Origin: Micromonospora sp. WMMA1947
GTDB taxonomy: Bacteria; Actinomycetota; Actinomycetes; Mycobacteriales; Micromonosporaceae
Assembly: GCF_027497355.1 (NCBI RefSeq)
Contig: NZ_CP114909.1
Location: forward strand, 5,103,001-5,167,000
Direction of reading: 5' to 3'
DNA: 64,000 bases
Under the pieces are notes generated by a model. That model worked only from the letters and a program-made list of their open reading frames with translations, was not told the origin of the DNA and made no database searches. Position numbers and translations under genes: made by a program. This document shows positions 1 to 64,000 of this stretch, one piece after another (within the stretch, counting starts at the first letter, position 1; the number at the start of each line of letters is the position of its first letter).

Positions 1-133
1 TATGTCCAGCCGCCCGAACCCCCGGTCAGGGCTCGCGTCGCGGGAAAACTTCCGGCAGACTAATTTCTTCACCGCAGATTTTCCAGTAGCCTACGCATCC
101 GTTGATCAACCCGCACGCAGACGAGGAGGGGCC

Positions 134-1540
134 GTGACCCAGACCCAACCGGTGGAGACCATCCCGACGCCCCGCCACGCGCCGGCCGCCGTCCCGGCCG
201 CCGGACAGCCCTACGAATACCGCCGCGCACCCCTCGTCGAACCCGACTGGACCCGCTTCCCCGGCTGGCGCCACGTCACCCGCGACCAGTGGGAGAGCGC
301 CCAGTGGCAACGGGTCAACTGCGTCAAGAACATCAAGCAGCTGCGCACCGTCCTCGGCGACACCGTCGACGAGACCTTCTACGCCGACCTGGAAGCCGAC
401 CAGAAGGCCCTGGCCACCATGTCCATGCTGGTGCCGCCGCAGATGCTCAACACGATGGTGCCGCATCAGCCGATGAGCACCGAGGCGCTGCTCGCCGACC
501 CGATCCGCCGCTACATGATCCCGGTCGCCTCCGACCGCCGCACCGACTGGCCGTCGCACCCGTACGCCAGCCGCGACAGCCTGCACGAGCACGACATGTG
601 GGTCGCCGAGGGTCTCACCCACCGCTACCCCACCAAGGTCCTCGCCGAACTGCTCTCCACCTGCCCGCAGTACTGCGGCCACTGCACCCGCATGGACCTC
701 GTCGGCAACTCCACCCCCGCCGTCGACAAGCTCAAGCTCACCCTCAAGCCGGTCGACCGCTACGACGCCCACATCACCTACCTCAAGGCCCACCCGGGCG
801 TCCGTGATGTTGTCGTCTCCGGCGGCGACGTCGCCAACGTGCCGTGGCGCAACCTCGAGTCGTACCTGATGCGCCTGCTGGAGATCGAGACGATCCGCGA
901 CATCCGGCTCGCCACCAAGGCGCTCATGGGCCTGCCCCAGCACTGGCTCCAGCCCGACGTGGTCGAGGGCCTCGAACGCGTCGCCCGCACCGCCGCCCGC
1001 CGCGGCGTCAACCTGGCCATCCACACCCACGTCAACCACGCCCAGTCGCTGACCCCGCTGGTCGCCAAGGCCGCCCAGACCGCGCTCGACGTCGGCGTCC
1101 GCGACGTGCGCAACCAGGGCGTGCTCATGCGCGGCGTCAACGCCACCAGCGCCGACCTGCTGGACCTGTGCTTCGCGCTCCAGGGCGAGGCGGGCATCCT
1201 GCCGTACTACTTCTACATGTGCGACATGATCCCCAACGCCGAGCACTGGCGCGTCCCGGTCTGGCACGCCCAGCAGCTCCAGCACGACATCATGGGCTAC
1301 CTGCCCGGCTACGCCACCCCGCGGATCGTCTGCGACGTGCCGTTCGTCGGCAAGCGCTGGGTGCACATGCTCACCGACTACGACCGTGAGCGCGGCATCT
1401 CGTACTGGACGAAGAACTACCGCACCTCGATCGAGTCGGCCGACCTGGAGGCGCTGAACAAGCGCTACGCCTACTACGACCCGATCGACACGTTGCCCGA
1501 GGCCGGCCAGGCCTGGTGGCTCGCGCACCGCGACGACTGA
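134..1540 (+). CDS. KamA-family radical SAM protein (lysine 2,3-aminomutase-like)
   Basis: 468 residues. The cluster motif CPQYCGHC (CxxxCxxC) binds the radical SAM [4Fe-4S] centre. The sequence around it (YPTKVLAELLSTCPQYCGHC, then VVVSGGDVANVPW) is that of the KamA / lysine 2,3-aminomutase family, which moves an alpha-amino group to the beta carbon using SAM and PLP. An open frame extends upstream to base 2, but GTG 134 follows a strong GAGGAGGGG ribosome site and matches the family start. The substrate could be lysine or another amino acid; family membership is clear, specificity is not. It is convergent with the CsbD-like gene, with a perfect terminator between them. There is no SPASM domain, so it is not a peptide maturase. 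Confidence 0.85.
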   Translation: MTQTQPVETIPTPRHAPAAVPAAGQPYEYRRAPLVEPDWTRFPGWRHVTRDQWESAQWQRVNCVKNIKQLRTVLGDTVDETFYADLEADQKALATMSMLVPPQMLNTMVPHQPMSTEALLADPIRRYMIPVASDRRTDWPSHPYASRDSLHEHDMWVAEGLTHRYPTKVLAELLSTCPQYCGHCTRMDLVGNSTPAVDKLKLTLKPVDRYDAHITYLKAHPGVRDVVVSGGDVANVPWRNLESYLMRLLEIETIRDIRLATKALMGLPQHWLQPDVVEGLERVARTAARRGVNLAIHTHVNHAQSLTPLVAKAAQTALDVGVRDVRNQGVLMRGVNATSADLLDLCFALQGEAGILPYYFYMCDMIPNAEHWRVPVWHAQQLQHDIMGYLPGYATPRIVCDVPFVGKRWVHMLTDYDRERGISYWTKNYRTSIESADLEALNKRYAYYDPIDTLPEAGQAWWLAHRDD

Positions 1541-1554
1541 CCCCCGGACACCCG

Positions 1555-1590
1555 ACGGCGGGCCACCTCTGCGATGAGGTGGCCCGCCGT
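1555..1590. terminator. Bidirectional terminator hairpin
   Basis: Perfect 15-bp stem (1555-1569 with 1576-1590) and a 6-nt loop, placed between the convergent kamA-like and CsbD-like genes. There is no long T tract, which is usual in actinomycetes. Confidence 0.8.
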
Positions 1591-1598
1591 TCGCGTAC

Positions 1599-1793
1599 TC
1601 ACTTGTTGAAGGCGTCCTTGACGTCGCGGCCCGCCTGCTTGGCGTGCTCCCCGGCCTGCCGGGCGCGCGCCGTGCTCTGCTCGGAGGCGCCCTCGGCCCG
1701 CAACCGCTCGTTGTCGGTCACGTCGCCGATCCGCTCCTTGGCCATGCCGCTCATCTCCTGGGCCTTGTTCTTCGCCTTGTCGGTGAAGCTCAT
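1599..1793 (-). CDS. CsbD family stress-response protein
   Basis: 64 residues, beginning MSFTDKAKNKAQEMSG. It is lysine/alanine/glutamate-rich and helical, with the AKNKAQE...KERIGDVTDN pattern of CsbD proteins, which are general stress-induced cytoplasmic proteins of unknown mechanism. The frame runs further upstream, but ATG 1793 has a GGGAGG site 5 nt away and matches family starts. The shared terminator lies just downstream. Confidence 0.8.
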   Translation of the reverse strand: MSFTDKAKNKAQEMSGMAKERIGDVTDNERLRAEGASEQSTARARQAGEHAKQAGRDVKDAFNK

Positions 1794-1953
1794 GTCGCCC
1801 TCCCTCATCCGGCTACGCCTTGCCCTTGTCGCGTCCCCGGTGACTGTCGGGTCAAACGCTGTTGACCGGCGCACATCGCGTAAGACGTCCTAGGACAATA
1901 GGTTGAAGGCGTGACGCCCGGCCGACGCCGCCAGGCCGTGGTTGACTGGGCCG

Positions 1954-2565
1954 GTGAACGAGATCCTGCTGATCCGGCACGGCGAGACCAGCTGGAGCGC
2001 CGCGCACCGACACACCTCGTACACCGATCTGGACCTGACCCCCGACGGCGAGCGGCAGGCCCGCGCGCTGGCCCCTCTGCTCGCCGGCCGGCGCTTCGCC
2101 CGGGTGCTGTCCAGCCCCCGGCAGCGCGCCACCCGCACCGCGGCCCTGGCCGGGCTCACCGTCGACGCGATCGAGCCCGACCTGGCCGAATGGCACTACG
2201 GCGAGTACGAGGGACGCACCAGCGCCGACATCCAGACCGAGCGGCCCGGCTGGTCGATCTGGGCCGACGGCGGCCCCGGCGGTGAGTCACCGGAACAGGT
2301 GGGCGCCCGCCTGGACGCCGTCCTGGAGCGGGTCGCGCCGCTGCTGGACGACGGCGACGTCGCGCTCGTCGGGCACGGGCACAGCCTGCGGGTGCTCGGG
2401 GCACGCTGGATCGGGTTGCCGCCCTCGGCCGGCGGGCTGCTGCGGCTGGACACCGCCACGCTCAGCGTCCTCGGTCACGAGCACGGCCGGCGGGTGATCA
2501 GGCGGTGGAACCTGCCGGCTCCGCCGACGGGCGGGGACGACCCCGGCCGGTCAGCTCGCCACTGA
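1954..2565 (+). CDS. Histidine phosphatase family protein (phosphoglycerate mutase-like)
   Basis: About 203 residues. The N-terminal LLIRHGET carries the phospho-accepting His, LSSPRQRA supplies the second Arg, and VGHGHS near residue 140 supplies the second catalytic His. This is a small cytoplasmic phosphomonoesterase of the cobalamin phosphatase / PGM-like superfamily; the substrate cannot be told. GTG 1954 gives the normal N-terminus directly before the first beta strand; TTG 1942 in the same frame is an alternative. A TAGGTT box at 1899-1904 may be the -10 element. The 3' end overlaps the convergent Lrp gene by 68 bp. Confidence 0.8.
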   Translation: MNEILLIRHGETSWSAAHRHTSYTDLDLTPDGERQARALAPLLAGRRFARVLSSPRQRATRTAALAGLTVDAIEPDLAEWHYGEYEGRTSADIQTERPGWSIWADGGPGGESPEQVGARLDAVLERVAPLLDDGDVALVGHGHSLRVLGARWIGLPPSAGGLLRLDTATLSVLGHEHGRRVIRRWNLPAPPTGGDDPGRSARH

Positions 2566-3010
2566 TCTTCGGCGGCCGGTTCTCGTACGGCGTGGACAGC
2601 ACCACGGTGGTGCGCGTGGTGACGTTCGCGGAGGTGCGGATCTCCTGCAGCACCCGTTCCAGGTCGGCCGGACCGGCCACCCGCACCAGCAGGAGGTAGA
2701 AGTCCTCCCCCGCCACCGAGTAGCACGAGTCGATCTCGGGCAGGTGCGCCAGCCGTTCCGGCGCGTCGTCCGGCTGCGACGGGTCGAACGGCCGGATCGC
2801 CACGAACGCGGTCAGCGGCAGGTCCAGCGCCTCGAACGACACCCGCGCGGCGTACCCCTTGATCACCCCGCGCTGCTCCAGCCGGCGGACCCGCTGGTGC
2901 ACGGCCGACACCGACAGGCCCACCCGCTCGGCCAGGTCCGTGTACGACAGCCGACCGTCCCCGGTCAGCGCGGCGACGATGGCACGGTCGATCTCCTCCA
3001 CGCGCTGCAC
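2498..3010 (-). CDS. Lrp/AsnC family transcriptional regulator
   Basis: About 170 residues. An N-terminal winged helix (LSYTDLAERVGLSVSAVHQR, then VRRLEQRGVIKGYAARV) is followed by an AsnC/RAM ligand domain (TAFVAIRP..., EIDSCYSVAGEDFYLLLVRV). Lrp proteins oligomerise and sense amino acids. GTG 3010 begins VQRVEEIDRAIV, where family members start; in-frame GTG 3040 is possible. The upstream gene encodes DUF433, 51 nt away or closer. The C-terminal tail (GRGRPRPSAEPAG) is encoded in DNA shared with the opposite-strand phosphatase gene. Confidence 0.85.
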   Translation of the reverse strand: MQRVEEIDRAIVAALTGDGRLSYTDLAERVGLSVSAVHQRVRRLEQRGVIKGYAARVSFEALDLPLTAFVAIRPFDPSQPDDAPERLAHLPEIDSCYSVAGEDFYLLLVRVAGPADLERVLQEIRTSANVTTRTTVVLSTPYENRPPKISGELTGRGRPRPSAEPAGSTA

Positions 3011-3060
3011 CCTAGCCGGAAAAGCGCTCCCACGCCGCACCCGGCCCGCCAGGGTGACGC

Positions 3061-3276
3061 TCAGCGCGCCGTCCGGTCGCGCACCGCGTCCGCGGCGTAG
3101 TTCAGCACCTCCGCCATGTCCTCCTCGTCCAGGAACGGCAGGTCGGTGAGGATGTCGGTGACGGACATGCCCTCGGCCATCATGGCCAGCAGGGTGGCCA
3201 CGGGGATGCGCGACTGCCGGACGCAGGGCGCACCCCCCATGACGTCGGGGTCGGCGGTGATCCGGGGGAAGGTCAC
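3061..3276 (-). CDS. DUF433 domain-containing protein
   Basis: 71 residues covering the whole DUF433 signature: RITADPDVMGGAPCVRQSRI, PVATLLAMMAEGMS and LPFLDEEDMAEVLNYAADAV. DUF433 is a small homeodomain-like DNA-binding fold often found as an antitoxin with a DUF5615 PIN-like toxin. No such partner lies beside it here; neighbours are an Lrp regulator and an acyl-CoA dehydrogenase, so it looks solitary. Starts at GTG 3276, 9 nt after the dehydrogenase stop, so cotranscription is likely. Confidence 0.8.
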   Translation of the reverse strand: MTFPRITADPDVMGGAPCVRQSRIPVATLLAMMAEGMSVTDILTDLPFLDEEDMAEVLNYAADAVRDRTAR

Positions 3277-3285
3277 CGCGACAGG

Positions 3286-4428
3286 CTAGCCCTTGGCCAG
3301 CGCGCGCGAGATGACCAGCCGCTGGATCTGGTTGGTGCCCTCCACGATCTGCAGCACCTTGGCCTCGCGCATGTACCGCTCGACCGGGTGGTCGGCGACG
3401 TACCCGGCGCCGCCGAGCACCTGCACCGCGTCGGTGGTCACCCGCATCGCCATGTCCGTGGCGAACAGCTTCGCCTTCGCCGCCTCGATCGAGTACGGGC
3501 GGCCGGCGTCGCGCAGCCGCGCGGCCGCGAGCGTGAGCGCCCGGGCGGCGGAGATCTGGGTGGCGGCGTCGGCGAGGTTGAACCCGAGCCCCTGGAAGTC
3601 GACGATCGCGCGGCCGAACTGGCGGCGCTCCCGGGCGTAGCGGACGGCGTAGTCGAGCGCGCCCTGGGCCAGGCCCACCGCGCAGGCGGCGATGCCCAGC
3701 CGGCCCGAGTCGAGCGCGGACATGGCGATGGTGAACCCGGCGCCCTCGCCGCCGATCAGCCGCTCCGCCGGCACCCGGGCGTCGTCGAAGGCGATCTGCG
3801 CGATCGGCGAGGCGTGCAGGCCCATGGTGCGCTCGGCGGCCTGCGGGTTGATGCCCGGCGTGGCCCGGTCGGCGAGCAGGCAGGAGATGCCCTTCGGGCC
3901 GGGGCCGCCGGTGCGGCAGAAGATGTTGTAGAAGTCGGCGACCCGGGCGTGCGTGATCCACGCCTTGGTGCCGGTGACCACGTACGCGTCGCCGTCGCGC
4001 ACCGCCCGTGTGGTCAGGGCCGCCGCGTCCGAACCACCCTGCGGCTCGGAGAGGCAGTACGCCCCGAGCAGTTCCCCGCCGATCATGTCGGGCAGGAGTT
4101 TGCGCTGCTCGTCGGTGCCGAACTGGGCCACCGGGTAGCAGGACAGCGTGTGCACGCTGACCGCCTCGGCCACGGCCAGCCACCGGCTGGCGAGGATCTC
4201 CAGCACCTGCAGGTACACCTCGTACGGCTGGGCGGCGCCGCCGTGTTCCTCGGCGTACGGCAGGCCGAGCAGCCCGGCGCGGCCCAGGGTGCGCAGCACC
4301 TCCCGGGGGAACTCGGCGCGGGCCTCGAAACCGGCGGCGGCCGGGGCCAGCTCCCGGTCGGCGAGTTCGGTGGCGAGGTCCAGCAGGTCGTGGGCCTCGT
4401 CGGTGGGGAGGATCCGGTCGACGTTCAT
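3286..4428 (-). CDS. Acyl-CoA dehydrogenase family protein
   Basis: 380 residues, the normal length for the family. The N-terminal helical domain is followed by YCLSEPQGGSDAAAL (FAD and substrate contact) and TGTKAWITHA. The C-terminal helical domain has RRQFGRAIVDFQ and QIVEGTNQIQ, whose Glu sits where the catalytic base of short-chain acyl-CoA dehydrogenases lies. It should oxidise an acyl-CoA at the alpha-beta bond and pass electrons to ETF; chain length is unknown. ATG 4428 begins MNVDRILPTDEAHDLL; the longer frame upstream is non-coding in style. Confidence 0.9.
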   Translation of the reverse strand: MNVDRILPTDEAHDLLDLATELADRELAPAAAGFEARAEFPREVLRTLGRAGLLGLPYAEEHGGAAQPYEVYLQVLEILASRWLAVAEAVSVHTLSCYPVAQFGTDEQRKLLPDMIGGELLGAYCLSEPQGGSDAAALTTRAVRDGDAYVVTGTKAWITHARVADFYNIFCRTGGPGPKGISCLLADRATPGINPQAAERTMGLHASPIAQIAFDDARVPAERLIGGEGAGFTIAMSALDSGRLGIAACAVGLAQGALDYAVRYARERRQFGRAIVDFQGLGFNLADAATQISAARALTLAAARLRDAGRPYSIEAAKAKLFATDMAMRVTTDAVQVLGGAGYVADHPVERYMREAKVLQIVEGTNQIQRLVISRALAKG

Positions 4429-4606
4429 AGCGCGGTGAGCTCCGTGGGGGTGGTGGTGAGCCGTTGCGGGCGTCCGGGGTACGGACCCTCTCAGCTTAAC
4501 GGTCGTTTGGGCGCGCGCGGGAACACCTCCGCACACGCCCTGTGGTCACCCCTTGACCGCACCGTCAGAATGGTGCGTGCTCGGCCGCATCGATCGGAGG
4601 GTACCG
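4429..4606. other. Divergent spacer upstream of the VMAP locus
   Basis: A 178-bp gap between the dehydrogenase and the first small frame of the island. It must hold the promoter of the rightward row. I see no convincing -35/-10 pair, only TTGACC near 4547-4552, and no operator-like palindrome. Confidence 0.4.
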
Positions 4607-4765
4607 ATGGCATACGCCGCCGGTGTCGGGGACCGGACAGTCGACGTGAAACGGTCTCCCCTGCTGCGATCATGGACGTCCATCGCCGCCGCCCGTCGCC
4701 GTGCCGTCGCGGCCCCACCGGCCGGCACTGTTCACCCGCCGCGTGACGAACCGGATGGCACATGA
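4607..4765 (+). CDS. Possible 52-residue protein translationally coupled to VMAP
   Basis: Starts ATG 4607 five nt after a perfect GGAGGG, and its TGA overlaps the VMAP start as ATGA. VMAP itself has no clear ribosome site, so coupling would explain its expression. Against it, about a third of its codons end in A or T, far more than in neighbours, and the product (MAYAAGVGDRTVDVKR..., ending PPRDEPDGT) matches no family I know. It lacks the C-terminal FxSxx of FxsA peptides. It may be a leader frame only. Confidence 0.4.
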   Translation: MAYAAGVGDRTVDVKRSPLLRSWTSIAAARRRAVAAPPAGTVHPPRDEPDGT

Positions 4766-6246
4766 CGCAGCATCCGTCCCCAGGCGCCGACCCCCGGCGT
4801 CACATCGAGGGGGAACTGGTCGACCTGCTGTCCGGGATGCACCTGCTCCACCAGCCCGACAGCCGCCGGCTCCTCGTCGGCAAGCTCCGCGAGCGGCTGT
4901 CCGACCACGGCGTCAACGACTACGACAACCCCCGCATGCAGAGCATCGAGATCGTCCGCGTCTGCCTGCTCGACCTGGCCACGCTGATCGAGGTGCTCGC
5001 GTTCTTCGAGCCCGCCGCCGCCCACCTCGGCCCGCTGCACCGGCTGCGCCACGAGATCGACGCGGTCGAGCTGCTGACCGTCGAGGACTGGACCGAACTG
5101 CGACCGGCGCTGTCCGCCCACCGCCCGGACTCGCTCGGCTGGCTCTACCAGCGGGCCACCGACCACAAGACGGCCACACCCCCGTCGTGGTGCGTCAGCG
5201 CCTGGGACGTCTTCGTCTACCTGACCGGGCAGAACGCGCCGGCGCACGGGCTGCCCCCGAACATGCTGTTCCTGGTGCTGCTCGAGTACGAGGTGGACCG
5301 GGCCACGGCCCGGCTGATCCGCGAGCGCAACCGGCGTCAGGCCAGCCTGCTGGATCTGACCGAGGACCTGGACCTGCGGCGGGCCCGGGTCAACGCCGGT
5401 GACCGGACCCCCGAGCCGTACGTCTACCTGGTGATCCAGGTCGAGCCGGACCTCGCCCCCGGCAGCACCGTCTACACCGTCTCCCACTACCGGCAGTGGC
5501 AGGGTGCGCAGGGCTGGCACTCCCGCCGCCACGGCCAGCTCACCGACGTCGCCCACGCCGACCTGGAGTCGACGGTGGAGCGGATCGTCCACCAGATGGA
5601 GATCGAGTGGTCGGACCGGCGGGCCGACGTCGCCGTCGAGCTGGTCCTGCCGGTGGAACTGCTCAACGAGGACGTCGCGTGGTGGCGCAAGGAGCCGGCC
5701 AGCGCCCACCTGGAGCAGAAGGTGCTGGCGATGGACTACCCGGTGGTCGTCCGCAGCCTCAACCGGCTGCGTCAGCCCGAGTGGCACCGGGCCTGGCGCC
5801 GCCGCTGGGAACACCTCCAGGCCGAGCCGGCACACAGCCGCCTCTTCCGCAGCCGCCCCGACGGCGCGGCGTACCTCACCCGCCTGGAGGCCGAGCTGAC
5901 CGCCGACCCGCGCTGGTCGACGCTGCTGCTCAGCGCCGCGCCGACGCCGGGGAACCCGCTCGGCTTCAAGGAAGTGATGACCGCCCTGCGGGCGGGCCTG
6001 CCGGTGATCGTCTGGCATCGCGCCCGCCCGTCCGACACCGAGTTCTGGGAGGAGATCCGGGACATGACCGCCGACGGACGCATCGCGCGCCTCCCGGTGC
6101 ACGCCCGGCAGGCGCGACTGGACGCGCTCGCCCTGGAGCCGCACGCCGACCGGCACAGCGGCCGCCACCTGGTGGTGCTCTGGGACGACCCGGACCGCAC
6201 CCCCGAGCTGCACCCGCCCGGCGACCGGCTGGGACGGCCGGCATGA
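4762..6246 (+). CDS. VMAP-like hub protein with N-terminal effector-associated domain
   Basis: 494 residues. Residues about 16-105 (GELVDLLSGMHLLHQPDSRR..., IEIVRVCLLDLATLIEVLAF) form a small all-helical domain like effector-associated domain 2 (EAD2). The rest resembles the vWA-MoxR-associated protein C-terminal region: AVELVLPVELLNEDVAWW, LEQKVLAMDYPVVVRSLNRL and GLPVIVWHR. In the described ternary systems VMAP is the hub between the MoxR/vWA pair and effectors joined by matching EADs. Start and stop overlap both neighbours by ATGA, so one operon is clear. No catalytic motif is visible. Family call is by pattern only. Confidence 0.7.
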   Translation: MTQHPSPGADPRRHIEGELVDLLSGMHLLHQPDSRRLLVGKLRERLSDHGVNDYDNPRMQSIEIVRVCLLDLATLIEVLAFFEPAAAHLGPLHRLRHEIDAVELLTVEDWTELRPALSAHRPDSLGWLYQRATDHKTATPPSWCVSAWDVFVYLTGQNAPAHGLPPNMLFLVLLEYEVDRATARLIRERNRRQASLLDLTEDLDLRRARVNAGDRTPEPYVYLVIQVEPDLAPGSTVYTVSHYRQWQGAQGWHSRRHGQLTDVAHADLESTVERIVHQMEIEWSDRRADVAVELVLPVELLNEDVAWWRKEPASAHLEQKVLAMDYPVVVRSLNRLRQPEWHRAWRRRWEHLQAEPAHSRLFRSRPDGAAYLTRLEAELTADPRWSTLLLSAAPTPGNPLGFKEVMTALRAGLPVIVWHRARPSDTEFWEEIRDMTADGRIARLPVHARQARLDALALEPHADRHSGRHLVVLWDDPDRTPELHPPGDRLGRPA

Positions 6247-7253
6247 GCGCGCCGGGGACCACCGACTGGCGGATCTACCGGGGCACCGGCGAGCCGCTCG
6301 ACCCGGCCGAGCGGGACCGGCGCTGGCCCGCCCCGCCGCGCTGGCGCACCTTCGACGGCGGGCCGGACGAGCCGCCGGCGCCCGCCGAGGACCCGGACCT
6401 CGAGCGTCGGCTCGGACCGGTCCGGACCCGGCGGCCGGACCCACGCGAGGTGGACGTGGTGAACGCGGCGCTGCTGCTGCGCCGTCCCCTGCTGGTCACC
6501 GGCCGCGCCGGGTCCGGCCGGTCCAGCCTGGCCTACCGGGTCGCCCGGGAGCTGGGCCTGGGCCGGGTGCTGCACTGGCCGGTCAGCACGCACGACACGG
6601 TCCGCGCCGGTCTCTGGCAGCACGACCCGCTGGGGCGGGTCCGGGCCGGGCAGAGCCCCGGCCGGTCCGTCGGGGAGGAACTCGGCGAGCACCTCAGCCT
6701 CGGGCCGCTGGGCACCGCTCTGCTGCCCTACCGCACGCCCCGGGTACTGCTCATCGACGAGCTGGACCAGAGCGACATCGACCTCCCCCAGCAGCTGCGT
6801 ACCGTGTTCGACGACGGCGGCTTCGCCATTCCCGAGCTGGTCCGGGCGGCGCCGCGCAGCCCCGAGGTGACGGTGCACACGGCCGACCCGGGCGGCCGCG
6901 CCACAGTGCGCGGCGGCCGGGTGCGGTGCCACGAGTTCCCGCTGGTGGTGATGACCTGCACCGAGGACCGGGCGTTCCCGCCCGCGTTCCTGCGCCACTG
7001 CCTGCGGCTGCGGCTGGCCGACCCGAACGAGGCGACCCTGCTGGGCATCGTGGACGCCCACTTCGCCGAGCGGCCTCCGGCCGCCGCCGGGCTGGTGCGG
7101 GCGTTCCTCGACCGGCAACGCGATCCGGAGGCGCCCACCCTGGACCAACTGCTCGACGCGGTGCAGCTCGCCTCGATCGACGGCGGCGAGGCCGACTGGG
7201 ACCGGCTCGCCGAGGTGCTGTGGCGCGGCGGGCCGACGGCGGACCCGGAATGA
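6243..7253 (+). CDS. MoxR-like AAA+ ATPase with altered Walker A
   Basis: 336 residues. After an acidic/proline N-terminal segment, RPLLVTGRAGSGRSSLAYRV (residues 81-100) is the P-loop, but the invariant Lys is Arg93 (codon CGG at 6519-6521). Walker B is LLIDELD (169-175). The sensor-1 region reads VVMTCTEDRAFPPAFLRHC, with Thr240 where relatives usually have Asn; AFLRHC keeps an arginine-finger-like Arg. MoxR proteins remodel vWA-containing partners, and the next gene encodes a vWA protein. The two substitutions may reduce or abolish hydrolysis. Overlaps both neighbours by ATGA. Confidence 0.75.
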   Translation: MSAPGTTDWRIYRGTGEPLDPAERDRRWPAPPRWRTFDGGPDEPPAPAEDPDLERRLGPVRTRRPDPREVDVVNAALLLRRPLLVTGRAGSGRSSLAYRVARELGLGRVLHWPVSTHDTVRAGLWQHDPLGRVRAGQSPGRSVGEELGEHLSLGPLGTALLPYRTPRVLLIDELDQSDIDLPQQLRTVFDDGGFAIPELVRAAPRSPEVTVHTADPGGRATVRGGRVRCHEFPLVVMTCTEDRAFPPAFLRHCLRLRLADPNEATLLGIVDAHFAERPPAAAGLVRAFLDRQRDPEAPTLDQLLDAVQLASIDGGEADWDRLAEVLWRGGPTADPE

Positions 7254-10200
7254 CCCTGCCGGCCCGGCTCTCCGTCGGCCCGGCCGGTACCGGCACGGCC
7301 CCCGGCGAGGACACGCTCGCCGAGGTGCTGCGTCCCTTCCGGCGGCTGGTCTCGTCGCGGGAACTGATCGTGTACGACGAGGAGGCCACCGCCGCGCAGG
7401 CCGAGGCGGGACTGGTCCGGCCCGTGCTGCGACGCGCCGCCCGGGCTCGCTGGGACGTGGTGCTCGTGGTGGACGAGCACCCGTCGATGACGGTCTGGTC
7501 GGCCCGGGTGCGGACCTTCGCCGCGTTGCTGCGCCGGCACGTCGCCTTCCACGACGTACGCGTGTGCCGCCTCGCCACCGGCGGAACCCGCCCCGAGGAG
7601 GTCCTGCTGCGCCGGGGCCGCGCCGGTCCGCCCGTACCCGCGGCGGCGGGCCTTCCGGTGGTGCGGCGGCACCGGATCGTCCTGGTGCTCTCCGACGGGG
7701 CGGCCCCGGCGTGGCGGACCGGCGCGGCGCTGCCGCACGTGCACGCGTGGGCGCAGCGCCACCCGGTTGCCGTCGTCCACCTGCTGCCACAGCAGATGTG
7801 GCACCGGGGCGGCCTCGCCGCGCAGCGTCTGGGCCTGCGGGCGCCCCGGGCCGGGGTGCCGAACGCCCGCCTGTGGTGGCGGCAGCCGGACCCGCTGCGT
7901 GCGCTGGCCGACCTCGGCCGGCCGGCGGACCCCGACGCGATCCCGGTACCAGTGGTGGAGCTGCGGACCCGCTGGCTGGCCGCCTGGGTGGACCTGGTCG
8001 CGGGACGCCATCCGCGCTGGGTCGATCTGCCCGCCGTGCTGGCGTACGCCAGGCCGCCGCAGCCGCCCGACTGGCGCCCGCCGCAGCGGTGGGATCCGGC
8101 CGCGGCGGTACGCGAGTTCGTCTCCTGGGCGTCACCGCCGGCGCTGCGGCTTGCCACCGGGCTGGCGGCGGCGCCGCTGGACCCGGCGTCGATCGCGGCG
8201 GTCCGCGGCGAGGTGGTGCCGGAGGCGGGCGACGTGCACCTCGCCGAGGTGTTCACCGGCCCGCTGGTCGAGCCACGACCGGGCCGCCCCGGCGTCGACT
8301 TCCGGCCCGGGGTCCGGGAGGAACTGCTGGCGATCGGCCGGCGGGCCGAGACGGTACGGGTGTGGCGGGCGCTCGCGGCGCGGCTCGGCCCGGACCGGCC
8401 GGAGCTGGCGGCGTGGGGCAGGGTGCTGTCCGACCCGGACGGTGTCCCGCTGGATTCTGCCGGGTCCGTCGCCGACGCCCGGATCGAGACCGCGGTGCTG
8501 CGCGCGCTGTCCGGCCGCTACCTGGGGCGGGCCCGGCGGCTGCGCACGGCGATCGAGCGGGACACGCCGGGCGAACCCGACGTCCGCGACACTCCCGCAT
8601 CGCGGGGCACGAATGTCATCATGGCGGTAGGCGAAGATGCCGACGTCCCCCGTAGCGTCCCCGCTGAAGGAGCCGGTTTGTCGTCGACCCCAGTGGACGC
8701 CACCACCCCCGGCCGGACTCCCGCCGTGTGGGGCAACGTCCCGCCCCGTAACCCGAACTTCACCGGCCGCGCCGACCTGCTCGCCCTGCTGCACCGGCAG
8801 ATCAAGGGCGGCACCACGGCGGTGCTGCCGCACGCGCTGCACGGCATGGGCGGGGTGGGCAAGTCGCACCTCGCCGTCGAGTACGTCTACCAGCACCAGG
8901 GCGAGTACGACCTGATCTGGTGGATCCCCGCCGAACGCGCCACCCAGATCGGCGCCTCGCTCGTCGAGCTGGCCCACCGGATGAACCTGACCGCCGGGCC
9001 GGACGTGAGCAGCGCCCGCCTCGCCGTGCAGGAGGCGCTGCGGCTGGGCCGGCCCTACCCACGCTGGCTGCTGATCTTCGACAACGCGGAGAGCCCCGAG
9101 GTGCTCCTGCCGTACCTGCCCATCGGCGGCTCCGGCAGCATCATGATCACCTCTCGCAACCCGCAGTGGGCCTCCATGGCGCGCACGCTCGAGGTGGACG
9201 TCTTCACCCGTACGGAGAGCATCGAACTGCTCCGCCGGCGCGGCCCGGAACTCACCGACGAGGAGGCCGACCAGCTCGCCGAGGCGCTCGGCGACCTGCC
9301 GCTGGCCCTGGAGCAGGCCGCCGCCTGGCGCGCCGAGACCGGCATGCCGGCCGAGGAGTACCTGCGGCTGTTCGAGGAGAAGCGGGTCGAGCTGCTCGAA
9401 CAGGCGCCCCCGATGGACTACCAGCTGCCGGTGGCCGCCGCGTGGAACGTCTCGCTGGACCGTCTGGTGGTCGCCAACCCGGCCGCGTTCCGGCTGTTGC
9501 AGGTGTGTTCCTTCCTCGCCCCCGAACCCATCCCGCGCACGCTGTTCAGCGGCGCGCAGAACGCCGACATCCACCCCGACCTCAACGGCGCGCTGCGCGA
9601 CCCGATGCGGCTCGGCCGGGCGATCCGCGACATCAACAGGTACGCGCTGGCCCGGGTCATCCACCGCACCAACTCGATCCAGATGCACCGGCTGATCCAG
9701 GCGGTGCTCCTGGACCGGATGACCGCCGCCGAACGCGACGCCATGCGCGCCAGCGCCCACCGGCTGCTCGCCACCGGCGACCGCAACGACCCGGACACGC
9801 CTGGCAACTGGCCCAGCTACGCCGACCTCTACCCGCACGTGCTGGTCTCCGGCGCGGTCGAGTCCGCCCAGGGCTGGGTGCACCAGCTGGTCTACAACGA
9901 GGCCCGCTACCTCTACTGGTGGGGCGACATGGAGGCGTCGCTGGAGCTGTCCCGGCACGCCTACCAGACCTGGCGGGAACGGCTCGGCGAAACCGATCCG
10001 ACCACCCTGCGGATCGGCCAGTGGCTCGGGTTCATGCTCTACCGGCTCGGCCGGCACGCCGAGGCCGCCGACCTGAACACCCGGATCCTGCGGGACCACG
10101 AGAGCGCCACCGCCGAGGACACCGAGGAGCTGTTGAGCGCCCTCGGCGCGGTCGCCGCCGACCTGCGGGTCGCCGGGGACTTCGCGCAGGCCCTCCAGAT

Positions 10201-11200
10201 CGACGAGGACGTCTACCGGCGGCACGTGGTGCTGCTCGGCGAGGACGACCCGAGCACGCTCAACGCCGCCCACAACCTCGCCGTCAGCCTGCGCCTGAAC
10301 GGCGACATGCGGCGGGCGTTCACTGTCGACCAGGCCACCTACGCGCACCGGGTGCTGCTGTTCGGCGAGGACCACGCGCAGACGCTGGAATCCCAGCTGA
10401 ACCTCATCATCGATCGCCGGGAACTGGGCGAGTACCTGCCCGCCCGGGCCGAGATGCAGAACGTGGTGGACCGGCTGCCACTGGTCTGGGGCAGCGCCCA
10501 GACGCAGACGCTGCTGGCCCGCCGACGGCTGGCCTCCGCGGTGCGCAAGGCCGGTGACCACGTGGCCGCCCGCGCCCTCTCCCAGGAGGTACGTGACGGC
10601 TTCGCCGCCCGCTACGGCGAGGCCCACCCGGACACGCTGCTCGCCGCGTTCGGTCTCGCCGTCGACCTGCGCGCCACCGGCGAACTGGACGCCGCGGCGC
10701 AGCTCAGCGAGGAGATCGGCGAGCACTACCGGCAGCTGTTCGGTGACGAGCACCCGTACACGGTGGCGGCCCGGGCGAACCTGGCGATCGTGCACCGGCT
10801 GCGCGGGGACGCCACGCTGGCGCGGTCGGTGAACGAGGCGGGCCTGGCGGTCCTCACCCGCCGGCTGGGCCGGGACCATCCGCTGGTCCTGGCCGCGTCC
10901 ATCAACCTCGGCAACGACCTCTACGTGCTCGGCGAGCACCAGCCCGCGTACGAGCTGGACCAGGCGACTGTGGAGCGGGCGCGGGAGGTGTTCGGCCCGG
11001 AGCACCCGACCACGCTGATCGCGCTGGGCAACCTGGCGATGGACCTGATCGCCCTGGGCCGGGAGGCGGAGGGTCGGGCGCTGCTCGACGAGATCGGCCC
11101 GACGTTCCGCCGAACGCTCGGCGACACGCACCCGGCGACCCGGGCCGGCCTGGACCCGACCGTCCGGGGCAACTGCGACCTGGACCCGATGCCGTTGTAG
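7250..11200 (+). CDS. vWA/SAV_2336-type, NB-ARC, TPR protein (FxSxx-COOH system TPR protein-like)
   Basis: 1316 residues. The N-terminal part has the SAV_2336-type vWA-like domain: RARWDVVLVVDEHPSMTVW, RIVLVLSDGAAP and HLLPQQMWHRGG. A linker ending VWGNVPPRNPNFTGR leads to an NB-ARC ATPase with an intact P-loop GMGGVGKS (about 532-539), Walker B WLLIFDNA and LGDLPLALEQAAA. The last 550 residues are TPRs with repeated GEDHPxTLxAxxNLAxxLxxxG-like units. It ends CDLDPMPL, typical of FxsT-type proteins. Such STAND proteins act as switches that oligomerise on sensing a signal. It combines the vWA partner of MoxR/VMAP with a sensor in one chain. Confidence 0.8.
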   Translation: MTLPARLSVGPAGTGTAPGEDTLAEVLRPFRRLVSSRELIVYDEEATAAQAEAGLVRPVLRRAARARWDVVLVVDEHPSMTVWSARVRTFAALLRRHVAFHDVRVCRLATGGTRPEEVLLRRGRAGPPVPAAAGLPVVRRHRIVLVLSDGAAPAWRTGAALPHVHAWAQRHPVAVVHLLPQQMWHRGGLAAQRLGLRAPRAGVPNARLWWRQPDPLRALADLGRPADPDAIPVPVVELRTRWLAAWVDLVAGRHPRWVDLPAVLAYARPPQPPDWRPPQRWDPAAAVREFVSWASPPALRLATGLAAAPLDPASIAAVRGEVVPEAGDVHLAEVFTGPLVEPRPGRPGVDFRPGVREELLAIGRRAETVRVWRALAARLGPDRPELAAWGRVLSDPDGVPLDSAGSVADARIETAVLRALSGRYLGRARRLRTAIERDTPGEPDVRDTPASRGTNVIMAVGEDADVPRSVPAEGAGLSSTPVDATTPGRTPAVWGNVPPRNPNFTGRADLLALLHRQIKGGTTAVLPHALHGMGGVGKSHLAVEYVYQHQGEYDLIWWIPAERATQIGASLVELAHRMNLTAGPDVSSARLAVQEALRLGRPYPRWLLIFDNAESPEVLLPYLPIGGSGSIMITSRNPQWASMARTLEVDVFTRTESIELLRRRGPELTDEEADQLAEALGDLPLALEQAAAWRAETGMPAEEYLRLFEEKRVELLEQAPPMDYQLPVAAAWNVSLDRLVVANPAAFRLLQVCSFLAPEPIPRTLFSGAQNADIHPDLNGALRDPMRLGRAIRDINRYALARVIHRTNSIQMHRLIQAVLLDRMTAAERDAMRASAHRLLATGDRNDPDTPGNWPSYADLYPHVLVSGAVESAQGWVHQLVYNEARYLYWWGDMEASLELSRHAYQTWRERLGETDPTTLRIGQWLGFMLYRLGRHAEAADLNTRILRDHESATAEDTEELLSALGAVAADLRVAGDFAQALQIDEDVYRRHVVLLGEDDPSTLNAAHNLAVSLRLNGDMRRAFTVDQATYAHRVLLFGEDHAQTLESQLNLIIDRRELGEYLPARAEMQNVVDRLPLVWGSAQTQTLLARRRLASAVRKAGDHVAARALSQEVRDGFAARYGEAHPDTLLAAFGLAVDLRATGELDAAAQLSEEIGEHYRQLFGDEHPYTVAARANLAIVHRLRGDATLARSVNEAGLAVLTRRLGRDHPLVLAASINLGNDLYVLGEHQPAYELDQATVERAREVFGPEHPTTLIALGNLAMDLIALGREAEGRALLDEIGPTFRRTLGDTHPATRAGLDPTVRGNCDLDPMPL

Positions 11201-11206
11201 CCGACG

Positions 11207-11239
11207 GTCCACGGTGGCGGGCTCCCCGCCACCGTGGAC
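11207..11239. terminator. Bidirectional terminator hairpin
   Basis: Perfect 15-bp stem (11207-11221 with 11225-11239) and a 3-nt loop, lying between the convergent NB-ARC and HExxH genes. It separates the two transcription units of the island. Confidence 0.85.
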
Positions 11240-11246
11240 GGTGGTG

Positions 11247-13082
11247 TCACCCGGCAGACGGCCCCACCCAGGCCGCCAGGTCCACCGGGTCGACGGGCGA
11301 CGCGGTGGCGACCCGGTGGTAAACGGCCCGGACCAGTTCCGGCCGGCTGCGCAGCGCCTCGGCCGCCGGGGCGTGGCCCAGCGCGGCGGTGGTCAGTCCC
11401 AGCCCGGCCCACGCGGAGGGGCCGGCCGAGCCGGTCGCCAGCTCCGCGAGGTAGAGCTCGTGTGCCTGCCCGAGGTCACCGGCGGCGTAGGCCAGGTCGG
11501 CCGCGGACGCACCGGTGACCTGCTCACCGACCGTCGACGGGTCCTTACGCAACCGCGCGAAGCCCTCCGCGTCGGTGAGCCGCCACAGCAGCAGCACCGC
11601 GCGGGTGTCGAGCCGCCGCGCGCCGGGGTCCGCCTCGACCGGCGGCTCCGGGTAGTCGTCCGGACGGGCGTCGCCGGCCTCGCGAGCCGCCGCGAACGCC
11701 CGCACCGCCGCCGGGTCGGGACGCCGGTGGTGCAGCCGCCACTGGGCCCGGTGGTCGTCGACCGCAGCGTCGGCCGCGGCGAGCACCTCCGCCGGCACCG
11801 GCTCGGACCACCAGGTCTCCGCGGTGGCGGCCAGGCCGTCCAGCAGATGCCGGCCGACGTCGGTCAGCTCGGGCCGGGCGCGCAGCGCCGCCAGCGTCGC
11901 GGTGACCTGCCGCCGCCACCTGGCGAACTCGAAGTGCGCCACGGTCCGCGCCGCGCCGGTGGCCACCGGACGGTACGCCCGCCAGAACTCGGTGATCCCG
12001 ACGAACGCGTACACGCCCTGGAGCAGACCACCCAGCGGGCGCGGGTCGTCCCGCCACGGCGCGTAGAGCCGCTGCGACGGCTCGCCGGTCGTCAGCGGGG
12101 TCAGGTGCAGCAGGCCGCCGAGCTTGATGTGCTGGAACTCGTGGATCAGCGTGACAGCGAGTTCCGGCGCGTCCTCCGGCTCGGAGATGAGCATGCTGCC
12201 GAACGCGTCCCCGGCGGACGCGCTCATGGTGCGGAACCGCTCCGCCGGGCGTTGCGGCACCACCGAGAACAGGCCGCGGGCGATCGGCGCCGCCCGCTCC
12301 GGGCACACCCGGACCAGCAGGTCCCACGCCTGGGTGAGCAGCGTCCGCCAGCGGTCGATCGCCGCGACCGTGTCCAGGTCCGGCGGGGTCGGGCTGCGCA
12401 GGTTCCGGTACGGGTCGAGGAAGTCCAGCGCGACGGTCAGCGTCTGCCCGTCCGCCTCCGCCCGGACGGTGGGCAGCGCGAACCAGCCGTCCGCCCCACC
12501 GCCGTCGCCGTGGAACGCGACCCGGTGACCGTCCAGCGCGACGGTCGCCTCGCCACCGGCGGCTGCCACCTCGGCCACGCTCCACCGTTGCCCGGCCGGC
12601 AGCACGGCGCCACCGAGCGTGGGCAACGCGGCGAACCCGTCGCGGACCGGCACCCGCAGCGTGAACGACGGCAGGCCCGCGCGTACGCCGGCGGCGGCCG
12701 CTAGGGCGTGCAGGTAGCCGAGGTCCACCCAGAGTGGACCCTCGGCGGTGGTTGCGGAGCCGCGCAGCCGGCGCAGCACGTAGCCGGCCCAGGTGCCGAC
12801 GTGTGGATGCGTGAGCAGCCGGTCGACGACGTCCGGGGCGTGGCGTTGCGCCGCCACCAGCAGGGCCCAGGCGTCGGCCACCGGAGGCAGCGGACCCGCC
12901 GCCTCCGGTGTCGCGGACACCGCGTCCAGCACGGCGCGCAGTTGCAGGAGCCGCCAGCTGTGCTCGGCGGCCAGGAGCTCGTCGACGGTGCCGGCGTCGC
13001 CGCCACCCGCCGCCAGGGCCCCGAAGTGGTGGCGGCCGAGCCGGTGCCGCACCGGCTCGGCCAACGGCAGCGTGACGGTCAT
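11247..13082 (-). CDS. HExxH motif peptide-modifying enzyme (aKG-HExxH-type peptide beta-hydroxylase family)
   Basis: 611 residues. HEFQH at 314-318 in LAVTLIHEFQHIKLGGLLHL is the HExxH site, and the frame around it (SMLISEPEDAPELAVTLIHE, then RLYAPWRDDPRPLGGLLQGV, YAFVGITEFWR) is that of the TIGR04267-type family of HExxH peptide-modification proteins. These occur with FxsB radical SAM enzymes or short peptides, and the family is now named as 2-oxoglutarate-dependent peptide beta-hydroxylases rather than proteases. The C-terminal third looks like a TPR-like helical scaffold. ATG 13082 follows GGAGG by 5 nt. A 59-codon peptide gene ends 25 nt upstream; no radical SAM maturase is in the island. 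Confidence 0.8.
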   Translation of the reverse strand: MTVTLPLAEPVRHRLGRHHFGALAAGGGDAGTVDELLAAEHSWRLLQLRAVLDAVSATPEAAGPLPPVADAWALLVAAQRHAPDVVDRLLTHPHVGTWAGYVLRRLRGSATTAEGPLWVDLGYLHALAAAAGVRAGLPSFTLRVPVRDGFAALPTLGGAVLPAGQRWSVAEVAAAGGEATVALDGHRVAFHGDGGGADGWFALPTVRAEADGQTLTVALDFLDPYRNLRSPTPPDLDTVAAIDRWRTLLTQAWDLLVRVCPERAAPIARGLFSVVPQRPAERFRTMSASAGDAFGSMLISEPEDAPELAVTLIHEFQHIKLGGLLHLTPLTTGEPSQRLYAPWRDDPRPLGGLLQGVYAFVGITEFWRAYRPVATGAARTVAHFEFARWRRQVTATLAALRARPELTDVGRHLLDGLAATAETWWSEPVPAEVLAAADAAVDDHRAQWRLHHRRPDPAAVRAFAAAREAGDARPDDYPEPPVEADPGARRLDTRAVLLLWRLTDAEGFARLRKDPSTVGEQVTGASAADLAYAAGDLGQAHELYLAELATGSAGPSAWAGLGLTTAALGHAPAAEALRSRPELVRAVYHRVATASPVDPVDLAAWVGPSAG

Positions 13083-13107
13083 GCGTCCTCCACCCGGACG
13101 GCCGATA

Positions 13108-13287
13108 TCAGTCGAGTCGTTGCGGATTGTAACCACTGGTGATGCTCTCGGGATCGTCGACACGACGCAGCAGCCGGCCCATGACCGGACCGAGAATCTC
13201 CTGGTCAAGCTCAGGAAGGCGGTCCAACGAGACCGCGTTGAGGTCGACAAGTTCAGAGTCGACGTCGATTGCGTACGGTTGATTCAC
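13108..13287 (-). CDS. FxsA-like 59-residue precursor peptide candidate
   Basis: Begins MNQPYAIDVDSELVDLNAVS and ends ITSGYNPQRLD. The middle, SLDRLPELDQEILGPVMGRL, has the leader pattern of FxsA-type precursors (LDxLPxL...L...LxRLL). The usual C-terminal FxSxx is absent; instead there is one Tyr followed by Asn-Pro-Gln-Arg-Leu-Asp. Stop codons TAA and TGA lie in frame just upstream of GTG 13287, fixing the start to this GTG or a later codon. It is 25 nt from the HExxH gene and on the same strand, so one operon is likely. Its codons use more A/T than large neighbours, as short accessory genes often do. Its role as substrate of the HExxH enzyme is inferred. Confidence 0.6.
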   Translation of the reverse strand: MNQPYAIDVDSELVDLNAVSLDRLPELDQEILGPVMGRLLRRVDDPESITSGYNPQRLD

Positions 13288-13303
13288 GGGGAGTCATTAT
13301 CCA
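13288..13303 (-). promoter_or_regulatory. Candidate leaderless promoter of the precursor peptide
   Basis: On the minus strand GGATAAT is followed by GACTCCCC and then the GTG start. A -10 box eight bases before the start codon, with no ribosome site, suggests a leaderless transcript. Confidence 0.4.
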
Positions 13304-13395
13304 TATTGGCGGCCCTCGACAGCGGTCGCCTTGCCGATTGGCCACGGCGTGGCGCGCGACGGCTTTCGGACCACCGTCCACGAGCGGCACGATGC

Positions 13396-13407
13396 TAGCG
13401 TGACGTC
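13396..13407 (+). promoter_or_regulatory. Leaderless-type promoter of the effector hydrolase
   Basis: TAGCGT (13396-13401) then six bases to GTG 13408; no ribosome site. It is 120 bp from the divergent peptide start, so one short region controls both units. Confidence 0.5.
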
Positions 13408-14427
13408 GTGGCCACCACCACAGTGTTCGTCCACGGATTCCTCTCCTCGGACCACGTCTGGTCCGCCTTCCGCGATCTGATCCGCGGCGACCCCGCGCTC
13501 GGCGACGTCGAGACCCACGCCTTCCGCTACGCCTCGCCGCTGCTGGCCTGGCACCCACTGCGGCGGATACCGACGTTCGACGAGGTGGCCGACAGCCTGC
13601 GCACGTTCCTGCGCCACGACCTCGCCGACCGCCCCCGGCTGGCGCTGGTCACGCACAGCCAGGGCGGACTGGTGGCGCAACGCGCCCTGGCCCGGATGCT
13701 CACCGACAACGACCCCGACCTGGGCCGCCTCCGCCTCCTGCTGATGTACGCCTGCCCGACGGCGGGGTCCGACCTCGGCCTGCCGGCACGCCGGACGCTG
13801 CTGCGCAACCCGCAGGAGCGGCAACTGAGGCCGCTCAACGCCGCAGTGCTCGACGCCCAGCGCGCCGTGCTGCACCGGCTCGTGCACGTGCCCGAGCCGT
13901 CGATGCGGGTGCTGGCGTTCGCGGGCGAGAGCGACGCCGTGGTGCCGCCGGCGTCGGCCCGCAGCGTCTTCCCGGACGCCGGTGTGCTGCCCGGTGACCA
14001 CTTCAGCATCGTCCGGCCGGACTCACCCCAGCACCGGTCCTACGTCGTCCTGCGGCAGGCGCTGTGGCACCTGGCCGACGACGAGGTCCGGCCACCGGCG
14101 CACCCCGTTCCGCGGCCCCGCACGGCCACCGCGGCGTCGTCACCGCTGAACGACAGCGAGCTGGTGGACCTGCTCCTCGAGGTGCCCGGGATGACCGACC
14201 CGGCGTTCCGCGCGCAGGCGTACGCGCGGTTGCCGCTGCGCGTACGCGAGCAGTTGTCCCGGCCCGGGCCGGCGCGGCTGGAACTGCTCGCGGCGCTCGG
14301 CACGTTGCGCGACTACCGGCACCTCGCCCCCGGCCGGGCCCTGGCCGACGCCCTGGCGGCCCTGGTGCCGGAGCACCCGGTCGTCGACGAACTGCGGGAG
14401 CGGCTGGTGGCCCTGGACGCGGGCTGA
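13408..14427 (+). CDS. Alpha/beta hydrolase with C-terminal effector-associated domain (candidate effector)
   Basis: 339 residues. N-terminal hydrolase: oxyanion-region VFVHGFLSS, nucleophile Ser84 in VTHSQGGLVA, acid Asp176 in AGESDAVV and His198 in GDHFS, as in lipases and PGAP1-like esterases. After a proline-rich linker (about 228-247) comes a helical domain, residues 249-337: ELVDLLLEVPGMTDPAFR, ARLPLRVREQLSRPG. That reads as an EAD2-type effector-associated domain, the same class as the VMAP N-terminus. Such a pair should dock like with like, so this is the natural effector of the neighbouring hub. Lipid, ester or thioester substrates are possible; none is shown. Confidence 0.7.
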   Translation: MATTTVFVHGFLSSDHVWSAFRDLIRGDPALGDVETHAFRYASPLLAWHPLRRIPTFDEVADSLRTFLRHDLADRPRLALVTHSQGGLVAQRALARMLTDNDPDLGRLRLLLMYACPTAGSDLGLPARRTLLRNPQERQLRPLNAAVLDAQRAVLHRLVHVPEPSMRVLAFAGESDAVVPPASARSVFPDAGVLPGDHFSIVRPDSPQHRSYVVLRQALWHLADDEVRPPAHPVPRPRTATAASSPLNDSELVDLLLEVPGMTDPAFRAQAYARLPLRVREQLSRPGPARLELLAALGTLRDYRHLAPGRALADALAALVPEHPVVDELRERLVALDAG

Positions 14428-14453
14428 CCGGCACCGCCACGGCACGCGGTCAG
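14424..14453. terminator. Weak hairpin between convergent genes
   Basis: CTGACCG (14424-14430) pairs with CGGTCAG (14447-14453). The stem holds both stop codons of the hydrolase and M24 peptidase genes. Confidence 0.4.
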
Positions 14454-15559
14454 AGCGCGACCAGCTCCGTGGGAGTGGCGTTGAGCCGCTGCCCGCCGTC
14501 GGGCGTGCAGACGACGATGTCCTCGATCCGGGCGCCGTGCCGCCCGGCGAGGTAGATCCCGGGTTCGACCGAGAACGCCATGCCGGCCTGGAGCGGCAAG
14601 CGGTTGCCCGTCACCACGTACGGCTCCTCGTGGCCGTCGAGGCCGATGCCGTGCCCGGTGCGGTGCAGGAAGGCGTCGCCGAAACCGGCGGCGGTGATGA
14701 CGTCCCGGGCGACCGCGTCGAGGGCTTCGGCGGTCACTCCCGGCGCGACCGCGGCCACGGCGGCGCGCTGCGCCTCCCACAGCACCGCGTAGTAGTCGGC
14801 GAACTCGGCCGGGGCGGGGCCGCCGGCGACGTACGTGCGGGTGCAGTCGGAGCGGTAGCCCGACGGCATCGTGCCGCCGATGTCGACCACCACGGGCTCA
14901 CCGGCGCCGATCGGGCGGTCCGAGGTGCCGTGGTGCGGGCTCGCGCCGTTGGGGCCGGCGGCCACGATGACGAAGTCGACAGCGGCGTGCCCGGCGGCCC
15001 GGATCGCGGCGGCGAGGTCGGCGGCGACCTCCCGTTCGGTGCGGCCGGGGCGCAGCCACTCCCCCATCCGCAGGTGCACCGCGTCGATCGCGGCACCCGC
15101 CTCGGCCAGCGCGGCCACCTCGGCTGGCGACTTGCGGATCCGCATCTCGCGCAGCACCTCGGAGGCGAGCCGCTGAGCCACGCCGGGCAGGACGTCGCGC
15201 AGCGCGAGGACCTGCTGAGCCCACATCCGGTCGGCCAGCCCGACGGCGCGGACCGGCCCCGGTAGCGCCGCGCGGACGAGCGGCCACGGGTCGGTGCCGT
15301 CGGCGTGGTCGACGATCCGGAACCCGGCGCCGGGTGCGGCCTCGGCGTCCGGCCGTTCCAGCACCGGCACGATCAGCGTCGGCTCGCCCTCGGCGGGCAG
15401 CACCAGGCAGGTGAGCCGCTCGCCCTCGCGGGCGTCGTAGCCGGTCAGGTAGCGCAGGTCGGAACCGGGGGTGAGCAGCAGCGCGTCCAGGCCCGCCGCG
15501 GCGGTGGCGCGCTGGGCGTCGGACAGCCGTGCGGCCGGGTACAGCTCCTCGATTCCCAC
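14450..15559 (-). CDS. M24 family metallopeptidase (Xaa-Pro aminopeptidase-like)
   Basis: 369 residues. The N-terminal creatinase domain (DALLLTPGSDLRYLTGYDAR) is followed by a pita-bread domain with the metal ligands in order: VVDIGGTMPSGYRSDCTRTY (two Asp), HRTGHGIGLDGHE (His), SVEPGIYL (Glu) and GARIEDIV (Glu). These are the five ligands of dinuclear M24 peptidases, so it should remove an N-terminal residue from Xaa-Pro peptides. Start GTG 15559 follows TAGGCT by six bases, a leaderless arrangement. Confidence 0.9.
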   Translation of the reverse strand: MGIEELYPAARLSDAQRATAAAGLDALLLTPGSDLRYLTGYDAREGERLTCLVLPAEGEPTLIVPVLERPDAEAAPGAGFRIVDHADGTDPWPLVRAALPGPVRAVGLADRMWAQQVLALRDVLPGVAQRLASEVLREMRIRKSPAEVAALAEAGAAIDAVHLRMGEWLRPGRTEREVAADLAAAIRAAGHAAVDFVIVAAGPNGASPHHGTSDRPIGAGEPVVVDIGGTMPSGYRSDCTRTYVAGGPAPAEFADYYAVLWEAQRAAVAAVAPGVTAEALDAVARDVITAAGFGDAFLHRTGHGIGLDGHEEPYVVTGNRLPLQAGMAFSVEPGIYLAGRHGARIEDIVVCTPDGGQRLNATPTELVAL

Positions 15560-15571
15560 AGCCGCAGCCTA
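15560..15571 (-). promoter_or_regulatory. Leaderless-type promoter of the M24 peptidase
   Basis: Minus-strand TAGGCT (15571-15566) then six bases to GTG 15559, without a ribosome site. Confidence 0.4.
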
Positions 15572-15799
15572 ATGTTCGTTCGGGTGCGGACGGGAGCCCG
15601 TCCGGTGCTCACACACACCGGCCGTCCGGTCCGCCTCGATCTTGGTCATGCCCGACGCCTGGAGCAGCTCCAGGGGGGCGGCGAGCGCGTTCGCCGTACG
15701 CGGCACGGCCAGGTCCGGGGCGTTGGGCTCCACTGTGCCCAGCAGGACGGCGGTGCTGCCGGCCTGCACCATGACGGCGCCGCCGCCCCGGATCACCAC
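15569..15799 (-). pseudogene. Possible gene remnant in the 15560-16004 spacer
   Basis: A 76-codon frame (VIRGGGAVMVQAGSTAVLLG..., ending RTGSRPHPNEH) whose third positions are mostly G or C, so it looks coding. Directly upstream another frame reads RHVREAYERLRRYVIVGRW and then stops, as if a longer gene had been frameshifted near 15805. I recognise no family in either piece. The rest of the spacer (15816-16004) shows nothing definite. It could be a decayed gene or two unrelated short frames. Confidence 0.3.
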
Positions 15800-16004
15800 C
15801 GCCCGACGATGACATACCGGCGCAGCCGCTCGTACGCCTCCCGGACGTGCCGGCGCGCCACCGGAACGACAGCGGTCACGGCACCGCCCGTGCGCCCGGG
15901 CGCCACAGGCACGACGGCTCGGACTCGATCACGCCCTCCTCTACCCGGCGGTCACGCCGGTATTCCCGCGGCTCCCGCTTGCGGGGGCGAGCGATCATGG
16001 AGGG

Positions 16005-16385
16005 GTGATCCGTTTTCTGCTGAACCTGCTGTGGCTCGTCTTCGGTGGCGGCTTCTTCCTGGCCCTCGGCTACGGCGTGGCCGCCCTGATCTGCTTCGTC
16101 CTCGTCGTCACCATCCCCTTCGGCGTCGCCTCGCTGCGGCTCGCCCTGTACTCGCTGTGGCCGTTCGGGCGCACCATCGTGCCCAAGCCGGGCGCCGGCC
16201 TTCCCTCCGGCCTGGCGAACGTGCTCTGGGTGGTGCTGGCCGGCTGGTGGCTGGCGCTGTCGCACATCCTCGCCGGTGTCGCGCTCTGCGTGACGATCAT
16301 CGGCATCCCGTTCGGGGTGGCGAACTTCAAGCTGGTCCCGGCGGCGCTGTGGCCGCTCGGCCAGGAGGTCGTCGAGACCCCGTAA
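16005..16385 (+). CDS. YccF domain-containing membrane protein
   Basis: 126 residues, almost all hydrophobic. Two copies of the YccF (DUF307) repeat are visible: VTIPFGVASLRLALYSLWPF and IIGIPFGVANFKLVPAALWPL, each preceded by transmembrane segments, for about four in all. Inner-membrane protein of unknown function. GTG 16005 gives the normal N-terminus (VIRFLLNLLWLVFGG). Confidence 0.85.
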   Translation: MIRFLLNLLWLVFGGGFFLALGYGVAALICFVLVVTIPFGVASLRLALYSLWPFGRTIVPKPGAGLPSGLANVLWVVLAGWWLALSHILAGVALCVTIIGIPFGVANFKLVPAALWPLGQEVVETP

Positions 16386-16541
16386 CCCGCTCCCCGGCCC
16401 CGGTGCCGCCGGGTCGAGGCCGGGCGAGGTCTGCTGCGCCGGGCAGGCCGGCGGACACCGGGACAGCTTCCAGCCGTTGTCGACGCCTGTCCGTCTGCCC
16501 GTCCCTCCCCTTCCGGTCCGCGCGCCCGCGCCGCCCCCGGC

Positions 16542-16596
16542 GGGTGGAACGTCATGGGCGTCTCCGCCCGTGTTTGACACCCATGACGTTCCACCC
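16542..16596. repeat. 17-bp perfect inverted repeat
   Basis: Arm GGGTGGAACGTCATGGG (16542-16558) pairs with 16580-16596 across a 21-nt loop. The flanks are GC-rich but the arms are of mixed composition, so it is not simple GC noise. It may be a mobile hairpin element or a terminator for the YccF gene. Confidence 0.7.
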
Positions 16597-16670
16597 ACCG
16601 GTCGGCACCCTTCCGGCAGCGAGCGCACGACCAATTGGCGGGATACGCGTCCCGACTCCTGGGAACGCTC

Positions 16671-16722
16671 CAGATCTTGGTACGAAAAGGCCCTCATTGG
16701 GGCCGTCTCGTACCAAGATCTG
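16671..16722. repeat. 15-bp perfect inverted repeat with inner stem
   Basis: CAGATCTTGGTACGA (16671-16685) pairs with 16708-16722. The 22-nt loop itself contains GGCCC/GGGCC. The AGATCTTGG core recalls the GATCTTGCAC repeat at 30632, so both may belong to one family of small intergenic palindromes. Confidence 0.7.
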
Positions 16723-16816
16723 CCGAGGGCCTGGCGCACCACCTCTACGGCGTCCTAGGAGGATGGGGTGGTTGCTGGAGGGACGCGAATGGGGCTCGCG
16801 GGGCGGGTTTGCTGGC

Positions 16817-16829
16817 TAGCGTCGGAGGG
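16817..16829 (+). promoter_or_regulatory. Leaderless-type promoter of the FkbM methyltransferase
   Basis: TAGCGT (16817-16822), seven bases, then GTG 16830. CGGAGGG abuts the start too closely to act as a normal ribosome site. Confidence 0.45.
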
Positions 16830-17594
16830 GTGCGGGACGGGGTGATCGAGACGCTCAAGGCGGACCCGGAGATGTCCGGTCTGCGCCGCTCGCTGGACTT
16901 CTATCACGGCGACCCGGTGCGCGACGCCGCGCTCGACGCGTTCTACGCCCCGCTGGTCCGCGCCGGTGACCTGGTCTTCGACGTGGGCGCGCACGTGGGC
17001 GACCGGCTGGGCAGCTTCCGCCGGCTGGGTGCGCGCGTGGTGGCTGTCGAACCGCAGCCGCTGTGCGCGCGGGCGCTGCGCGAGATGTACGCGGGCGACG
17101 ACGCGGTGACGGTGGTGGAGGCGGCGTGCGGGCGTACCGCCGGGCCGGTGGGGTTGCACGTGAACTCGGCCAACCCGACGGTGTCCACCGCCTCCCCCGG
17201 GTTCGTCCGCGCCGCCGACGGCGCGCCCGGCTGGGAGGGCGAGACCTGGGACGCCCGGATCGAGGTGCCCGGCACCACGCTCGACGCGCTCGTGGCCGCG
17301 TACGGCGTGCCGGCGTTCGTGAAGATCGACGTGGAGGGGTTCGAGGACGCCGTGCTGGCCGGGTTGAGCCGGCCGGTCCCCGCGTTGTCGTTCGAGTTCA
17401 CCACCATCACCCGGGTGCTGACGGCGCGCTGCCTGGACCGGCTCACCGCGCTCGGCTTCACCCGGTTCACCGTGGCGCTCGGTGACGAGATGCGGTTCGC
17501 GCTGCCCGGCTGGCACCAGGCGGCCGCTGTGGCCGCGTACCTGCGCGCGTTGCCGGACGAGGTCAACTCGGGCGACGTGTACGCCCGCCCCTGA
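16830..17594 (+). CDS. FkbM family methyltransferase
   Basis: 254 residues. SAM motif I is GDLVFDVGAHVGDR, then RVVAVEPQP; the FkbM hallmark FVKIDVEGFEDAVL follows, then LSFEFTTITR. These are cytoplasmic O-methyltransferases acting on sugars or small molecules; the acceptor is unknown and no biosynthetic genes adjoin it. The frame extends upstream to 16635, but that stretch overlaps the inverted repeat and lacks family similarity, so GTG 16830 is preferred. Confidence 0.85.
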   Translation: MRDGVIETLKADPEMSGLRRSLDFYHGDPVRDAALDAFYAPLVRAGDLVFDVGAHVGDRLGSFRRLGARVVAVEPQPLCARALREMYAGDDAVTVVEAACGRTAGPVGLHVNSANPTVSTASPGFVRAADGAPGWEGETWDARIEVPGTTLDALVAAYGVPAFVKIDVEGFEDAVLAGLSRPVPALSFEFTTITRVLTARCLDRLTALGFTRFTVALGDEMRFALPGWHQAAAVAAYLRALPDEVNSGDVYARP

Positions 17595-17760
17595 CCATCC
17601 ATTTCGGACGGCCGAGGGCCGGGAAACAAGGCATCGACCCTGTTCATCGCCGTGATCGGCAGACGCCCAGCCGGGACACTTTTTTCAAGGCTCGAACTTA
17701 GGAGTACATCGTTACTCATCTGTGATTGACGGGACCGACGCCACTTGGGTTGACTGCCAC

Positions 17761-17784
17761 GGAACCGCTTCCGCAACCGGTTCC
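17761..17784. promoter_or_regulatory. Two adjacent LacI-type operators
   Basis: GGAACCGCTTCC (17761-17772) and GCAACCGGTTCC (17773-17784) are side-by-side 12-bp near-palindromes with a central CG, as LacI-family proteins bind. They lie 39 bp before the LacI gene start and fit autoregulation plus control of the uptake operon behind it. Confidence 0.6.
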
Positions 17785-17822
17785 GAAACACCCCGCTCAT
17801 CCCTGCGATCCGGGAGCGTCAC

Positions 17823-18860
17823 GTGCCGATCACCATCGCCGACGTCGCCACCCGCGCCGGGGTGAGCAAGACGACGGTCTCCCGGGTGCTCAACGGCAAG
17901 GGCGAGGTGCACGTCCGCACCGCCGACCGGGTCCGCGCCGTGATCAGCGACCTCGGGTACGTACCCAGCGCCCGCGCGGTCGGGCTGGCCCGGGGCCGTA
18001 CCCGGGTGGTGGGGATGCTGGTGCCGGCGCTGACCTGGCCCTGGATGGGCGAGGTCCTCCAGGGCGCGGCCGACGTGGTCGAGGCCGCCGGCTACGGCAT
18101 GCTGCTGTTCACCTGCACCCACGGCGACGAGTCGATGCGCCGGTTCGCCTCCCAGGTCTCGGCCAAGTCGTTCGACGGCCTGCTGGTGGTCGAACCGGAG
18201 GGGACGCTCGACTACATCACCGAGCTGCACCGGCGCGGCCTGCCGGTCATCCTCATCGACGACCGGGGCCACCAGCCCGGCTTCCCGTCGGTGCGGACCA
18301 CGAACGAGGACGGCGCCCGGGCCGCCGCCACGCACCTGCTGGCGCTGGGCCGGCGCCGGCCGCTTGTCGTCACCGGCCTGCGCCGGTTCGGCTGCACCCG
18401 GGAACGGCTCGCGGGGTTCGCCGGCGCCTACGCCGACGCGGGCGTGCCGATCGAGCCGGACCGCGTGGTGGAGGGCGACTTCACCTTCGAGTGCGGGCGC
18501 GCGGCGGTGCGGCGGCTGCTCGCCGACGGCGTACCGTTCGACGCCGTCTTCGCCCACAACGACCTGTCGGCCGCCGGTGCGTTGCAGGCGCTGCGCGACG
18601 CCGGGCGGCGCGTCCCGCAGGACGTGGCGGTGGTCGGCTTCGACGACCTGCCGCTGGCCGGGCACACCCACCCGCCGCTGAGCTCCGTGCGCCAGCCCCT
18701 GCGGGAGATGGGTACGGCGGCCGCCCGGCTGCTCATCGGCCACCTCGCCGGCACCCCGCTGCCGGACACCCCGACCGTCATCCCGACCGGCTTCGCCGCC
18801 CGCGACTCGACCGGCGCGGACGAGAACACCAGCGACCCGATCGACGCCCACGTCACCTGA
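17823..18860 (+). CDS. LacI family transcriptional regulator
   Basis: 345 residues. N-terminal helix-turn-helix [20 protein letters not shown] with the hinge [15 protein letters not shown], then a periplasmic-binding-protein-like sugar domain ([60 protein letters not shown]). GTG 17823 has GGGAG seven nt upstream. Being first in a row with a transporter and beta-glucosidase, it most likely represses them and is released by a beta-glucoside such as cellobiose, like CebR or BglR. Confidence 0.9.
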
Positions 18861-18890
18861 CCCCCACCCCCGCCGCACCCGGCGACCACG

Positions 18891-18910
18891 CCGGCGGGCC
18901 CGCCCGCCGG
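18891..18910 (+). terminator. Hairpin between LacI and binding-protein genes
   Basis: CCGGCGGGC (18891-18899) pairs with GCCCGCCGG (18902-18910). It could act as a partial terminator lowering read-through between the regulator and the transporter genes. Confidence 0.35.
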
Positions 18911-18981
18911 TGGCTCCACCGCACACCCTCCATCCACCACATCCCGCCCGAGGAAATGCGGGACCACCGAGGGAGACCTCC

Positions 18982-20658
18982 ATGAGAAGACGGCAACTCC
19001 TCGCCCTCGCGCTGGCCGGCGCGATGGTCACCGGCGCCGCCGCCTGCGGCGACAGCCCGAACGCGAACAAGAAGAGCGGGCAGGCCGCGACGGTGCTGAA
19101 CGTCGGCATGCCCAACGGCCCGCAGGCGGAGAACAACAACCCGTTCCTCACCACCTCGGCCGGCGCGTCGCTCGGCTACCGGTGGCAGATCTACGAGCCG
19201 CTGATGATGTGGAACCCGGTCAAGCCGGCCGAGCCGTTCAAGCCGTGGCTGGCCACCAAGGCCGAGTGGTCGTCGGACTACAAGTCGGTCAAGGTGACCA
19301 TCCGCGAGAACGCCACCTGGTCCGACGGGCAGAAGGTCACCGCCGAGGACGTCGCGTTCACCTACAACCTGGTGAAGAAGTTCCCGGCCCTCAACGACCA
19401 GGGCGTTCCGTACACCGACGCCGTCGCCAGCGGCAACGAGGTCACCATCTCGATGGCCAGCCCGCAGTTCGTCAACCAGCAGAAGGTGCTGTGGCGGGTG
19501 CCGATCGTGCCCAAGCACCTGTGGGAGAAGATCGCCGACCCGGCCACCGACCCGGTGAAGCAGCCGGTCGGCAGCGGCCCCTACACGCTGAAGTCGTTCA
19601 CGCCGGCGACCACGACGCTCTCCGTGCGCGACAGCGGCTACTGGCAGGACCCGCCGAAGGTCAAGGAACTGCGGTACACCTCGTACACGGACAACAGCGC
19701 GCAGACCACCGCGCTGGCGAACGGCGAGTCGGAGTGGAGCTTCGTCTTCATCCCGAACTACCAGACCGTGTTCGTGGCCAAGGACCAGAAGAACCACAAG
19801 ATGTGGGCGCCGCCGGTGCTGGGCATCCACGGCCTCTACGTGAACACCACGAAGAAGCCGTTCGACGACCCCACGCTGCGCAAGGCGATGAACATGGTCA
19901 TCGACCGGGCGGACATCTTCACCACCGCCGAGGCCGGCTACTTCCACCCCGAGGTGAAGAGCGTCACCGGTCTGCCCAGCCCGGCCGGTGACTCGTTCAT
20001 CGCGCCCGAGTACAAGGGCCAGGAGCACAAGGTCGACGTCGAGGGCGCCAAGGCGCTGCTCACCGGCGCCGGCTACAAGCTCGACGGCACCACGCTCAAG
20101 GACAAGAGCGGAAAGCCGGTCACCATCCGGCTCACCGACCCGGCCGGCTGGTCCGACTACCAGACCAGCCTGGAGATCGTGAAGGGCAACCTGGCGAAGA
20201 TCGGCATCGCGGCCACCGTCGACAAGGCCAACCAGGACGCCTGGTTCCGCAACGTCGAGCAGGGCAACTTCGAGGCCACGTTCCGGTGGACCGAGAGCGG
20301 CGCCACGCCGTACGACATCTACCGGACCATCATGGACGGCCGCGTGCTCAAGCCGATCGGCACCGCCTCCCCGGCGGGCAACTTCGGCCGGTTCCAGAGC
20401 AAGGAGGCCACCGACGCGCTGGTGTCGTACGCCAACGCCACCGACGACGCCACCCGCACCACCGCCATGGCCACCCTGCAGAAGATCTTCGTCGAGCAGA
20501 TGCCGATGATCCCGGTCGGCGCGGACAACATCGGCGGCGCGTACAGCACGAAGAACTGGACCGGCTGGCCGGACGACTCGAACCCGTACGGCGCGCTCCA
20601 GCCCACCCAGCCCAACGCGGTGGACGTGGTGCTGCACCTCGAGCCGGCCAACGGCTGA
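18982..20658 (+). CDS. Family 5 extracellular solute-binding protein (oligosaccharide or peptide ABC importer)
   Basis: 558 residues. Signal [20 protein letters not shown] ends at a Cys, so it is a lipoprotein; the RRQLL start would also suit Tat export. The SBP_bac_5 fold is shown by [33 protein letters not shown] and [10 protein letters not shown]. Family 5 proteins bind peptides, but one branch (for example the Thermotoga cellobiose-binding protein) binds beta-glucan oligosaccharides. The neighbouring GH1 enzyme and LacI regulator favour a sugar here. Strong site GAGGGAG before ATG 18982. Confidence 0.85.
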
Positions 20659-20664
20659 CCCGGT

Positions 20665-20704
20665 GCCGCCGGCCCGGCCACGATCGCCCGGCCGGGCCGG
20701 CGGC
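20665..20704 (+). terminator. Intra-operon hairpin after the binding-protein gene
   Basis: 15-bp perfect stem (20665-20679 with 20690-20704), 10-nt loop. Such a structure after a binding-protein gene often protects its mRNA and lowers expression of the membrane components. Confidence 0.65.
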
Positions 20705-20745
20705 GCCCGCCCCTCGCTACCGGCAACCCCAGACAGGAATGCGGC

Positions 20746-21845
20746 ATGACGTTGACCGAGAGCGCACCGGCGCCGGCCGACGAGGTGGTGCTGGAGGCCG
20801 TCGGCCTGACCAAGCACTTCCCCGTCCGCCGGCGGCTGCGTGACCTCCTCTCCCGCACCCCGGCGGTGGTGCACGCCGTCGACGACGTATCGATCGCGCT
20901 GCGCCGCGGCCGGGTGACCGCGCTCGTCGGCGAGTCCGGCTCCGGCAAGTCCACAGTGGCGCGGCTGCTGGCCCAGCTCTACCCGCGCACGGCCGGCGAC
21001 ATCCGCCTGCACGGCGAGTCGACCCGGGTCCGCGGCGGGCGCCGCTTCCGGGCGTACGTGCGCCGGGTGCAGCTGATCCTGCAGGACCCGTTCGCCTCGC
21101 TGAACCCGGTGCACACGGTCCGCTACCACCTGACCCGGTCGCTGCGCATCCACGGCAACGCCGGGACCGGCCCGGACGGGCTGGAGAAGGCGCTCGCCGA
21201 CCTGCTGACCCGGGTCGCGCTCACCCCGCCGGAGCGCTACCTGGACGCGTTCCCGCACGAGCTGTCCGGCGGGCAGCGCCAGCGGGTGGCGATCGCGCGG
21301 GCGCTCGGCGCCGACCCCGAGGTGCTGCTCGCCGACGAGCCGGTGTCCATGCTGGACGTGTCGATCCGCCTCGGCGTGCTCAACCTGCTCCAGGACCTGA
21401 AGGACCGGCTCGACCTGGCGATCCTCTACATCACCCACGACATCGCCTCCGCCCGCTACTTCGCCGACGAGACGATCGTCATGTACGCCGGGCGGATGGT
21501 CGAGGGCGGCGACAGCGAGACCGTCACCCAGCGCCCGGCCCACCCGTACACCCGGTTGCTGATCGAATCGGCGCCGGACCCGGAGCGGATCACCGGCGCG
21601 GGCGGCGACGGCGCGGCGGCGGCCGAGCGGGGGCACGGCGAGCCGCCGAGCCTGATCCGCCCGCCGGCCGGCTGCCGGTTCCACCCGCGCTGCCCGGCGG
21701 CCATGCCGCGCTGCGCCACCGACCTGCCGCCACCGATCCCGGTCGACGACGCGCCGGGGCACTGGGCCGCGTGCTGGCTGTTCGACGCCGAGACCGTCGC
21801 GGCGGCGAAGAGCGGAACCGACACGGCCGGGACGGAGGCGACGCG

Positions 21846-21849
<4 letters not shown>
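20746..21849 (+). CDS. ABC transporter ATP-binding protein (OppF/DppF type)
   Basis: 367 residues. Walker [10 protein letters not shown]-loop [15 protein letters not shown], signature [15 protein letters not shown], Walker [14 protein letters not shown]-loop [10 protein letters not shown]. The C-terminal [15 protein letters not shown] is the cysteine-rich oligopeptide-ABC extension. Powers the importer with the second ATPase at 23870. Its TGA overlaps the permease GTG. Confidence 0.9.
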
Positions 21850-22823
<974 letters not shown>

Positions 22824-22826
22824 ACG

Positions 22827-23869
22827 ATGACACTCTCCCCGTCCAGCATCGAGCAGGTCATCCCCGGCCAGGGGGCGATGGCGCAGCCGTCGGCCCGGGC
22901 GCGCCGCCGCCGGTTCCGCTTCGTCGCCAACGCCAAGGCCGCGACCGGCCTCGCAGTCCTCGGGGTCTACGTGCTCCTGGCGGTGATCGGGCCGTGGATC
23001 GCGCCGTACGACCCGGACGCGCGCAGCGCCGACGTGCTCCAGGCGCCCTCGGCCCGGCACTGGTTCGGCACCACCCATCTCGGGCAGGACATCTTCAGCC
23101 AGATCCTGGTCGGCGCGCGCAGCGTGATGGTGGTGGGCCTGACCGCCGGCGTGCTCGCCACGATCCTGTCCGTCCTCATCGGCGTGACCGCCGGTTACCT
23201 GGGCGGCGCGGCCGACGAGGGCCTGTCGGCGGTGTCGAACGTGTTCCTGGTGATCCCGGCGCTGCCGCTGATCATCATCGTCACGTCCCTCGTCGACCAG
23301 GCCAGTGACACGCTCGTGGCGCTCATCATCGGCCTCACGTCGTGGGCCTGGGGCGCCCGCGTGCTGCGCGCCCAGACGCTGTCGTTACGCCGCCGCGACT
23401 ACGTCGAGGCCGCCCGGGCCACCGGCGAGCGGACCTGGCGGATCATCGGCTTCGAGATCCTGCCGAACCTGACCGCGATCATCGCCTCCGGCTTCGTCGG
23501 CACCGTCATCTTCGCGGTGATGTCGGAGATCACCCTGGCGTTCATCGGCGTCTCGTCGATGACGTCGTGGAACTGGGGCACGATCCTGTTCTGGGCCCAG
23601 GGGCAGCAGGCCCTGGCGCAGGGCGCCTGGTGGTGGTTCGTGCCGGCCGGGCTGGCCATCGCGCTGCTCGGCACCGCGCTCGCGCTGATCAACTTCGGCA
23701 TCGACGAGTTCGTCAGCCCGCGGCTGCGCACCGGCGGCCGGACCCGGATCCGGACCGCCGACGGCCGCACCGTCGCGATGCGCGTCGGGTTCACCCCGGT
23801 GCTCGCGCCGAACCCGGCGCCGGTCCCGATGCGGCGGCCGGCGGACCCCACCCGAGAGGACGCGACCCC

Positions 23870-23873
<4 letters not shown>
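22827..23873 (+). CDS. ABC transporter permease (DppC/OppC type)
   Basis: 348 residues. DppC-type N-terminal segment, HWFGTTHLGQDIFSQILVGA loop and EAA motif DYVEAARATGERTWRIIGFE. The C-terminus carries about 45 extra soluble residues ending RPADPTREDATP, longer than most relatives. Three bases separate it from the upstream stop, and its own TGA overlaps the next ATG. Confidence 0.9.
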
Positions 23874-24877
<1,004 letters not shown>

Positions 24878-24916
24878 CCCGCCCGACACCACCACCCGCC
24901 AACCGCGAGGAGAACC

Positions 24917-26329
24917 ATGGACACCGACCTCACCCGCCCGTCGTCAGTCACCGGTCCGGACCCGATCGACACGCTGCCGCCGACCTTCCGGTGGGGGGTG
25001 GCGACGTCGTCGTACCAGATCGAGGGCGCGGTGGCCGAAGACGGCCGCACCCCGTCGATCTGGGACACGTTCTGCCGGGTGCCGGGCGCGGTGGCGAACG
25101 GCGACCACGGCGACGTGGCGTGCGACCACTACCACCGGATGCCGCAGGACGTCGCGCTCATCGCGGACCTGGGGCTGGACACGTACCGGTTCTCGGTGGC
25201 CTGGCCCCGGGTGCAGCCGGGCGGGCGCGGCCCGGCGAACGTGGCCGGGCTGGCCTTCTACGACCGGCTGGTGGACGAACTGCTCGGCCGGGGCGTCGAG
25301 CCGTGGGTGACGCTCTACCACTGGGACCTGCCGCAGGAGCTGGAGGACGCCGGCGGCTGGCCGAACCGGGACACCGCGTACCGGTTCGCCGACTACGCGG
25401 AACTGGTCTTCGCCGCGCTCGGCGACCGGGTCCGCACCTGGACCACGCTCAACGAGCCGTGGTGCTCGGCGATGCTCGGGTACGCCTACGGCAACCACGC
25501 CCCGGGCCGGCGCGACCTGGGCGACGGCATCGCCGCGGCGCACCACCTGCTGCTCGGGCACGGGCTGGCGACGCGGCGGCTGCGCGAGGCGGCCCGGTCC
25601 CCGATCGAGCTGGGCCTCACGCTGAACCTGGCCACCGCCGACCCGGCGACCGACAGCGCGGCCGACCGGGACGCGGCGCGCGCCGCCGACGGGCTGGGCA
25701 ACCGGCTCTACCTCGACCCGGTGCTGCGCGGGGAGTACCCGCGCGACGTGATCGCCGACCTGGCCGCCGAGGGCGTGCGGATCCCGGTGGAGGACGGCGA
25801 CCTGGACGTCATCGCCACCCCGATCGACGTGCTGGGCGTCAACTACTACTTCGGGCAGCTGCACTCCGGGGTGGACGAGCAGGGCCGCGACCGCGACGAC
25901 GACGGCAAGCCGGTACGCCGGGTGGTCCGCCGCGACCTGCCGCGTACCGCGATGGACTGGGAGATCGTGCCGGAGTCCTTCACCGACCTGCTGGTGCGGC
26001 TGCACCGCGACTACCCGGGCACGCCCATGGTGATCACCGAGAACGGCGCCGCGTTCGACGACGAGCCGGACGCCGACGGGTTCGTCGCCGACGACGACCG
26101 GGTCGGCTACCTCACCGAGCACCTGCGGGCGGTGGCCCGCGCCCGGGCCGCCGGCGCGGACGTGCGCGGCTACTTCGCCTGGTCGCTGCTGGACAACTTC
26201 GAGTGGGCGTACGGCTACGACAAGCGGTTCGGCATCGTCCGGGTCGACTACGACACGCAGCGCCGCACCCCCAAGCGCAGCGCGCTCTGGTACCGCGACA
26301 CCGTGCGGCGGGTACGCGGGCAGCGCTGA
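24917..26329 (+). CDS. GH1 beta-glucosidase
   Basis: 470 residues, full length for GH1 and without a signal peptide, so cytoplasmic. FRWGVATSSYQIEGA is the N-terminal GH1 signature, TLNEPW carries the acid/base Glu, VITENGAAFDD the nucleophile Glu, and YFAWSLLDNFEWAYGY the aglycone-side strand. It would split cellobiose or other beta-glucosides brought in by the operon's importer. ATG 24917 follows GAGGAG. Confidence 0.93.
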   Translation: MDTDLTRPSSVTGPDPIDTLPPTFRWGVATSSYQIEGAVAEDGRTPSIWDTFCRVPGAVANGDHGDVACDHYHRMPQDVALIADLGLDTYRFSVAWPRVQPGGRGPANVAGLAFYDRLVDELLGRGVEPWVTLYHWDLPQELEDAGGWPNRDTAYRFADYAELVFAALGDRVRTWTTLNEPWCSAMLGYAYGNHAPGRRDLGDGIAAAHHLLLGHGLATRRLREAARSPIELGLTLNLATADPATDSAADRDAARAADGLGNRLYLDPVLRGEYPRDVIADLAAEGVRIPVEDGDLDVIATPIDVLGVNYYFGQLHSGVDEQGRDRDDDGKPVRRVVRRDLPRTAMDWEIVPESFTDLLVRLHRDYPGTPMVITENGAAFDDEPDADGFVADDDRVGYLTEHLRAVARARAAGADVRGYFAWSLLDNFEWAYGYDKRFGIVRVDYDTQRRTPKRSALWYRDTVRRVRGQR

Positions 26330-26361
26330 CGTCGTCCGGCGTGGGGGCAGGGCCGGTCAGG

Positions 26362-27606
26362 TCAGTGACGGCGGCCCGGACCCCACGCCGGGCCCGGGCG
26401 GGCGGCCGGGTCGCGGGGCACGCCGCCGTCGCGCAGCAGCCGGGTCATCGGCAGGGTGGCGGCGCCCATCGCGACCGCGTCCGGTCCGAGCCGGCACAGC
26501 TCGATCGAGGTCTGCGCGTACGGCTGGCGCAGCGCGTGCCGGGCGGTCGCCGCGCGGATCGCGGGCAGGTGCCGTTCGCCCAGGGCCAGCCCGGCCCAGC
26601 CGCCGAGCACCACCCGCTCCGGGTTGAACAGGTTCACCAGGTTCGCCACCCCGGCGCCCAGGTAGCCGACCGTCTCGTCGACCACCTTCGCGGCGGTGCG
26701 GCCGGTGGAACGCAGCAGCTCGCCGAAGGCGGACTCCTCGTCCGCGCCGGGTGCCGGGCGGCCCCGGTTGGCCTGGCGGAACCGGTCCAGCACCGCCTCC
26801 GCCCCGACGTACGCCTCCAGGCAGCCGAGGTTGCCGCAGCGACAGCGGCGGCCGCCGTACACGATGGTGGTGTGGCCCCACTCCCCGGCGCTGCTGTGCG
26901 CGCCCCGGTAGCCGACGCCGTCGGCGACCACGCTCGCGCCGACGCCGGAGCCGACCAGGGCGACCACCGCGTGCCGGACGCCGCGGCCGGCGCCGAACCA
27001 CATCTCGGCCTGGCCGAGCGTCTTCGCGCCGTTGTCCACGTGCACCGGTACGTCGGTGCCGGCGCGCAGCATCGCGCCGAGCGGGACGCCGTCCCAGCCG
27101 AGCGTCTGGGCGTGCACCACGGCGTCGGCGGTGCGCTCGACGGTGCCGGCGACGGCGACGCCGAAGCCGAGCACGGCGGCGGGGTCGACGCCTGCCTGGT
27201 CGATGACCGCGGCGAGGCCGTGCCGCAGGTGCGCGGCGACCCGCTCGGGGTCGGGATCGGCCGCGGTGATCGGGTACTCCGCCTTGGCCAGCGCGGTCAT
27301 GCTCAGGTCGAACAGCTCCACCTGGACCCGGGTCTCGCCGACGTCGGCGCCGACCAGGTAGCCGTAGCCGGGCGCGACGCGCAGCAGGACCCGGGGGCGG
27401 CCGCCGTCGGACTCGACCGAGCCGGCCTCCTCGACCAGACCCTCGTTGATCATCTCGCCGACCAGGTTGCTGACGCTCGCCAGGCTGAGCGCTGTGGACT
27501 GGCCCAGCTCGTGCCGGCTGAGCGGGCCGTCCAGCCAGATCCGGGTCAGCAGGACCGACCGGTTGGCCCGGCGCATGTCGCGCACCGTGGTGCGTCTGGC
27601 GTCCAC
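26362..27606 (-). CDS. ROK family transcriptional regulator
   Basis: 414 residues. N-terminal winged helix (LSRHELGQSTALSLASVSNL, VGEMINEGLVEEAG), then an ASKHA sugar-kinase-like domain with VGADVGETRVQVELFD and the zinc site GHTTIVYGGRRCRCGNLGCL. ROK repressors sense sugars such as glucose, xylose or N-acetylglucosamine. It sits between the beta-glucosidase operon (convergent) and a chitinase (divergent), so either could be its target; the divergent palindrome favours the chitinase and itself. Confidence 0.88.
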   Translation of the reverse strand: MDARRTTVRDMRRANRSVLLTRIWLDGPLSRHELGQSTALSLASVSNLVGEMINEGLVEEAGSVESDGGRPRVLLRVAPGYGYLVGADVGETRVQVELFDLSMTALAKAEYPITAADPDPERVAAHLRHGLAAVIDQAGVDPAAVLGFGVAVAGTVERTADAVVHAQTLGWDGVPLGAMLRAGTDVPVHVDNGAKTLGQAEMWFGAGRGVRHAVVALVGSGVGASVVADGVGYRGAHSSAGEWGHTTIVYGGRRCRCGNLGCLEAYVGAEAVLDRFRQANRGRPAPGADEESAFGELLRSTGRTAAKVVDETVGYLGAGVANLVNLFNPERVVLGGWAGLALGERHLPAIRAATARHALRQPYAQTSIELCRLGPDAVAMGAATLPMTRLLRDGGVPRDPAARPGPAWGPGRRH

Positions 27607-27698
27607 GTCCGCCGCCGTCCTTCCCGGCCGCTCGCGGCGGCCTGCGTTCCTGCTTCACGCCGTGAACCGGGTGGTGACAGGGTACGCCGCATTTACAT

Positions 27699-27711
27699 TT
27701 AACAAAGTTAA
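27699..27711. promoter_or_regulatory. Candidate ROK operator TTAACAAAGTTAA
   Basis: Perfect AT-rich inverted repeat (TTAAC-AAA-GTTAA) in the 141-bp gap between the divergent ROK and chitinase genes, strikingly AT-rich against the surrounding DNA. AT-rich palindromes of this kind are typical of ROK binding sites. Confidence 0.5.
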
Positions 27712-27747
27712 CTGATAACCTCCGGCGCATCGATGAGGAGGTATGTC

Positions 27748-29109
27748 ATGCGACTCGGACGTGGGATGACCGCTCTGCTCGGTGGCGTCGCGCTGCTCGC
27801 CGCCACCGCCGCCGCCCTGCCCGCCACCGCCGCCACCCCGGCCGGCGCCGTCGGCACGCTCGTCGCGTGTGACGCGCCGGTCTGGGCCGAGGGCGTCACC
27901 TGGACCGCCGGCAGCCGCGCCACCTATGGCGGCCGGCTCTACCAGGCGCTCGTCACGCACACCCCGCCGGCCGGCGCGGGCTGGAACCCGGCCGCCGTAC
28001 CGGCCCTCTGGACCGACCTCGGCGCCTGCACCGGCGGCACGCCGTCGCCGAGCCCGACCACCCGGCCGCCGTCGCCCACCCCCTCCGCCTCTCCGACGGC
28101 CTCCCCCACGCGGACGCCGACCGCCTCCCCGACCCCGACGACGCCGGGCGGGGACACCTGCGCGCTGCGGTCCCGGCCGTCGGGCAGGGTGCTCCAGGGC
28201 TACTGGGAGAACTGGGACGGTGCCGCGAACGGCGTGCACCCCGGGCTCGGCTGGATCCCGATCACCGACTCCCGGATCACCGGACACGGCTACAACGTGG
28301 TGACCGCCGCGTTCCCGGTCATCCGCGCCGACGGCACCGTGCTCTGGGAGGACGGCATGGACGCCGGCGTCAAGGTGCCAACCCCGGCGCAGGTGTGCCA
28401 GGCCAAGGCCGCCGGGCTCACCGTGCTGCTGTCCATCGGCGGCGCCACCGCCGGCATCGACCTCAGCTCCAGCGCGGTGGCCGACCGGTTCGTCGCCACC
28501 GTCGTGCCGATCCTCAAGCGGCACAACTTCGACGGCATCGACATCGACATCGAGACCGGCCTGACCGGCAGCGGGAACATCAACCAGCTCTCCCCCTCGC
28601 AGGCCAACCTGATCCGGATCATCGACGGGGTGCTGGCCCAGATGCCGGCCGGCTTCGGGCTCACCATGGCGCCGGAGACCGCGTACGTCACCGGAGGCAG
28701 CGTCACCTACGGCTCGATCTGGGGCGCGTACCTGCCGATCGTGAAGAAGTACGCCGACAACGGGCGGCTGTGGTGGCTGAACATGCAGTACTACAACGGC
28801 TCGATGTACGGCTGCGCCGGTGACTCGTACCCGGCCGGCACCGTGGCCGGTTTCGTCGCCCAGACCAACTGCCTCGACGCGGGCCTGGTCATCCAGGGCA
28901 CCACCATCCGCGTACCGCTGGACCGGCAGGTCCCCGGGCTGCCCGCGCAGGTCGGCGCCGGCGGCGGCTACATGGGCCCGGCGCTGGTGGCCCAGGCGTG
29001 GAACACCTACCAGGGGCGCCTCAAGGGCCTGATGACCTGGTCGGTCAACTGGGACGGGTCGAAGGGCTGGACGTTCGGCGACAACGTCCGGTCCCTGCAG
29101 GGCCGCTGA
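27748..29109 (+). CDS. Secreted GH18 chitinase with CBM5/12 module
   Basis: 453 residues. Signal peptide (MRLGRGMTALLGGVALLAAT..., cut near ATAATP). A carbohydrate-binding module of CBM5/12 type follows (VTWTAGSRATYGGRLYQALV, then WNPAAVPALWTDLG), then a Pro/Ser/Thr linker (about 95-135). The GH18 domain has LLSIGG and the catalytic DGIDIDIE (DxxDxDxE), with WSVNWDGSKGW at the end. It should cut chitin outside the cell. ATG 27748 is seven nt after GAGGAG; an ATG at 27733 overlaps that site. No DasR-like site was seen. Confidence 0.92.
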   Translation: MRLGRGMTALLGGVALLAATAAALPATAATPAGAVGTLVACDAPVWAEGVTWTAGSRATYGGRLYQALVTHTPPAGAGWNPAAVPALWTDLGACTGGTPSPSPTTRPPSPTPSASPTASPTRTPTASPTPTTPGGDTCALRSRPSGRVLQGYWENWDGAANGVHPGLGWIPITDSRITGHGYNVVTAAFPVIRADGTVLWEDGMDAGVKVPTPAQVCQAKAAGLTVLLSIGGATAGIDLSSSAVADRFVATVVPILKRHNFDGIDIDIETGLTGSGNINQLSPSQANLIRIIDGVLAQMPAGFGLTMAPETAYVTGGSVTYGSIWGAYLPIVKKYADNGRLWWLNMQYYNGSMYGCAGDSYPAGTVAGFVAQTNCLDAGLVIQGTTIRVPLDRQVPGLPAQVGAGGGYMGPALVAQAWNTYQGRLKGLMTWSVNWDGSKGWTFGDNVRSLQGR

Positions 29110-29111
29110 GC

Positions 29112-29153
29112 CGGCGGGGCTCCACGCTCCACCCCCGGCGCGGAGCCCCGCCG
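29112..29153 (+). terminator. Terminator of the chitinase gene
   Basis: 12-bp perfect stem (29112-29123 with 29142-29153), 18-nt loop, just after the stop codon. Confidence 0.65.
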
Positions 29154-29190
29154 CTGGCGCCTCTTGCCAGACCCTGCGAGGCTGGCGCTC

Positions 29191-30594
29191 GTGTATGACT
29201 ACGACCTGCTGGTGCTGGGCTCCGGACCGAGTGGACAGAAAGCGGCGATCGCCGCGGCCAAGCTGGGCCGCCGGGTGGCGATCGTCGACCGCCGCGACAT
29301 GCTCGGCGGGGTGTGCATCAACACCGGGACCGTGCCCTCCAAGACGCTGCGCGAAGCCGTCCTCTACCTGACCGGGCTGAGCCAGCGCGACCTCTACGGC
29401 AGCAGCTACCGGGTCAAGGAGGACATCACCGTCGCCGACCTGGCCGCCCGCACCCAGCACGTGATCACCCGGCAGACCGACGTCATCCGCAACCAGCTGG
29501 CCCGCAACAAGGTCTCGCTGATCACCGGCACCGGCCGGTTCGCCGACGCCCACTCCGTGTGGGTGGACGCCGGCTCCGGCCGGGAGACCCGGGTCAGCTT
29601 CGACAAGGCGGTCATCGCCGCCGGCACCCGCCCGGCCCGCCCGGACAGCGTCGACTTCGACGACCGGACGATCGTCGACTCCGACGGCGTCATCAACCTC
29701 CAGGCCGTCCCGCGCAGCATGGTCGTGGTCGGCGCCGGCGTGATCGGCATGGAGTACGCGTCCCTGTTCGCCGCGCTCGGCACCAAGGTGACTGTGGTCG
29801 AGCGCCGCCCGCGGATGCTGGACTTCTGCGACGAGGAGATCGTCGAATCCCTGAAGTACCACCTGCGGGACCTGTCGGTGACCTTCCGCTTCGGCGAGGA
29901 GGTGGCCGCCGTGGAGAAGCACCGCAGCGCCGCGCTCTGCGTGCTGCGCAGCGGCAAGAAGATCGCGGCGGACACCGTGATGTACTCCGCCGGGCGCCAG
30001 GGGCAGACCGACGACCTCGCGCTGGAGGCGGCCGGGCTCACCGCCGACCACCGGGGCCGGATCACCGTCGACGCGGACTACCGCACCGGCGTCGAGAACA
30101 TCTACGCCGTCGGCGACGTGATCGGCTTCCCCGCGCTGGCGTCCACCTCGATGGAACAGGGCCGGCTGGCCGCGCAGCACGCCTGCGGCGAACCGGCGCG
30201 CGGCATGTCGGACCTGCAACCGATCGGCATCTACACCATCCCGGAGATCAGTTTCGTCGGGAAGACCGAGGAGGAGCTGACCGACGCGTCCGTCCCGTTC
30301 GAGGTGGGCATCGCCCGCTACCGGGAACTGGCCCGTGGCCAGATCGTCGGCGACTCGTACGGGATGCTGAAGCTGCTGGTGTCACCCGAGAACGGGCGGC
30401 TGCTCGGGGTGCACGTGTTCGGCACCGGCGCCACCGAGATCGTCCACATCGGGCAGGCGGTGATGGGCTGCGGCGGTACCGTCGACTACCTGCTCGACGC
30501 GGTGTTCAACTACCCGACGCTGGCCGAGGCGTACAAGGTGGCCGCGCTGGACGCCGCCAACAAGATCCGCAACATCACCCGCATCGACACCTGA
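29191..30594 (+). CDS. sthA: Si-specific NAD(P)+ transhydrogenase (soluble, SthA-like)
   Basis: 467 residues. FAD-binding [20 protein letters not shown] at the N-terminus; [16 protein letters not shown] has only the first of the two redox cysteines of lipoamide dehydrogenases, as in soluble transhydrogenase. The NAD(P) fold is [20 protein letters not shown], then [20 protein letters not shown] and the C-terminal dimer domain. It balances NADPH and NADH. GTG 29191 is preferred over TTG 29164 because the fold starts there; a GAGGCT box seven bases upstream suggests leaderless expression. Confidence 0.88.
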
Positions 30595-30631
30595 CCCCGC
30601 CCCTCCCCCGCCCGCCCCGCCCCTCCTCGTT

Positions 30632-30698
30632 GATCTTGCACTTTCGGCCCGCCGCCCACCCGTTATGCCGGCTATGCCCGGGCGACACGTGCAAGATC
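30632..30698. repeat. GATCTTGCAC inverted repeat element
   Basis: GATCTTGCAC (30632-30641) and its complement GTGCAAGATC (30689-30698) enclose 47 bases. It lies between convergent genes and looks like a small intergenic repeat of the kind scattered in Micromonospora-type genomes. Confidence 0.55.
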
Positions 30699-30713
30699 GG
30701 CGGGGATAGTCGG

Positions 30714-30736
30714 CGGGGCGGGGCGGGGCGGGGCGG
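30714..30736. repeat. CGGGG tandem repeat
   Basis: Four consecutive CGGGG units plus a partial CGG, next to the inverted repeat and before the gamma-glutamyltransferase stop. A slippage-prone G-rich tract. Confidence 0.7.
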
Positions 30737-30748
30737 TGGGAGGGTGGG

Positions 30749-32536
30749 TCAGCGGCCTACGGCGTAGCCCTGGGCGCCTCGAGGATTCGCCGCGGCGGAC
30801 AGGACGCCGGTGCGCGGGTCGCGTGTCACCGCGCACATGCGGCCCAGGCTCCACGGGTCGGACAGGCGGACGGTGTGGCCGCGGGCGCGCAGGCCGGCCA
30901 GCACGTCCGGGTCGATCCGGTCCTCCAGCACCAGCACGCCGGGCTCGACCTCGCGCGGATAGAACGACGCCGGAAAGCTCGTGGCGTGCCACGTGGGGGC
31001 GTCGATCGCCTCCTGCAACTCCTGCCCGCCGGCCAGGTGCCGCAGCAGGAACAGCAACTGCCACTGGTCCTGCTGGTCACCGCCGGGCGTGCCGCAGGCC
31101 ATCACCGGCTCGCCGTCGCGCAGCACGAGCGTCGGGCTGAGCGTGGTACGCGGTCGCCGGCCCGGCCGCAGCGTCGACGCGAGCCCCTCCTCCAGCCAGC
31201 ACATCTGCAACCGGCTGCCGAGCGGGAAGCCCAGTTCCGGGATGGTGGGCGAGCTCTGCAGCCAGCCGCCGCTGGGCGTGGCAGAGATGATGTTGCCCCA
31301 CCGGTCCACCACGTCGACGTGGCAGGTGTCGCCGCGGGTCACGCCGTCGGCCCGGACCGTGGGCTCGCCGGTGCTCGGGTCCTGCGGAACGGCCCCGCGA
31401 CGCACGTCGGCGTGCAGGTGGGACGGAAGCCGGGGCGGCTCGCCCACCGGGCGGCCGGGGCGCAACCCGGCCGACGCCCGGTCACCGACCAGCGCGGCCC
31501 GCGAACGGGCGTACTCCGCCGACAGCAGCGCGGAGCCCGGCACGTCGGTGTCGCCGTACCACGCCTCCCGGTCGGCGAACGCGAGCTTCAGCGCCTCGGC
31601 CTGCGCGTGGATGCCGTCCAGGCTGGACGGATCGTAGACCGCCGGGTCGTCGAGCGCGTCCAGGACGGCCAGGGTCTGCAGCAGCACCGGGCCCTGGCCC
31701 CAGAAGCCGGTCTTGGCGACCGTGTGCCCGTGCCAGTCCAGCGTGACCGGCGCCTCCCAGGTGGCCGACCATCCGGCCAGGTCGTCGCCGGTGACCAGCC
31801 CGGCGTGGGCACGCCCGCTGGAGTCGCGGAACGGCAGCCGGCTGAACGCGTCGATCGCCTCGGCGACGAAACCCTCCCGCCAGGCGCGCCGGGCCGCCTC
31901 GATCTGCGCCTCCCGGTCCGTGCCGGCGGCCCGTCCCGCGTGGACGAGGCGGCGCAGCGTGTCCGCGTACGCCGGGTTGGTGACCATCTCCCCCGGCGCG
32001 GGCGGGCGGCCGTCGCGGAGCCATTGCCGCGCGGAGGTCGGCCAGTGGTCGGTGAACAGCGACCGGACCCGCGCGACGGTCTGCCCGGCGGCGCCGACCA
32101 GCGGGTGACCGGCGGCGGCGTAGCCGATCGCCGGTTCCAGCACCTGGGCGAGCGTGCGGGTGCCGTGGTCGCGCAACAGCAGCAGCCACGCGTCGACAGC
32201 GCCCGGCACGACCGCGGCGAGTGGGCCGGCGCCGGGCACCAGGTCCAGGCCGAGCGAGCGGAAGTGGGCGACGGTGGCGGCGGCCGGGGCCGGGCCCTGA
32301 CCGCAGAGCACCCGCGGCGTGGGGTCGGCCGCGGTGGCGAGGATCGCGGGCACCTCCCCGGCCGGGCCGTTGAGGTGCGGTTCCACCACGTGCAGCACGA
32401 ACCCGGCGGCCACCGCGGCGTCGAAGGCGTTGCCGCCGCGTTCCAGCACGCCCATCGCGGACTGACTGGCGAGCCAGTGCGTGGAGGAGACCATGCCGAA
32501 CGTCCCGCGCAGCGTCGGCCGGGTGGTGAACGCCAT
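30749..32536 (-). CDS. Gamma-glutamyltransferase family protein
   Basis: 595 residues. GMVSSTHWLASQSAMGVLER and GGNAFDAAVAAGFVLHVVEP open the fold, and TRGDTCHVDVVDRWGNIIS carries the Thr at which the family self-cleaves and attacks gamma-glutamyl bonds. SATPSGGWLQSSP and GTPGGDQQDQWQ follow. No signal peptide is evident, so it appears cytoplasmic. It ends a six-gene operon with a peptide-type importer, ten nt after the last ATPase gene, so imported gamma-glutamyl compounds such as glutathione are plausible substrates. Start ATG 32536. Confidence 0.87.
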   Translation of the reverse strand: MAFTTRPTLRGTFGMVSSTHWLASQSAMGVLERGGNAFDAAVAAGFVLHVVEPHLNGPAGEVPAILATAADPTPRVLCGQGPAPAAATVAHFRSLGLDLVPGAGPLAAVVPGAVDAWLLLLRDHGTRTLAQVLEPAIGYAAAGHPLVGAAGQTVARVRSLFTDHWPTSARQWLRDGRPPAPGEMVTNPAYADTLRRLVHAGRAAGTDREAQIEAARRAWREGFVAEAIDAFSRLPFRDSSGRAHAGLVTGDDLAGWSATWEAPVTLDWHGHTVAKTGFWGQGPVLLQTLAVLDALDDPAVYDPSSLDGIHAQAEALKLAFADREAWYGDTDVPGSALLSAEYARSRAALVGDRASAGLRPGRPVGEPPRLPSHLHADVRRGAVPQDPSTGEPTVRADGVTRGDTCHVDVVDRWGNIISATPSGGWLQSSPTIPELGFPLGSRLQMCWLEEGLASTLRPGRRPRTTLSPTLVLRDGEPVMACGTPGGDQQDQWQLLFLLRHLAGGQELQEAIDAPTWHATSFPASFYPREVEPGVLVLEDRIDPDVLAGLRARGHTVRLSDPWSLGRMCAVTRDPRTGVLSAAANPRGAQGYAVGR

Positions 32537-32546
32537 GGGCGGCAGC

Positions 32547-33584
32547 CTACGGCGTGCCGGCGACGTCGGCGCGTTCCGTCGCGCCGCCCGCGCCCGCACC
32601 GCCGTCGCGCTCGGCGTCGAGCGGGAACAGGCACGCGGCCTCGTGGCCCGGACCGACCTCGGCCAGCGCCGGGTCGGTCTCGGCGCACGCGGGGCGGGCC
32701 TGGGGGCATCGGGTACGGAAGCGGCAACCGCTCGGCGGGTCCACCGGGCTGGGGATGTCGCCGGTCAGCACGATCCGGCGGCGCTCCCGCTCGACGCGGG
32801 GGTCGGCCACCGGCACCGCGGACAGCAGCGCTGCCGTGTAGGGGTGCGCCGGGCGCCGGTAGATCCGCTCCGGTGGGCCGGTCTCGACGATGCGGCCCAG
32901 GTACATCACCGCGATCCGGTCGCTCATGTGCTCGACGGCGGCCAGGTCGTGCGCGATGAACAGGTAGGTGAGCCCGAGGTCGCGTTGCAGGTGCCGGAGC
33001 AGGTTCATGATCTGCGCCTGGACGCTCAGGTCGAGCGAGGCGATCGGCTCGTCCAGGACGATCAGGTCCGGCTCGCCGGCCAGCGCCCGGGCCACGCCGA
33101 CCCGCTGGCGCTGGCCGCCGGACAGCTCGTGCGGATACCGGCCGGCGGTGTCGGCGCGCAGGCCGACCAGGTCCAGCAGCTCGGCGACCCGGGCCCGCCG
33201 GGCGGCGGCGGACGTGGCGAGCCGGTGCACGACGAGCGGTTCGGCGATGCTGTCGCCGACCGTACGGCGGGGGTCGAGGGACGCCTGCGGATCCTGGAAG
33301 ACCATCGCCACGTGGCGGCGCGTCGCGCGCAGGCGGCGGCGCGACCAGCGGGTCACGTCCGCGCCCGCGACCCGGACCCGGCCGCCGGTCGGGTCGACGA
33401 GCCGCAGCAGCGCCAGACCCGCGGTGGACTTGCCGCTGCCCGACTCGCCGACGAGCCCCAGCGTCTCGCCCCGGCGTACGGCGAGGCTGACGCCGTCGAC
33501 CGCGCGGACCGTTCCGGCCGGCGTCGGGAAGTGCACCTTCAGGTCGTCCAGCTCGGCGACCAGGTCCGGGGTGTCGGCGCTCAT
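32547..33584 (-). CDS. ABC transporter ATP-binding protein (OppF/DppF type)
   Basis: 345 residues. Walker [67 protein letters not shown], and Opp-type extension GCRFRTRCPQARPAC. A glycine/alanine-rich tail (about 15 residues) is unusual. Start overlaps the preceding ATPase stop (ATGA). Confidence 0.9.
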   Translation of the reverse strand: MSADTPDLVAELDDLKVHFPTPAGTVRAVDGVSLAVRRGETLGLVGESGSGKSTAGLALLRLVDPTGGRVRVAGADVTRWSRRRLRATRRHVAMVFQDPQASLDPRRTVGDSIAEPLVVHRLATSAAARRARVAELLDLVGLRADTAGRYPHELSGGQRQRVGVARALAGEPDLIVLDEPIASLDLSVQAQIMNLLRHLQRDLGLTYLFIAHDLAAVEHMSDRIAVMYLGRIVETGPPERIYRRPAHPYTAALLSAVPVADPRVERERRRIVLTGDIPSPVDPPSGCRFRTRCPQARPACAETDPALAEVGPGHEAACLFPLDAERDGGAGAGGATERADVAGTP

Positions 33585-34621
33585 CCGGCCTCTCCACGGT
33601 AGAAGGTACGGACCGTGTGCCCGTCGCCGACCGGCGTCAGCGGGGGCAGCTCGTGCTCGCAGCGGGGATCGGCGCGGACCGGGCAGCGCGGCCAGAACGC
33701 GCAGCCGGGCGGCAGGTCCAGCGGGCTCGGCGGCGAGCCGGGGATGGCGACCAGGTCCTCGCCGCGCCGCGACGGGTCCGGCCGGGCCGCCAGCAACGCC
33801 CGGGTGTACGGATGGGTGGGCGTGTCGAACACCGCGTCGACGGGGCCCTGCTCGACGATCCGTCCCCCGTACATGACCGCCACGGTGTCGGCGATGCCCG
33901 CGACGACGCCCAGGTCGTGGGTGACCCAGACGACGGCGGTGCCCAGCCGTGCCTGCAGGTCGGCGACCAGTTCGATGATCTGCGCCTGGGTGGTGACGTC
34001 GAGCGCGGTGGTCGGCTCGTCGGCGATCAGCAGGTCCGGCTCGCAGGCGAGCGCCATGGCGATGGCGACACGCTGGCGCATGCCGCCGGAGAACTGGTGC
34101 GGGTACGCGTCGACGCGCCGCGCGGCCGACGGGATGCCGACCAGTTCCAGCAGCTCCACCGCCCGGTCGCGGGCGGCGCGGCGGGTCAGGCCGAGGTGTT
34201 CCTCGGCCGCCTCGGTGACCTGCCGCCCCACCGGCAGCACCGGGTTGAGCGAGGTCATCGGATCCTGGAAGACGAAGCCGACGTGCCGGCCGCGAACCTT
34301 GCGGCGGCGGTCGTCGGGCAACGCGGTCAGCTCCGTGTCGAGCAGCCGCACCCGGCCGGTGACCGTGGCGGCGCGCGGGGCCAGGCCGGTGGCGGCGAGC
34401 AGGGTCATGCTCTTGCCGCTGCCGGACTCGCCGACCAGCGCGAACGTCTCCCCCGGCCGCACCTGCCAGGACACCCCGGCGACGGCACGGACCGGGCCAC
34501 GGCGGGTGCCGACGGTCACGGTGAGGTCGTCCACGGACAGCACCGTCGAGTCGGTGCTCGGCCGCTGACGCCGGCTCGGCATGCGTTCGGTGCGCTCGGT
34601 GGGTTCGGTGCGCTCGGTCAT
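33581..34621 (-). CDS. ABC transporter ATP-binding protein (OppD/DppD type)
   Basis: 346 residues. [73 protein letters not shown], and extension [16 protein letters not shown]. The first 14 residues are a TERTEP-like repeat encoded by a short DNA repeat (about 34580-34621), so Met14 (MPSRRQRPS) might be the real start; the ATGA overlap with the permease gene supports 34621. Confidence 0.88.
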
Positions 34622-35499
34622 GGGGTGCTCCTGCGGGCCTCGCCCAGGGTGAGCTGGCGCGGGTCGAGCACGTCACGCAACGCGTCGCCGACCAGGTTGA
34701 ACGCCAGCACGGTGAGGAAGATCGCCGCGCCCGGGAACACGCCCAGCCACCACGCGTCGGTGACGAAGCCGCGCCCGTCGAACAGCATCCGGCCCCAGGC
34801 CGGCGCGGGCGGCTGGATGCCGAGGCCGAGGAAGGACAGGGCGGCCTCGGAGAGGATCGCGAACGCCAGCGACAGCGACGTCTGCACGATCAGCGGGGCG
34901 GCGATGTTCGGCAGCACGTGCCGGCGCATGATGCGCAGGTCGGACGCGCCGATGGAGACGGCGGCCCGGACGAACACCTGCTCGCGTACGGAGAGCACGC
35001 CGGCGCGGGTGATCCGGGCGAAGATGGGTGTGTAGACCACGCCGATGGCGACCATGGCGGTGAGCAGGCCGGGGCCGAGCACCGCCACGATGGCGACCGC
35101 CAGCAGCAGCACCGGGAACGCGAACAACACGTCCATGCAGCGCATGAGCACGCTGTCCAGCCAGCCCCGGTAGTAGCCGGCGAACAGCCCGAGCGTCACG
35201 CCCGCGACCAGTGCGATGCCGACGCTGACCGCCCCGACCTGAAGCGACACGCGGGCGGCGACGAGCACCCGGCTGAGCACGTCGCGGCCCAGCTCGTCGG
35301 TGCCGAACGGGTGTGCGCCGCTGGGCGGGCGCAGCATCTGGTCCACGTCGACGTCGTTGACGCCGGCCGGGGCCAGCCACGGGCCGGCCACCCCGACCAC
35401 GACCAGCAGCACGAGCACGAGCGTGCCGCCGACGGCGAGCGGGTCGCGGCGCAGCGCGTCCAGGACGCGGCGTGCGGTGCTCTCGGTCGTGGCGCTCAC
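34618..35499 (-). CDS. ABC transporter permease (DppC/OppC type)
   Basis: 293 residues, about six spans. HPFGTDELGRDVLSRVLVAA and the EAA loop VFVRAAVSIGASDLRIMRRH mark DppC. GTG 35499 overlaps the upstream permease stop as GTGA. Confidence 0.9.
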   Translation of the reverse strand: MSATTESTARRVLDALRRDPLAVGGTLVLVLLVVVGVAGPWLAPAGVNDVDVDQMLRPPSGAHPFGTDELGRDVLSRVLVAARVSLQVGAVSVGIALVAGVTLGLFAGYYRGWLDSVLMRCMDVLFAFPVLLLAVAIVAVLGPGLLTAMVAIGVVYTPIFARITRAGVLSVREQVFVRAAVSIGASDLRIMRRHVLPNIAAPLIVQTSLSLAFAILSEAALSFLGLGIQPPAPAWGRMLFDGRGFVTDAWWLGVFPGAAIFLTVLAFNLVGDALRDVLDPRQLTLGEARRSTP

Positions 35500-36440
35500 T
35501 TGACCGTGATCCTCGGGTCGAGGCGGGCGTAGAGGATGTCCACCAGCAGGTTGACCAGCAGGAACAGGGCGGCCACCAGCAGCACCGCGCCCTGCAGGAC
35601 GGGATAGTCGCGGGCCTGGACGGCGTCGAAGGTGAGCCGGCCGATGCCGGGCCAGGCGAACAGCACCTCGATGACGATGACGCCGCCGAGCAGGCTCGCG
35701 AGCTGCACCGCGACCACCGTGACGACCGGGATGAGCGCGTTGCGCAGCACGTGCCGCAGGATCACCACCCGGTTGCGCAGCCCCTTCGCCTCGGCGGTCC
35801 GCACGTAGTCGGCGGAGAGCACCTCCAGCACCGAGGAGCGGATGAACCGGGTGAGGATCGACGCGGTGACCAGGCCGACGGTGACCGCCGGCAGCGCCAC
35901 GTGGGTGGCCCACCGGCCGGGGTCGTCGGTCAGCGCCACGTAGCCCGAGGGCGGCAGCCAGCCGAGCACCCCGGCGAACAGCAGGATGCCCATGATGCCC
36001 ATCCAGAAGTCCGGCACCGAGACGCCGAACTGGCTGAACACGCGGGCGGCGTGGTCGATGGCGGAGCCGCTGCGGACCGCCGCGACGATGCCCAGCGGGA
36101 ACGCCACCAGCAGCGCGAACACCACGGCGGTGACCGCGAGCGACAGCGTGGCGGGCAGCCGTTCCAGCACGATCGCGCTCACCGGCTGACCGGTGCGGAA
36201 GCTGACCCCCAGGTCACCGGTGAGCGCGTGCCCCAGGTAGCTGGCGTACTGCACCGGCAGCGGCTGGTCGAGGCCGGCGCGTTCGCGCAGCGCGTCGTAC
36301 GTCTGCGGGTCGAACCGGGTGCCGAGCGCCACCCGGACCGGGTCGCCCGGCACCAGTTGCAGCAGCAGGAACACCACGAGTGTCACGCCGAGCAGGACGA
36401 CCGCCGACTGGAGTACCCGCCGCAGGACGAAGCGGGCCAT
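35496..36440 (-). CDS. ABC transporter permease (DppB/OppB type)
   Basis: 314 residues. MARFVLRRVLQSAVVLLGVT, LQLVPGDPVRVALG and EAA loop DYVRTAEAKGLRNRVVILRH. ATG 36440 overlaps the binding-protein stop by one base. Confidence 0.9.
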   Translation of the reverse strand: MARFVLRRVLQSAVVLLGVTLVVFLLLQLVPGDPVRVALGTRFDPQTYDALRERAGLDQPLPVQYASYLGHALTGDLGVSFRTGQPVSAIVLERLPATLSLAVTAVVFALLVAFPLGIVAAVRSGSAIDHAARVFSQFGVSVPDFWMGIMGILLFAGVLGWLPPSGYVALTDDPGRWATHVALPAVTVGLVTASILTRFIRSSVLEVLSADYVRTAEAKGLRNRVVILRHVLRNALIPVVTVVAVQLASLLGGVIVIEVLFAWPGIGRLTFDAVQARDYPVLQGAVLLVAALFLLVNLLVDILYARLDPRITVK

Positions 36441-37978
36441 CACTTCGCCAGGGCGACCGACCGGAACCGGATCGCCCGGTCGGTGCGCACCTCGTAGCCG
36501 GAGACCTTCTTCGACCAGCCCTGCACGACGTCGGGGTTGTAGAGGTAGAGGTAGCTGGCGTCGTCGACGATCTGCTTCGCCGCCTGCTCGTACGCCTGCT
36601 TGCGGGCGCCCTGGTCGGTCTGGGTGCGCGCGTCGTCCAGCAGCTTGTCGACCGCCGGGTTCTTGTACTTGTGGAAGTTGAAGGTGCCGCCGCTGTGGTG
36701 CTGGGCGTAGTAGAACTCGTCCGGGTCGATGTTGCCGAGCCAGCCGAGCATGAACCCGTCGAAGTTGCCCTTGGCCTGCTCGTCGAGCCACTGGGCGAAG
36801 TCCAGCGTACGGATCTTCACGGTGATGCCGACGTCTTTGAGCTGCGCGGCGATGACCTGCGCGGCGGTGACCGTCTCCGGGTACTCGCTGGTGACCATCA
36901 GGTCCATGGTCAGGTTGCCCACGCCGGCCTGGCCGAGCATCTGCTTCGCCTTGCCCGGGTCGTGGCTGTAGGGCGCGTAGTCGTAGTAGAACGCGCTGTC
37001 CTTCGGGATGGCGGTCTGGTTGACGGTGGCCAGGCCGAACTTGGCCGCCTTGGTGATCGCCTCGCGGTCCAGCGCGTACCCGATCGCGCGCCGCACCTCG
37101 GGGTTGTCGAACGGCTTGCGGGCCTCGTTGAGCGCCACGTACCAGTAGTCGGTGGACGCCGCCGACCTCACCACCGGGTCGTCGCCGTCCTGCAACGACT
37201 TCACCTGCTGGGGCGGCAGGTTGTCGGTCCACTGGACCTGGCCGCTGCGCAGGTTCTGCAGCGCCACCGTCGGGTCCTTGACGAAGGTGAACGTGACGCC
37301 GTCGAGCTTCGGCTTCTCACCCCAGTAGGCGTCGTTGCGCACCAGCTTGATGCTGTCGCCGGAGGTGTAGCCGGCCACCGTGAACGGGCCGCTGCCGACC
37401 GGCGCGGTCTTCACCTTGCCGGACTCCACGTTGGACTTCTCCACGATCGCCACGCCCTTGAACCCGCCGAGGTTCGCGAGCAGGTTCGGGGTGGGCGCGC
37501 TCAGCGTCACCACCACCGTCGTCGGATCCGGCCCGGTGACCGACTTGACGGTGGCGAACTTGTACGCGTTGTTCAGCTTCTCCTTGATGATCCGCTCGAA
37601 CGAGTAGACGACGTCCTCGGAGGTCAGCGGCGACCCGTCGGAGAACGTGACGCCCTCGCGCAGCGTGAACGTCCAGGTGAGCTGGTCGTCGCTGGTGGTC
37701 CACTTCGTCGCCAGCGAGGGCACCATCTTCAGGTCGGCGTCCGGCTCGACGAGTGTGTCGTAGACGTTCTCCAGCACCTGGAAGCTGTAGTAGGCGGAGG
37801 TCTTGTGCGGGTCGAGCTGGTCGGGTTCGCCGCCGATCGCGGCGTTGAGGACTCCGCCGGAGCCGCCGGCGTTCCCCCCGCCGCCGACGTCGACCGCCTC
37901 GCCGCCGGTGCATCCGGACAGGACACCGATGGTGAGGGTGAGTGCGGCGCCGAACACGCCGAGCTTGTTCCTGGACAC
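36440..37978 (-). CDS. Family 5 extracellular solute-binding lipoprotein
   Basis: 512 residues. GTG 37978 has a strong AAGGGGGG site; the signal (LGVFGAALTLTIGVLSGC) ends in a lipobox, followed by a glycine-rich spacer. SBP_bac_5 motifs: ATKWTTSDDQLTWTFTLREG, VTFSDGSPLTSEDVVYSFER, GSGPFTVAGY. First gene of the importer row. Ligand unknown; the terminal gamma-glutamyltransferase suggests peptides or glutathione-like compounds. Confidence 0.88.
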   Translation of the reverse strand: MSRNKLGVFGAALTLTIGVLSGCTGGEAVDVGGGGNAGGSGGVLNAAIGGEPDQLDPHKTSAYYSFQVLENVYDTLVEPDADLKMVPSLATKWTTSDDQLTWTFTLREGVTFSDGSPLTSEDVVYSFERIIKEKLNNAYKFATVKSVTGPDPTTVVVTLSAPTPNLLANLGGFKGVAIVEKSNVESGKVKTAPVGSGPFTVAGYTSGDSIKLVRNDAYWGEKPKLDGVTFTFVKDPTVALQNLRSGQVQWTDNLPPQQVKSLQDGDDPVVRSAASTDYWYVALNEARKPFDNPEVRRAIGYALDREAITKAAKFGLATVNQTAIPKDSAFYYDYAPYSHDPGKAKQMLGQAGVGNLTMDLMVTSEYPETVTAAQVIAAQLKDVGITVKIRTLDFAQWLDEQAKGNFDGFMLGWLGNIDPDEFYYAQHHSGGTFNFHKYKNPAVDKLLDDARTQTDQGARKQAYEQAAKQIVDDASYLYLYNPDVVQGWSKKVSGYEVRTDRAIRFRSVALAK

Positions 37979-38157
37979 AGGCCCCCCTTGCCACTTCCCG
38001 GACAAAAGAAAGTTTCGGCGAGTCTTATCTCCGAGCCGGATGATGTCAAACGAATCCAGCCAAACTGACTGGTCGACGGGGTGTTGCCGGTGCGGAGTGA
38101 ACGGTGGTTCAATCCGGGCCCCGACCCGATCCGCCACCGCCGCTGGGAGTTGCCGCC

Positions 38158-39786
38158 GTGACCACACACGATGTCGTCAACCAGGTTCCCCCGATGGTCG
38201 GCCACGACACCGCCGACGATCCGGCGCTGCGCGACGGCGTGGACCGCGAGGGCGCCGGCTGGGCGCTGCCCGGGCTGCGCGAGCTGGGCCGGCTCGCCGG
38301 CGGCGAGGAGGCGGCCGAACACGGGCGGCTCGCCAACGAGCACCCGCCGGTGCTGCGCACCCACGACCGGTACGGCCACCGGATCGACGAGGTGGAGTTC
38401 CATCCGTCCTGGCACGAGCTGATGCGTACCGCTGTCGGGCACGGCCTGCACGCCGCGCCGTGGGCCGACGACCGGCCCGGCGCGCACGTCGCCCGCGCGG
38501 CCGGCTTCTACCTGTGGCGGCCCGACGCCGGGCACGGCTGCCCGATCTCGATGACCTACGCGGCGGTGCCCGCGCTGCGGCACAGCCCGGACCTGGCCGC
38601 CCGCTTCGAGCCGCTGCTCACCACCCGCGAGTACGACTTCGGTCTGCGCCCGCCGCAGACCAAGCGCGGCCTGCTCGCCGGCATGTCGATGACCGAGAAG
38701 CAGGGCGGCTCGGACGTACGCGCCAACACCACCACCGCCCACCCCGAGCCGGACGGCAGCTACCGGCTCGTCGGGCACAAGTGGTTCACCTCCGCGCCCA
38801 TGTGCGACCTGTTCCTCACGCTCGCCCAGGCGCCCGGCGGCCTCACCTGCTTCCTGGTCCCCCGCGTGCTGCCCGACGGCACCCGCAACCCGATGCGGCT
38901 CATGCGGCTCAAGGACAAGCTCGGCAACCGTTCCAACGCCTCCGCCGAGGTCGAGTACGAGCACGCGGTGGCGTGGCGCGTCGGCGACGAGGGCCGGGGC
39001 GTGCGCACCATCATCGACATGGTCAACCTGACCCGGCTCGACTGCGTGATCGGCGCGGCGGCCGGGATGCGCCACGGCGTGACCACCGCCGTGCACCACG
39101 CCACGCACCGGCGGGCGTTCGGCGCCTACCTGGCCGACCAGCCGTTGATGCGCAACGTGCTGGCCGACCTGGCGGTCGAGTCCGAAGCGGCCACCGTCCT
39201 GATGGTCCGGCTGGCGGGCGCGACCGACCGGTCGGCGCGCGGCGACGACGGCGAGACCGCGTTCAAGCGCCTCGCGCTCGCCGTCGGCAAGTACTGGGTG
39301 TGCAAGCGCTGGCCGGGACACGCCGCCGAGGCGCTGGAGTGCCTGGGCGGCAACGGCTACGTGGAGGAGTCCGGCATGCCGCGGCTGTTCCGCGAGTCGC
39401 CGCTGAACTCGATCTGGGAGGGCTCCGGCAACGTCGCCGCGCTGGACGTGCTGCGCGCGCTCACCCGGGAACCGCAGGTGCTCGCCGCGTACGAGGCGGA
39501 GGTGGCCGCCGCGGCCGGGGCGGACGCCCGGCTGGACACCGCGGTGCGCCGGGTGCGCGACGAACTGGCCGACCACACCGACCTGGAGCTGCGTGCCCGG
39601 CGGGTGGTCGAGCGGCTGGCGCTGGTGCTGCAGGGCGCGCTGCTGGTGCGCCACGGCCACCCGGCGGTCGCGGACGCGTTCTGCGCGTCCCGGCTGGACG
39701 GCGACCACGGGCAGGCGTACGGGACGCTGCCGGGCGGGCTGGACCTGGCCGCGATCATCGACCGCGCCACCCCCAAGATCGGCTGA
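38158..39786 (+). CDS. AidB-like acyl-CoA dehydrogenase
   Basis: 542 residues, longer than standard acyl-CoA dehydrogenases and of AidB length. MSMTEKQGGSDVRANTTTA contacts FAD; RLKDKLGNRSNASAEVEYEH and NSIWEGSGNVAALDVLRALT are AidB-like, and the C-terminus extends beyond the usual fold. E. coli AidB belongs to the adaptive response to DNA alkylation. GTG 38158 is the likely start; no clear ribosome site. Confidence 0.88.
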   Translation: MTTHDVVNQVPPMVGHDTADDPALRDGVDREGAGWALPGLRELGRLAGGEEAAEHGRLANEHPPVLRTHDRYGHRIDEVEFHPSWHELMRTAVGHGLHAAPWADDRPGAHVARAAGFYLWRPDAGHGCPISMTYAAVPALRHSPDLAARFEPLLTTREYDFGLRPPQTKRGLLAGMSMTEKQGGSDVRANTTTAHPEPDGSYRLVGHKWFTSAPMCDLFLTLAQAPGGLTCFLVPRVLPDGTRNPMRLMRLKDKLGNRSNASAEVEYEHAVAWRVGDEGRGVRTIIDMVNLTRLDCVIGAAAGMRHGVTTAVHHATHRRAFGAYLADQPLMRNVLADLAVESEAATVLMVRLAGATDRSARGDDGETAFKRLALAVGKYWVCKRWPGHAAEALECLGGNGYVEESGMPRLFRESPLNSIWEGSGNVAALDVLRALTREPQVLAAYEAEVAAAAGADARLDTAVRRVRDELADHTDLELRARRVVERLALVLQGALLVRHGHPAVADAFCASRLDGDHGQAYGTLPGGLDLAAIIDRATPKIG

Positions 39787-39796
39787 GGGAGTGGTG

Positions 39797-40618
39797 ATGC
39801 GGCTCGCCTCGATCCACCTGTACCCGGTCAAGTCCCTCGGCGGCGTCGACGTCGACCGGGCCGACGTGCAGCCGTGGGGGTTGCGTCACGACCGCCGCTG
39901 GGTGGTGCTGCGCCCCGACGGCGGCAAAGTGGGCTCGACCGCCCTGCCGGCGCTGCTCGGCCTGACCGCCGCGCCCGGCCCCGGGTCGATCACGCTCACC
40001 GCCCGCGACGGCTCGACGCTGGCAGTCGCCGAACCGGTCGACGGGCCGGCCGTCCCGACCGACGTGTCGCGGCTGGACACGGTCCGGCTCGCCGCCGACG
40101 AGGCCCACGACTGGCTCTCCGCCCGGCTGGGCCGGCCCGTACGGCTGGCCTGGCTGGACGATCCGCGCCGCCGGCCGATGTCGCCCGAACACGGCGGCCG
40201 GCCCGGTGATCCGCTGAACCTCTCCGACGCCGGGCCGCTGCTTGTCGCCACGGCGCCGTCGCTGCGGCGGCTGCGGGACTGGATCGTCGAGGGCGCGCTG
40301 GAACGCGGCGAGCCCGCGCCGGAGCCGCTGGCGATGGCCCGGTTCCGGCCGACGGTGGTGCTGGACGGGCCGTTCGCACCGTTCGCCGAGGACGGCTGGA
40401 CGCGGGTGCGCATCGGCACCGTCGACTTCCGGTTCTCCGAACGCTGCGACCGCTGCTCGGTGACGCTCATCGACCCGGAGACGCTCACCAGCGGGAAGGA
40501 ACCGATCCGCACGCTGTCCCGGCACCGGCGCCACGACGGGAAGACGTGGTTCGGCGTCCGCCTCGTGCCGCTGAGCACCGGCGAGATCCGCGTCGGCGAC
40601 CCGGTCGCCGTCTCCTGA
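39797..40618 (+). CDS. MOSC domain-containing protein
   Basis: 273 residues. MOSC N-terminal beta barrel (LASIHLYPVKSLGGVDVDRA, RWVVLRPDG) then the MOSC domain with FRPTVVLDG and FSERCDRCSVTLIDPETL, whose cysteine is the conserved molybdenum/sulfur ligand. Related to mARC-type reductases and molybdenum cofactor sulfurase C-termini; reduction of N-hydroxylated compounds is possible. ATG 39797 follows GAGGGAG, ten bases after the AidB-like stop, so cotranscribed. Confidence 0.88.
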   Translation: MRLASIHLYPVKSLGGVDVDRADVQPWGLRHDRRWVVLRPDGGKVGSTALPALLGLTAAPGPGSITLTARDGSTLAVAEPVDGPAVPTDVSRLDTVRLAADEAHDWLSARLGRPVRLAWLDDPRRRPMSPEHGGRPGDPLNLSDAGPLLVATAPSLRRLRDWIVEGALERGEPAPEPLAMARFRPTVVLDGPFAPFAEDGWTRVRIGTVDFRFSERCDRCSVTLIDPETLTSGKEPIRTLSRHRRHDGKTWFGVRLVPLSTGEIRVGDPVAVS

Positions 40619-40620
40619 TC

Positions 40621-40637
40621 CCGCGGCTCAGCCGCGG
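40621..40637. terminator. Compact terminator palindrome containing a stop codon
   Basis: CCGCGGCT-C-AGCCGCGG, a perfect 8-bp palindrome around one base. The stop of the leftward GNAT gene lies inside it and the MOSC stop is three bases away. Confidence 0.5.
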
Positions 40638-41182
40638 CGCCACTCGTCGGCCAGGATCGCGTGGACGAGCTGGTCGGCCCAGCCGTCCCGGAACCGGTAG
40701 CTGCGCACGTGCCGCGCCTCCCGCCGCATCCCGAGCCGGGCCATCAGGCGCGCCGACGGCTCGTTGTCCGCGTGGCAGCGGGCCACCACCCGGTGCAGCC
40801 CGAACTCCCCGAAACCCCAGTCCAGCAGCGCCCCGGCCGCCTCCGTGGCCAGCCCGCGGCCGCCGTGGTCGGGGTGGAAGACGTACCCCAGCTCGGCGGT
40901 GCGGTCCGTCGCGCTGCGCCAGACCAGCTCGACCGCACCGATCACCCGCCCGTCGCGCACCACGGCGAGCGTCAGGCAGTCGCCCTCCGCGCGCAGCGCG
41001 TCCTCGCCGGCCATCGCGGTCACCGACGCCAGGGACTCCGCCCGGGTACGCGGCGCGGCGCCCGCCATCCAGCGGACCACGTCCGGGCGGCGCTGCCAGG
41101 CGTGCACGTCGTCGAGGTCGTCGAGGGTGACCGGGCGCAGCAGCAGCCGGGACGTGCGCACCGGGTACGCCGGGTGGGTCAT
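40628..41182 (-). CDS. GNAT family N-acetyltransferase (RimJ/RimL type)
   Basis: 184 residues. TSRLLLRPVTLDDLDDVHAW opens the fold; ELGYVFHPDHGGRGLATEAA is the acetyl-CoA pyrophosphate loop, and HRVVARCHADNEPSARLMAR follows. Related to ribosomal-protein alanine N-acetyltransferases and toxin or antibiotic acetylases; acceptor unknown. Start ATG 41182. Confidence 0.85.
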   Translation of the reverse strand: MTHPAYPVRTSRLLLRPVTLDDLDDVHAWQRRPDVVRWMAGAAPRTRAESLASVTAMAGEDALRAEGDCLTLAVVRDGRVIGAVELVWRSATDRTAELGYVFHPDHGGRGLATEAAGALLDWGFGEFGLHRVVARCHADNEPSARLMARLGMRREARHVRSYRFRDGWADQLVHAILADEWRRG

Positions 41183-41203
41183 CGGGCGATCGTAGGAGGA
41201 ACC

Positions 41204-41216
41204 TAGTGTGGGGCGC
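41204..41216 (+). promoter_or_regulatory. Leaderless-type promoter of the MalY-like gene
   Basis: TAGTGT (41204-41209), seven bases, then ATG 41217. Confidence 0.45.
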
Positions 41217-42425
41217 ATGGTCGTTTCCGCCGACGACGGCAACCCGCTCACCCGGCTCACGCTCGACCAGCTCCGGCAGCGCACCAGCGTGAAGTGGCGG
41301 CTGTACCCGCCGGACGTGCTGCCGCTGTGGGTCGCCGAGCAGGACGTGCCGCTGGCGCCGCCGGTGGCCGAGGCGCTGCGCCGGGCGGTCGAGCTGGGCG
41401 ACACCGGCTACTCGTACGGCACCGCGTACGCCGAGGCGGTCGGCGGGTTCGCCGCGCAGCGGTGGGGCTGGGCCGACTTCCCGGTCGGCCGGGCCACGCT
41501 GGTGCCGGACGTGATGATGGGTACGGTCGAGGTGCTGCGCCTGGTCACCGGCCCGGGTGACGCGGTGGTGGTCACTCCCCCGGTCTACCCGCCGTTCTAC
41601 GCGTTCGTCGCCAACGCCGGACGGCAGGTGCTCGAGGCGCCGCTCGGGACGGACCTGCGGCTCGACCCGGCCGCGCTGGAGGAGGCGTTCCGGCGCGCCC
41701 GCGCGATCGGCGACCGGCCGGCGTTCCTGCTCTGCAACCCGCACAACCCGACCGGTGTGGTGCACCGCCCCGACGAGCTGGCCACCGTAGCCGAGCTGGC
41801 CGCCCGGCACGGCGTCCGGGTGGTGTCCGACGAGATCCACTCGCCGCTGGCGCTGCCCGGAGCGCGGTTCACCCCGTACCTGACGGTGCCGGGTGCGGAG
41901 AACGCGTTCGCGCTGCTGTCGGCGTCGAAGGCGTGGAACCTGGCCGGGCTCAAGGCGGCGCTGGCGGTCGCCGGGCCGGACGCGGCGGACGACCTGGCCC
42001 GGATGCCGGAGGAGGTCAGCCACGGCCCCAGCCACCTCGGGGTGCTCGCGCACACGGCCGCGTTCCGGGCCGGCGGGCCGTGGCTGGACCGGCTGCTCGA
42101 CGGCCTGGACGCGAACCGGGCGCTGCTCGGGTCGCTGCTGGCCGAGCACCTGCCGGCGGTGTCGTGGCGGCCGCCGGAGGGCACGTACCTGGCCTGGCTG
42201 GACTGCCGCGACCTGGGCGTGCCCACCGAGGCGGGCGACGGACCGGGGGTGGCGAGCGATCTGGCCGGGCCGGCGCGGATGTTCCTCGACCGGGCCCGGG
42301 TGGCGCTCAGCTCCGGGCACGTCTTCGGCTCCGGCGGCGCTGGCTTCGTGCGGCTCAACTTCGCCACCTCCCCCGCCGTGCTCACCGAGGCGGTCACCCG
42401 GATGGGCCGCGCGACGCGCGCCTGA
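41217..42425 (+). CDS. MalY/PatB-type PLP aminotransferase (cystathionine beta-lyase-like)
   Basis: 402 residues. [20 protein letters not shown] is the MalY/PatB variant of the substrate region, [13 protein letters not shown] binds [13 protein letters not shown] follows, and [15 protein letters not shown] has the Schiff-base Lys. MalY-type enzymes cleave C-S bonds of cystathionine or cysteine conjugates. ATG 41217 is favoured by the leaderless promoter; GTG 41208 is in frame. Confidence 0.87.
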
Positions 42426-42439
42426 CCGGCAGCCCACGG

Positions 42440-43531
42440 TCAGCGCGCGGCGGCGCGTACCCCCTGGTTGTCGCCCTCGGACAGGAACGACGCCAGGGCG
42501 CTGCCCTCGGCGGTGACGGCCGCGCGCTCGGCGCGGGTGACCGCACGCAGCGGCGTGACCACCACGACGCCCGCGTCGACCGTCCAGGTGGCGGCGACCC
42601 GGCCGTCGACGAGCACGAACCGGGCCCCCGCCACGGACAGGTTGCGGTAGGCGTCGTCGATGATCCGGCTGCGGTCGTGGTAGCCGAGCACGGCGTTGTC
42701 GAAGGCGGGCAGGAACCGTACCGGCGCGGGGGTGTCCGGGTCGGGCCGGGGCGCGTCCGGCAGGTCCAGCAGGGTCCGGCCCCGCGCGTCCCGGAAGGCC
42801 ACCAGCTCGTCGCGGACCGCCGCCACCGCCGCGGGCAGCCCGGCGAGGCCGCACCAGGCGCGCAGGTCCGCCGACGCGGCCGGCCCGAACGCGGCCAGGT
42901 AGCGCCGCACCAGCGCCCGCCCGGCCCTGTCGTCGCCGTCCGGCGCGGCCGGGTCGGTGTCGTGGCCCAGCCACCGGGCCAGAGCGACGGTACGGACGCC
43001 GGCCGTGGTCCGCCACAGTCCGCGCGGCGGCGCCTGCACGGCCGGGACCAGCGCGAGCACGATCTCGCCGAGCGCCCGCCGGTCGGTCGCCGGCCAGCGC
43101 GCGGCGAGCGCCGCCACGATCTCGGCGGTGGTGCGGGGCTCGCCGTCGGCCAGGACCTCCCGGGCCGCCGCGGCGAGTTCGTCGAGGTCGACCCCGTCGA
43201 ACTCGCCGCGGTAGACGCCGAGCACCCGCTGCCGCAGCATCGCGTCGTGCCGGGACCGCCAGGCCAGCACGTCGCCGGCCGCGAGCAGGTGCACGGTGCG
43301 GCGCATCAGATGGGTACGCACCAGGCGGCGGCGCACCAGCAGGTCCGACAGGACCGCCGGGTCGAAGGCCCGCAGCCGCGACCACAGCCCGACGTACGGC
43401 TCCTGCGGCTCCTGGGCCTGCAACCCGCACAGGTGCGTCACCGCGTCGGTCACCGGCAGGTCGGCGCGGTCGAGCAGCAGTTGCCGGGCGAGCGTGGCCC
43501 GGTTCAGCGCACGCCGGTCGAGAACTGTCAC
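42440..43531 (-). CDS. Winged-helix DNA-binding domain-containing protein
   Basis: 363 residues. Starts VTVLDRRALNRATLARQLLL; DAVTHLCGLQAQEPQEPYVG and VRTHLMRRTVHLLAAGDVLA are hallmarks of this HTH_42-type family, with FLPAFDNAVLGYHDRSRII near the C-terminus. Relatives of YcaQ/AlkX-type glycosylases share the fold, but whether this one is an enzyme or a binder is unclear. Seven bases separate it from the upstream DinB gene. Confidence 0.8.
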   Translation of the reverse strand: MTVLDRRALNRATLARQLLLDRADLPVTDAVTHLCGLQAQEPQEPYVGLWSRLRAFDPAVLSDLLVRRRLVRTHLMRRTVHLLAAGDVLAWRSRHDAMLRQRVLGVYRGEFDGVDLDELAAAAREVLADGEPRTTAEIVAALAARWPATDRRALGEIVLALVPAVQAPPRGLWRTTAGVRTVALARWLGHDTDPAAPDGDDRAGRALVRRYLAAFGPAASADLRAWCGLAGLPAAVAAVRDELVAFRDARGRTLLDLPDAPRPDPDTPAPVRFLPAFDNAVLGYHDRSRIIDDAYRNLSVAGARFVLVDGRVAATWTVDAGVVVVTPLRAVTRAERAAVTAEGSALASFLSEGDNQGVRAAAR

Positions 43532-43538
43532 GGCCGGC

Positions 43539-44138
43539 TCAGGTGGTGGTCTGGCCGTCGATGCTCTCGCGCAGGATGTCCGCGTGCCCGGCATGCTGGG
43601 TGGTCTCGGCGATGACGTGGATCAGCACCCGCCGGATGCTGCGCACCGAGCCCGGCTCGTTCCACGGCGCGTCCGGCACCGGCCAGGTCGCCGACAGGTC
43701 CTCGACGCCGGCGACGATCTCCTCGGTACGGGCGGCGACGCGGGCGTACCGGTCCAGAATGGCCGGCAGCGTGTCCTCGGGCAGCATCTGGAAGTCCCGT
43801 CCCCGCTCGATCGCCCACTGCGGCAGCTCGCGGGCCTGGCCGGACATGAAGTCCTCCCAGGTGACGCCCTCGGGCAGGGCGAAGGACATCGCCGACGGGC
43901 CCTCGACCACGAACCGCAGCCACGCCTCCTCGGTGGACGCGACGTGTTTGATCAGCCCGCCCAGGCAGAGCGCGCTGACCGTCGGCTTCTGCCCGGCCTG
44001 CTCGTCGGTCAGGCCACGCACCGTGTTGATCAGCATGTTCCGCGCGTCGGCCAGCTCGGCCAGCAAGTCGGCCCGCTCGGCGTCCAGGGTGGTGGGGGTC
44101 GTGGTGGTGGGGGTCGTCGTGGTGTCGGTCATCGTCAT
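43539..44138 (-). CDS. DinB family protein (DUF664-like)
   Basis: 199 residues. A low-complexity Thr/Pro N-terminus (about residues 4-16, from a GTGGTGGGG-like DNA repeat) precedes the four-helix fold: DLLAELADARNMLINTVRGL, LCLGGLIKHVASTEEAWLRF, VRSIRRVLIHVIAETTQHAG. The spaced histidines (HVAS, HVIAETTQHAGH) form the usual metal site. Related proteins include thiol transferases and mycothiol-dependent enzymes; exact role unknown. It is divergent from a WYL regulator that probably controls it. Confidence 0.85.
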   Translation of the reverse strand: MTMTDTTTTPTTTTPTTLDAERADLLAELADARNMLINTVRGLTDEQAGQKPTVSALCLGGLIKHVASTEEAWLRFVVEGPSAMSFALPEGVTWEDFMSGQARELPQWAIERGRDFQMLPEDTLPAILDRYARVAARTEEIVAGVEDLSATWPVPDAPWNEPGSVRSIRRVLIHVIAETTQHAGHADILRESIDGQTTT

Positions 44139-44226
44139 CGTTCCTTCCGGTCCTGATCGGGTACGGGTCCACCCTCGCAGGCGTAGCGGTCAGAAAGTGT
44201 CCTCTTCTCGCGGCAGAATGCGTGTC

Positions 44227-45231
44227 GTGCCGAAGACTTCCGCCCGGCTGCTCTCGCTGCTGTCCCTGTTGCAGGCGCGACGGGACTGGCCCGGGTCGCT
44301 GCTCGCCGAACGGCTGCGGGTCAGCCCGCGTACCGTGCGCCGCGACGTCGACCGGCTGCGTGAACTGGGCTATCCGATCGAGAGCGCCAAGGGCCCGGAC
44401 GGCGGCTACCGGCTGGGCGCCGGCTCCGCGCTGCCGCCGCTGCTCTTCGACGACGAGCAGGCCGTCGCGCTCACCGTGGCGTTGCAGACCGCGGCCAGCG
44501 GCGTAACGGGCATCGAGGAGGCGGCCGCGCGGGCGCTGACCACGGTGCGGCAGGTGATGCCGCCGCGGCTGCGGCACCGGGTCGACGCGCTGCGGGTGGT
44601 CGACGTGCAACGCGCCGGTACGCCCGCCCGGCACCGGGTGGAACCGGCGTTGCTGATGACGTTGAGCGCCGCCGTCCACGCCCGCGAGGAGCTGCGCTTC
44701 GACTACGAGTCGGTGTCCACCGCGCCGCCGGATCCGGACCGGCCGCCGCGCCGGGTGCAGCCGCACCACCTGGTCACCTGGGGCGGGCGCTGGTATCTCG
44801 TCGCCTGGGATCTCGACCGTGACGACTGGCGCACGTTCCGGGTCGACCGGATCAGCCCGCGTACGCCCACCGGCCCCCGGTTCACGCCCCGTGAGCTGCC
44901 CGGCGGGGACGTGGCCGCGTACGTCGCCGGGCGGTTCAAGGGCGCCACCGGGCCGGGCGACTGGCCCTGCCGGGGCGAGGTGATCCTCGACCTGCCCGCC
45001 CGGGTGGTGTCCGGGTGGACCCGCGACGGAGTCGTCGAGGAGCTGGGCCCGGACCGCTGCCGCCTGGTGCTCGGCGCCTGGTCGTGGGCCGGGCTGGCCG
45101 CCGTGCTCGGCCGCTACGACGCCGACATCGAGGTGGTCGGGCCGCCGGAGCTGCGGGAGGCGTTCGCCCGCCTGGCCCGCCGCTACGCCGCCGCCGCTGC
45201 CGGGAGCCCGGACACGCCGGGCCCCCGGTAG
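44227..45231 (+). CDS. WYL domain transcriptional regulator
   Basis: 334 residues. N-terminal HTH_11 (ARLLSLLSLLQARRDWPGSL, RVSPRTVRRDVDRLRELGYP), then a WYL domain (RRVQPHHLVTWGGRWYLVAW, WRTFRVDRISP) and a WCX C-terminal domain. GTG 44227 fits the family N-terminus (VPKTSARLL) and lies seven bases after CAGAAT; ATG 44218 is also in frame. WYL regulators of this type often control a divergent DinB-family gene. Confidence 0.87.
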   Translation: MPKTSARLLSLLSLLQARRDWPGSLLAERLRVSPRTVRRDVDRLRELGYPIESAKGPDGGYRLGAGSALPPLLFDDEQAVALTVALQTAASGVTGIEEAAARALTTVRQVMPPRLRHRVDALRVVDVQRAGTPARHRVEPALLMTLSAAVHAREELRFDYESVSTAPPDPDRPPRRVQPHHLVTWGGRWYLVAWDLDRDDWRTFRVDRISPRTPTGPRFTPRELPGGDVAAYVAGRFKGATGPGDWPCRGEVILDLPARVVSGWTRDGVVEELGPDRCRLVLGAWSWAGLAAVLGRYDADIEVVGPPELREAFARLARRYAAAAAGSPDTPGPR

Positions 45232-45232
45232 C

Positions 45233-45256
45233 GCCCGCCGCCTGGTCGCGGCGGGC
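45233..45256. terminator. Hairpin between convergent WYL and flavin reductase genes
   Basis: GCCCGCCGC (45233-45241) pairs with GCGGCGGGC (45248-45256), 6-nt loop. Confidence 0.6.
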
Positions 45257-45262
45257 CGGCGC

Positions 45263-45796
45263 TCACGCGGCGGAGCGGCGGTCGCCGGGGTCGGTCGTGT
45301 CGGCCAGGCCGGCGTACCGTCCCCTGTGGTAGAGCAACGGCGAGCCGACGTCGGCGTGCCGCAGCAGTTCCGGTTCGGCCAGCACGACGGCGTGGTCCCC
45401 GACGACCACCCGGTCCACCACCCGGCACAGCAGCCAGGCCAGTGTGTCGTCGAGGACCGGCACCCCTTCCGGGCCGGGCCGCCAGCGGGTCGGCCCGGCG
45501 AACCTGTCGATCCCGCTGGTGGCGAACGTCCGGGCCACCTCGTGCTGGCCGTGCCCGAGCAGGTGCACCGCGACGTGCCGGGCCCGGGACACCACCGGCC
45601 AGCTCGACGAGCCCAGGTCCAGGCAGAACGAGACGATCGGCGGTCGCAGCGACACCGCCGTGAACGAGGTGGCGGTGAACCCGGCCGCGGGCGGTCCGGC
45701 GGCGGTGACCACTGTGACGGTGCTGGCCTGGTGCCGCAGCAGCGTCCGCAGCGCCTCGACGTCGGCGTCGACCGGGGTGTCGGCGGGCTCGGTCAC
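45263..45796 (-). CDS. Flavin reductase family protein
   Basis: 177 residues. STVTVVTAAGPPAAGFTATS and FTAVSLRPPIVSFCLDLGSS are the FMN-binding core of the split-barrel flavin reductases that supply reduced flavin to monooxygenases; HLLGHGQHEVARTFATSGID follows. No monooxygenase is adjacent. GTG 45796 is 6 nt after GGAGGA. It follows the YeiH-like gene on the same strand by 32 bp, so may share its transcript. Confidence 0.85.
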   Translation of the reverse strand: MTEPADTPVDADVEALRTLLRHQASTVTVVTAAGPPAAGFTATSFTAVSLRPPIVSFCLDLGSSSWPVVSRARHVAVHLLGHGQHEVARTFATSGIDRFAGPTRWRPGPEGVPVLDDTLAWLLCRVVDRVVVGDHAVVLAEPELLRHADVGSPLLYHRGRYAGLADTTDPGDRRSAA

Positions 45797-45828
45797 GGTG
45801 TTCCTCCAAGGTGTACGGGCGGGACCGG

Positions 45829-47049
45829 TCAGACCGTGAAGCCGTGGAACAGCACCGACGCCAGTCCGAGCGCCAGCACCAGGTTGAACACGGTGGCGGC
45901 GCCGAACACGGTCACCGGCCGCCAGCCGGCCTCGCGCAGCGACGACACACGGACCTCGAGGCCGATGCTGACGAACGCCAGGATGAGGAACCAGACGCGC
46001 AGGTCGGTGACGATCGCCATGGTGGCCTTGCCGTCCGACCCGGCCGCGTCGAGGTACCAGGTGGCGATCACCGAGGCGGCGACGAACCCGAGGACGAACT
46101 TCGGGAACCGGCGCCACAGCTCGCCGAGCCCGGGGCGCGGGGAGTCCGGGCGGCGTTCCACGCGCAGCGCGAAGTACGCGGTGAGGGCGACCGCTACCAC
46201 GCCCATCAGCGCGTTCTGGGTGACCTTGACGATGCTGGCGATCTGCAGCGCGTCCTCACCGGCGAGCGCGCCGGCGGCGGTGACGGCGGCGGTGGTGTCG
46301 ATGTTGCCGCCGATCCAGGCGCCGGCGACCGCGTCGGAGAGGCCGAGCACGTCGGCCAGCCAGGGCAGCAGGAAGATCGACGGCAGCGCGAACGCGATGA
46401 CCAGGCTGGCCGTGTACGCGAGCTGTTCCCTTCGTGCCCGCACCGCGCCGGCGGCAGCGATGGCGGCGCTCACTCCGCAGATCGACACCGCCGAGGCGAG
46501 CAGCGCCCGCAGCTTCTCGTCCAGGCCGAACCGCCCGGCCAGCCACCAGGTGAACAGGAACACGCCGCTGATCAGCAGCAGCGCCTGGGCGATGGCGGGA
46601 CCGGCGGCGCTCGCGATCACGGCGAGGTTGATCGAGGCGCCGAGCAGCACCAGGCCGGTCTTGATGAAGAACTCGGTACGGAACGCGGCGGAGATCCGGT
46701 CCCGCAGGCCGGACACGGTGACGACGAGGTTGCCGAGCAGGCCGAGCAGGATCGCGTAGACCGGGTACTCGACCGCGCCGGCCACGTCCTCGATCGCGCT
46801 GCCCTCGGCCCATAGCGGCACGTTCTGTTCCAGGTAGCGGGTGAGCGCGGCGAGACCGAGCACCACCAGCAGACCCAGTGCGGTCCAGCCCCAGAACGCG
46901 CCGGAGCGCAGGTCGGCCGGGGGCGGGGCGATCGACGGCGTACCGTCCGGCCGGTCCACCGAGGTCGCGGCGGCCGGGGCGTCCTCGGTGGAGGCCACGG
47001 ACGGCCCGGCGGCGGTGCTGCGGACGGCGGGCTCCGGGGTGGCGGCCAT
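45829..47049 (-). CDS. YeiH/UPF0324-type putative sulfate exporter family transporter
   Basis: 406 residues. A disordered Ala/Pro N-terminus (about 55 residues), then ten or so membrane spans. Recognisable segments: VEYPVYAILLGLLGNLV, RTEFFIKTGLVLLGASINLA, ASAVSICGVSAAIAAAGAVR, GAWIGGNIDTTAAVTAAGAL, DALQIASIVKVTQNALMG. The family is named for sulfate or sulfite export, with weak direct proof. Its start overlaps the stop of a 48-residue membrane protein by one base. Confidence 0.87.
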   Translation of the reverse strand: MAATPEPAVRSTAAGPSVASTEDAPAAATSVDRPDGTPSIAPPPADLRSGAFWGWTALGLLVVLGLAALTRYLEQNVPLWAEGSAIEDVAGAVEYPVYAILLGLLGNLVVTVSGLRDRISAAFRTEFFIKTGLVLLGASINLAVIASAAGPAIAQALLLISGVFLFTWWLAGRFGLDEKLRALLASAVSICGVSAAIAAAGAVRARREQLAYTASLVIAFALPSIFLLPWLADVLGLSDAVAGAWIGGNIDTTAAVTAAGALAGEDALQIASIVKVTQNALMGVVAVALTAYFALRVERRPDSPRPGLGELWRRFPKFVLGFVAASVIATWYLDAAGSDGKATMAIVTDLRVWFLILAFVSIGLEVRVSSLREAGWRPVTVFGAATVFNLVLALGLASVLFHGFTV

Positions 47050-47195
47050 CACGGCACCAGCCCGGCGGGGATGGCGCCGGCCAGCACCAGGAGCAGCAGC
47101 GCGAGGCCGAGGACGGTGGCGGCCCAGTCCTCGTTGAGGGCGAGCCGGGAGGTGCGTGCGGTGGGCGGTTCGGGTGGCGTGGGCGCGTTGCTCAT
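47049..47195 (-). CDS. 48-residue single-span membrane protein coupled to the YeiH-like transporter
   Basis: MSNAPTPPEPPTARTSRL, then ALNEDWAATVLGLALLLLVL and AGAIPAGLVP: a proline-rich start and one transmembrane helix. ATG 47195 has AGGAG six nt upstream and the TGA overlaps the transporter ATG as TGATG. Third positions are almost all G or C. The NEDWAA...GL segment resembles the N-terminal helix of longer YeiH homologues, so it may be a split-off first helix or small subunit. Confidence 0.75.
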   Translation of the reverse strand: MSNAPTPPEPPTARTSRLALNEDWAATVLGLALLLLVLAGAIPAGLVP

Positions 47196-47280
47196 GAGGG
47201 GCTCCTACGGGTACGCGCGGGCGACGGAGGGCAGCCGGAGGCGAGGGGTGACGGGGGATCATCGACCCCGGTAAGAGTTT

Positions 47281-47297
47281 CCTACTTAACTAGTAGG
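47281..47297. promoter_or_regulatory. Candidate TetR operator upstream of the YeiH unit
   Basis: CCTACT-TAACT-AGTAGG, 6-bp arms, in an AT-rich patch between the TetR stop and the small membrane gene. The spacer must hold the promoter of the YeiH unit if it has one. Confidence 0.35.
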
Positions 47298-47298
47298 A

Positions 47299-48090
47299 TT
47301 ACAAGGTCTTCCCGCGCTCCGGCTCACCGGCGGCACGATCGGCCACCACCACGGAGATGCCGTCGAGCACCCGCTGCAGACCGAACTCGAAGGCGTGATC
47401 CGGCCCGTACGCCGCGCCGTGCGCCATCCCGGCGGCGGTACCGACCCGCGCGGCGAGCGGGAAGCTGCCGGCGGTCATGAACTTCTCCAGCCACGGCCCG
47501 TGCGTCTGCCACCACTGGTCGTCGGTCATCCCGGTCTCCCGCTCCAGCTCGACCACGTCCAGCGCGACCCGGGCCGCGTTCTTGGCGTGCCCCAGCACGA
47601 GCGTGAGCACCGCGTCCATCTCCACGTCGTCCAGCCCGATGTCCGCGACGGCGTGCAGTTCGTAGTCGTACTTGGCCAGTACGTTCGGGCCGAGCACCGG
47701 GCGGGTGGTCTCGGCGCGCAGCAGCCACGGGTGGGCCCGGTAGAGCGCGAGATTGTCCCGCGCGATGCGCTCCAGCCGGCCGCGCCAGCCACCCGGCACG
47801 TCGGACGGGCGCGGCAGGTCACCGAGGACGGTGTCCACCATGACGTCCAGGAGTTCCGCCTTGCCCGGCACGTACGTGTAGACGGACATGGTGCCGACGC
47901 CCAGCGCCTCACTGACCCGGCGCATGGTGAGCGCGTCGATGCCCTCGGCGTCGGCGATCTCGACGGCGGTACGCACGATCCGGTCGACGCTCAGACCGGG
48001 ACCGGCGCCACGGCTGGCCGGCTCCCGGGTACGCCAGAGAAGGGCCAGGCTGCGGGCGGGATCGGCCTTGCGCCGGCGCTCCTTCGACAT
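47299..48090 (-). CDS. TetR family transcriptional regulator with TetR_C_1-type ligand domain
   Basis: 263 residues. LSVDRIVRTAVEIADAEGID, ALTMRRVSEALGVGTMSVYT and YVPGKAELLDVMVDTVLGD are the DNA-binding region. The C-terminal domain (NLALYRAHPWLLRAETTRP, FEFGLQRVLDGISVVV) is that of tetracycline-repressor-like proteins. It precedes the YeiH unit on the same strand and is divergent from helR. Target not established. Confidence 0.87.
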   Translation of the reverse strand: MSKERRRKADPARSLALLWRTREPASRGAGPGLSVDRIVRTAVEIADAEGIDALTMRRVSEALGVGTMSVYTYVPGKAELLDVMVDTVLGDLPRPSDVPGGWRGRLERIARDNLALYRAHPWLLRAETTRPVLGPNVLAKYDYELHAVADIGLDDVEMDAVLTLVLGHAKNAARVALDVVELERETGMTDDQWWQTHGPWLEKFMTAGSFPLAARVGTAAGMAHGAAYGPDHAFEFGLQRVLDGISVVVADRAAGEPERGKTL

Positions 48091-48214
48091 GGTGCCGTCA
48101 TCCTACCGGCCGCGCCGGCAGGCGGCCGTCGGCGGGACGCGAAAAAGGCGGCCCGAGAATTGTTCGGGCAAAAAGAATGGCGGGTTCTCCCGCCACTACC
48201 AACATATAGCGCAC

Positions 48215-48239
48215 CCCCGGTCTTGGCGCAAGACCGGGG
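48215..48239. promoter_or_regulatory. RAE-like palindrome upstream of helR
   Basis: CCCCGGTCTTG (48215-48225), GCG, CAAGACCGGGG (48229-48239): a perfect 11-bp inverted repeat with the TTG-N3-CAA core of rifamycin-associated elements. It stands 73 bp before the helR start, just after an AT-rich CATATAG that may be a -10 box. Similarity to the element is from memory and by eye. Confidence 0.55.
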
Positions 48240-48312
48240 TGACGGCGCACAATTGCCGGCCGTAACCCATTGCCGAGCCATTCGAAAAGCCGCGAGGAGC
48301 GGAGGCTCGGCC

Positions 48313-50484
48313 GTGCCCGTGATCGGAGACGAGTTGAATCTGCCTGCCACGAGCGTTTTCGATCTTCCCGAGCGTCTGTCGGCCAAGGCCGACCCGAACC
48401 TGATCGCCGCCGACGAGCGGCACTTCGCGGCCATCGCGGACAGCCTGCGCCGCTCGATCGCCGAGTTGACCGACCGGCTCGACGAGACACGCCGGGCCGC
48501 GGGCGGCCGGGGCCGGCAGGCGGTCGACCGGGACCAGGAGGTGCGGCGGCTGAGCGCGCGCCTGCGTACGCTGCGCCGCTACGGCCTGGACCTGTGCCTG
48601 GGCCGGATGGTCGGCGCGGACGGCGGCGACCCGGTGTACGTGGGCCGGCTCGGCCTGACCGACGGCGCGGGCGGCCGGCTGCTGCTGGACTGGCGCTCCC
48701 CCGCCGCCGAGCCGTTCTTCGGCGCGACCCACGCCGACCCGATGGGCCTGGCCAGCCGCCGCCGGTACCGGTGGAGCCGAGGGCGGATCACCGACTACTG
48801 GGACGAGGTGTTCACCGCCGACGCTCTGGCCGGGCACGCCGCGCTCGACGACCAGTCGGCGTTCATCGCCAGCCTGGGCGCGACCCGGTCGGCGCGCATG
48901 CGTGACGTGCTGGGCACCATCCAGGCCGACCAGGACGCGATCATCCGGGCCGGTTCCCGGGGCGCGCTGGTGGTCGACGGCGGTCCCGGCACCGGCAAGA
49001 CGGTGGTGGCGCTGCACCGCACCGCGTACCTGCTGCACGCCGACCCGCGCCTCGGCGAGCGCCGGGGCGGGGTGCTGGTGGTCGGGCCGCACCAGCCGTA
49101 CCTGAACTACGTCTCCGACGTGCTGCCCAGCCTGGGCGAGGAGGACGTGCAGATCTGCACCCTGGCCGACCTGGTGCCGGAGGGTGCGGCGGCGGCGCCG
49201 GAGACCGACCCGGAGGTGGCCCGGCTGAAGGCCTCGGCGGACGTGGTGCGGGTGGTCGACGCCGCGGTCCGGTTCTACGAGGAGCCGCCCACGACCGGGA
49301 TGACAGTCGGCGTCGGAGACGCCGAGCTGCGGCTCACCGCCGACGACTGGACGACGGCGTTCGAGGCGGCCGGTCCGGGTGTTCCGCACAACGAGGCCCG
49401 TGACGACGTGTGGGAGGAACTGCTCACGATCCTGGTGGAGAAGTACCGGGGGGACGAGCCGGAGGAGGCGGTCCGCCGGGCGCTGGGGGGCGACCGGGAA
49501 CTGGCCACCGCGTTCGGCCGGGCGTGGCCGCTGCTGGACCCGCTCGACGTGGTGGCCGACCTGTGGTCGGTTCCGGCCTACCTGCGCCGGTGCGCACCCT
49601 CGTTGAGCGTCGAGGAGATCCGTACGCTGCGGCGGGCCGACCCCCGGGCCTGGACGGTCGCCGACCTGCCGTGGCTGGACGCGGCCCGGCGGCGCGTCGG
49701 CGACCCGGAGGCGTCGCTGCGGCGGCGCCGTGACGAGGCGGTGCTGGCCGCGCAGCGCGCCGAGATGGACACGGTGGTCGACGCCCTGATCGCGTCGCAC
49801 GCCTACGACGACGGCGAGGGTCTGATGACCATGCTGTACGGCGAGGACATGCGCACCAGCCTGGTCGACGAAAGCGCGCTGAGCGTGGCCGATCCGGACC
49901 TGCTGGCCGGGCCGTTCGCGCACGTCGTGATGGACGAGGCGCAGGAGCTGACCGACGCGCAGTGGCAGATGCTGCTGGCGCGCTGCCCGTCGCGCAGCTT
50001 CACCGTGGTCGGTGACCGGGCGCAGGCGCGGCACGGGTTCACCGAGTCGTGGCCGCAGCGGCTCACCCGGGTCGGCCTCGACCGGGTCGAGGTGGCGACG
50101 CTGACCGTCAACTACCGCACCCCGGCGCAGGTGATGGCGGCGGCCGAGCCGGTGATCCGGGCCGTGCTCCCGGATGCCAACGTGCCCACGTCCATCCGCG
50201 ACGGCGCCCCGGTGCGGTACGGCGCCCGCGCCGAGCTGCGCGCGGTGGTGGACGGCTGGCTCACCGCCCACGGTGAGGGCGTCGCGTGCGTCATCGGCGA
50301 TCCCGGGTTCCCGGCGACGGACCGGGTCCGGTCCCTGAGCCCCGTACTGGCCAAGGGGCTGGAGTTCGACCTGGTGGTGCTGGTCGACCCGGAGTCGTTC
50401 GGCGACGGGATCGCCGGCGCGGTGGACCGGTACGTCGCGATGACCCGGGCCACCGGCCAGTTGGTCGTGCTCACCGGTCCGTGA
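48313..50484 (+). CDS. helR: RNA polymerase recycling motor ATPase HelR
   Basis: 723 residues. HelD/UvrD-like SF1 motor: SAKADPNLIAADERHFAAIA near the N-terminus, Walker A VDGGPGTGKTVVALHRTAYL (about 220-239), DEAQ motif FAHVVMDEAQELTDAQWQML, VVGDRAQARHG, LTVNYRTP and YVAMTRATGQLVVLT. HelR proteins free stalled or rifamycin-bound RNA polymerase and give rifamycin tolerance in Streptomyces and mycobacteria. GTG 48313 follows GGAGG by seven nt. No rifamycin-modifying enzyme is adjacent. Confidence 0.88.
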   Translation: MPVIGDELNLPATSVFDLPERLSAKADPNLIAADERHFAAIADSLRRSIAELTDRLDETRRAAGGRGRQAVDRDQEVRRLSARLRTLRRYGLDLCLGRMVGADGGDPVYVGRLGLTDGAGGRLLLDWRSPAAEPFFGATHADPMGLASRRRYRWSRGRITDYWDEVFTADALAGHAALDDQSAFIASLGATRSARMRDVLGTIQADQDAIIRAGSRGALVVDGGPGTGKTVVALHRTAYLLHADPRLGERRGGVLVVGPHQPYLNYVSDVLPSLGEEDVQICTLADLVPEGAAAAPETDPEVARLKASADVVRVVDAAVRFYEEPPTTGMTVGVGDAELRLTADDWTTAFEAAGPGVPHNEARDDVWEELLTILVEKYRGDEPEEAVRRALGGDRELATAFGRAWPLLDPLDVVADLWSVPAYLRRCAPSLSVEEIRTLRRADPRAWTVADLPWLDAARRRVGDPEASLRRRRDEAVLAAQRAEMDTVVDALIASHAYDDGEGLMTMLYGEDMRTSLVDESALSVADPDLLAGPFAHVVMDEAQELTDAQWQMLLARCPSRSFTVVGDRAQARHGFTESWPQRLTRVGLDRVEVATLTVNYRTPAQVMAAAEPVIRAVLPDANVPTSIRDGAPVRYGARAELRAVVDGWLTAHGEGVACVIGDPGFPATDRVRSLSPVLAKGLEFDLVVLVDPESFGDGIAGAVDRYVAMTRATGQLVVLTGP

Positions 50485-50490
50485 CCGGCG

Positions 50491-50521
50491 CCCCGGGGGC
50501 GGCCGCGCGCCGCCCCCGGGG
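50491..50521. terminator. Bidirectional terminator after helR
   Basis: 13-bp perfect stem (50491-50503 with 50509-50521), 5-nt loop, between the convergent helR and ABC permease genes. Confidence 0.8.
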
Positions 50522-50528
50522 CCCCGGC

Positions 50529-51338
50529 TCAGCGGCTCAGCGCCCGGTAGCGGCGCAGCGACAGCGGCAGGAACACCGCGACCAGCGCCAGCGGCCAGAG
50601 CACCGCCAGCAGCGGGTGATGCGCCGCCACCCACGAGTCGCCGCCCCAGCCGGGGTTGCCGAACAGCTCCCGGGTGGCGCCGACCGTGGCGGACAGCGGA
50701 TTCCACTCGGCGACCGCGCCCAGCCACGCGGGCATCGTGGACGGCGCCACGAACGCGCTGGACAGGAAGCCGAGCGGGAACTCCAGCGTCTGCACGGCGG
50801 TGACCGCGCTCTGCCCCTTCACCGTCAGGCCGAGGAAAATGCCCACCCAGACCAGCGCGAACCGCAGCAGCAGGATCAGCCCGAACGCGGCGAGCGTGTC
50901 GCCCAGGTCGCCGCGCGCCCGCCAGCCGACGGCCAGGCCGACGAGCAGCATGACGGCGAGCGTCACCACCGCGAACATCAGGTCGGCCACAGCGCGGCCG
51001 AGCAGCGGCGCCAGCCGCGACACCGGCATGCACCGCAGCCGGTCGGTGACGCCCCGGTCCAGGTCCGCCGAGACCGCCATGGTGGTCATGCTGATGCCGA
51101 AGACCATGGTCATGGCGAACATGCCGGGCATCAGGAACTCCCGGTAGCTGCCGCCGCCCGGCACCTGGAGCGCGCCGCCGAACAGGTACGCGAACATCAG
51201 CACCATCAGGATGTCGAAGCCCAGCGAGCCGATCAGCGGCCCGGGCTCGCGCCGCCAGTGCGCCAGCGCACGCCCGGTGAGCGTCAGGCCGTCACCGGCC
51301 AGGGACGGACGCCGGGCCGGGTTCACCGTCGCGGTCAC
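50529..51338 (-). CDS. ABC-2 type exporter permease (DrrB-like)
   Basis: 269 residues, about six spans. LMFAYLFGGALQVPGGGSYR, EFLMPGMFAMTMVFGISMTT, DRGVTDRLRCMPVSR and FPLGFLSSAFVAPSTMPAWL are typical of DrrB/daunorubicin-type exporters. It starts on an ATGA-type overlap with its ATPase gene. Substrate unknown; no biosynthetic cluster adjoins. Confidence 0.88.
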   Translation of the reverse strand: MTATVNPARRPSLAGDGLTLTGRALAHWRREPGPLIGSLGFDILMVLMFAYLFGGALQVPGGGSYREFLMPGMFAMTMVFGISMTTMAVSADLDRGVTDRLRCMPVSRLAPLLGRAVADLMFAVVTLAVMLLVGLAVGWRARGDLGDTLAAFGLILLLRFALVWVGIFLGLTVKGQSAVTAVQTLEFPLGFLSSAFVAPSTMPAWLGAVAEWNPLSATVGATRELFGNPGWGGDSWVAAHHPLLAVLWPLALVAVFLPLSLRRYRALSR

Positions 51339-52303
51339 GCGGTCACCTCCACGCCGGTACGGGCGGCGGCCGACGCGCCGGTGAGCTGGAGGAACACCTC
51401 GTCCAGAGTGGGCCGGCGCAGCGCCACGTCGGCCACGACCACGCCGTCGGCGTCCAGCGCGCGCAGCACCTCGGTGAGCGCGCCGGCCCGGTCGCCGACC
51501 TGGGCGCTGACCGCCCGCCGGTCCGGATCAAGCGCCGGTTCGGCCACGGCGACCGCGCGCAGCCGGGCGGCGGCGGTGGCCAGGTCGGCGGCGTCGCGGA
51601 CGACCAGGTCGATCCGGTCGCCGCCGAGGCGGGACTTGAGCGCATCAGGGGTGCCCTCGGCGATCACCCGCCCGGCGTCGAGCACGCAGACGCGGTCGGC
51701 CAGCTGGTCGGCCTCGTCCAGGTACTGCGTGGTCAGCAACACCGTGGTGCCGGCGCGTACCAGGTCCCGTACCGCCTCCCACACCTCGTTGCGCCCGCGC
51801 GGGTCCAGCGCCGTGGTCGGCTCGTCGAGGAACAGCACCGACGGCGCGAGGATCATGCCTGCGGCCAGGTCGAGGCGGCGGCGCATGCCACCGGAGTACG
51901 TGCGGACCGGCCGTCCGCCCGCGTCGGCGAGCCCGAACCGGTCGAGCAGTTCGGTGGCCCGCCGTCGCGCAGCGGCCCGGTCCAGGTGGAACAGGCGCCC
52001 GAAGATCACCAGGCTCTCCCGGCCGCTCAGTGCCTCGTCCACCGCCGGGTGCTGGCCGACCAGGCCGATGCGGTGACGCACCCGGTCGGCCTGCCCCGCC
52101 ACGTCGTAGCCGGCCACCTCGGCCCGCCCGGCGTCGAAGCGCAGCAGCGTGGCCAGGATGCGCACGGCTGTGGTCTTGCCCGCCCCGTTCGGGCCGAGCA
52201 GCCCGCACACGGTGCCCGGCGGCACCCGCAGGTCGAAGCCGTCCAGCGCCACGTTGTCCCCGTACCGCTTGCGCAGGCCCTCCGCGAGGATTGCGTGTTC
52301 CAC
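51335..52303 (-). CDS. ABC exporter ATP-binding protein (DrrA-like)
   Basis: 322 residues. Walker A GLLGPNGAGKTTAVRILATL, signature YSGGMRRRLDLAAGMI, Walker [36 protein letters not shown]. The C-terminal RRPTLDEVFLQLTG is DrrA-type. GTG 52303 has GGAGGGGGAC upstream; the in-frame extension to 52342 is unlikely. Confidence 0.88.
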   Translation of the reverse strand: MEHAILAEGLRKRYGDNVALDGFDLRVPPGTVCGLLGPNGAGKTTAVRILATLLRFDAGRAEVAGYDVAGQADRVRHRIGLVGQHPAVDEALSGRESLVIFGRLFHLDRAAARRRATELLDRFGLADAGGRPVRTYSGGMRRRLDLAAGMILAPSVLFLDEPTTALDPRGRNEVWEAVRDLVRAGTTVLLTTQYLDEADQLADRVCVLDAGRVIAEGTPDALKSRLGGDRIDLVVRDAADLATAAARLRAVAVAEPALDPDRRAVSAQVGDRAGALTEVLRALDADGVVVADVALRRPTLDEVFLQLTGASAAARTGVEVTA

Positions 52304-52333
52304 GTCTGTCCCCCTCCGTTGACGACGGCCACT

Positions 52334-52347
52334 AACGTACAACGTAC
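52334..52347. promoter_or_regulatory. Tandem AACGTAC repeat in the DrrA-like promoter
   Basis: Two consecutive AACGTAC heptamers within TAACGTACAACGTACGGTA, 31 bp before the DrrA-like start. The pattern resembles operators of TetR-type regulators of drug exporters; no such regulator is adjacent. Confidence 0.35.
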
Positions 52348-52369
52348 GGTAGGGCGTCCGCCAACGGAT

Positions 52370-53017
52370 TCAGTCGACCACGCGGTGCTCCCACGCCCAG
52401 ACCGCGATCTCGGTACGGTTGCGCAGGCCGAGCTTCGTCTGCACCGCGGAGACGTGGCTCTTGACGGTGCTCAGCGAGATGAACAGCTCGGCACCGATCT
52501 CCAGGTTGGTGCGGCCCCGGGCGATCTCGCGCACCACCTCGACCTCCCGCTCGGACAACGCCGGGCGGCGGTCGTCGCGGGATGGTGCGGGCGGGGTCAG
52601 GTGGCGCAGCAGCCGGACCGTCACCGACGGGGAGACCAGCGCGTCGCCCTGGTGCGCCGCCCGGACCGCCTCCACCAGCAGGGCCGGTCCGGCGTCCTTG
52701 AGCAGGAACCCGGCCGCTCCCCCGCGCAACGCGCCGTAGACGTACTCGTCCAGGTCGAACGTGGTGACCACGACGACCCGCAGTGGGTCGGCCACCTCGG
52801 GCCCGGCGAGCGCCCGGGTCACCTGGAGCCCGTCGAGCCGCGGCATCCGGATGTCCACCAGGCAGACATCGGGACGCAGCCGGCGGGCCTGGGCGACCGC
52901 GTCGACGCCGTCGGACGCCTCGGCCACCACTGTGATGTCGGGCTGGTCCTCCAGGATGAGCCGCAGCCCGCCGCGCACCATCGCCTGGTCGTCGGCGAGC
53001 AGCACCCGGATCGCCAT
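52370..53017 (-). CDS. NarL/LuxR-type response regulator
   Basis: 215 residues. Receiver domain with acidic pair in VLLADDQAMVRGGL, phospho-acceptor Asp in CLVDIRMPRLDG, and Lys in FLLKDAGPALL; then a LuxR helix-turn-helix (LSEREVEVVREIARGRTNLE, FISLSTVKSHVSAVQTKLGL). Its ATG overlaps the stop of the kinase gene, so they form one two-component pair. Confidence 0.92.
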   Translation of the reverse strand: MAIRVLLADDQAMVRGGLRLILEDQPDITVVAEASDGVDAVAQARRLRPDVCLVDIRMPRLDGLQVTRALAGPEVADPLRVVVVTTFDLDEYVYGALRGGAAGFLLKDAGPALLVEAVRAAHQGDALVSPSVTVRLLRHLTPPAPSRDDRRPALSEREVEVVREIARGRTNLEIGAELFISLSTVKSHVSAVQTKLGLRNRTEIAVWAWEHRVVD

Positions 53018-54135
53018 CACTGCCGCCCGCACGGCACGGAGGCCCGCACCGACCACCCGGCGCCGGGGCGCGGTCCGGCGTGCAGCGTGCCGCCGAGGGC
53101 CTCGACGCGCTCCCGCAGGCCGATCAGTCCGTATCCGCCCCGGGACTCGGCGGGCGCGCCGGACGCGTCGTCGGTCACCTCGACAACCACCGCGTCCGGC
53201 TCCCGCACCACGTCCACAGTGACCTGCCCGGCGTGCGGGGCGTGACGGGCCACGTTGGTCAGCGCCTCCCGGACGATCCGGTGCACGGTGCTGGTGACCT
53301 CCGGCGGCCAGGCCGTCTCCTCCGGTAGCCACAGCCGCACCGGCGGGCCCTGCCGGCGGAACCGCTCGACCAGCTCCTCGATCTGCTCGGTCCCGGCCGA
53401 GGCCGGGGGCGCGTCGGCGGTGTCGCGCAGCACCCCGACCAGGCGGCGCATGGCCCGCAGCGCCTCGCCGCCGGCCGCCTCGATCCCGGCCAGCGACGCC
53501 GTGGCGCGCGCCGGATCACGCCGCCCGACCAGGTGGGCGGCCTGCGCCTGCACCACGATGCCGGTGACGTGGTGGGCCACCACGTCGTGTAGTTCCCGGG
53601 CCAACTCCAGGCGCTCGTCGCGGCGTACCCGCTCGGCCGTGGCCCGGGCCCGCTCGTCGAGCAGCCGCAGCGTGAGCCCGGTGGCGGCGCCGCCGAGCCA
53701 GCACAGGGCGTTGAGCGCGACCACCCCGGAACCGCCCGCGCCCGGCCGGGCCGCCGCCCACGCCCCGGCCGCCACCGCGAGGCCACCGGCGGCGATCAGT
53801 CCGGCGGGCAGCGGCGGCAACGCGCGTACCGCCGATCCGACCAGGACCGCCGACGCCAGCGCCAGCGCGGGCCCCGGCTCGGTCGGCAGGTCGGCCAGCC
53901 GGGCGGCGGCGACCACCGACGCGGTGACGACGAGGCCGGCGGTGGCGGTGACGACGCGCTGCCTGTGGCGTACCAGAGCGAGCACGCCGACCACGACGGC
54001 GGCCGCGCCGCCGGCGAGCCAGTACCGCAGGCCCCAGCTCGCGGCGATCGCCACCGCCTGGACGCCGATCGCGGCGAGCAGCACCACGGCGAGTCCCGCC
54101 GTCGCCGCCACCCGGGTGAGCCGTTCGGTAGCCAT
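53017..54135 (-). CDS. Two-component sensor histidine kinase (NarL-partner, HisKA_3 type)
   Basis: 372 residues. Several N-terminal transmembrane helices, then the HisKA_3 dimerisation helix with the phospho-acceptor in ELARELHDVVAHHVTGIVVQ, and a HATPase domain (HRIVREALTNVARHAP, GGYGLIGLRERVEALGG). Short extracellular loops suggest sensing within the membrane. ATG 54135 follows TAGCGT by seven bases. It is divergent from an ABC exporter pair, the probable target. Confidence 0.9.
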   Translation of the reverse strand: MATERLTRVAATAGLAVVLLAAIGVQAVAIAASWGLRYWLAGGAAAVVVGVLALVRHRQRVVTATAGLVVTASVVAAARLADLPTEPGPALALASAVLVGSAVRALPPLPAGLIAAGGLAVAAGAWAAARPGAGGSGVVALNALCWLGGAATGLTLRLLDERARATAERVRRDERLELARELHDVVAHHVTGIVVQAQAAHLVGRRDPARATASLAGIEAAGGEALRAMRRLVGVLRDTADAPPASAGTEQIEELVERFRRQGPPVRLWLPEETAWPPEVTSTVHRIVREALTNVARHAPHAGQVTVDVVREPDAVVVEVTDDASGAPAESRGGYGLIGLRERVEALGGTLHAGPRPGAGWSVRASVPCGRQ

Positions 54136-54148
54136 GCCCAGCACGCTA
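54136..54148 (-). promoter_or_regulatory. Leaderless-type promoter of the histidine kinase
   Basis: Minus-strand TAGCGT (54148-54143), seven bases, then ATG 54135. Confidence 0.45.
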
Positions 54149-54253
54149 GGAGATCGACGGCCGGGCCGAACCGGCCGAAAGGAGGGTCCGTCGCGCGCCG
54201 GACCCTGCTCCGGACCGATGCCCGCCGGTCCCGGCGTGCCCAGGATGAGCAGC

Positions 54254-55087
54254 ATGCATCCACCACTCGCCCTGCACGCCGAGCGGCTGACCAAACGGTA
54301 CGGCCGCCGCACCGCGCTTGCCGACTGCGACCTGAGCGTCCCGCGCGGGCACGTGGTCGGCCTGGTCGGCCCCAACGGCGCCGGCAAGTCCACGCTGCTG
54401 CAACTGGCCTGTGGGCTGATCGCACCCACCTCGGGTTCGCTGACGGTGCTCGGCTCGCCGCCGGCCGCCGACGCCGCGCACCTGGCCCGGGTCGGTTTCG
54501 TCGCCCAGGACACACCGGTCTACGCCTCCCTCACCGTCGCCGAGCACCTGCGGATGGGCGCGTGGCTCAACCCGTCCTGGGACGCGGCGCTGGCCGGGCG
54601 GCGGATCGACGAGGTGGGCCTCGATCCGGCGCAGAAGGCGGGCCGGCTCTCCGGCGGCCAGCGCGCGCAACTGGCTCTCGCGCTGGCCGCCGCGAAGCGT
54701 CCCGAGCTGCTGATCCTCGACGAGCCGGCCGCCGCGCTGGACCCCCTCGCGCGCCGCGAGTTCATGCACGGCCTGGCCGGTTTCGTGCGGGAACTCGGCG
54801 CCGGGGCGGTGCTCTCCTCGCACCTGCTCGGCGACGTGGCGCAGGTCTGCGACCACCTGGTCGTGCTCTGCGCCGCCCGCGTCCAGGTGGCCGGACCGGT
54901 CCCGGACCTGCTCGCCACGCACCACCGGACCGCCGCCGCGCCCGCCGGGGCCGAGGTGGTCTGGGCCGAGCCCGGCCGCGTCGTGGTCCGGGGCCCGGCG
55001 GTACGCGACGGCGCGCCCGTCACGCTGGAGGAGCTGGTCCTGGCGTACCTTTCCCGGGCCGCCGCCCGCCCGGCGGTGACCAGGTGA
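54254..55087 (+). CDS. ABC exporter ATP-binding protein
   Basis: 277 residues. Walker A GLVGPNGAGKSTLLQLACGL, signature LSGGQRAQLALALAAAK, Walker B LLILDEPAAALDPLARREFM, switch SSHLLGDVAQVCDHL. ATG 54254 has AGGA nine nt upstream; ATG 54245 is also in frame. The stop overlaps the permease GTG. Divergent from the two-component genes, which probably regulate it. Confidence 0.87.
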   Translation: MHPPLALHAERLTKRYGRRTALADCDLSVPRGHVVGLVGPNGAGKSTLLQLACGLIAPTSGSLTVLGSPPAADAAHLARVGFVAQDTPVYASLTVAEHLRMGAWLNPSWDAALAGRRIDEVGLDPAQKAGRLSGGQRAQLALALAAAKRPELLILDEPAAALDPLARREFMHGLAGFVRELGAGAVLSSHLLGDVAQVCDHLVVLCAARVQVAGPVPDLLATHHRTAAAPAGAEVVWAEPGRVVVRGPAVRDGAPVTLEELVLAYLSRAAARPAVTR

Positions 55088-56055
55088 TCCGGCTGACGCT
55101 GCGGCAGTTCCGCCTCCCGGCGCTCGCCGGCGCGGTCCTGCTGGTGCTGGCCGCCGCCTACCTGCTGCGCCTCGGCACGGACATCCGGGCCGTACCGGAT
55201 CCGGCCCGGCTGCCCGGCCGGTACGGGCAGACGATGCTGTTCCTCGCCGGCGGGTTCGCGCTGGTGCCCGCGCTGATCGGCGCGTTCTGGGGCGCGCCGC
55301 TGGTGGCCCGGGAACTGGAACAGGGCACGCACCGGCTGGTGTGGAACCAGAGCGTGCCGCGCCGCCGCTGGCTGGCGGTCAAGCTCGCCGTGCTGTCGGC
55401 CGCCGCCGCGCTCGTCGCCGGGCTGCTCGGCGCGCTGCTGACCTGGGCGGCCTCGCCCGTCGACCGGGTCGCGGGCGACCGGTTCAGCACCGTGCTGTTC
55501 GGCGCGCGGGGCGTCGCGCCGGTCGGGTACGCCGTGTTCGGCCTCGTCCTCGGCGTGGTGGCCGGGCTGCTGCTGCGCCGCACCCTGCCGGCCATGGCGG
55601 TGGTGTTCCTGGCCGTGGTCGTGGTGCAGCTGGCGGTGCCGAACCTGCTGCGCCCGCACTACCTGCCGCCGGAGCGGGTCACCGTGCCGATGACCGCGGA
55701 GGCGGTCAACCGGGCCCGCAACCTGGGCAGCATCACCGGCTCACCGGTCGTCGGCGGGCTGGACGTACCGGGTGCGTGGGTCACCGACATCAGCCCGCTG
55801 CGTACCGCCGACGGGCGGCAGCTCTCCGACGCCGCGTTCGGCACCTGTTTCCGCGAGCCGCCGCGCACCGGCGCCACCGGCACGTTCGGTGACACGGCGG
55901 TCTGTCTCGGCGCGCTCGACCTGCACGTGGACATGGCCTACCAGCCGAACCGCCGGTTCTGGGCGTTCCAGTGGATCGAGCTGGCGCTCCACCTCGGCGC
56001 GGCCGGTCTGCTGGCGGCGCTCGGCCTGTGGCACGTACGGAGACGGGCCGGCTGA
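55084..56055 (+). CDS. ABC-2 type permease of the exporter
   Basis: 323 residues. An N-terminal helix, a large extracellular stretch and several membrane spans; LVARELEQGTHRLVWNQSVP and RRRWLAVKLAVLSAAAALVA are typical of actinomycete ABC-2 permeases. The late extracellular segment (GTCFREPPRTGATGTFGD) has a Cys pair. GTGA overlap with the ATPase gene. Substrate unknown. Confidence 0.82.
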   Translation: MIRLTLRQFRLPALAGAVLLVLAAAYLLRLGTDIRAVPDPARLPGRYGQTMLFLAGGFALVPALIGAFWGAPLVARELEQGTHRLVWNQSVPRRRWLAVKLAVLSAAAALVAGLLGALLTWAASPVDRVAGDRFSTVLFGARGVAPVGYAVFGLVLGVVAGLLLRRTLPAMAVVFLAVVVVQLAVPNLLRPHYLPPERVTVPMTAEAVNRARNLGSITGSPVVGGLDVPGAWVTDISPLRTADGRQLSDAAFGTCFREPPRTGATGTFGDTAVCLGALDLHVDMAYQPNRRFWAFQWIELALHLGAAGLLAALGLWHVRRRAG

Positions 56056-56070
56056 GCGGACGGGGGCGGA

Positions 56071-56101
56071 CGGTCCGGGCGCCTTACGCGCGCCCGGACC
56101 G
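56071..56101. terminator. Bidirectional terminator hairpin
   Basis: 12-bp perfect stem (56071-56082 with 56090-56101), 7-nt loop, between convergent genes. Confidence 0.75.
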
Positions 56102-56107
56102 CCGTAC

Positions 56108-56986
56108 CTAGCGCTTCAGCAGCGCGCGCAGCGCCTCGGTGATCTCGCCCGGCGCCTCCTCGGCCATGAAGTGCCCGGCCGTCGTGGTGCGGTGCTCCAG
56201 GTCCGGTGCCCACGCCCGCCACACCGCCGCCGCGTCGTAGCCGAGCGCGGCGCCCCAGTCCTGCTGGATGACGGTGACCGGCATGGTCAGCCGCCGGCCG
56301 GCGTCCCGGTCCGCCCGGTCGTGCGCCACGTCGATCCCGGCCGACGCCCGGTAGTCGGCGACGATCGAGTCGACTGCCTCGCGGGAGGCCCGCAGGTACT
56401 CGGCGCGCACCTCGGCCGGCATGGCCGCCGGGTCACCGGCCCAGGCGTCGAGGAAGTGCCCGAAGAACGCGTCGGCGCTGGCCGCGATCATCTGCTCGGG
56501 CAGGCCGGGCGGCTGGGCCATCAGGTAGAGGTGGAACGCTACAGACGCGGACACGCCGTGCAGCACGTCCCACATGTCGAGGGTCGGCAGGACATCAAGC
56601 GACGCCAGGTGGGTGACCGCGTCCGGGTGGTCCAGGCCGGCCCGGACCGCGACCAGGGCACCCCGGTCGTGCCCGGCGAGCGCGAACCGCTCGTGGCCGA
56701 GCGCGCGGGCCAGCGCCACCACGTCGGCGGCCATTGTCCGCTTGCTGTACGTGTCCTCGGTGTCCGCGGCCGGCTTGTCGCTGGTGCCGTAGCCGCGCAG
56801 GTCCGGGCAGATCACCGTGTGCTCGCCCGCCAGGTCGGCGGCGACGTGCCGCCACATCAGGTGGGTCTGCGGGAAGCCGTGCAGCAGCACGACCGGGCTG
56901 CCGGTGCCTCCCACCGCCACGTTCAGCGCCACACCCTCGGCGACCGGAACGCGCTGGTAGTCGAATCCCGCGATGGCGGTGCTCAT
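56108..56986 (-). CDS. Alpha/beta hydrolase, haloacetate dehalogenase/epoxide hydrolase-like
   Basis: 292 residues. VVLLHGFPQTHLMWRHVAAD, nucleophile Asp in ALAGHDRGALVAVRAGLDHP, HLASLDVLPTLDMWDVL and His in AGHFMAEEAPGEI. The pattern is that of fluoroacetate dehalogenases, but the second carboxylate-binding Arg of HDRGxR is Leu here, so the substrate is probably different. ATG 56986 follows AGAGGG. It is divergent from an AfsR-like regulator. Confidence 0.82.
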   Translation of the reverse strand: MSTAIAGFDYQRVPVAEGVALNVAVGGTGSPVVLLHGFPQTHLMWRHVAADLAGEHTVICPDLRGYGTSDKPAADTEDTYSKRTMAADVVALARALGHERFALAGHDRGALVAVRAGLDHPDAVTHLASLDVLPTLDMWDVLHGVSASVAFHLYLMAQPPGLPEQMIAASADAFFGHFLDAWAGDPAAMPAEVRAEYLRASREAVDSIVADYRASAGIDVAHDRADRDAGRRLTMPVTVIQQDWGAALGYDAAAVWRAWAPDLEHRTTTAGHFMAEEAPGEITEALRALLKR

Positions 56987-57085
56987 CTCGAATCCCTCTT
57001 TCGTCTCGTCGTACCTGACCAGCGTGGCGGCGCCCGATGAGCAACCGATGAGCGCGATACGGTGACCCCTGTCGAGGAGGGGTCG

Positions 57086-59053
57086 GTGCCTGTCGGTTTC
57101 GGTGTGCTGGGTCCGGTCACGGCCTGGGACGACGCGGGCGAGCCGGTCGACCTGAAGGGGCCCCGGCACCGGGCCGTGCTGGCGCGGCTGGTCGCCGCCC
57201 GGGGCCGGACCGTGCCGGTCGGGCAGATCGTCGACGACCTGTGGGACGACCCGCCGGCCGGTGCGGTGGGCGCGGTCCGCACGTTCGTCGCGGCGCTGCG
57301 CCGCCGCCTGGAACCGCACCGTCCGCCCCGCGAGCCGGCCCGGCTGCTGGTCACCGACGGACCGGGGTACGCGCTGCGCGCCGACCCGGACACCGTCGAC
57401 GCCTGGCGGTTCGAGGACGCCGTCGCCGCCGTCGCCGACGCGCTGCCCCGCGCGGCGCTAGACCGGCTCGACGAGGCGCTGGGCTGGTGGCGCGGCCCCG
57501 CGTACGCCGACTTCGACCAGCCGTGGGCGCACGCCGAACGTGCCCGGCTCGACCAGATCCGGCTCACCGCCGTCGAGCGGCGGGCCGAGGCGCTGCTGGC
57601 GCTGGACCGGGCCGCCGACGCCGTACCGGATCTCGACGCGCACGTCGCGGCGCACCCGTGGCGGGAGGACGGGTGGGCGCTGCTGGCGTCGGCGCTCTAC
57701 CGGGCCGGGCGGCAGGCCGACGCGCTCGCCGTGCTGCGCCGGGCCCGGGACCTGCTGCGCGACCAGCTCGGCCTGGACCCCGGAGCGCGGCTGCGGCGGC
57801 TGGAGACCGACCTGCTGCGCCAGGCCGAACCCGAACCGACCGGCCCGGCGCGGGTGTGGGCGGAGACCGCGGCGGCGTACGAGCGCAGTGTGGTGCCCGG
57901 AGCGCGGGCCCGGCTGGAGTCGACAGTCGGGCTGCTGCGCAGCCTCGCGGTGACCGGGCCGGGCGGACTGGAGGCCGCCCGGGACCAGCGCGAGGCGGCC
58001 ATCACCGCGGCCGAGCAACTGGGCGACCCGGAGTTCACCGCGCGGGTGATCGGCGGGTACGACGTACCCGCGATCTGGACCCGCTCCGACGACCCGGCGC
58101 AGGCCGCCCGGGTCGTCGCGGCGGCGCAGCGGGCGCTCGCCGGCCTGGGCCCTGAAGCGCCGGAGACGACCCGCGCCCGGCTGCTGGCCACCGTCGCGAT
58201 CGAGTCCCGAGGTACGGCGTCGCCGGGCCCGGCGCAAGCCGCGCGGGAGGCGGAGGCGATCGCCCGGCGCGTCGCCGACCCGGCGCTGCTGGCCCAGGCG
58301 CTCAACGGCGTGTACATGCAGACGTTCCACCGGGCCGGGCTGGCCGCCGAGCGGGACGCGATCGGCGCCGAACTGGTCGCCCTGGCCGCCCGCCACGGGC
58401 TGCCCACAGTGGAGATCCTCGGGCACCTGATCCGGGTGCAGGCGCGCGGCGCGCTCGCCGACTTCACCGCCGCCGACGCGCACGCCGACGCGGCGGACCG
58501 GCTCGCCGCCCGGCACGAGAGCCCCCTGGTGGGCGTGTTCACCGGCGGCTACCGGGCCATGCGGACCGCCGCCACCGGCGCCGCGTACCCGGACGCGGAG
58601 GCGGCGTACCGGTCCTGGGCGACCGGGCTGGCCGGGTGTGGGATGCCCGGCGTGGAACGCGGGCTGCTGCCGCTGGCGCTGCTCTGCCTGCGGGTGTGGC
58701 ACGACCGGCCCGCCGACTTCCCGGCCGGCACCGACTGGGGCCCGTACGCGCCCTGGGTCCGCCCGCTGCTCCTGCTCGCCGACGGCCGCCGCGACGAAGC
58801 CGCGAGAGCGTTGCGGCGCATCCCGGCCCCGCCGCGTGACCTGCTGCTGGAGGCGCTGTGGTGCCTCATCGCGCGGGCCGCTGTGTCGCTGGACGACCGG
58901 GACGCGATGCTCCGGGCGCGGAGCGCGCTCGCCCCGGCGGCGGGAGAGCTGGCCGGGGCGGGCAGCGGCCTGCTCACTGTCGGGCCGGTCGCCGCGCATC
59001 TGGACCGGCTCCACGCCGCACTCGGGGTGACCGGCGGTCAGGACCGTCCATGA
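57086..59053 (+). CDS. AfsR/SARP-type BTAD domain regulator
   Basis: 655 residues. N-terminal OmpR-like winged helix (VGFGVLGPVTAWDDAGEPVD, GPRHRAVLARLVAARGRTV), then the bacterial transcriptional activator domain (ERRAEALLALDRAADAVPDL, GRQADALAVLRRARDLLRDQ, LGLDPGARLRRLETDLL). The remaining 400 residues are helical, TPR-like, with no NB-ARC P-loop. GTG 57086 is 3 nt after GAGGAGGGG; GTG 57062 is in frame. Probably controls the divergent hydrolase. Confidence 0.85.
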   Translation: MPVGFGVLGPVTAWDDAGEPVDLKGPRHRAVLARLVAARGRTVPVGQIVDDLWDDPPAGAVGAVRTFVAALRRRLEPHRPPREPARLLVTDGPGYALRADPDTVDAWRFEDAVAAVADALPRAALDRLDEALGWWRGPAYADFDQPWAHAERARLDQIRLTAVERRAEALLALDRAADAVPDLDAHVAAHPWREDGWALLASALYRAGRQADALAVLRRARDLLRDQLGLDPGARLRRLETDLLRQAEPEPTGPARVWAETAAAYERSVVPGARARLESTVGLLRSLAVTGPGGLEAARDQREAAITAAEQLGDPEFTARVIGGYDVPAIWTRSDDPAQAARVVAAAQRALAGLGPEAPETTRARLLATVAIESRGTASPGPAQAAREAEAIARRVADPALLAQALNGVYMQTFHRAGLAAERDAIGAELVALAARHGLPTVEILGHLIRVQARGALADFTAADAHADAADRLAARHESPLVGVFTGGYRAMRTAATGAAYPDAEAAYRSWATGLAGCGMPGVERGLLPLALLCLRVWHDRPADFPAGTDWGPYAPWVRPLLLLADGRRDEAARALRRIPAPPRDLLLEALWCLIARAAVSLDDRDAMLRARSALAPAAGELAGAGSGLLTVGPVAAHLDRLHAALGVTGGQDRP

Positions 59054-59082
59054 GGGCCGCTCGGACGGAACGCGCCCTCGGC

Positions 59083-59094
59083 TAGGGTGCGGCG
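59083..59094 (+). promoter_or_regulatory. Leaderless-type promoter of the PLP decarboxylase
   Basis: TAGGGT (59083-59088), six bases, then ATG 59095. Confidence 0.45.
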
Positions 59095-60462
59095 ATGGAC
59101 GAGCTGAGGCACCTGCTCCGGCGCGCCGCCGACCACGCGGCCGACTACCGGCTGTCACTGCCGGACCGGCCGGTCGGCGTACCCGTCGACCAGGCCGCGC
59201 TGACCACGGCGTTCGCCGGCCCGCTGCCGGACGCGCCCACCCCGCCCGGGCAGGTCCTCGCCGACCTGGTGGCCGCCGCCGAACCCGGCCTGGTGGCCAC
59301 CGCCGGGCCGCGCTACTTCGGCTTCGTCGTCGGCGGCGCCTCCCCCGCCGCCACCGCCGCGGACATGCTGGCCGTCGGCTGGGACCAGCTCGCGTTCAAC
59401 GCGGTCACCTCCCCCGCCGCCGTGGCCGCCGAGACGGCAGCCGGCACCTGGCTCAAGGAGCTGCTGGGCATCCCGGCGACCGCATCGGTCGGCTTCGTCA
59501 CCGGCGCGCAGGCCGCGAACACCGCCGGGCTCGCCGCCGCCCGCCACCAGGTGCTCACCGACGCCGGTTGGGACGTGGAACGGCGCGGCCTGTCCGGCGC
59601 ACCTGCGGTACGCGTGTTCGCCGGGGCTGAGCGGCACGCCACCATCGACAGGTCGCTGCGCCTGCTCGGCCTCGGCGCCGACGCGCTGCGCCCGGTGCCG
59701 ACCGGCCCGCAGGGCGCCATCGACCCGCACGCCCTCGCCGCGGCGCTGCGCGACGCCGGTCCCGGCCCGACCATCGTGTGCCTGCAGGCGGGCAACGTGA
59801 ACACCGGCGCGTGCGACGACCTGCGCCGCGCCTGCGACCTGGTCCACCGGTACGGCGGCTGGGCGCACGTGGACGGCGCCTTCGGGCTGTGGGCGGCTGC
59901 CAGTCCCGCCACCCGGCACCTGGTCGACGGGTTGGAGGCGGCCGACTCGTGGGCCTGCGACGGTCACAAGTGGCTGAACCTGCCGTACGACACCGCGTTC
60001 GCGTTCTGCGCCCGGCCCGACGCGCACGCGGCAGCCATGTCGCTCGCGGCCGCGTACCTCGTGGGTTCCGGTGGGGTGCCCGCGGGCGCCGATCTGACCG
60101 CGGAGTCCTCCCGGCGCGCCCGTGGCTTCGCGGTCTGGGCCGGCCTGCGGGAGCTGGGCCGCGACGGCGTCGCCGCGCTCGTCGAACGGTGCTGCGCGCT
60201 GGCCCGGCGATTCGCCGACGGGCTGGGCGCGGCCGGGTTCGAGGTGGTCAACGAGGTGGTGCTCAACCAGGTGCTGGTCGGGTTCGGCGACGACGCGCGC
60301 ACCGACCGGGTGGTGGCCGCGGCGCAGGCCGACGGGACGTGCTGGGTGGGCGGGACGACGTGGCGGGGACGGCGGCTGATGCGGATCTCGGTGTCGAACG
60401 CGATCACGACGGAGGCGGACGTGGACCGGTCGGTGGCGGCCATCACGCGGCTGGCCCGCTGA
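59095..60462 (+). CDS. Group II PLP-dependent amino acid decarboxylase family protein
   Basis: 455 residues. RYFGFVVGGASPAATAADML, GFVTGAQAANTAGLAAARHQ, AHVDGAFGLWAAASP and SWACDGHKWLNLPYDTAFAF with the PLP Lys. Related to aromatic L-amino acid and tyrosine decarboxylases; substrate not determined. The final codons and stop touch the IS1380-like element: the TGA lies in the target duplication, so the protein is intact but its terminator has been moved away. Confidence 0.88.
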   Translation: MDELRHLLRRAADHAADYRLSLPDRPVGVPVDQAALTTAFAGPLPDAPTPPGQVLADLVAAAEPGLVATAGPRYFGFVVGGASPAATAADMLAVGWDQLAFNAVTSPAAVAAETAAGTWLKELLGIPATASVGFVTGAQAANTAGLAAARHQVLTDAGWDVERRGLSGAPAVRVFAGAERHATIDRSLRLLGLGADALRPVPTGPQGAIDPHALAAALRDAGPGPTIVCLQAGNVNTGACDDLRRACDLVHRYGGWAHVDGAFGLWAAASPATRHLVDGLEAADSWACDGHKWLNLPYDTAFAFCARPDAHAAAMSLAAAYLVGSGGVPAGADLTAESSRRARGFAVWAGLRELGRDGVAALVERCCALARRFADGLGAAGFEVVNEVVLNQVLVGFGDDARTDRVVAAAQADGTCWVGGTTWRGRRLMRISVSNAITTEADVDRSVAAITRLAR

Positions 60463-60463
60463 G
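60459..60463. repeat. Left target-site duplication CTGAG
   Basis: CTGAG flanks the element on the left and recurs at 62097-62101. The exact length (4-5 bp) is uncertain. Confidence 0.6.
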
Positions 60464-62096
60464 CCTGAATCCACCGGGGTGTGGTCGGGGTAGGGCGTGT
60501 TGAACGAGTGAGGGTGCTTCCTGAGCAGGGAAAATCGTGGTTACCACACCAATGATTCACCTACGCAAGGAGCACCCTCGTGGTGTCAGCATCGCACAGC
60601 TTGGATCGGCTCGTTGTCAGCGCGGATGACGGTAATGCCGTGTCGGATGCGGGTCTGCTGGTGGCGGCGTCGTTGGGGCAGCGGCTGGGTCTGCCGGGGC
60701 TGTTGCGGGAGCATGTGACGGTGCCGGGCAGTCTGGGCGCACATCCGGACGACAAGTGCCTGACGGTGATCCACTCGCTGCTGGCCGGTGGGGACTGCAT
60801 CGATGATGTGGCCGCGTTGCGGGCGGGGTCGACCCAGGCGGTTCTAGGTCACCGGGTGGCGGCGCCCTCGACGGTCGGGTCGTTTCTGCGGGCGTTCGGG
60901 TTCAATCACGCCCGGCAACTCGATGTGGTCGCCCGTCGGTTGCTGGCCCGGGCGGTGACCGTGGGGGCGTCACCTGGCCTGACCGAGTCGGTGACGGTGG
61001 ACATCGACTCCACGCTGTGTGAGACGTTCGGGTTGGGCAAGGCCGGCGCGCGGGAGGTGATGCGCACTGGCCGGCGGGGCTATCACCCTCTGCTCGCGGT
61101 GATCGCCGGCACCGGCGACGTCGCGCACGCCCGGCTGCGAAGGGGCCGGTCCAACGACGCCACCGCCGCGCCGGTGTTCATCAAGGAGACCATCGGCCGT
61201 ATGCGGGCCGCCGGCGCAGCCGGGGAACTGGTTCTGCGGATGGACTCCGGGTTCTACCTGCACGACGTGGTCGCCGCCTGCCGGGCCGCCGGGGTGCGGT
61301 TCTCCATCGGCGCCCGCATGATCGGCAACCTGAAGCACGTCATCCCCGCCATCGACGAGGACGCGTGGACCCCGATCGACTACTTCCTACCCGGCGCCGC
61401 CGTCACCGAGATCGCCTGGACCCCGTTCACCCAGGACACCCGCGGCCACGACCGACCCGACCCGGCCCCGGTCCGGCTGATCGTGCGCCGCACCCCCTGC
61501 ACCGACGCGTTGGCCCGCAACACCGGCCGCGCCACCCAGCAGGCACTGTTCCCCGTCTACGACTACCACCCGTTCATCACCGACCGCGACGGACCGATGC
61601 TCGACCTGGAAGCCGACCACCGCCGCCACGCCGAAGTCGAACTGGCCATCCGCGACCTCAAACACGGCATGGGCCTGGCCCACCTGCCCACCAAAAGCTT
61701 CGGCGGCAACGCCGCCTGGCTGGTCCTGAACACCATCGCCCACAACCTGACCCGCTGGACCGCCCGCCTCGGCCTCGGCCTGCCCCGCGTCACGGCGAAG
61801 ACCATCCGCCGCAAGATCTACACCGTCGGCGCACGCCTCACCCGCACCGCCCGCCGCCTCCACCTGCACCTACCCCGCGCCTGGCCCTGGGCCGACACGC
61901 TCCTCAACGCCCTGCACCGCATCCGCAGCCTGCCCCCACCCGCCGGCTGACCACACCAACACCGACCACCACGACCAGGACCACGGAGCAAGCCGGGCAG
62001 ACCGGCAGACCTACCCTGCCCAGCACTCCCACCCATCAGCAACAGTCAATCCCACGCACCGACACGCCCATCTCACCAACCACCGGTGGATTCAGG
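60464..62096. mobile_element. IS1380-family insertion sequence, complete
   Basis: 1633 bp with terminal inverted repeats CCTGAATCCACCGG (60464-60477) and its complement (62083-62096), one intact transposase gene and a direct duplication CTGAG at both ends. The right end has about 130 bp beyond the transposase without a gene. Its A/T-richer start and clean ends suggest recent arrival. Confidence 0.85.
60580..61950 (+). CDS. IS1380 family transposase
   Basis: 456 residues. DDE-type fold: first Asp in TVDIDSTLCETFGLGK, second in LVLRMDSGFYLHDVV, Glu in HAEVELAIRDLKHGMGLAHL. N-terminal [20 protein letters not shown] and YHPLLAVIAGTGDVAHARLR are typical of IS1380 members. GTG 60580 has AAGGAG seven nt upstream. 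It appears intact and possibly active. Confidence 0.92.
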   Translation: MVSASHSLDRLVVSADDGNAVSDAGLLVAASLGQRLGLPGLLREHVTVPGSLGAHPDDKCLTVIHSLLAGGDCIDDVAALRAGSTQAVLGHRVAAPSTVGSFLRAFGFNHARQLDVVARRLLARAVTVGASPGLTESVTVDIDSTLCETFGLGKAGAREVMRTGRRGYHPLLAVIAGTGDVAHARLRRGRSNDATAAPVFIKETIGRMRAAGAAGELVLRMDSGFYLHDVVAACRAAGVRFSIGARMIGNLKHVIPAIDEDAWTPIDYFLPGAAVTEIAWTPFTQDTRGHDRPDPAPVRLIVRRTPCTDALARNTGRATQQALFPVYDYHPFITDRDGPMLDLEADHRRHAEVELAIRDLKHGMGLAHLPTKSFGGNAAWLVLNTIAHNLTRWTARLGLGLPRVTAKTIRRKIYTVGARLTRTARRLHLHLPRAWPWADTLLNALHRIRSLPPPAG

Positions 62097-62125
62097 CTGA
62101 GCGGCGTCAGCCGGACGCCGCTCAG
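62097..62125. terminator. Terminator hairpin displaced by the insertion sequence
   Basis: 12-bp perfect stem CTGAGCGGCGTC (62097-62108) with 62114-62125, loop AGCCG. Its first five bases are the right target duplication; the leftward helicase stop lies in the other arm. Before insertion it would have carried the decarboxylase stop too. Confidence 0.8.
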
Positions 62126-64000
62126 CCCAGGGTGAGGCGTCCCTCCTCGTCGTGGCGGATCCGCCGGCCGGTGACCGCGACGTGCAGGCCGTAGCGCAGC
62201 AGCCGGTCGATCTTCTCGGTGCGCCGCCGGTAGCCGAGGCGTTCCAGTCCGGCTCGCAGCAGCCGTTCCTCGTCCATGCTCGTCACCTCGCGCAGGACGT
62301 GGACGAGCGCGTTCGCGATCTCCTCCGGCGGCACCTCCTCGAACGCCCGGTCGGTGCTGGACTGGGTGACGCGGTACGCCTGCCATGATCGCGGATCCGT
62401 CCCCTCCGGCCAGGCGTATCGGCCCAGGGTCGGGTGGTCGTAGAGGCGGCGGGCGTCGACGAGTGCGAGCACGGCGAGCCGCCGGTCCTCGCGGGTGCGC
62501 AGAAATCCGAACCGGGCCAGGGTCAGCCGGGCCAGGCGGTGCTGCTCGATCGGCCCTTCGGCCTCGATGATCTCCCATAGGGCGTCCCGGACCAGCCGGC
62601 GTACCCGCTGGTCGGTACCGAGCTGGTCGAGGTCGCCCTGGTCGCCGAGCGGCGTCGGGACGTACGGGATGAAGGGCCGGACCTCGACGACGTCGGCAGC
62701 CGGGGCGGTGCCGGTCGGCGACGGCGCGGCGGCCAGGCCGGTGACCGGTACGGGCGCCGCAGTCTCCGGTGTGGGGAAGACGGTCTCCGGTGTGGCGTGG
62801 ACGGTGTCCGGCACGACGGGCGGGTCCGGCGGCTCGGGTGCGCGGGGCGCCGGGACCTCGGGCGCGTCGCGCGGCGGCTCGGACCGCGGGGCGTCCGCCC
62901 GCTCGACGGCCTCGTCCACGCGGTCCAGCAGCGCGGCCCGGTCGTGGATCCACGCCGGCAGCCAGAACCGGACCACCTCCGGCCAGCCCATGATGGTGCG
63001 CAGCAGCGCCGGTGCGCCGTCGCGGTCGGCGACCGTCGGGCGGGCACTCCAGTCGGGGCCGTCGAGCATGACCGCGACCTGCCACCGGGGCGCGCCCGGC
63101 CGGCGTACGGCGATGTCCACTGTGAAGTCGGACAGTCCGTGGCCCGTGCGTACCTCGTGGCCGCGCTCACGCAGTGCGGCGGCCACCTCGTCCCGGACGC
63201 GGTTGCGCCGCTCGGCGTGATCGGCGGTCAGGTCACCGAGCCGATCCACGCCGGCGGCGGCCATCTCGCAGTACGCGCGCAGATGCTGGGTCCCGACCGC
63301 CGAGGTGCGGGTCAGGTCGATGTCGGACGGATCGAACGAGGAGAAGAGCACGACCTGCCGGCGGGCGCGGGTGATCGCCACGTTCAGCCGGCGCTCGCCG
63401 CCGGTCTGGCTCAGCGGCCCGAAGTTCAGCGGGAGCTGACCGTTGTCCGGGTTGGTGGAGAACGCCAGCGAGAACAGCACCACGTCCCGCTCGTCGCCCT
63501 GCACGTTCTCCAGGTTCTTCACGAAGATCGGTTCGGCGGCGTCGGCGGACAGCCGGTCCCGCACCAGCGGGTCGCCGCTGTCCTCCAGCAGGTTCAGGAT
63601 CAGGTCGCGCTGCTGGATGTTGAAGGTGACCACGCCGATGGACTGGCCGGCGGTGGCCGGGGCGTGCAGGCGGCGGAGGATGTCGGCGAGAACCGCGTGG
63701 GCCTCGACCTCGTTGGTGCGGGTGCCGCCGCGGTCGTACCGGCCGTCGACCCGCTGCCAGGTGATGCCGGCGTGGCCGGCGCTGCCGGGCGACGGGAGGC
63801 TGGAGAGCTTGTTGTCGTAGTAGTAGCGGTTGGAGAAGGCGATCAGCGACTCGTCGTGGCTGCGGTAGTGCCAGGACAGCCACCGCTGCGGCAGCCCCGA
63901 CTCGACCGCCTCGCTGAGGATGCTCTCCAGGTCCTCCAGCACCGGTTCCGGACTGTCGTCGACCTCGTCGGCGGCGTGGCTGGCCTGCATAAAGCTGCTC
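62122..64000 (-). CDS. C-terminal part of a large SF1 helicase with REase-like and DUF3320 domains (partial)
   Basis: At least 625 codons, open to the window edge. SFMQASHAADEVDDS at the visible start is the region just after the DEAD-like motif; LSWHYRSHDESLIAFSNRYY, IFVKNLENVQGDERDVVLFS and RRLNVAITRARRQVVLFSSF are motifs IV-VI. Then a nuclease-like domain of the MTES_1575 type (VRTGHGLSDFTVDIAVRR, VAVMLDGPDWS), a Pro/Thr-rich linker and a DUF3320-like domain (LVRDALWEIIEAEGPIEQHR). Such proteins usually exceed 1300 residues with an N-terminal DUF4011. Some relatives are linked to phage defence. Confidence 0.82.
   Translation of the reverse strand, partial: SSFMQASHAADEVDDSPEPVLEDLESILSEAVESGLPQRWLSWHYRSHDESLIAFSNRYYYDNKLSSLPSPGSAGHAGITWQRVDGRYDRGGTRTNEVEAHAVLADILRRLHAPATAGQSIGVVTFNIQQRDLILNLLEDSGDPLVRDRLSADAAEPIFVKNLENVQGDERDVVLFSLAFSTNPDNGQLPLNFGPLSQTGGERRLNVAITRARRQVVLFSSFDPSDIDLTRTSAVGTQHLRAYCEMAAAGVDRLGDLTADHAERRNRVRDEVAAALRERGHEVRTGHGLSDFTVDIAVRRPGAPRWQVAVMLDGPDWSARPTVADRDGAPALLRTIMGWPEVVRFWLPAWIHDRAALLDRVDEAVERADAPRSEPPRDAPEVPAPRAPEPPDPPVVPDTVHATPETVFPTPETAAPVPVTGLAAAPSPTGTAPAADVVEVRPFIPYVPTPLGDQGDLDQLGTDQRVRRLVRDALWEIIEAEGPIEQHRLARLTLARFGFLRTREDRRLAVLALVDARRLYDHPTLGRYAWPEGTDPRSWQAYRVTQSSTDRAFEEVPPEEIANALVHVLREVTSMDEERLLRAGLERLGYRRRTEKIDRLLRYGLHVAVTGRRIRHDEEGRLTLG

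Follow-up and report, generated by a model that had tools for sequence, protein, structure and literature searches.

Is a short frame next to a HExxH enzyme gene, with no radical SAM partner, a real precursor peptide gene, and what would the enzyme do to its product? We examined one such pair in a window of 64,000 nucleotides, the whole stretch of Micromonospora sp. WMMA1947 DNA that was analyzed. The original prediction named a 59-codon gene ending in SGYNPQRLD, 25 nt before a HExxH gene on the same strand, and this arrangement is present: the frame runs on the minus strand from a GTG at 13287 to a stop at 13108 (13108..13287), and the enzyme gene (11247..13082, minus strand) begins with an ATG at 13082. 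The full product of 59 amino acids is VNQPYAIDVDSELVDLNAVSLDRLPELDQEILGPVMGRLLRRVDDPESITSGYNPQRLD. It ends in ...ESITSGYNPQRLD, and residues 51-59 (13111..13137, minus strand) form the C-terminal tail SGYNPQRLD, of which P55-x-R57-x-D59 is the most widely kept part. The claimed FxsA-style leader was also recovered, with TIGR04268 (FxSxx-COOH) matching residues 14-54 (E 8e-6) at 26 bits, just under the cut-off of 28. This is the sole TIGR04268 match found in the 6.31 Mb one-contig genome. We predict that the gene encodes an RxD-type precursor peptide with an FxsA-like leader.

The description of the gene as unannotated holds in part. The copy of Pfam scanned here gave no match for the window's peptide, and some homologues are deposited as "hypothetical protein", but others, where a name is given, are called "FXSXX-COOH protein", and 20/22 database homologues carry the precomputed Pfam accession PF27839. 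These 22 homologues, which include P0006 (the window's own sequence, start residue aside), all end in PQR[LI]D, and 21 have SGYNPQR. A first survey found a peptide ending in SGYNPQR[LI]D 25-37 nt upstream of the enzyme in 8/37 loci scanned, a count that takes in the window's own locus and one genome seen twice. A codon comparison against 11 orthologues gave a dN of 0-0.11 over the last 17 codons of the window's peptide gene, where dS is 0.88-2.22 in the seven more distant pairs; the two closest pairs (L072 and L073) have no changes there and are hence uninformative on selection. The 29 preceding codons have a dN of 0.11-0.52 and a dS of 0.35-1.83. The codon changes show purifying selection on the peptide gene, and R-x-D is retained among peptides whose leaders diverge.

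There is no clear Shine-Dalgarno sequence ahead of the GTG in the window's genome, and GAGGAG or AAGGAG precedes the same GTG in the L077-L084 clade. A -10-like element, GGATAAT (13296..13302, minus strand), lies 8 nt ahead of the GTG. The same or similar elements occur at this place in close relatives, including L004 and L071, which have different sequence further upstream, so a leaderless start is possible and is what this element suggests. That the frame is spurious, as its GTG start, the unclear Shine-Dalgarno and the failure of our own codon-usage model to call it a gene could imply, we consider virtually discounted in view of the purifying selection, the GAGGAG or AAGGAG sequences in the L077-L084 clade and the homologues deposited in databases. 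Sequence comparison thus confirms the 59-codon frame as a real, conserved gene.

To place the pair among its relatives, the family was searched with a peptide profile (A1), which matched 76 places in 55/250 genomes. We analyzed 75 retrieved regions and the window, sorted by how the best peptide of each ends: NPQRxD (16), PPxRxD (40), SGYxxSF (11), FxSxx (5), other (2) and none (2). The groups are defined by their own tail patterns, so PP in PPxRxD and NPQR in NPQRxD are there by definition. Read by hand, the two "none" loci end in PPGRAD (L120) and in WNSAM, the latter with FxsB present (L123). Counting them in gives 41 PPxRxD loci (FxsB in 0/41) and 6 FxSxx loci (FxsB in 6/6); the counts given elsewhere are without this correction. 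Conservation of the small frame upstream of HExxH orthologues, on which the original prediction was to be checked, was found, as in 16/16 NPQRxD loci the peptide gene lies ahead of the enzyme gene on one strand, with an estimated gap of 16-173 nt. The peptide also comes first in 25/40 PPxRxD loci (estimated gap 25-82 nt); order or distance differs in 12, and no HExxH gene was found within the retrieved region in 3 (L087, L094 and L145), of which L145 sits at a contig end. The L087 region has a PPGRxD peptide, no AP-ATPase that we could find and a nearby gene that looks transposase-like by eye. The L094 region, also with a PPGRxD peptide, has kept its AP-ATPase gene.

RxD peptides appear to be concentrated in the bacterial family to which the window belongs, since a class-wide peptide search gave matches in just 14/394 genomes, and the best after the window's own genome (E 7e-33) reached only 1.8e-10. 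Tails of the RRLD or RRFD kind occur in a distant family (L172, L180 and L183). FxsA-like peptides were seen near HExxH genes in another actinobacterial family (L159, L162, L172, L176, L180, L183 and L188), where, within the 3.5 kb covered around each match, the tails are FGGYST, FSKQGKLS, ERRRLD, KVDRQD, SRRLD and SRRFD.

The claimed lack of an FxSxx tail and of FxsB stands. The peptide ends in NPQRLD, and FxsB (TIGR04269) has 0 matches at E<=1e-60 in the window's one-contig genome, which is not among the 160/250 genomes of the family sample with FxsB at this threshold. With an FxsB profile built from three loci and counts restricted to the retrieved region around each locus, FxsB was found in 0/16 NPQRxD, 0/40 PPxRxD and 0/11 SGYxxSF loci versus 5/5 FxSxx loci; it is also in 1/2 loci with other tails and 1/2 "none" loci. 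An ordinary FxSxx pathway with split genes, in which a radical SAM enzyme encoded elsewhere adds a cyclophane, could draw on two weak radical SAM matches in the genome (78 and 23 bits against a cut-off of 370). We regard it as very improbable, with no FxsB at E<=1e-60 in the genome, none near any of the 67 RxD and SGYxxSF loci combined, and no FxSxx in the tail.

The tail follows a rule across the family. R-x-D ends 58/76 peptides, counting also tails that have an inserted T or end in one extra G, in a set from which L003, L005, L007 and L008 were dropped as repeats of L072, L071, L074 and L076, and to which L004 and L006 were added. Pro stands two residues before the Arg in 56 of the 58 (the exceptions are L097 and L129), partly by definition, as the groups were set by pattern. 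The residue directly before the Arg is G in 38, Q in 18, T in 1 and D in 1, and the x of R-x-D is A in 25, V in 16, L in 11 and I in 6. Conservation points first to the P-x-R-x-D tail, with Pro55, Arg57 and Asp59, whereas the original prediction had the enzyme act possibly near the Tyr or Asp. Asp59 lies within this tail and so remains a candidate site, and Tyr53 (Tyr53/Asn54) may also be one because the SGYxxSF peptides share SGY[NS] with the window's peptide.

The enzymes sort in the same way as the tails. We built a tree of 74 enzymes, leaving out L087, L094 and L145 (no HExxH found) and L123 (length filter). The PPxRxD enzymes fall in a clade of 39, of which 37 have a peptide that fits the pattern; of the other two, L120 fits on manual reading and L134 ends in GPPGHSD. 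The window's enzyme is in a clade of 13 made up of 12 NPQRxD loci and L006 (9665-9967, Wenjunlia tyrosinilytica), where the peptide of the related enzyme ends in VAGSNS, neither RxD nor FxSxx. The SGYxxSF enzymes group with five NPQRxD enzymes (support 93/82, branch not starred). Core type requires 7 changes on the tree versus a mean of 33.5 when shuffled, with 0/200 shuffles as low, a contrast to which near-copies contribute. The enzyme clade tracks the core type of the peptide.

The enzyme itself is predicted to be an aKG-HExxH-type peptide hydroxylase of 611 amino acids. TIGR04267 (aKG-HExxH-type peptide beta-hydroxylase) scores 181 bits against a cut-off of 40, and this is the sole TIGR04267 match found in the 6.31 Mb genome. 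The HEFQH motif is intact (residues 314-318, 12129..12143, minus strand), and its H314, E315 and H318 are invariant in 70 rows of the four core types and 62 rows of A2. W343, R344, D346, P347 and R348 are invariant in the same 70 rows, and the PWRxDxRP stretch is largely common to the window's enzyme and ChlH. In VIA-align, the predicted fold matches SjiH and the HExxH domain of ChlB, deposited as an aKG-dependent oxygenase, far above any other aligned chain. A helical, TPR-like region occupies the C-terminus (about residues 488-606, 11265..11621, minus strand). We considered E385 as a third metal ligand and rejected it, as the residue is not invariant. Family score and fold together assign the enzyme to the aKG-HExxH hydroxylases, with hydroxylation as its predicted activity.

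In addition to the pair, the window contains the other genes of a predicted VMAP-ternary system, three of them on the plus strand and directed towards the HExxH gene. The first encodes a VMAP protein (4762..6246) with EAD2, VMAP-M0 and VMAP-C domains (Pfam E 9e-10, 1e-24 and 2e-42; 87 bits for VMAP-M0 and 146 bits for VMAP-C). It is followed by a gene (6243..7253) for an AAA ATPase that occupies the place of MoxR in the ternary core, with a MadB_ATPase match below cut-off (E 1.2e-9) and a weak Pfam AAA match (best E 0.026). The third (7250..11200) encodes a 1316 amino acid fusion of a SAV_2336-type N-terminal region to an AP-ATPase (NB-ARC), DUF7779 and TPRs; its end and that of the HExxH gene lie 46 bases apart. 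It matches NF041121 (294 bits) and NF040586 (FxSxx_TPR, the "FxSxx-COOH system tetratricopeptide repeat protein", 882 bits), both over cut-off, and Pfam finds NB-ARC, DUF7779 and TPR_12. Pfam finds nothing in residues 1-496, where no vWA model matches even at E 10. Position and NF041121 are therefore what the vWA identity is based on; a VVLVVDEHPSM stretch in the fusion is vWA-like by eye.

On the other side, divergent from the peptide gene, is a gene for an alpha/beta hydrolase with a C-terminal EAD2 (13408..14427, plus strand), a predicted effector (EAD2 exceeds its cut-off at 27.5 bits, Abhydrolase_6 falls short of its own at E 7e-4). EAD2 is thus present both in this hydrolase and in the VMAP protein, and a BLASTP of the two copies against each other gave no significant match. 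Among 18 other NPQRxD loci, with two genomes counted twice, homologues occur of the VMAP protein in 18, of the hydrolase in 13 and of the MoxR protein in 7. A PADLOC scan gave no match for 4/5 proteins, and its RtcR match of the AAA protein (E 0.096) was taken as chance. An Xaa-Pro peptidase (M24/creatinase-type, 14450-15559) was considered as a trimming enzyme and rejected as a part of the system because a homologue occurs in just 2/18 other NPQRxD loci, one genome seen twice (L005 and L071). From the gene content, the peptide and enzyme are one arm, of the RxD type, of a predicted VMAP/AP-ATPase conflict system that is larger than the pair and has its remaining genes next to it.

An NB-ARC protein is present in 16/16 NPQRxD and 38/40 PPxRxD regions. 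It is fused to the vWA-position region in 16/16 NPQRxD, 11/11 SGYxxSF and 17/40 PPxRxD loci; in the PPxRxD group it has an EAD2/VMAP-M0-like N-terminus instead in 16/40, is partial or alone in 5 and absent in 2. Across the regions the most constant partner is the AP-ATPase-TPR protein rather than the vWA-position part, and we therefore take this protein as the likely reader of the peptide.

These relatives include a compact variant, which our analysis adds to what was predicted. In it, an AP-ATPase-TPR protein with an EAD2/VMAP-M0-like N-terminus and without the vWA-position part stands beside a PPxRxD peptide (L074, L088-L090, L092-L095, L097, L101, L103-L105, L108, L111 and L130). A Pfam scan of the N-termini of L074, L089 and L103 found EAD2 in 3/3 and VMAP-M0 over cut-off in two, with L103 just under. 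In L090 and L103, the two loci of this variant whose neighbor was scanned, that neighbor is a nucleoside phosphorylase with EAD2.

For the chemistry, the modification site, the reader and the biological role of the peptide, we infer the following. The FxsA-like leader would bind the lone alpha-ketoglutarate/Fe HExxH enzyme, which would hydroxylate a beta carbon in the C-terminal P-x-R-x-D tail. Pro55 would be the most likely site, next Gln56, then Asn54/Tyr53 or Asp59, and no cyclophane would form because FxsB is not present. The modified peptide may stay in the cell or be trimmed by a general protease. The AP-ATPase-TPR protein would then read it, and this reading may set the threshold for firing the STAND switch and its EAD2-linked hydrolase. 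We lean somewhat toward this reading as a whole, namely an RxD peptide arm with a tail hydroxylated by a lone HExxH enzyme and read by the AP-ATPase-TPR protein. It is supported by the position of the peptide closely upstream of the enzyme in all 16 NPQRxD loci, by the family score, fold and invariant residues of the enzyme, by the lack of FxsB near RxD loci, by the recurring Pro two residues before the Arg, by the co-variation of enzyme clade and core type and by the frequent NB-ARC neighbor. The reactions described for PosC, PflC and PesO at or near an R-x-D tail also speak for it.

Several observations go against hydroxylation as proposed. PesA and PosA are modified at the residue directly before the Arg, whereas the conserved Pro here sits one residue further away. 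The SGYxxSF peptides share SGY[NS], but nearly all are without RxD (L129 has it), which would favor Tyr53/Asn54 as the site. Two RxD-peptide regions (L087 and L094) had no HExxH gene.

An alternative is oxidative cleavage of the backbone by the enzyme just ahead of R-x-D, in which the tail would be lost and an amide left behind, like the reaction of PosC and PflC at ARMD. According to the accessible text of PMC12636437, these two enzymes beta-hydroxylate a Gln run and oxidatively remove the C-terminal ARMD, and PosC in part removes GRMD in an A91G variant. Gly precedes the Arg in 38/58 RxD peptides, so the PPGRxD type is a more plausible case for such a cut than the window. Here the residue is Gln, and PosC hydroxylates a Gln placed at the Ala position of ARMD without cutting (PMC12636437, accessible text). 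For the window we think the oxidative cut improbable.

Hydrolysis is a somewhat better surviving option, although we still judge it quite unlikely. In this case the HExxH protein would act on the precursor as a metallopeptidase and free a short C-terminal toxin or signal, as proposed by Burroughs et al. 2020 in the available portion of PMC7159879. PflC reportedly does release ARMD hydrolytically if its leader is missing (PMC12636437, accessible text). The window's enzyme scores as an aKG-HExxH hydroxylase by TIGR04267, however, SjiH and the ChlB HExxH domain match it far above other aligned chains, and the characterized relatives need aKG and oxidize, as far as the accessible parts of PMC12636437 and PMC13060819 describe them.

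Of the alternatives, the one that survives best, and is still unlikely, is that the peptide is no substrate and serves as a small partner or inhibitor of the AP-ATPase or the HExxH enzyme, the latter hydroxylating another protein of the system. The pair does sit in a multi-gene STAND system, and from general knowledge of TPR ligands a free terminal Asp could bind a TPR domain. Against this, core type and enzyme clade change together, and the leader gives a match, at a score slightly short of the cut-off, to a known precursor family.

Returning to hydroxylation and reading by the AP-ATPase-TPR protein, a more far-reaching version, which we consider less likely than not, is that the P-Q-R-L-D tail becomes a hydroxylated intracellular ligand that gates or licenses an NLR-like AP-ATPase-TPR switch, and that R-x-D is a tail on which lone HExxH enzymes repeatedly dock. 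If so, a bacterial immune system would use a RiPP modification as an internal signal that depends on oxygen and aKG. Were the modified tail the ligand of the AP-ATPase-TPR protein, it would also provide a defined small molecule for studying how such systems switch. The shared R-x-D may be a coincidence or serve another reader, because R, M and D of ARMD are each dispensable for PosC in PosA, where removal of ARMD lowers Gln hydroxylation (PMC12636437, accessible text).

Since 2020 the RxD type has been predicted from sequence only and interpreted as a protease system. Our literature search, with subscription papers mostly outside it, found no published test of an RxD-type pair, and the accessible text of PMC8195603 does not treat the peptide. 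To the earlier description we add the hydroxylase reading, the P-x-R-x-D tail rule, the co-variation of enzyme and core and a ranked list of target residues. The hydroxylase view joins two literatures, lone-HExxH RiPP chemistry and STAND-type bacterial immunity.

Among known systems, the FxSxx-COOH (FxsA/FxsB; TIGR04268, TIGR04269) cyclophane RiPP systems are like the window in the leader, the HExxH partner and the NF040586 TPR protein. They differ in that the window has no FxsB, no FxSxx tail and a peptide under the TIGR04268 cut-off. ChlH (8s5f) and SjiH (22nu, 22ob) have the same fold and HExxH site as the model of the window's enzyme. ChlH is a domain of a radical SAM fusion, SjiH is deposited as "Radical SAM core domain-containing protein", and nothing in the solved chains (368 and 440 residues) corresponds to the TPR-like region at the C-terminus of the 611 amino acid enzyme.

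PflC/PosC and PesO are lone HExxH enzymes, and the ARMD and R(V/T)DN of their peptides share R-x-D with the RLD here (accessible parts of PMC12636437 and PMC13060819). PesO hydroxylates carbon 3 of the Pro before the conserved R(V/T)DN, and in the available text this Pro co-occurs only with the HExxH enzyme (PMC13060819). Unlike the window, these clusters are described there as also encoding transporters and an MNIO enzyme, and the descriptions list no STAND gene; PflA has a nitrile-hydratase-like leader, whereas that of the window's peptide is FxsA-like. Some biphenomycin clusters also encode a HExxH hydroxylase, according to the available parts of PMC12257519 and PMC12707348. We note that three separate lone-HExxH precursor families have R-x-D at or near the C-terminus, which may be coincidence.

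The closest known counterpart is the RxD type of Burroughs et al. 2020 (PMC7159879, here and below in its accessible text). That study describes a peptide-processing arm of VMAP-ternary systems, consisting of a zincin-like protein and a small protein with four C-terminal types, and mentions related standalone peptide-processing systems with AP-ATPase. Of these types, only FxSxx is reported there with a radical SAM gene, and two, RxD and acidic, have the AP-ATPase fused to the vWA protein. The window shares with this RxD type the HExxH gene, a small FxSxx-like protein ending in R-x-D, no radical SAM gene, VMAP, an EAD-coupled effector and an AP-ATPase-TPR fused to another core part. What was proposed as a minimal RiPP pathway therefore stands as a conserved precursor-like peptide with a lone HExxH enzyme and no FxsB, but not as a new, isolated pathway or a distinct class, since the type was described in 2020 and the pair adjoins VMAP/AP-ATPase system genes. 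The gene pair is real, conserved and of an already classified kind. It differs from the earlier account in the enzyme, which is read there as a peptidase that cleaves the precursor and is assigned here, by its sequence family, to the predicted aKG-HExxH hydroxylases.
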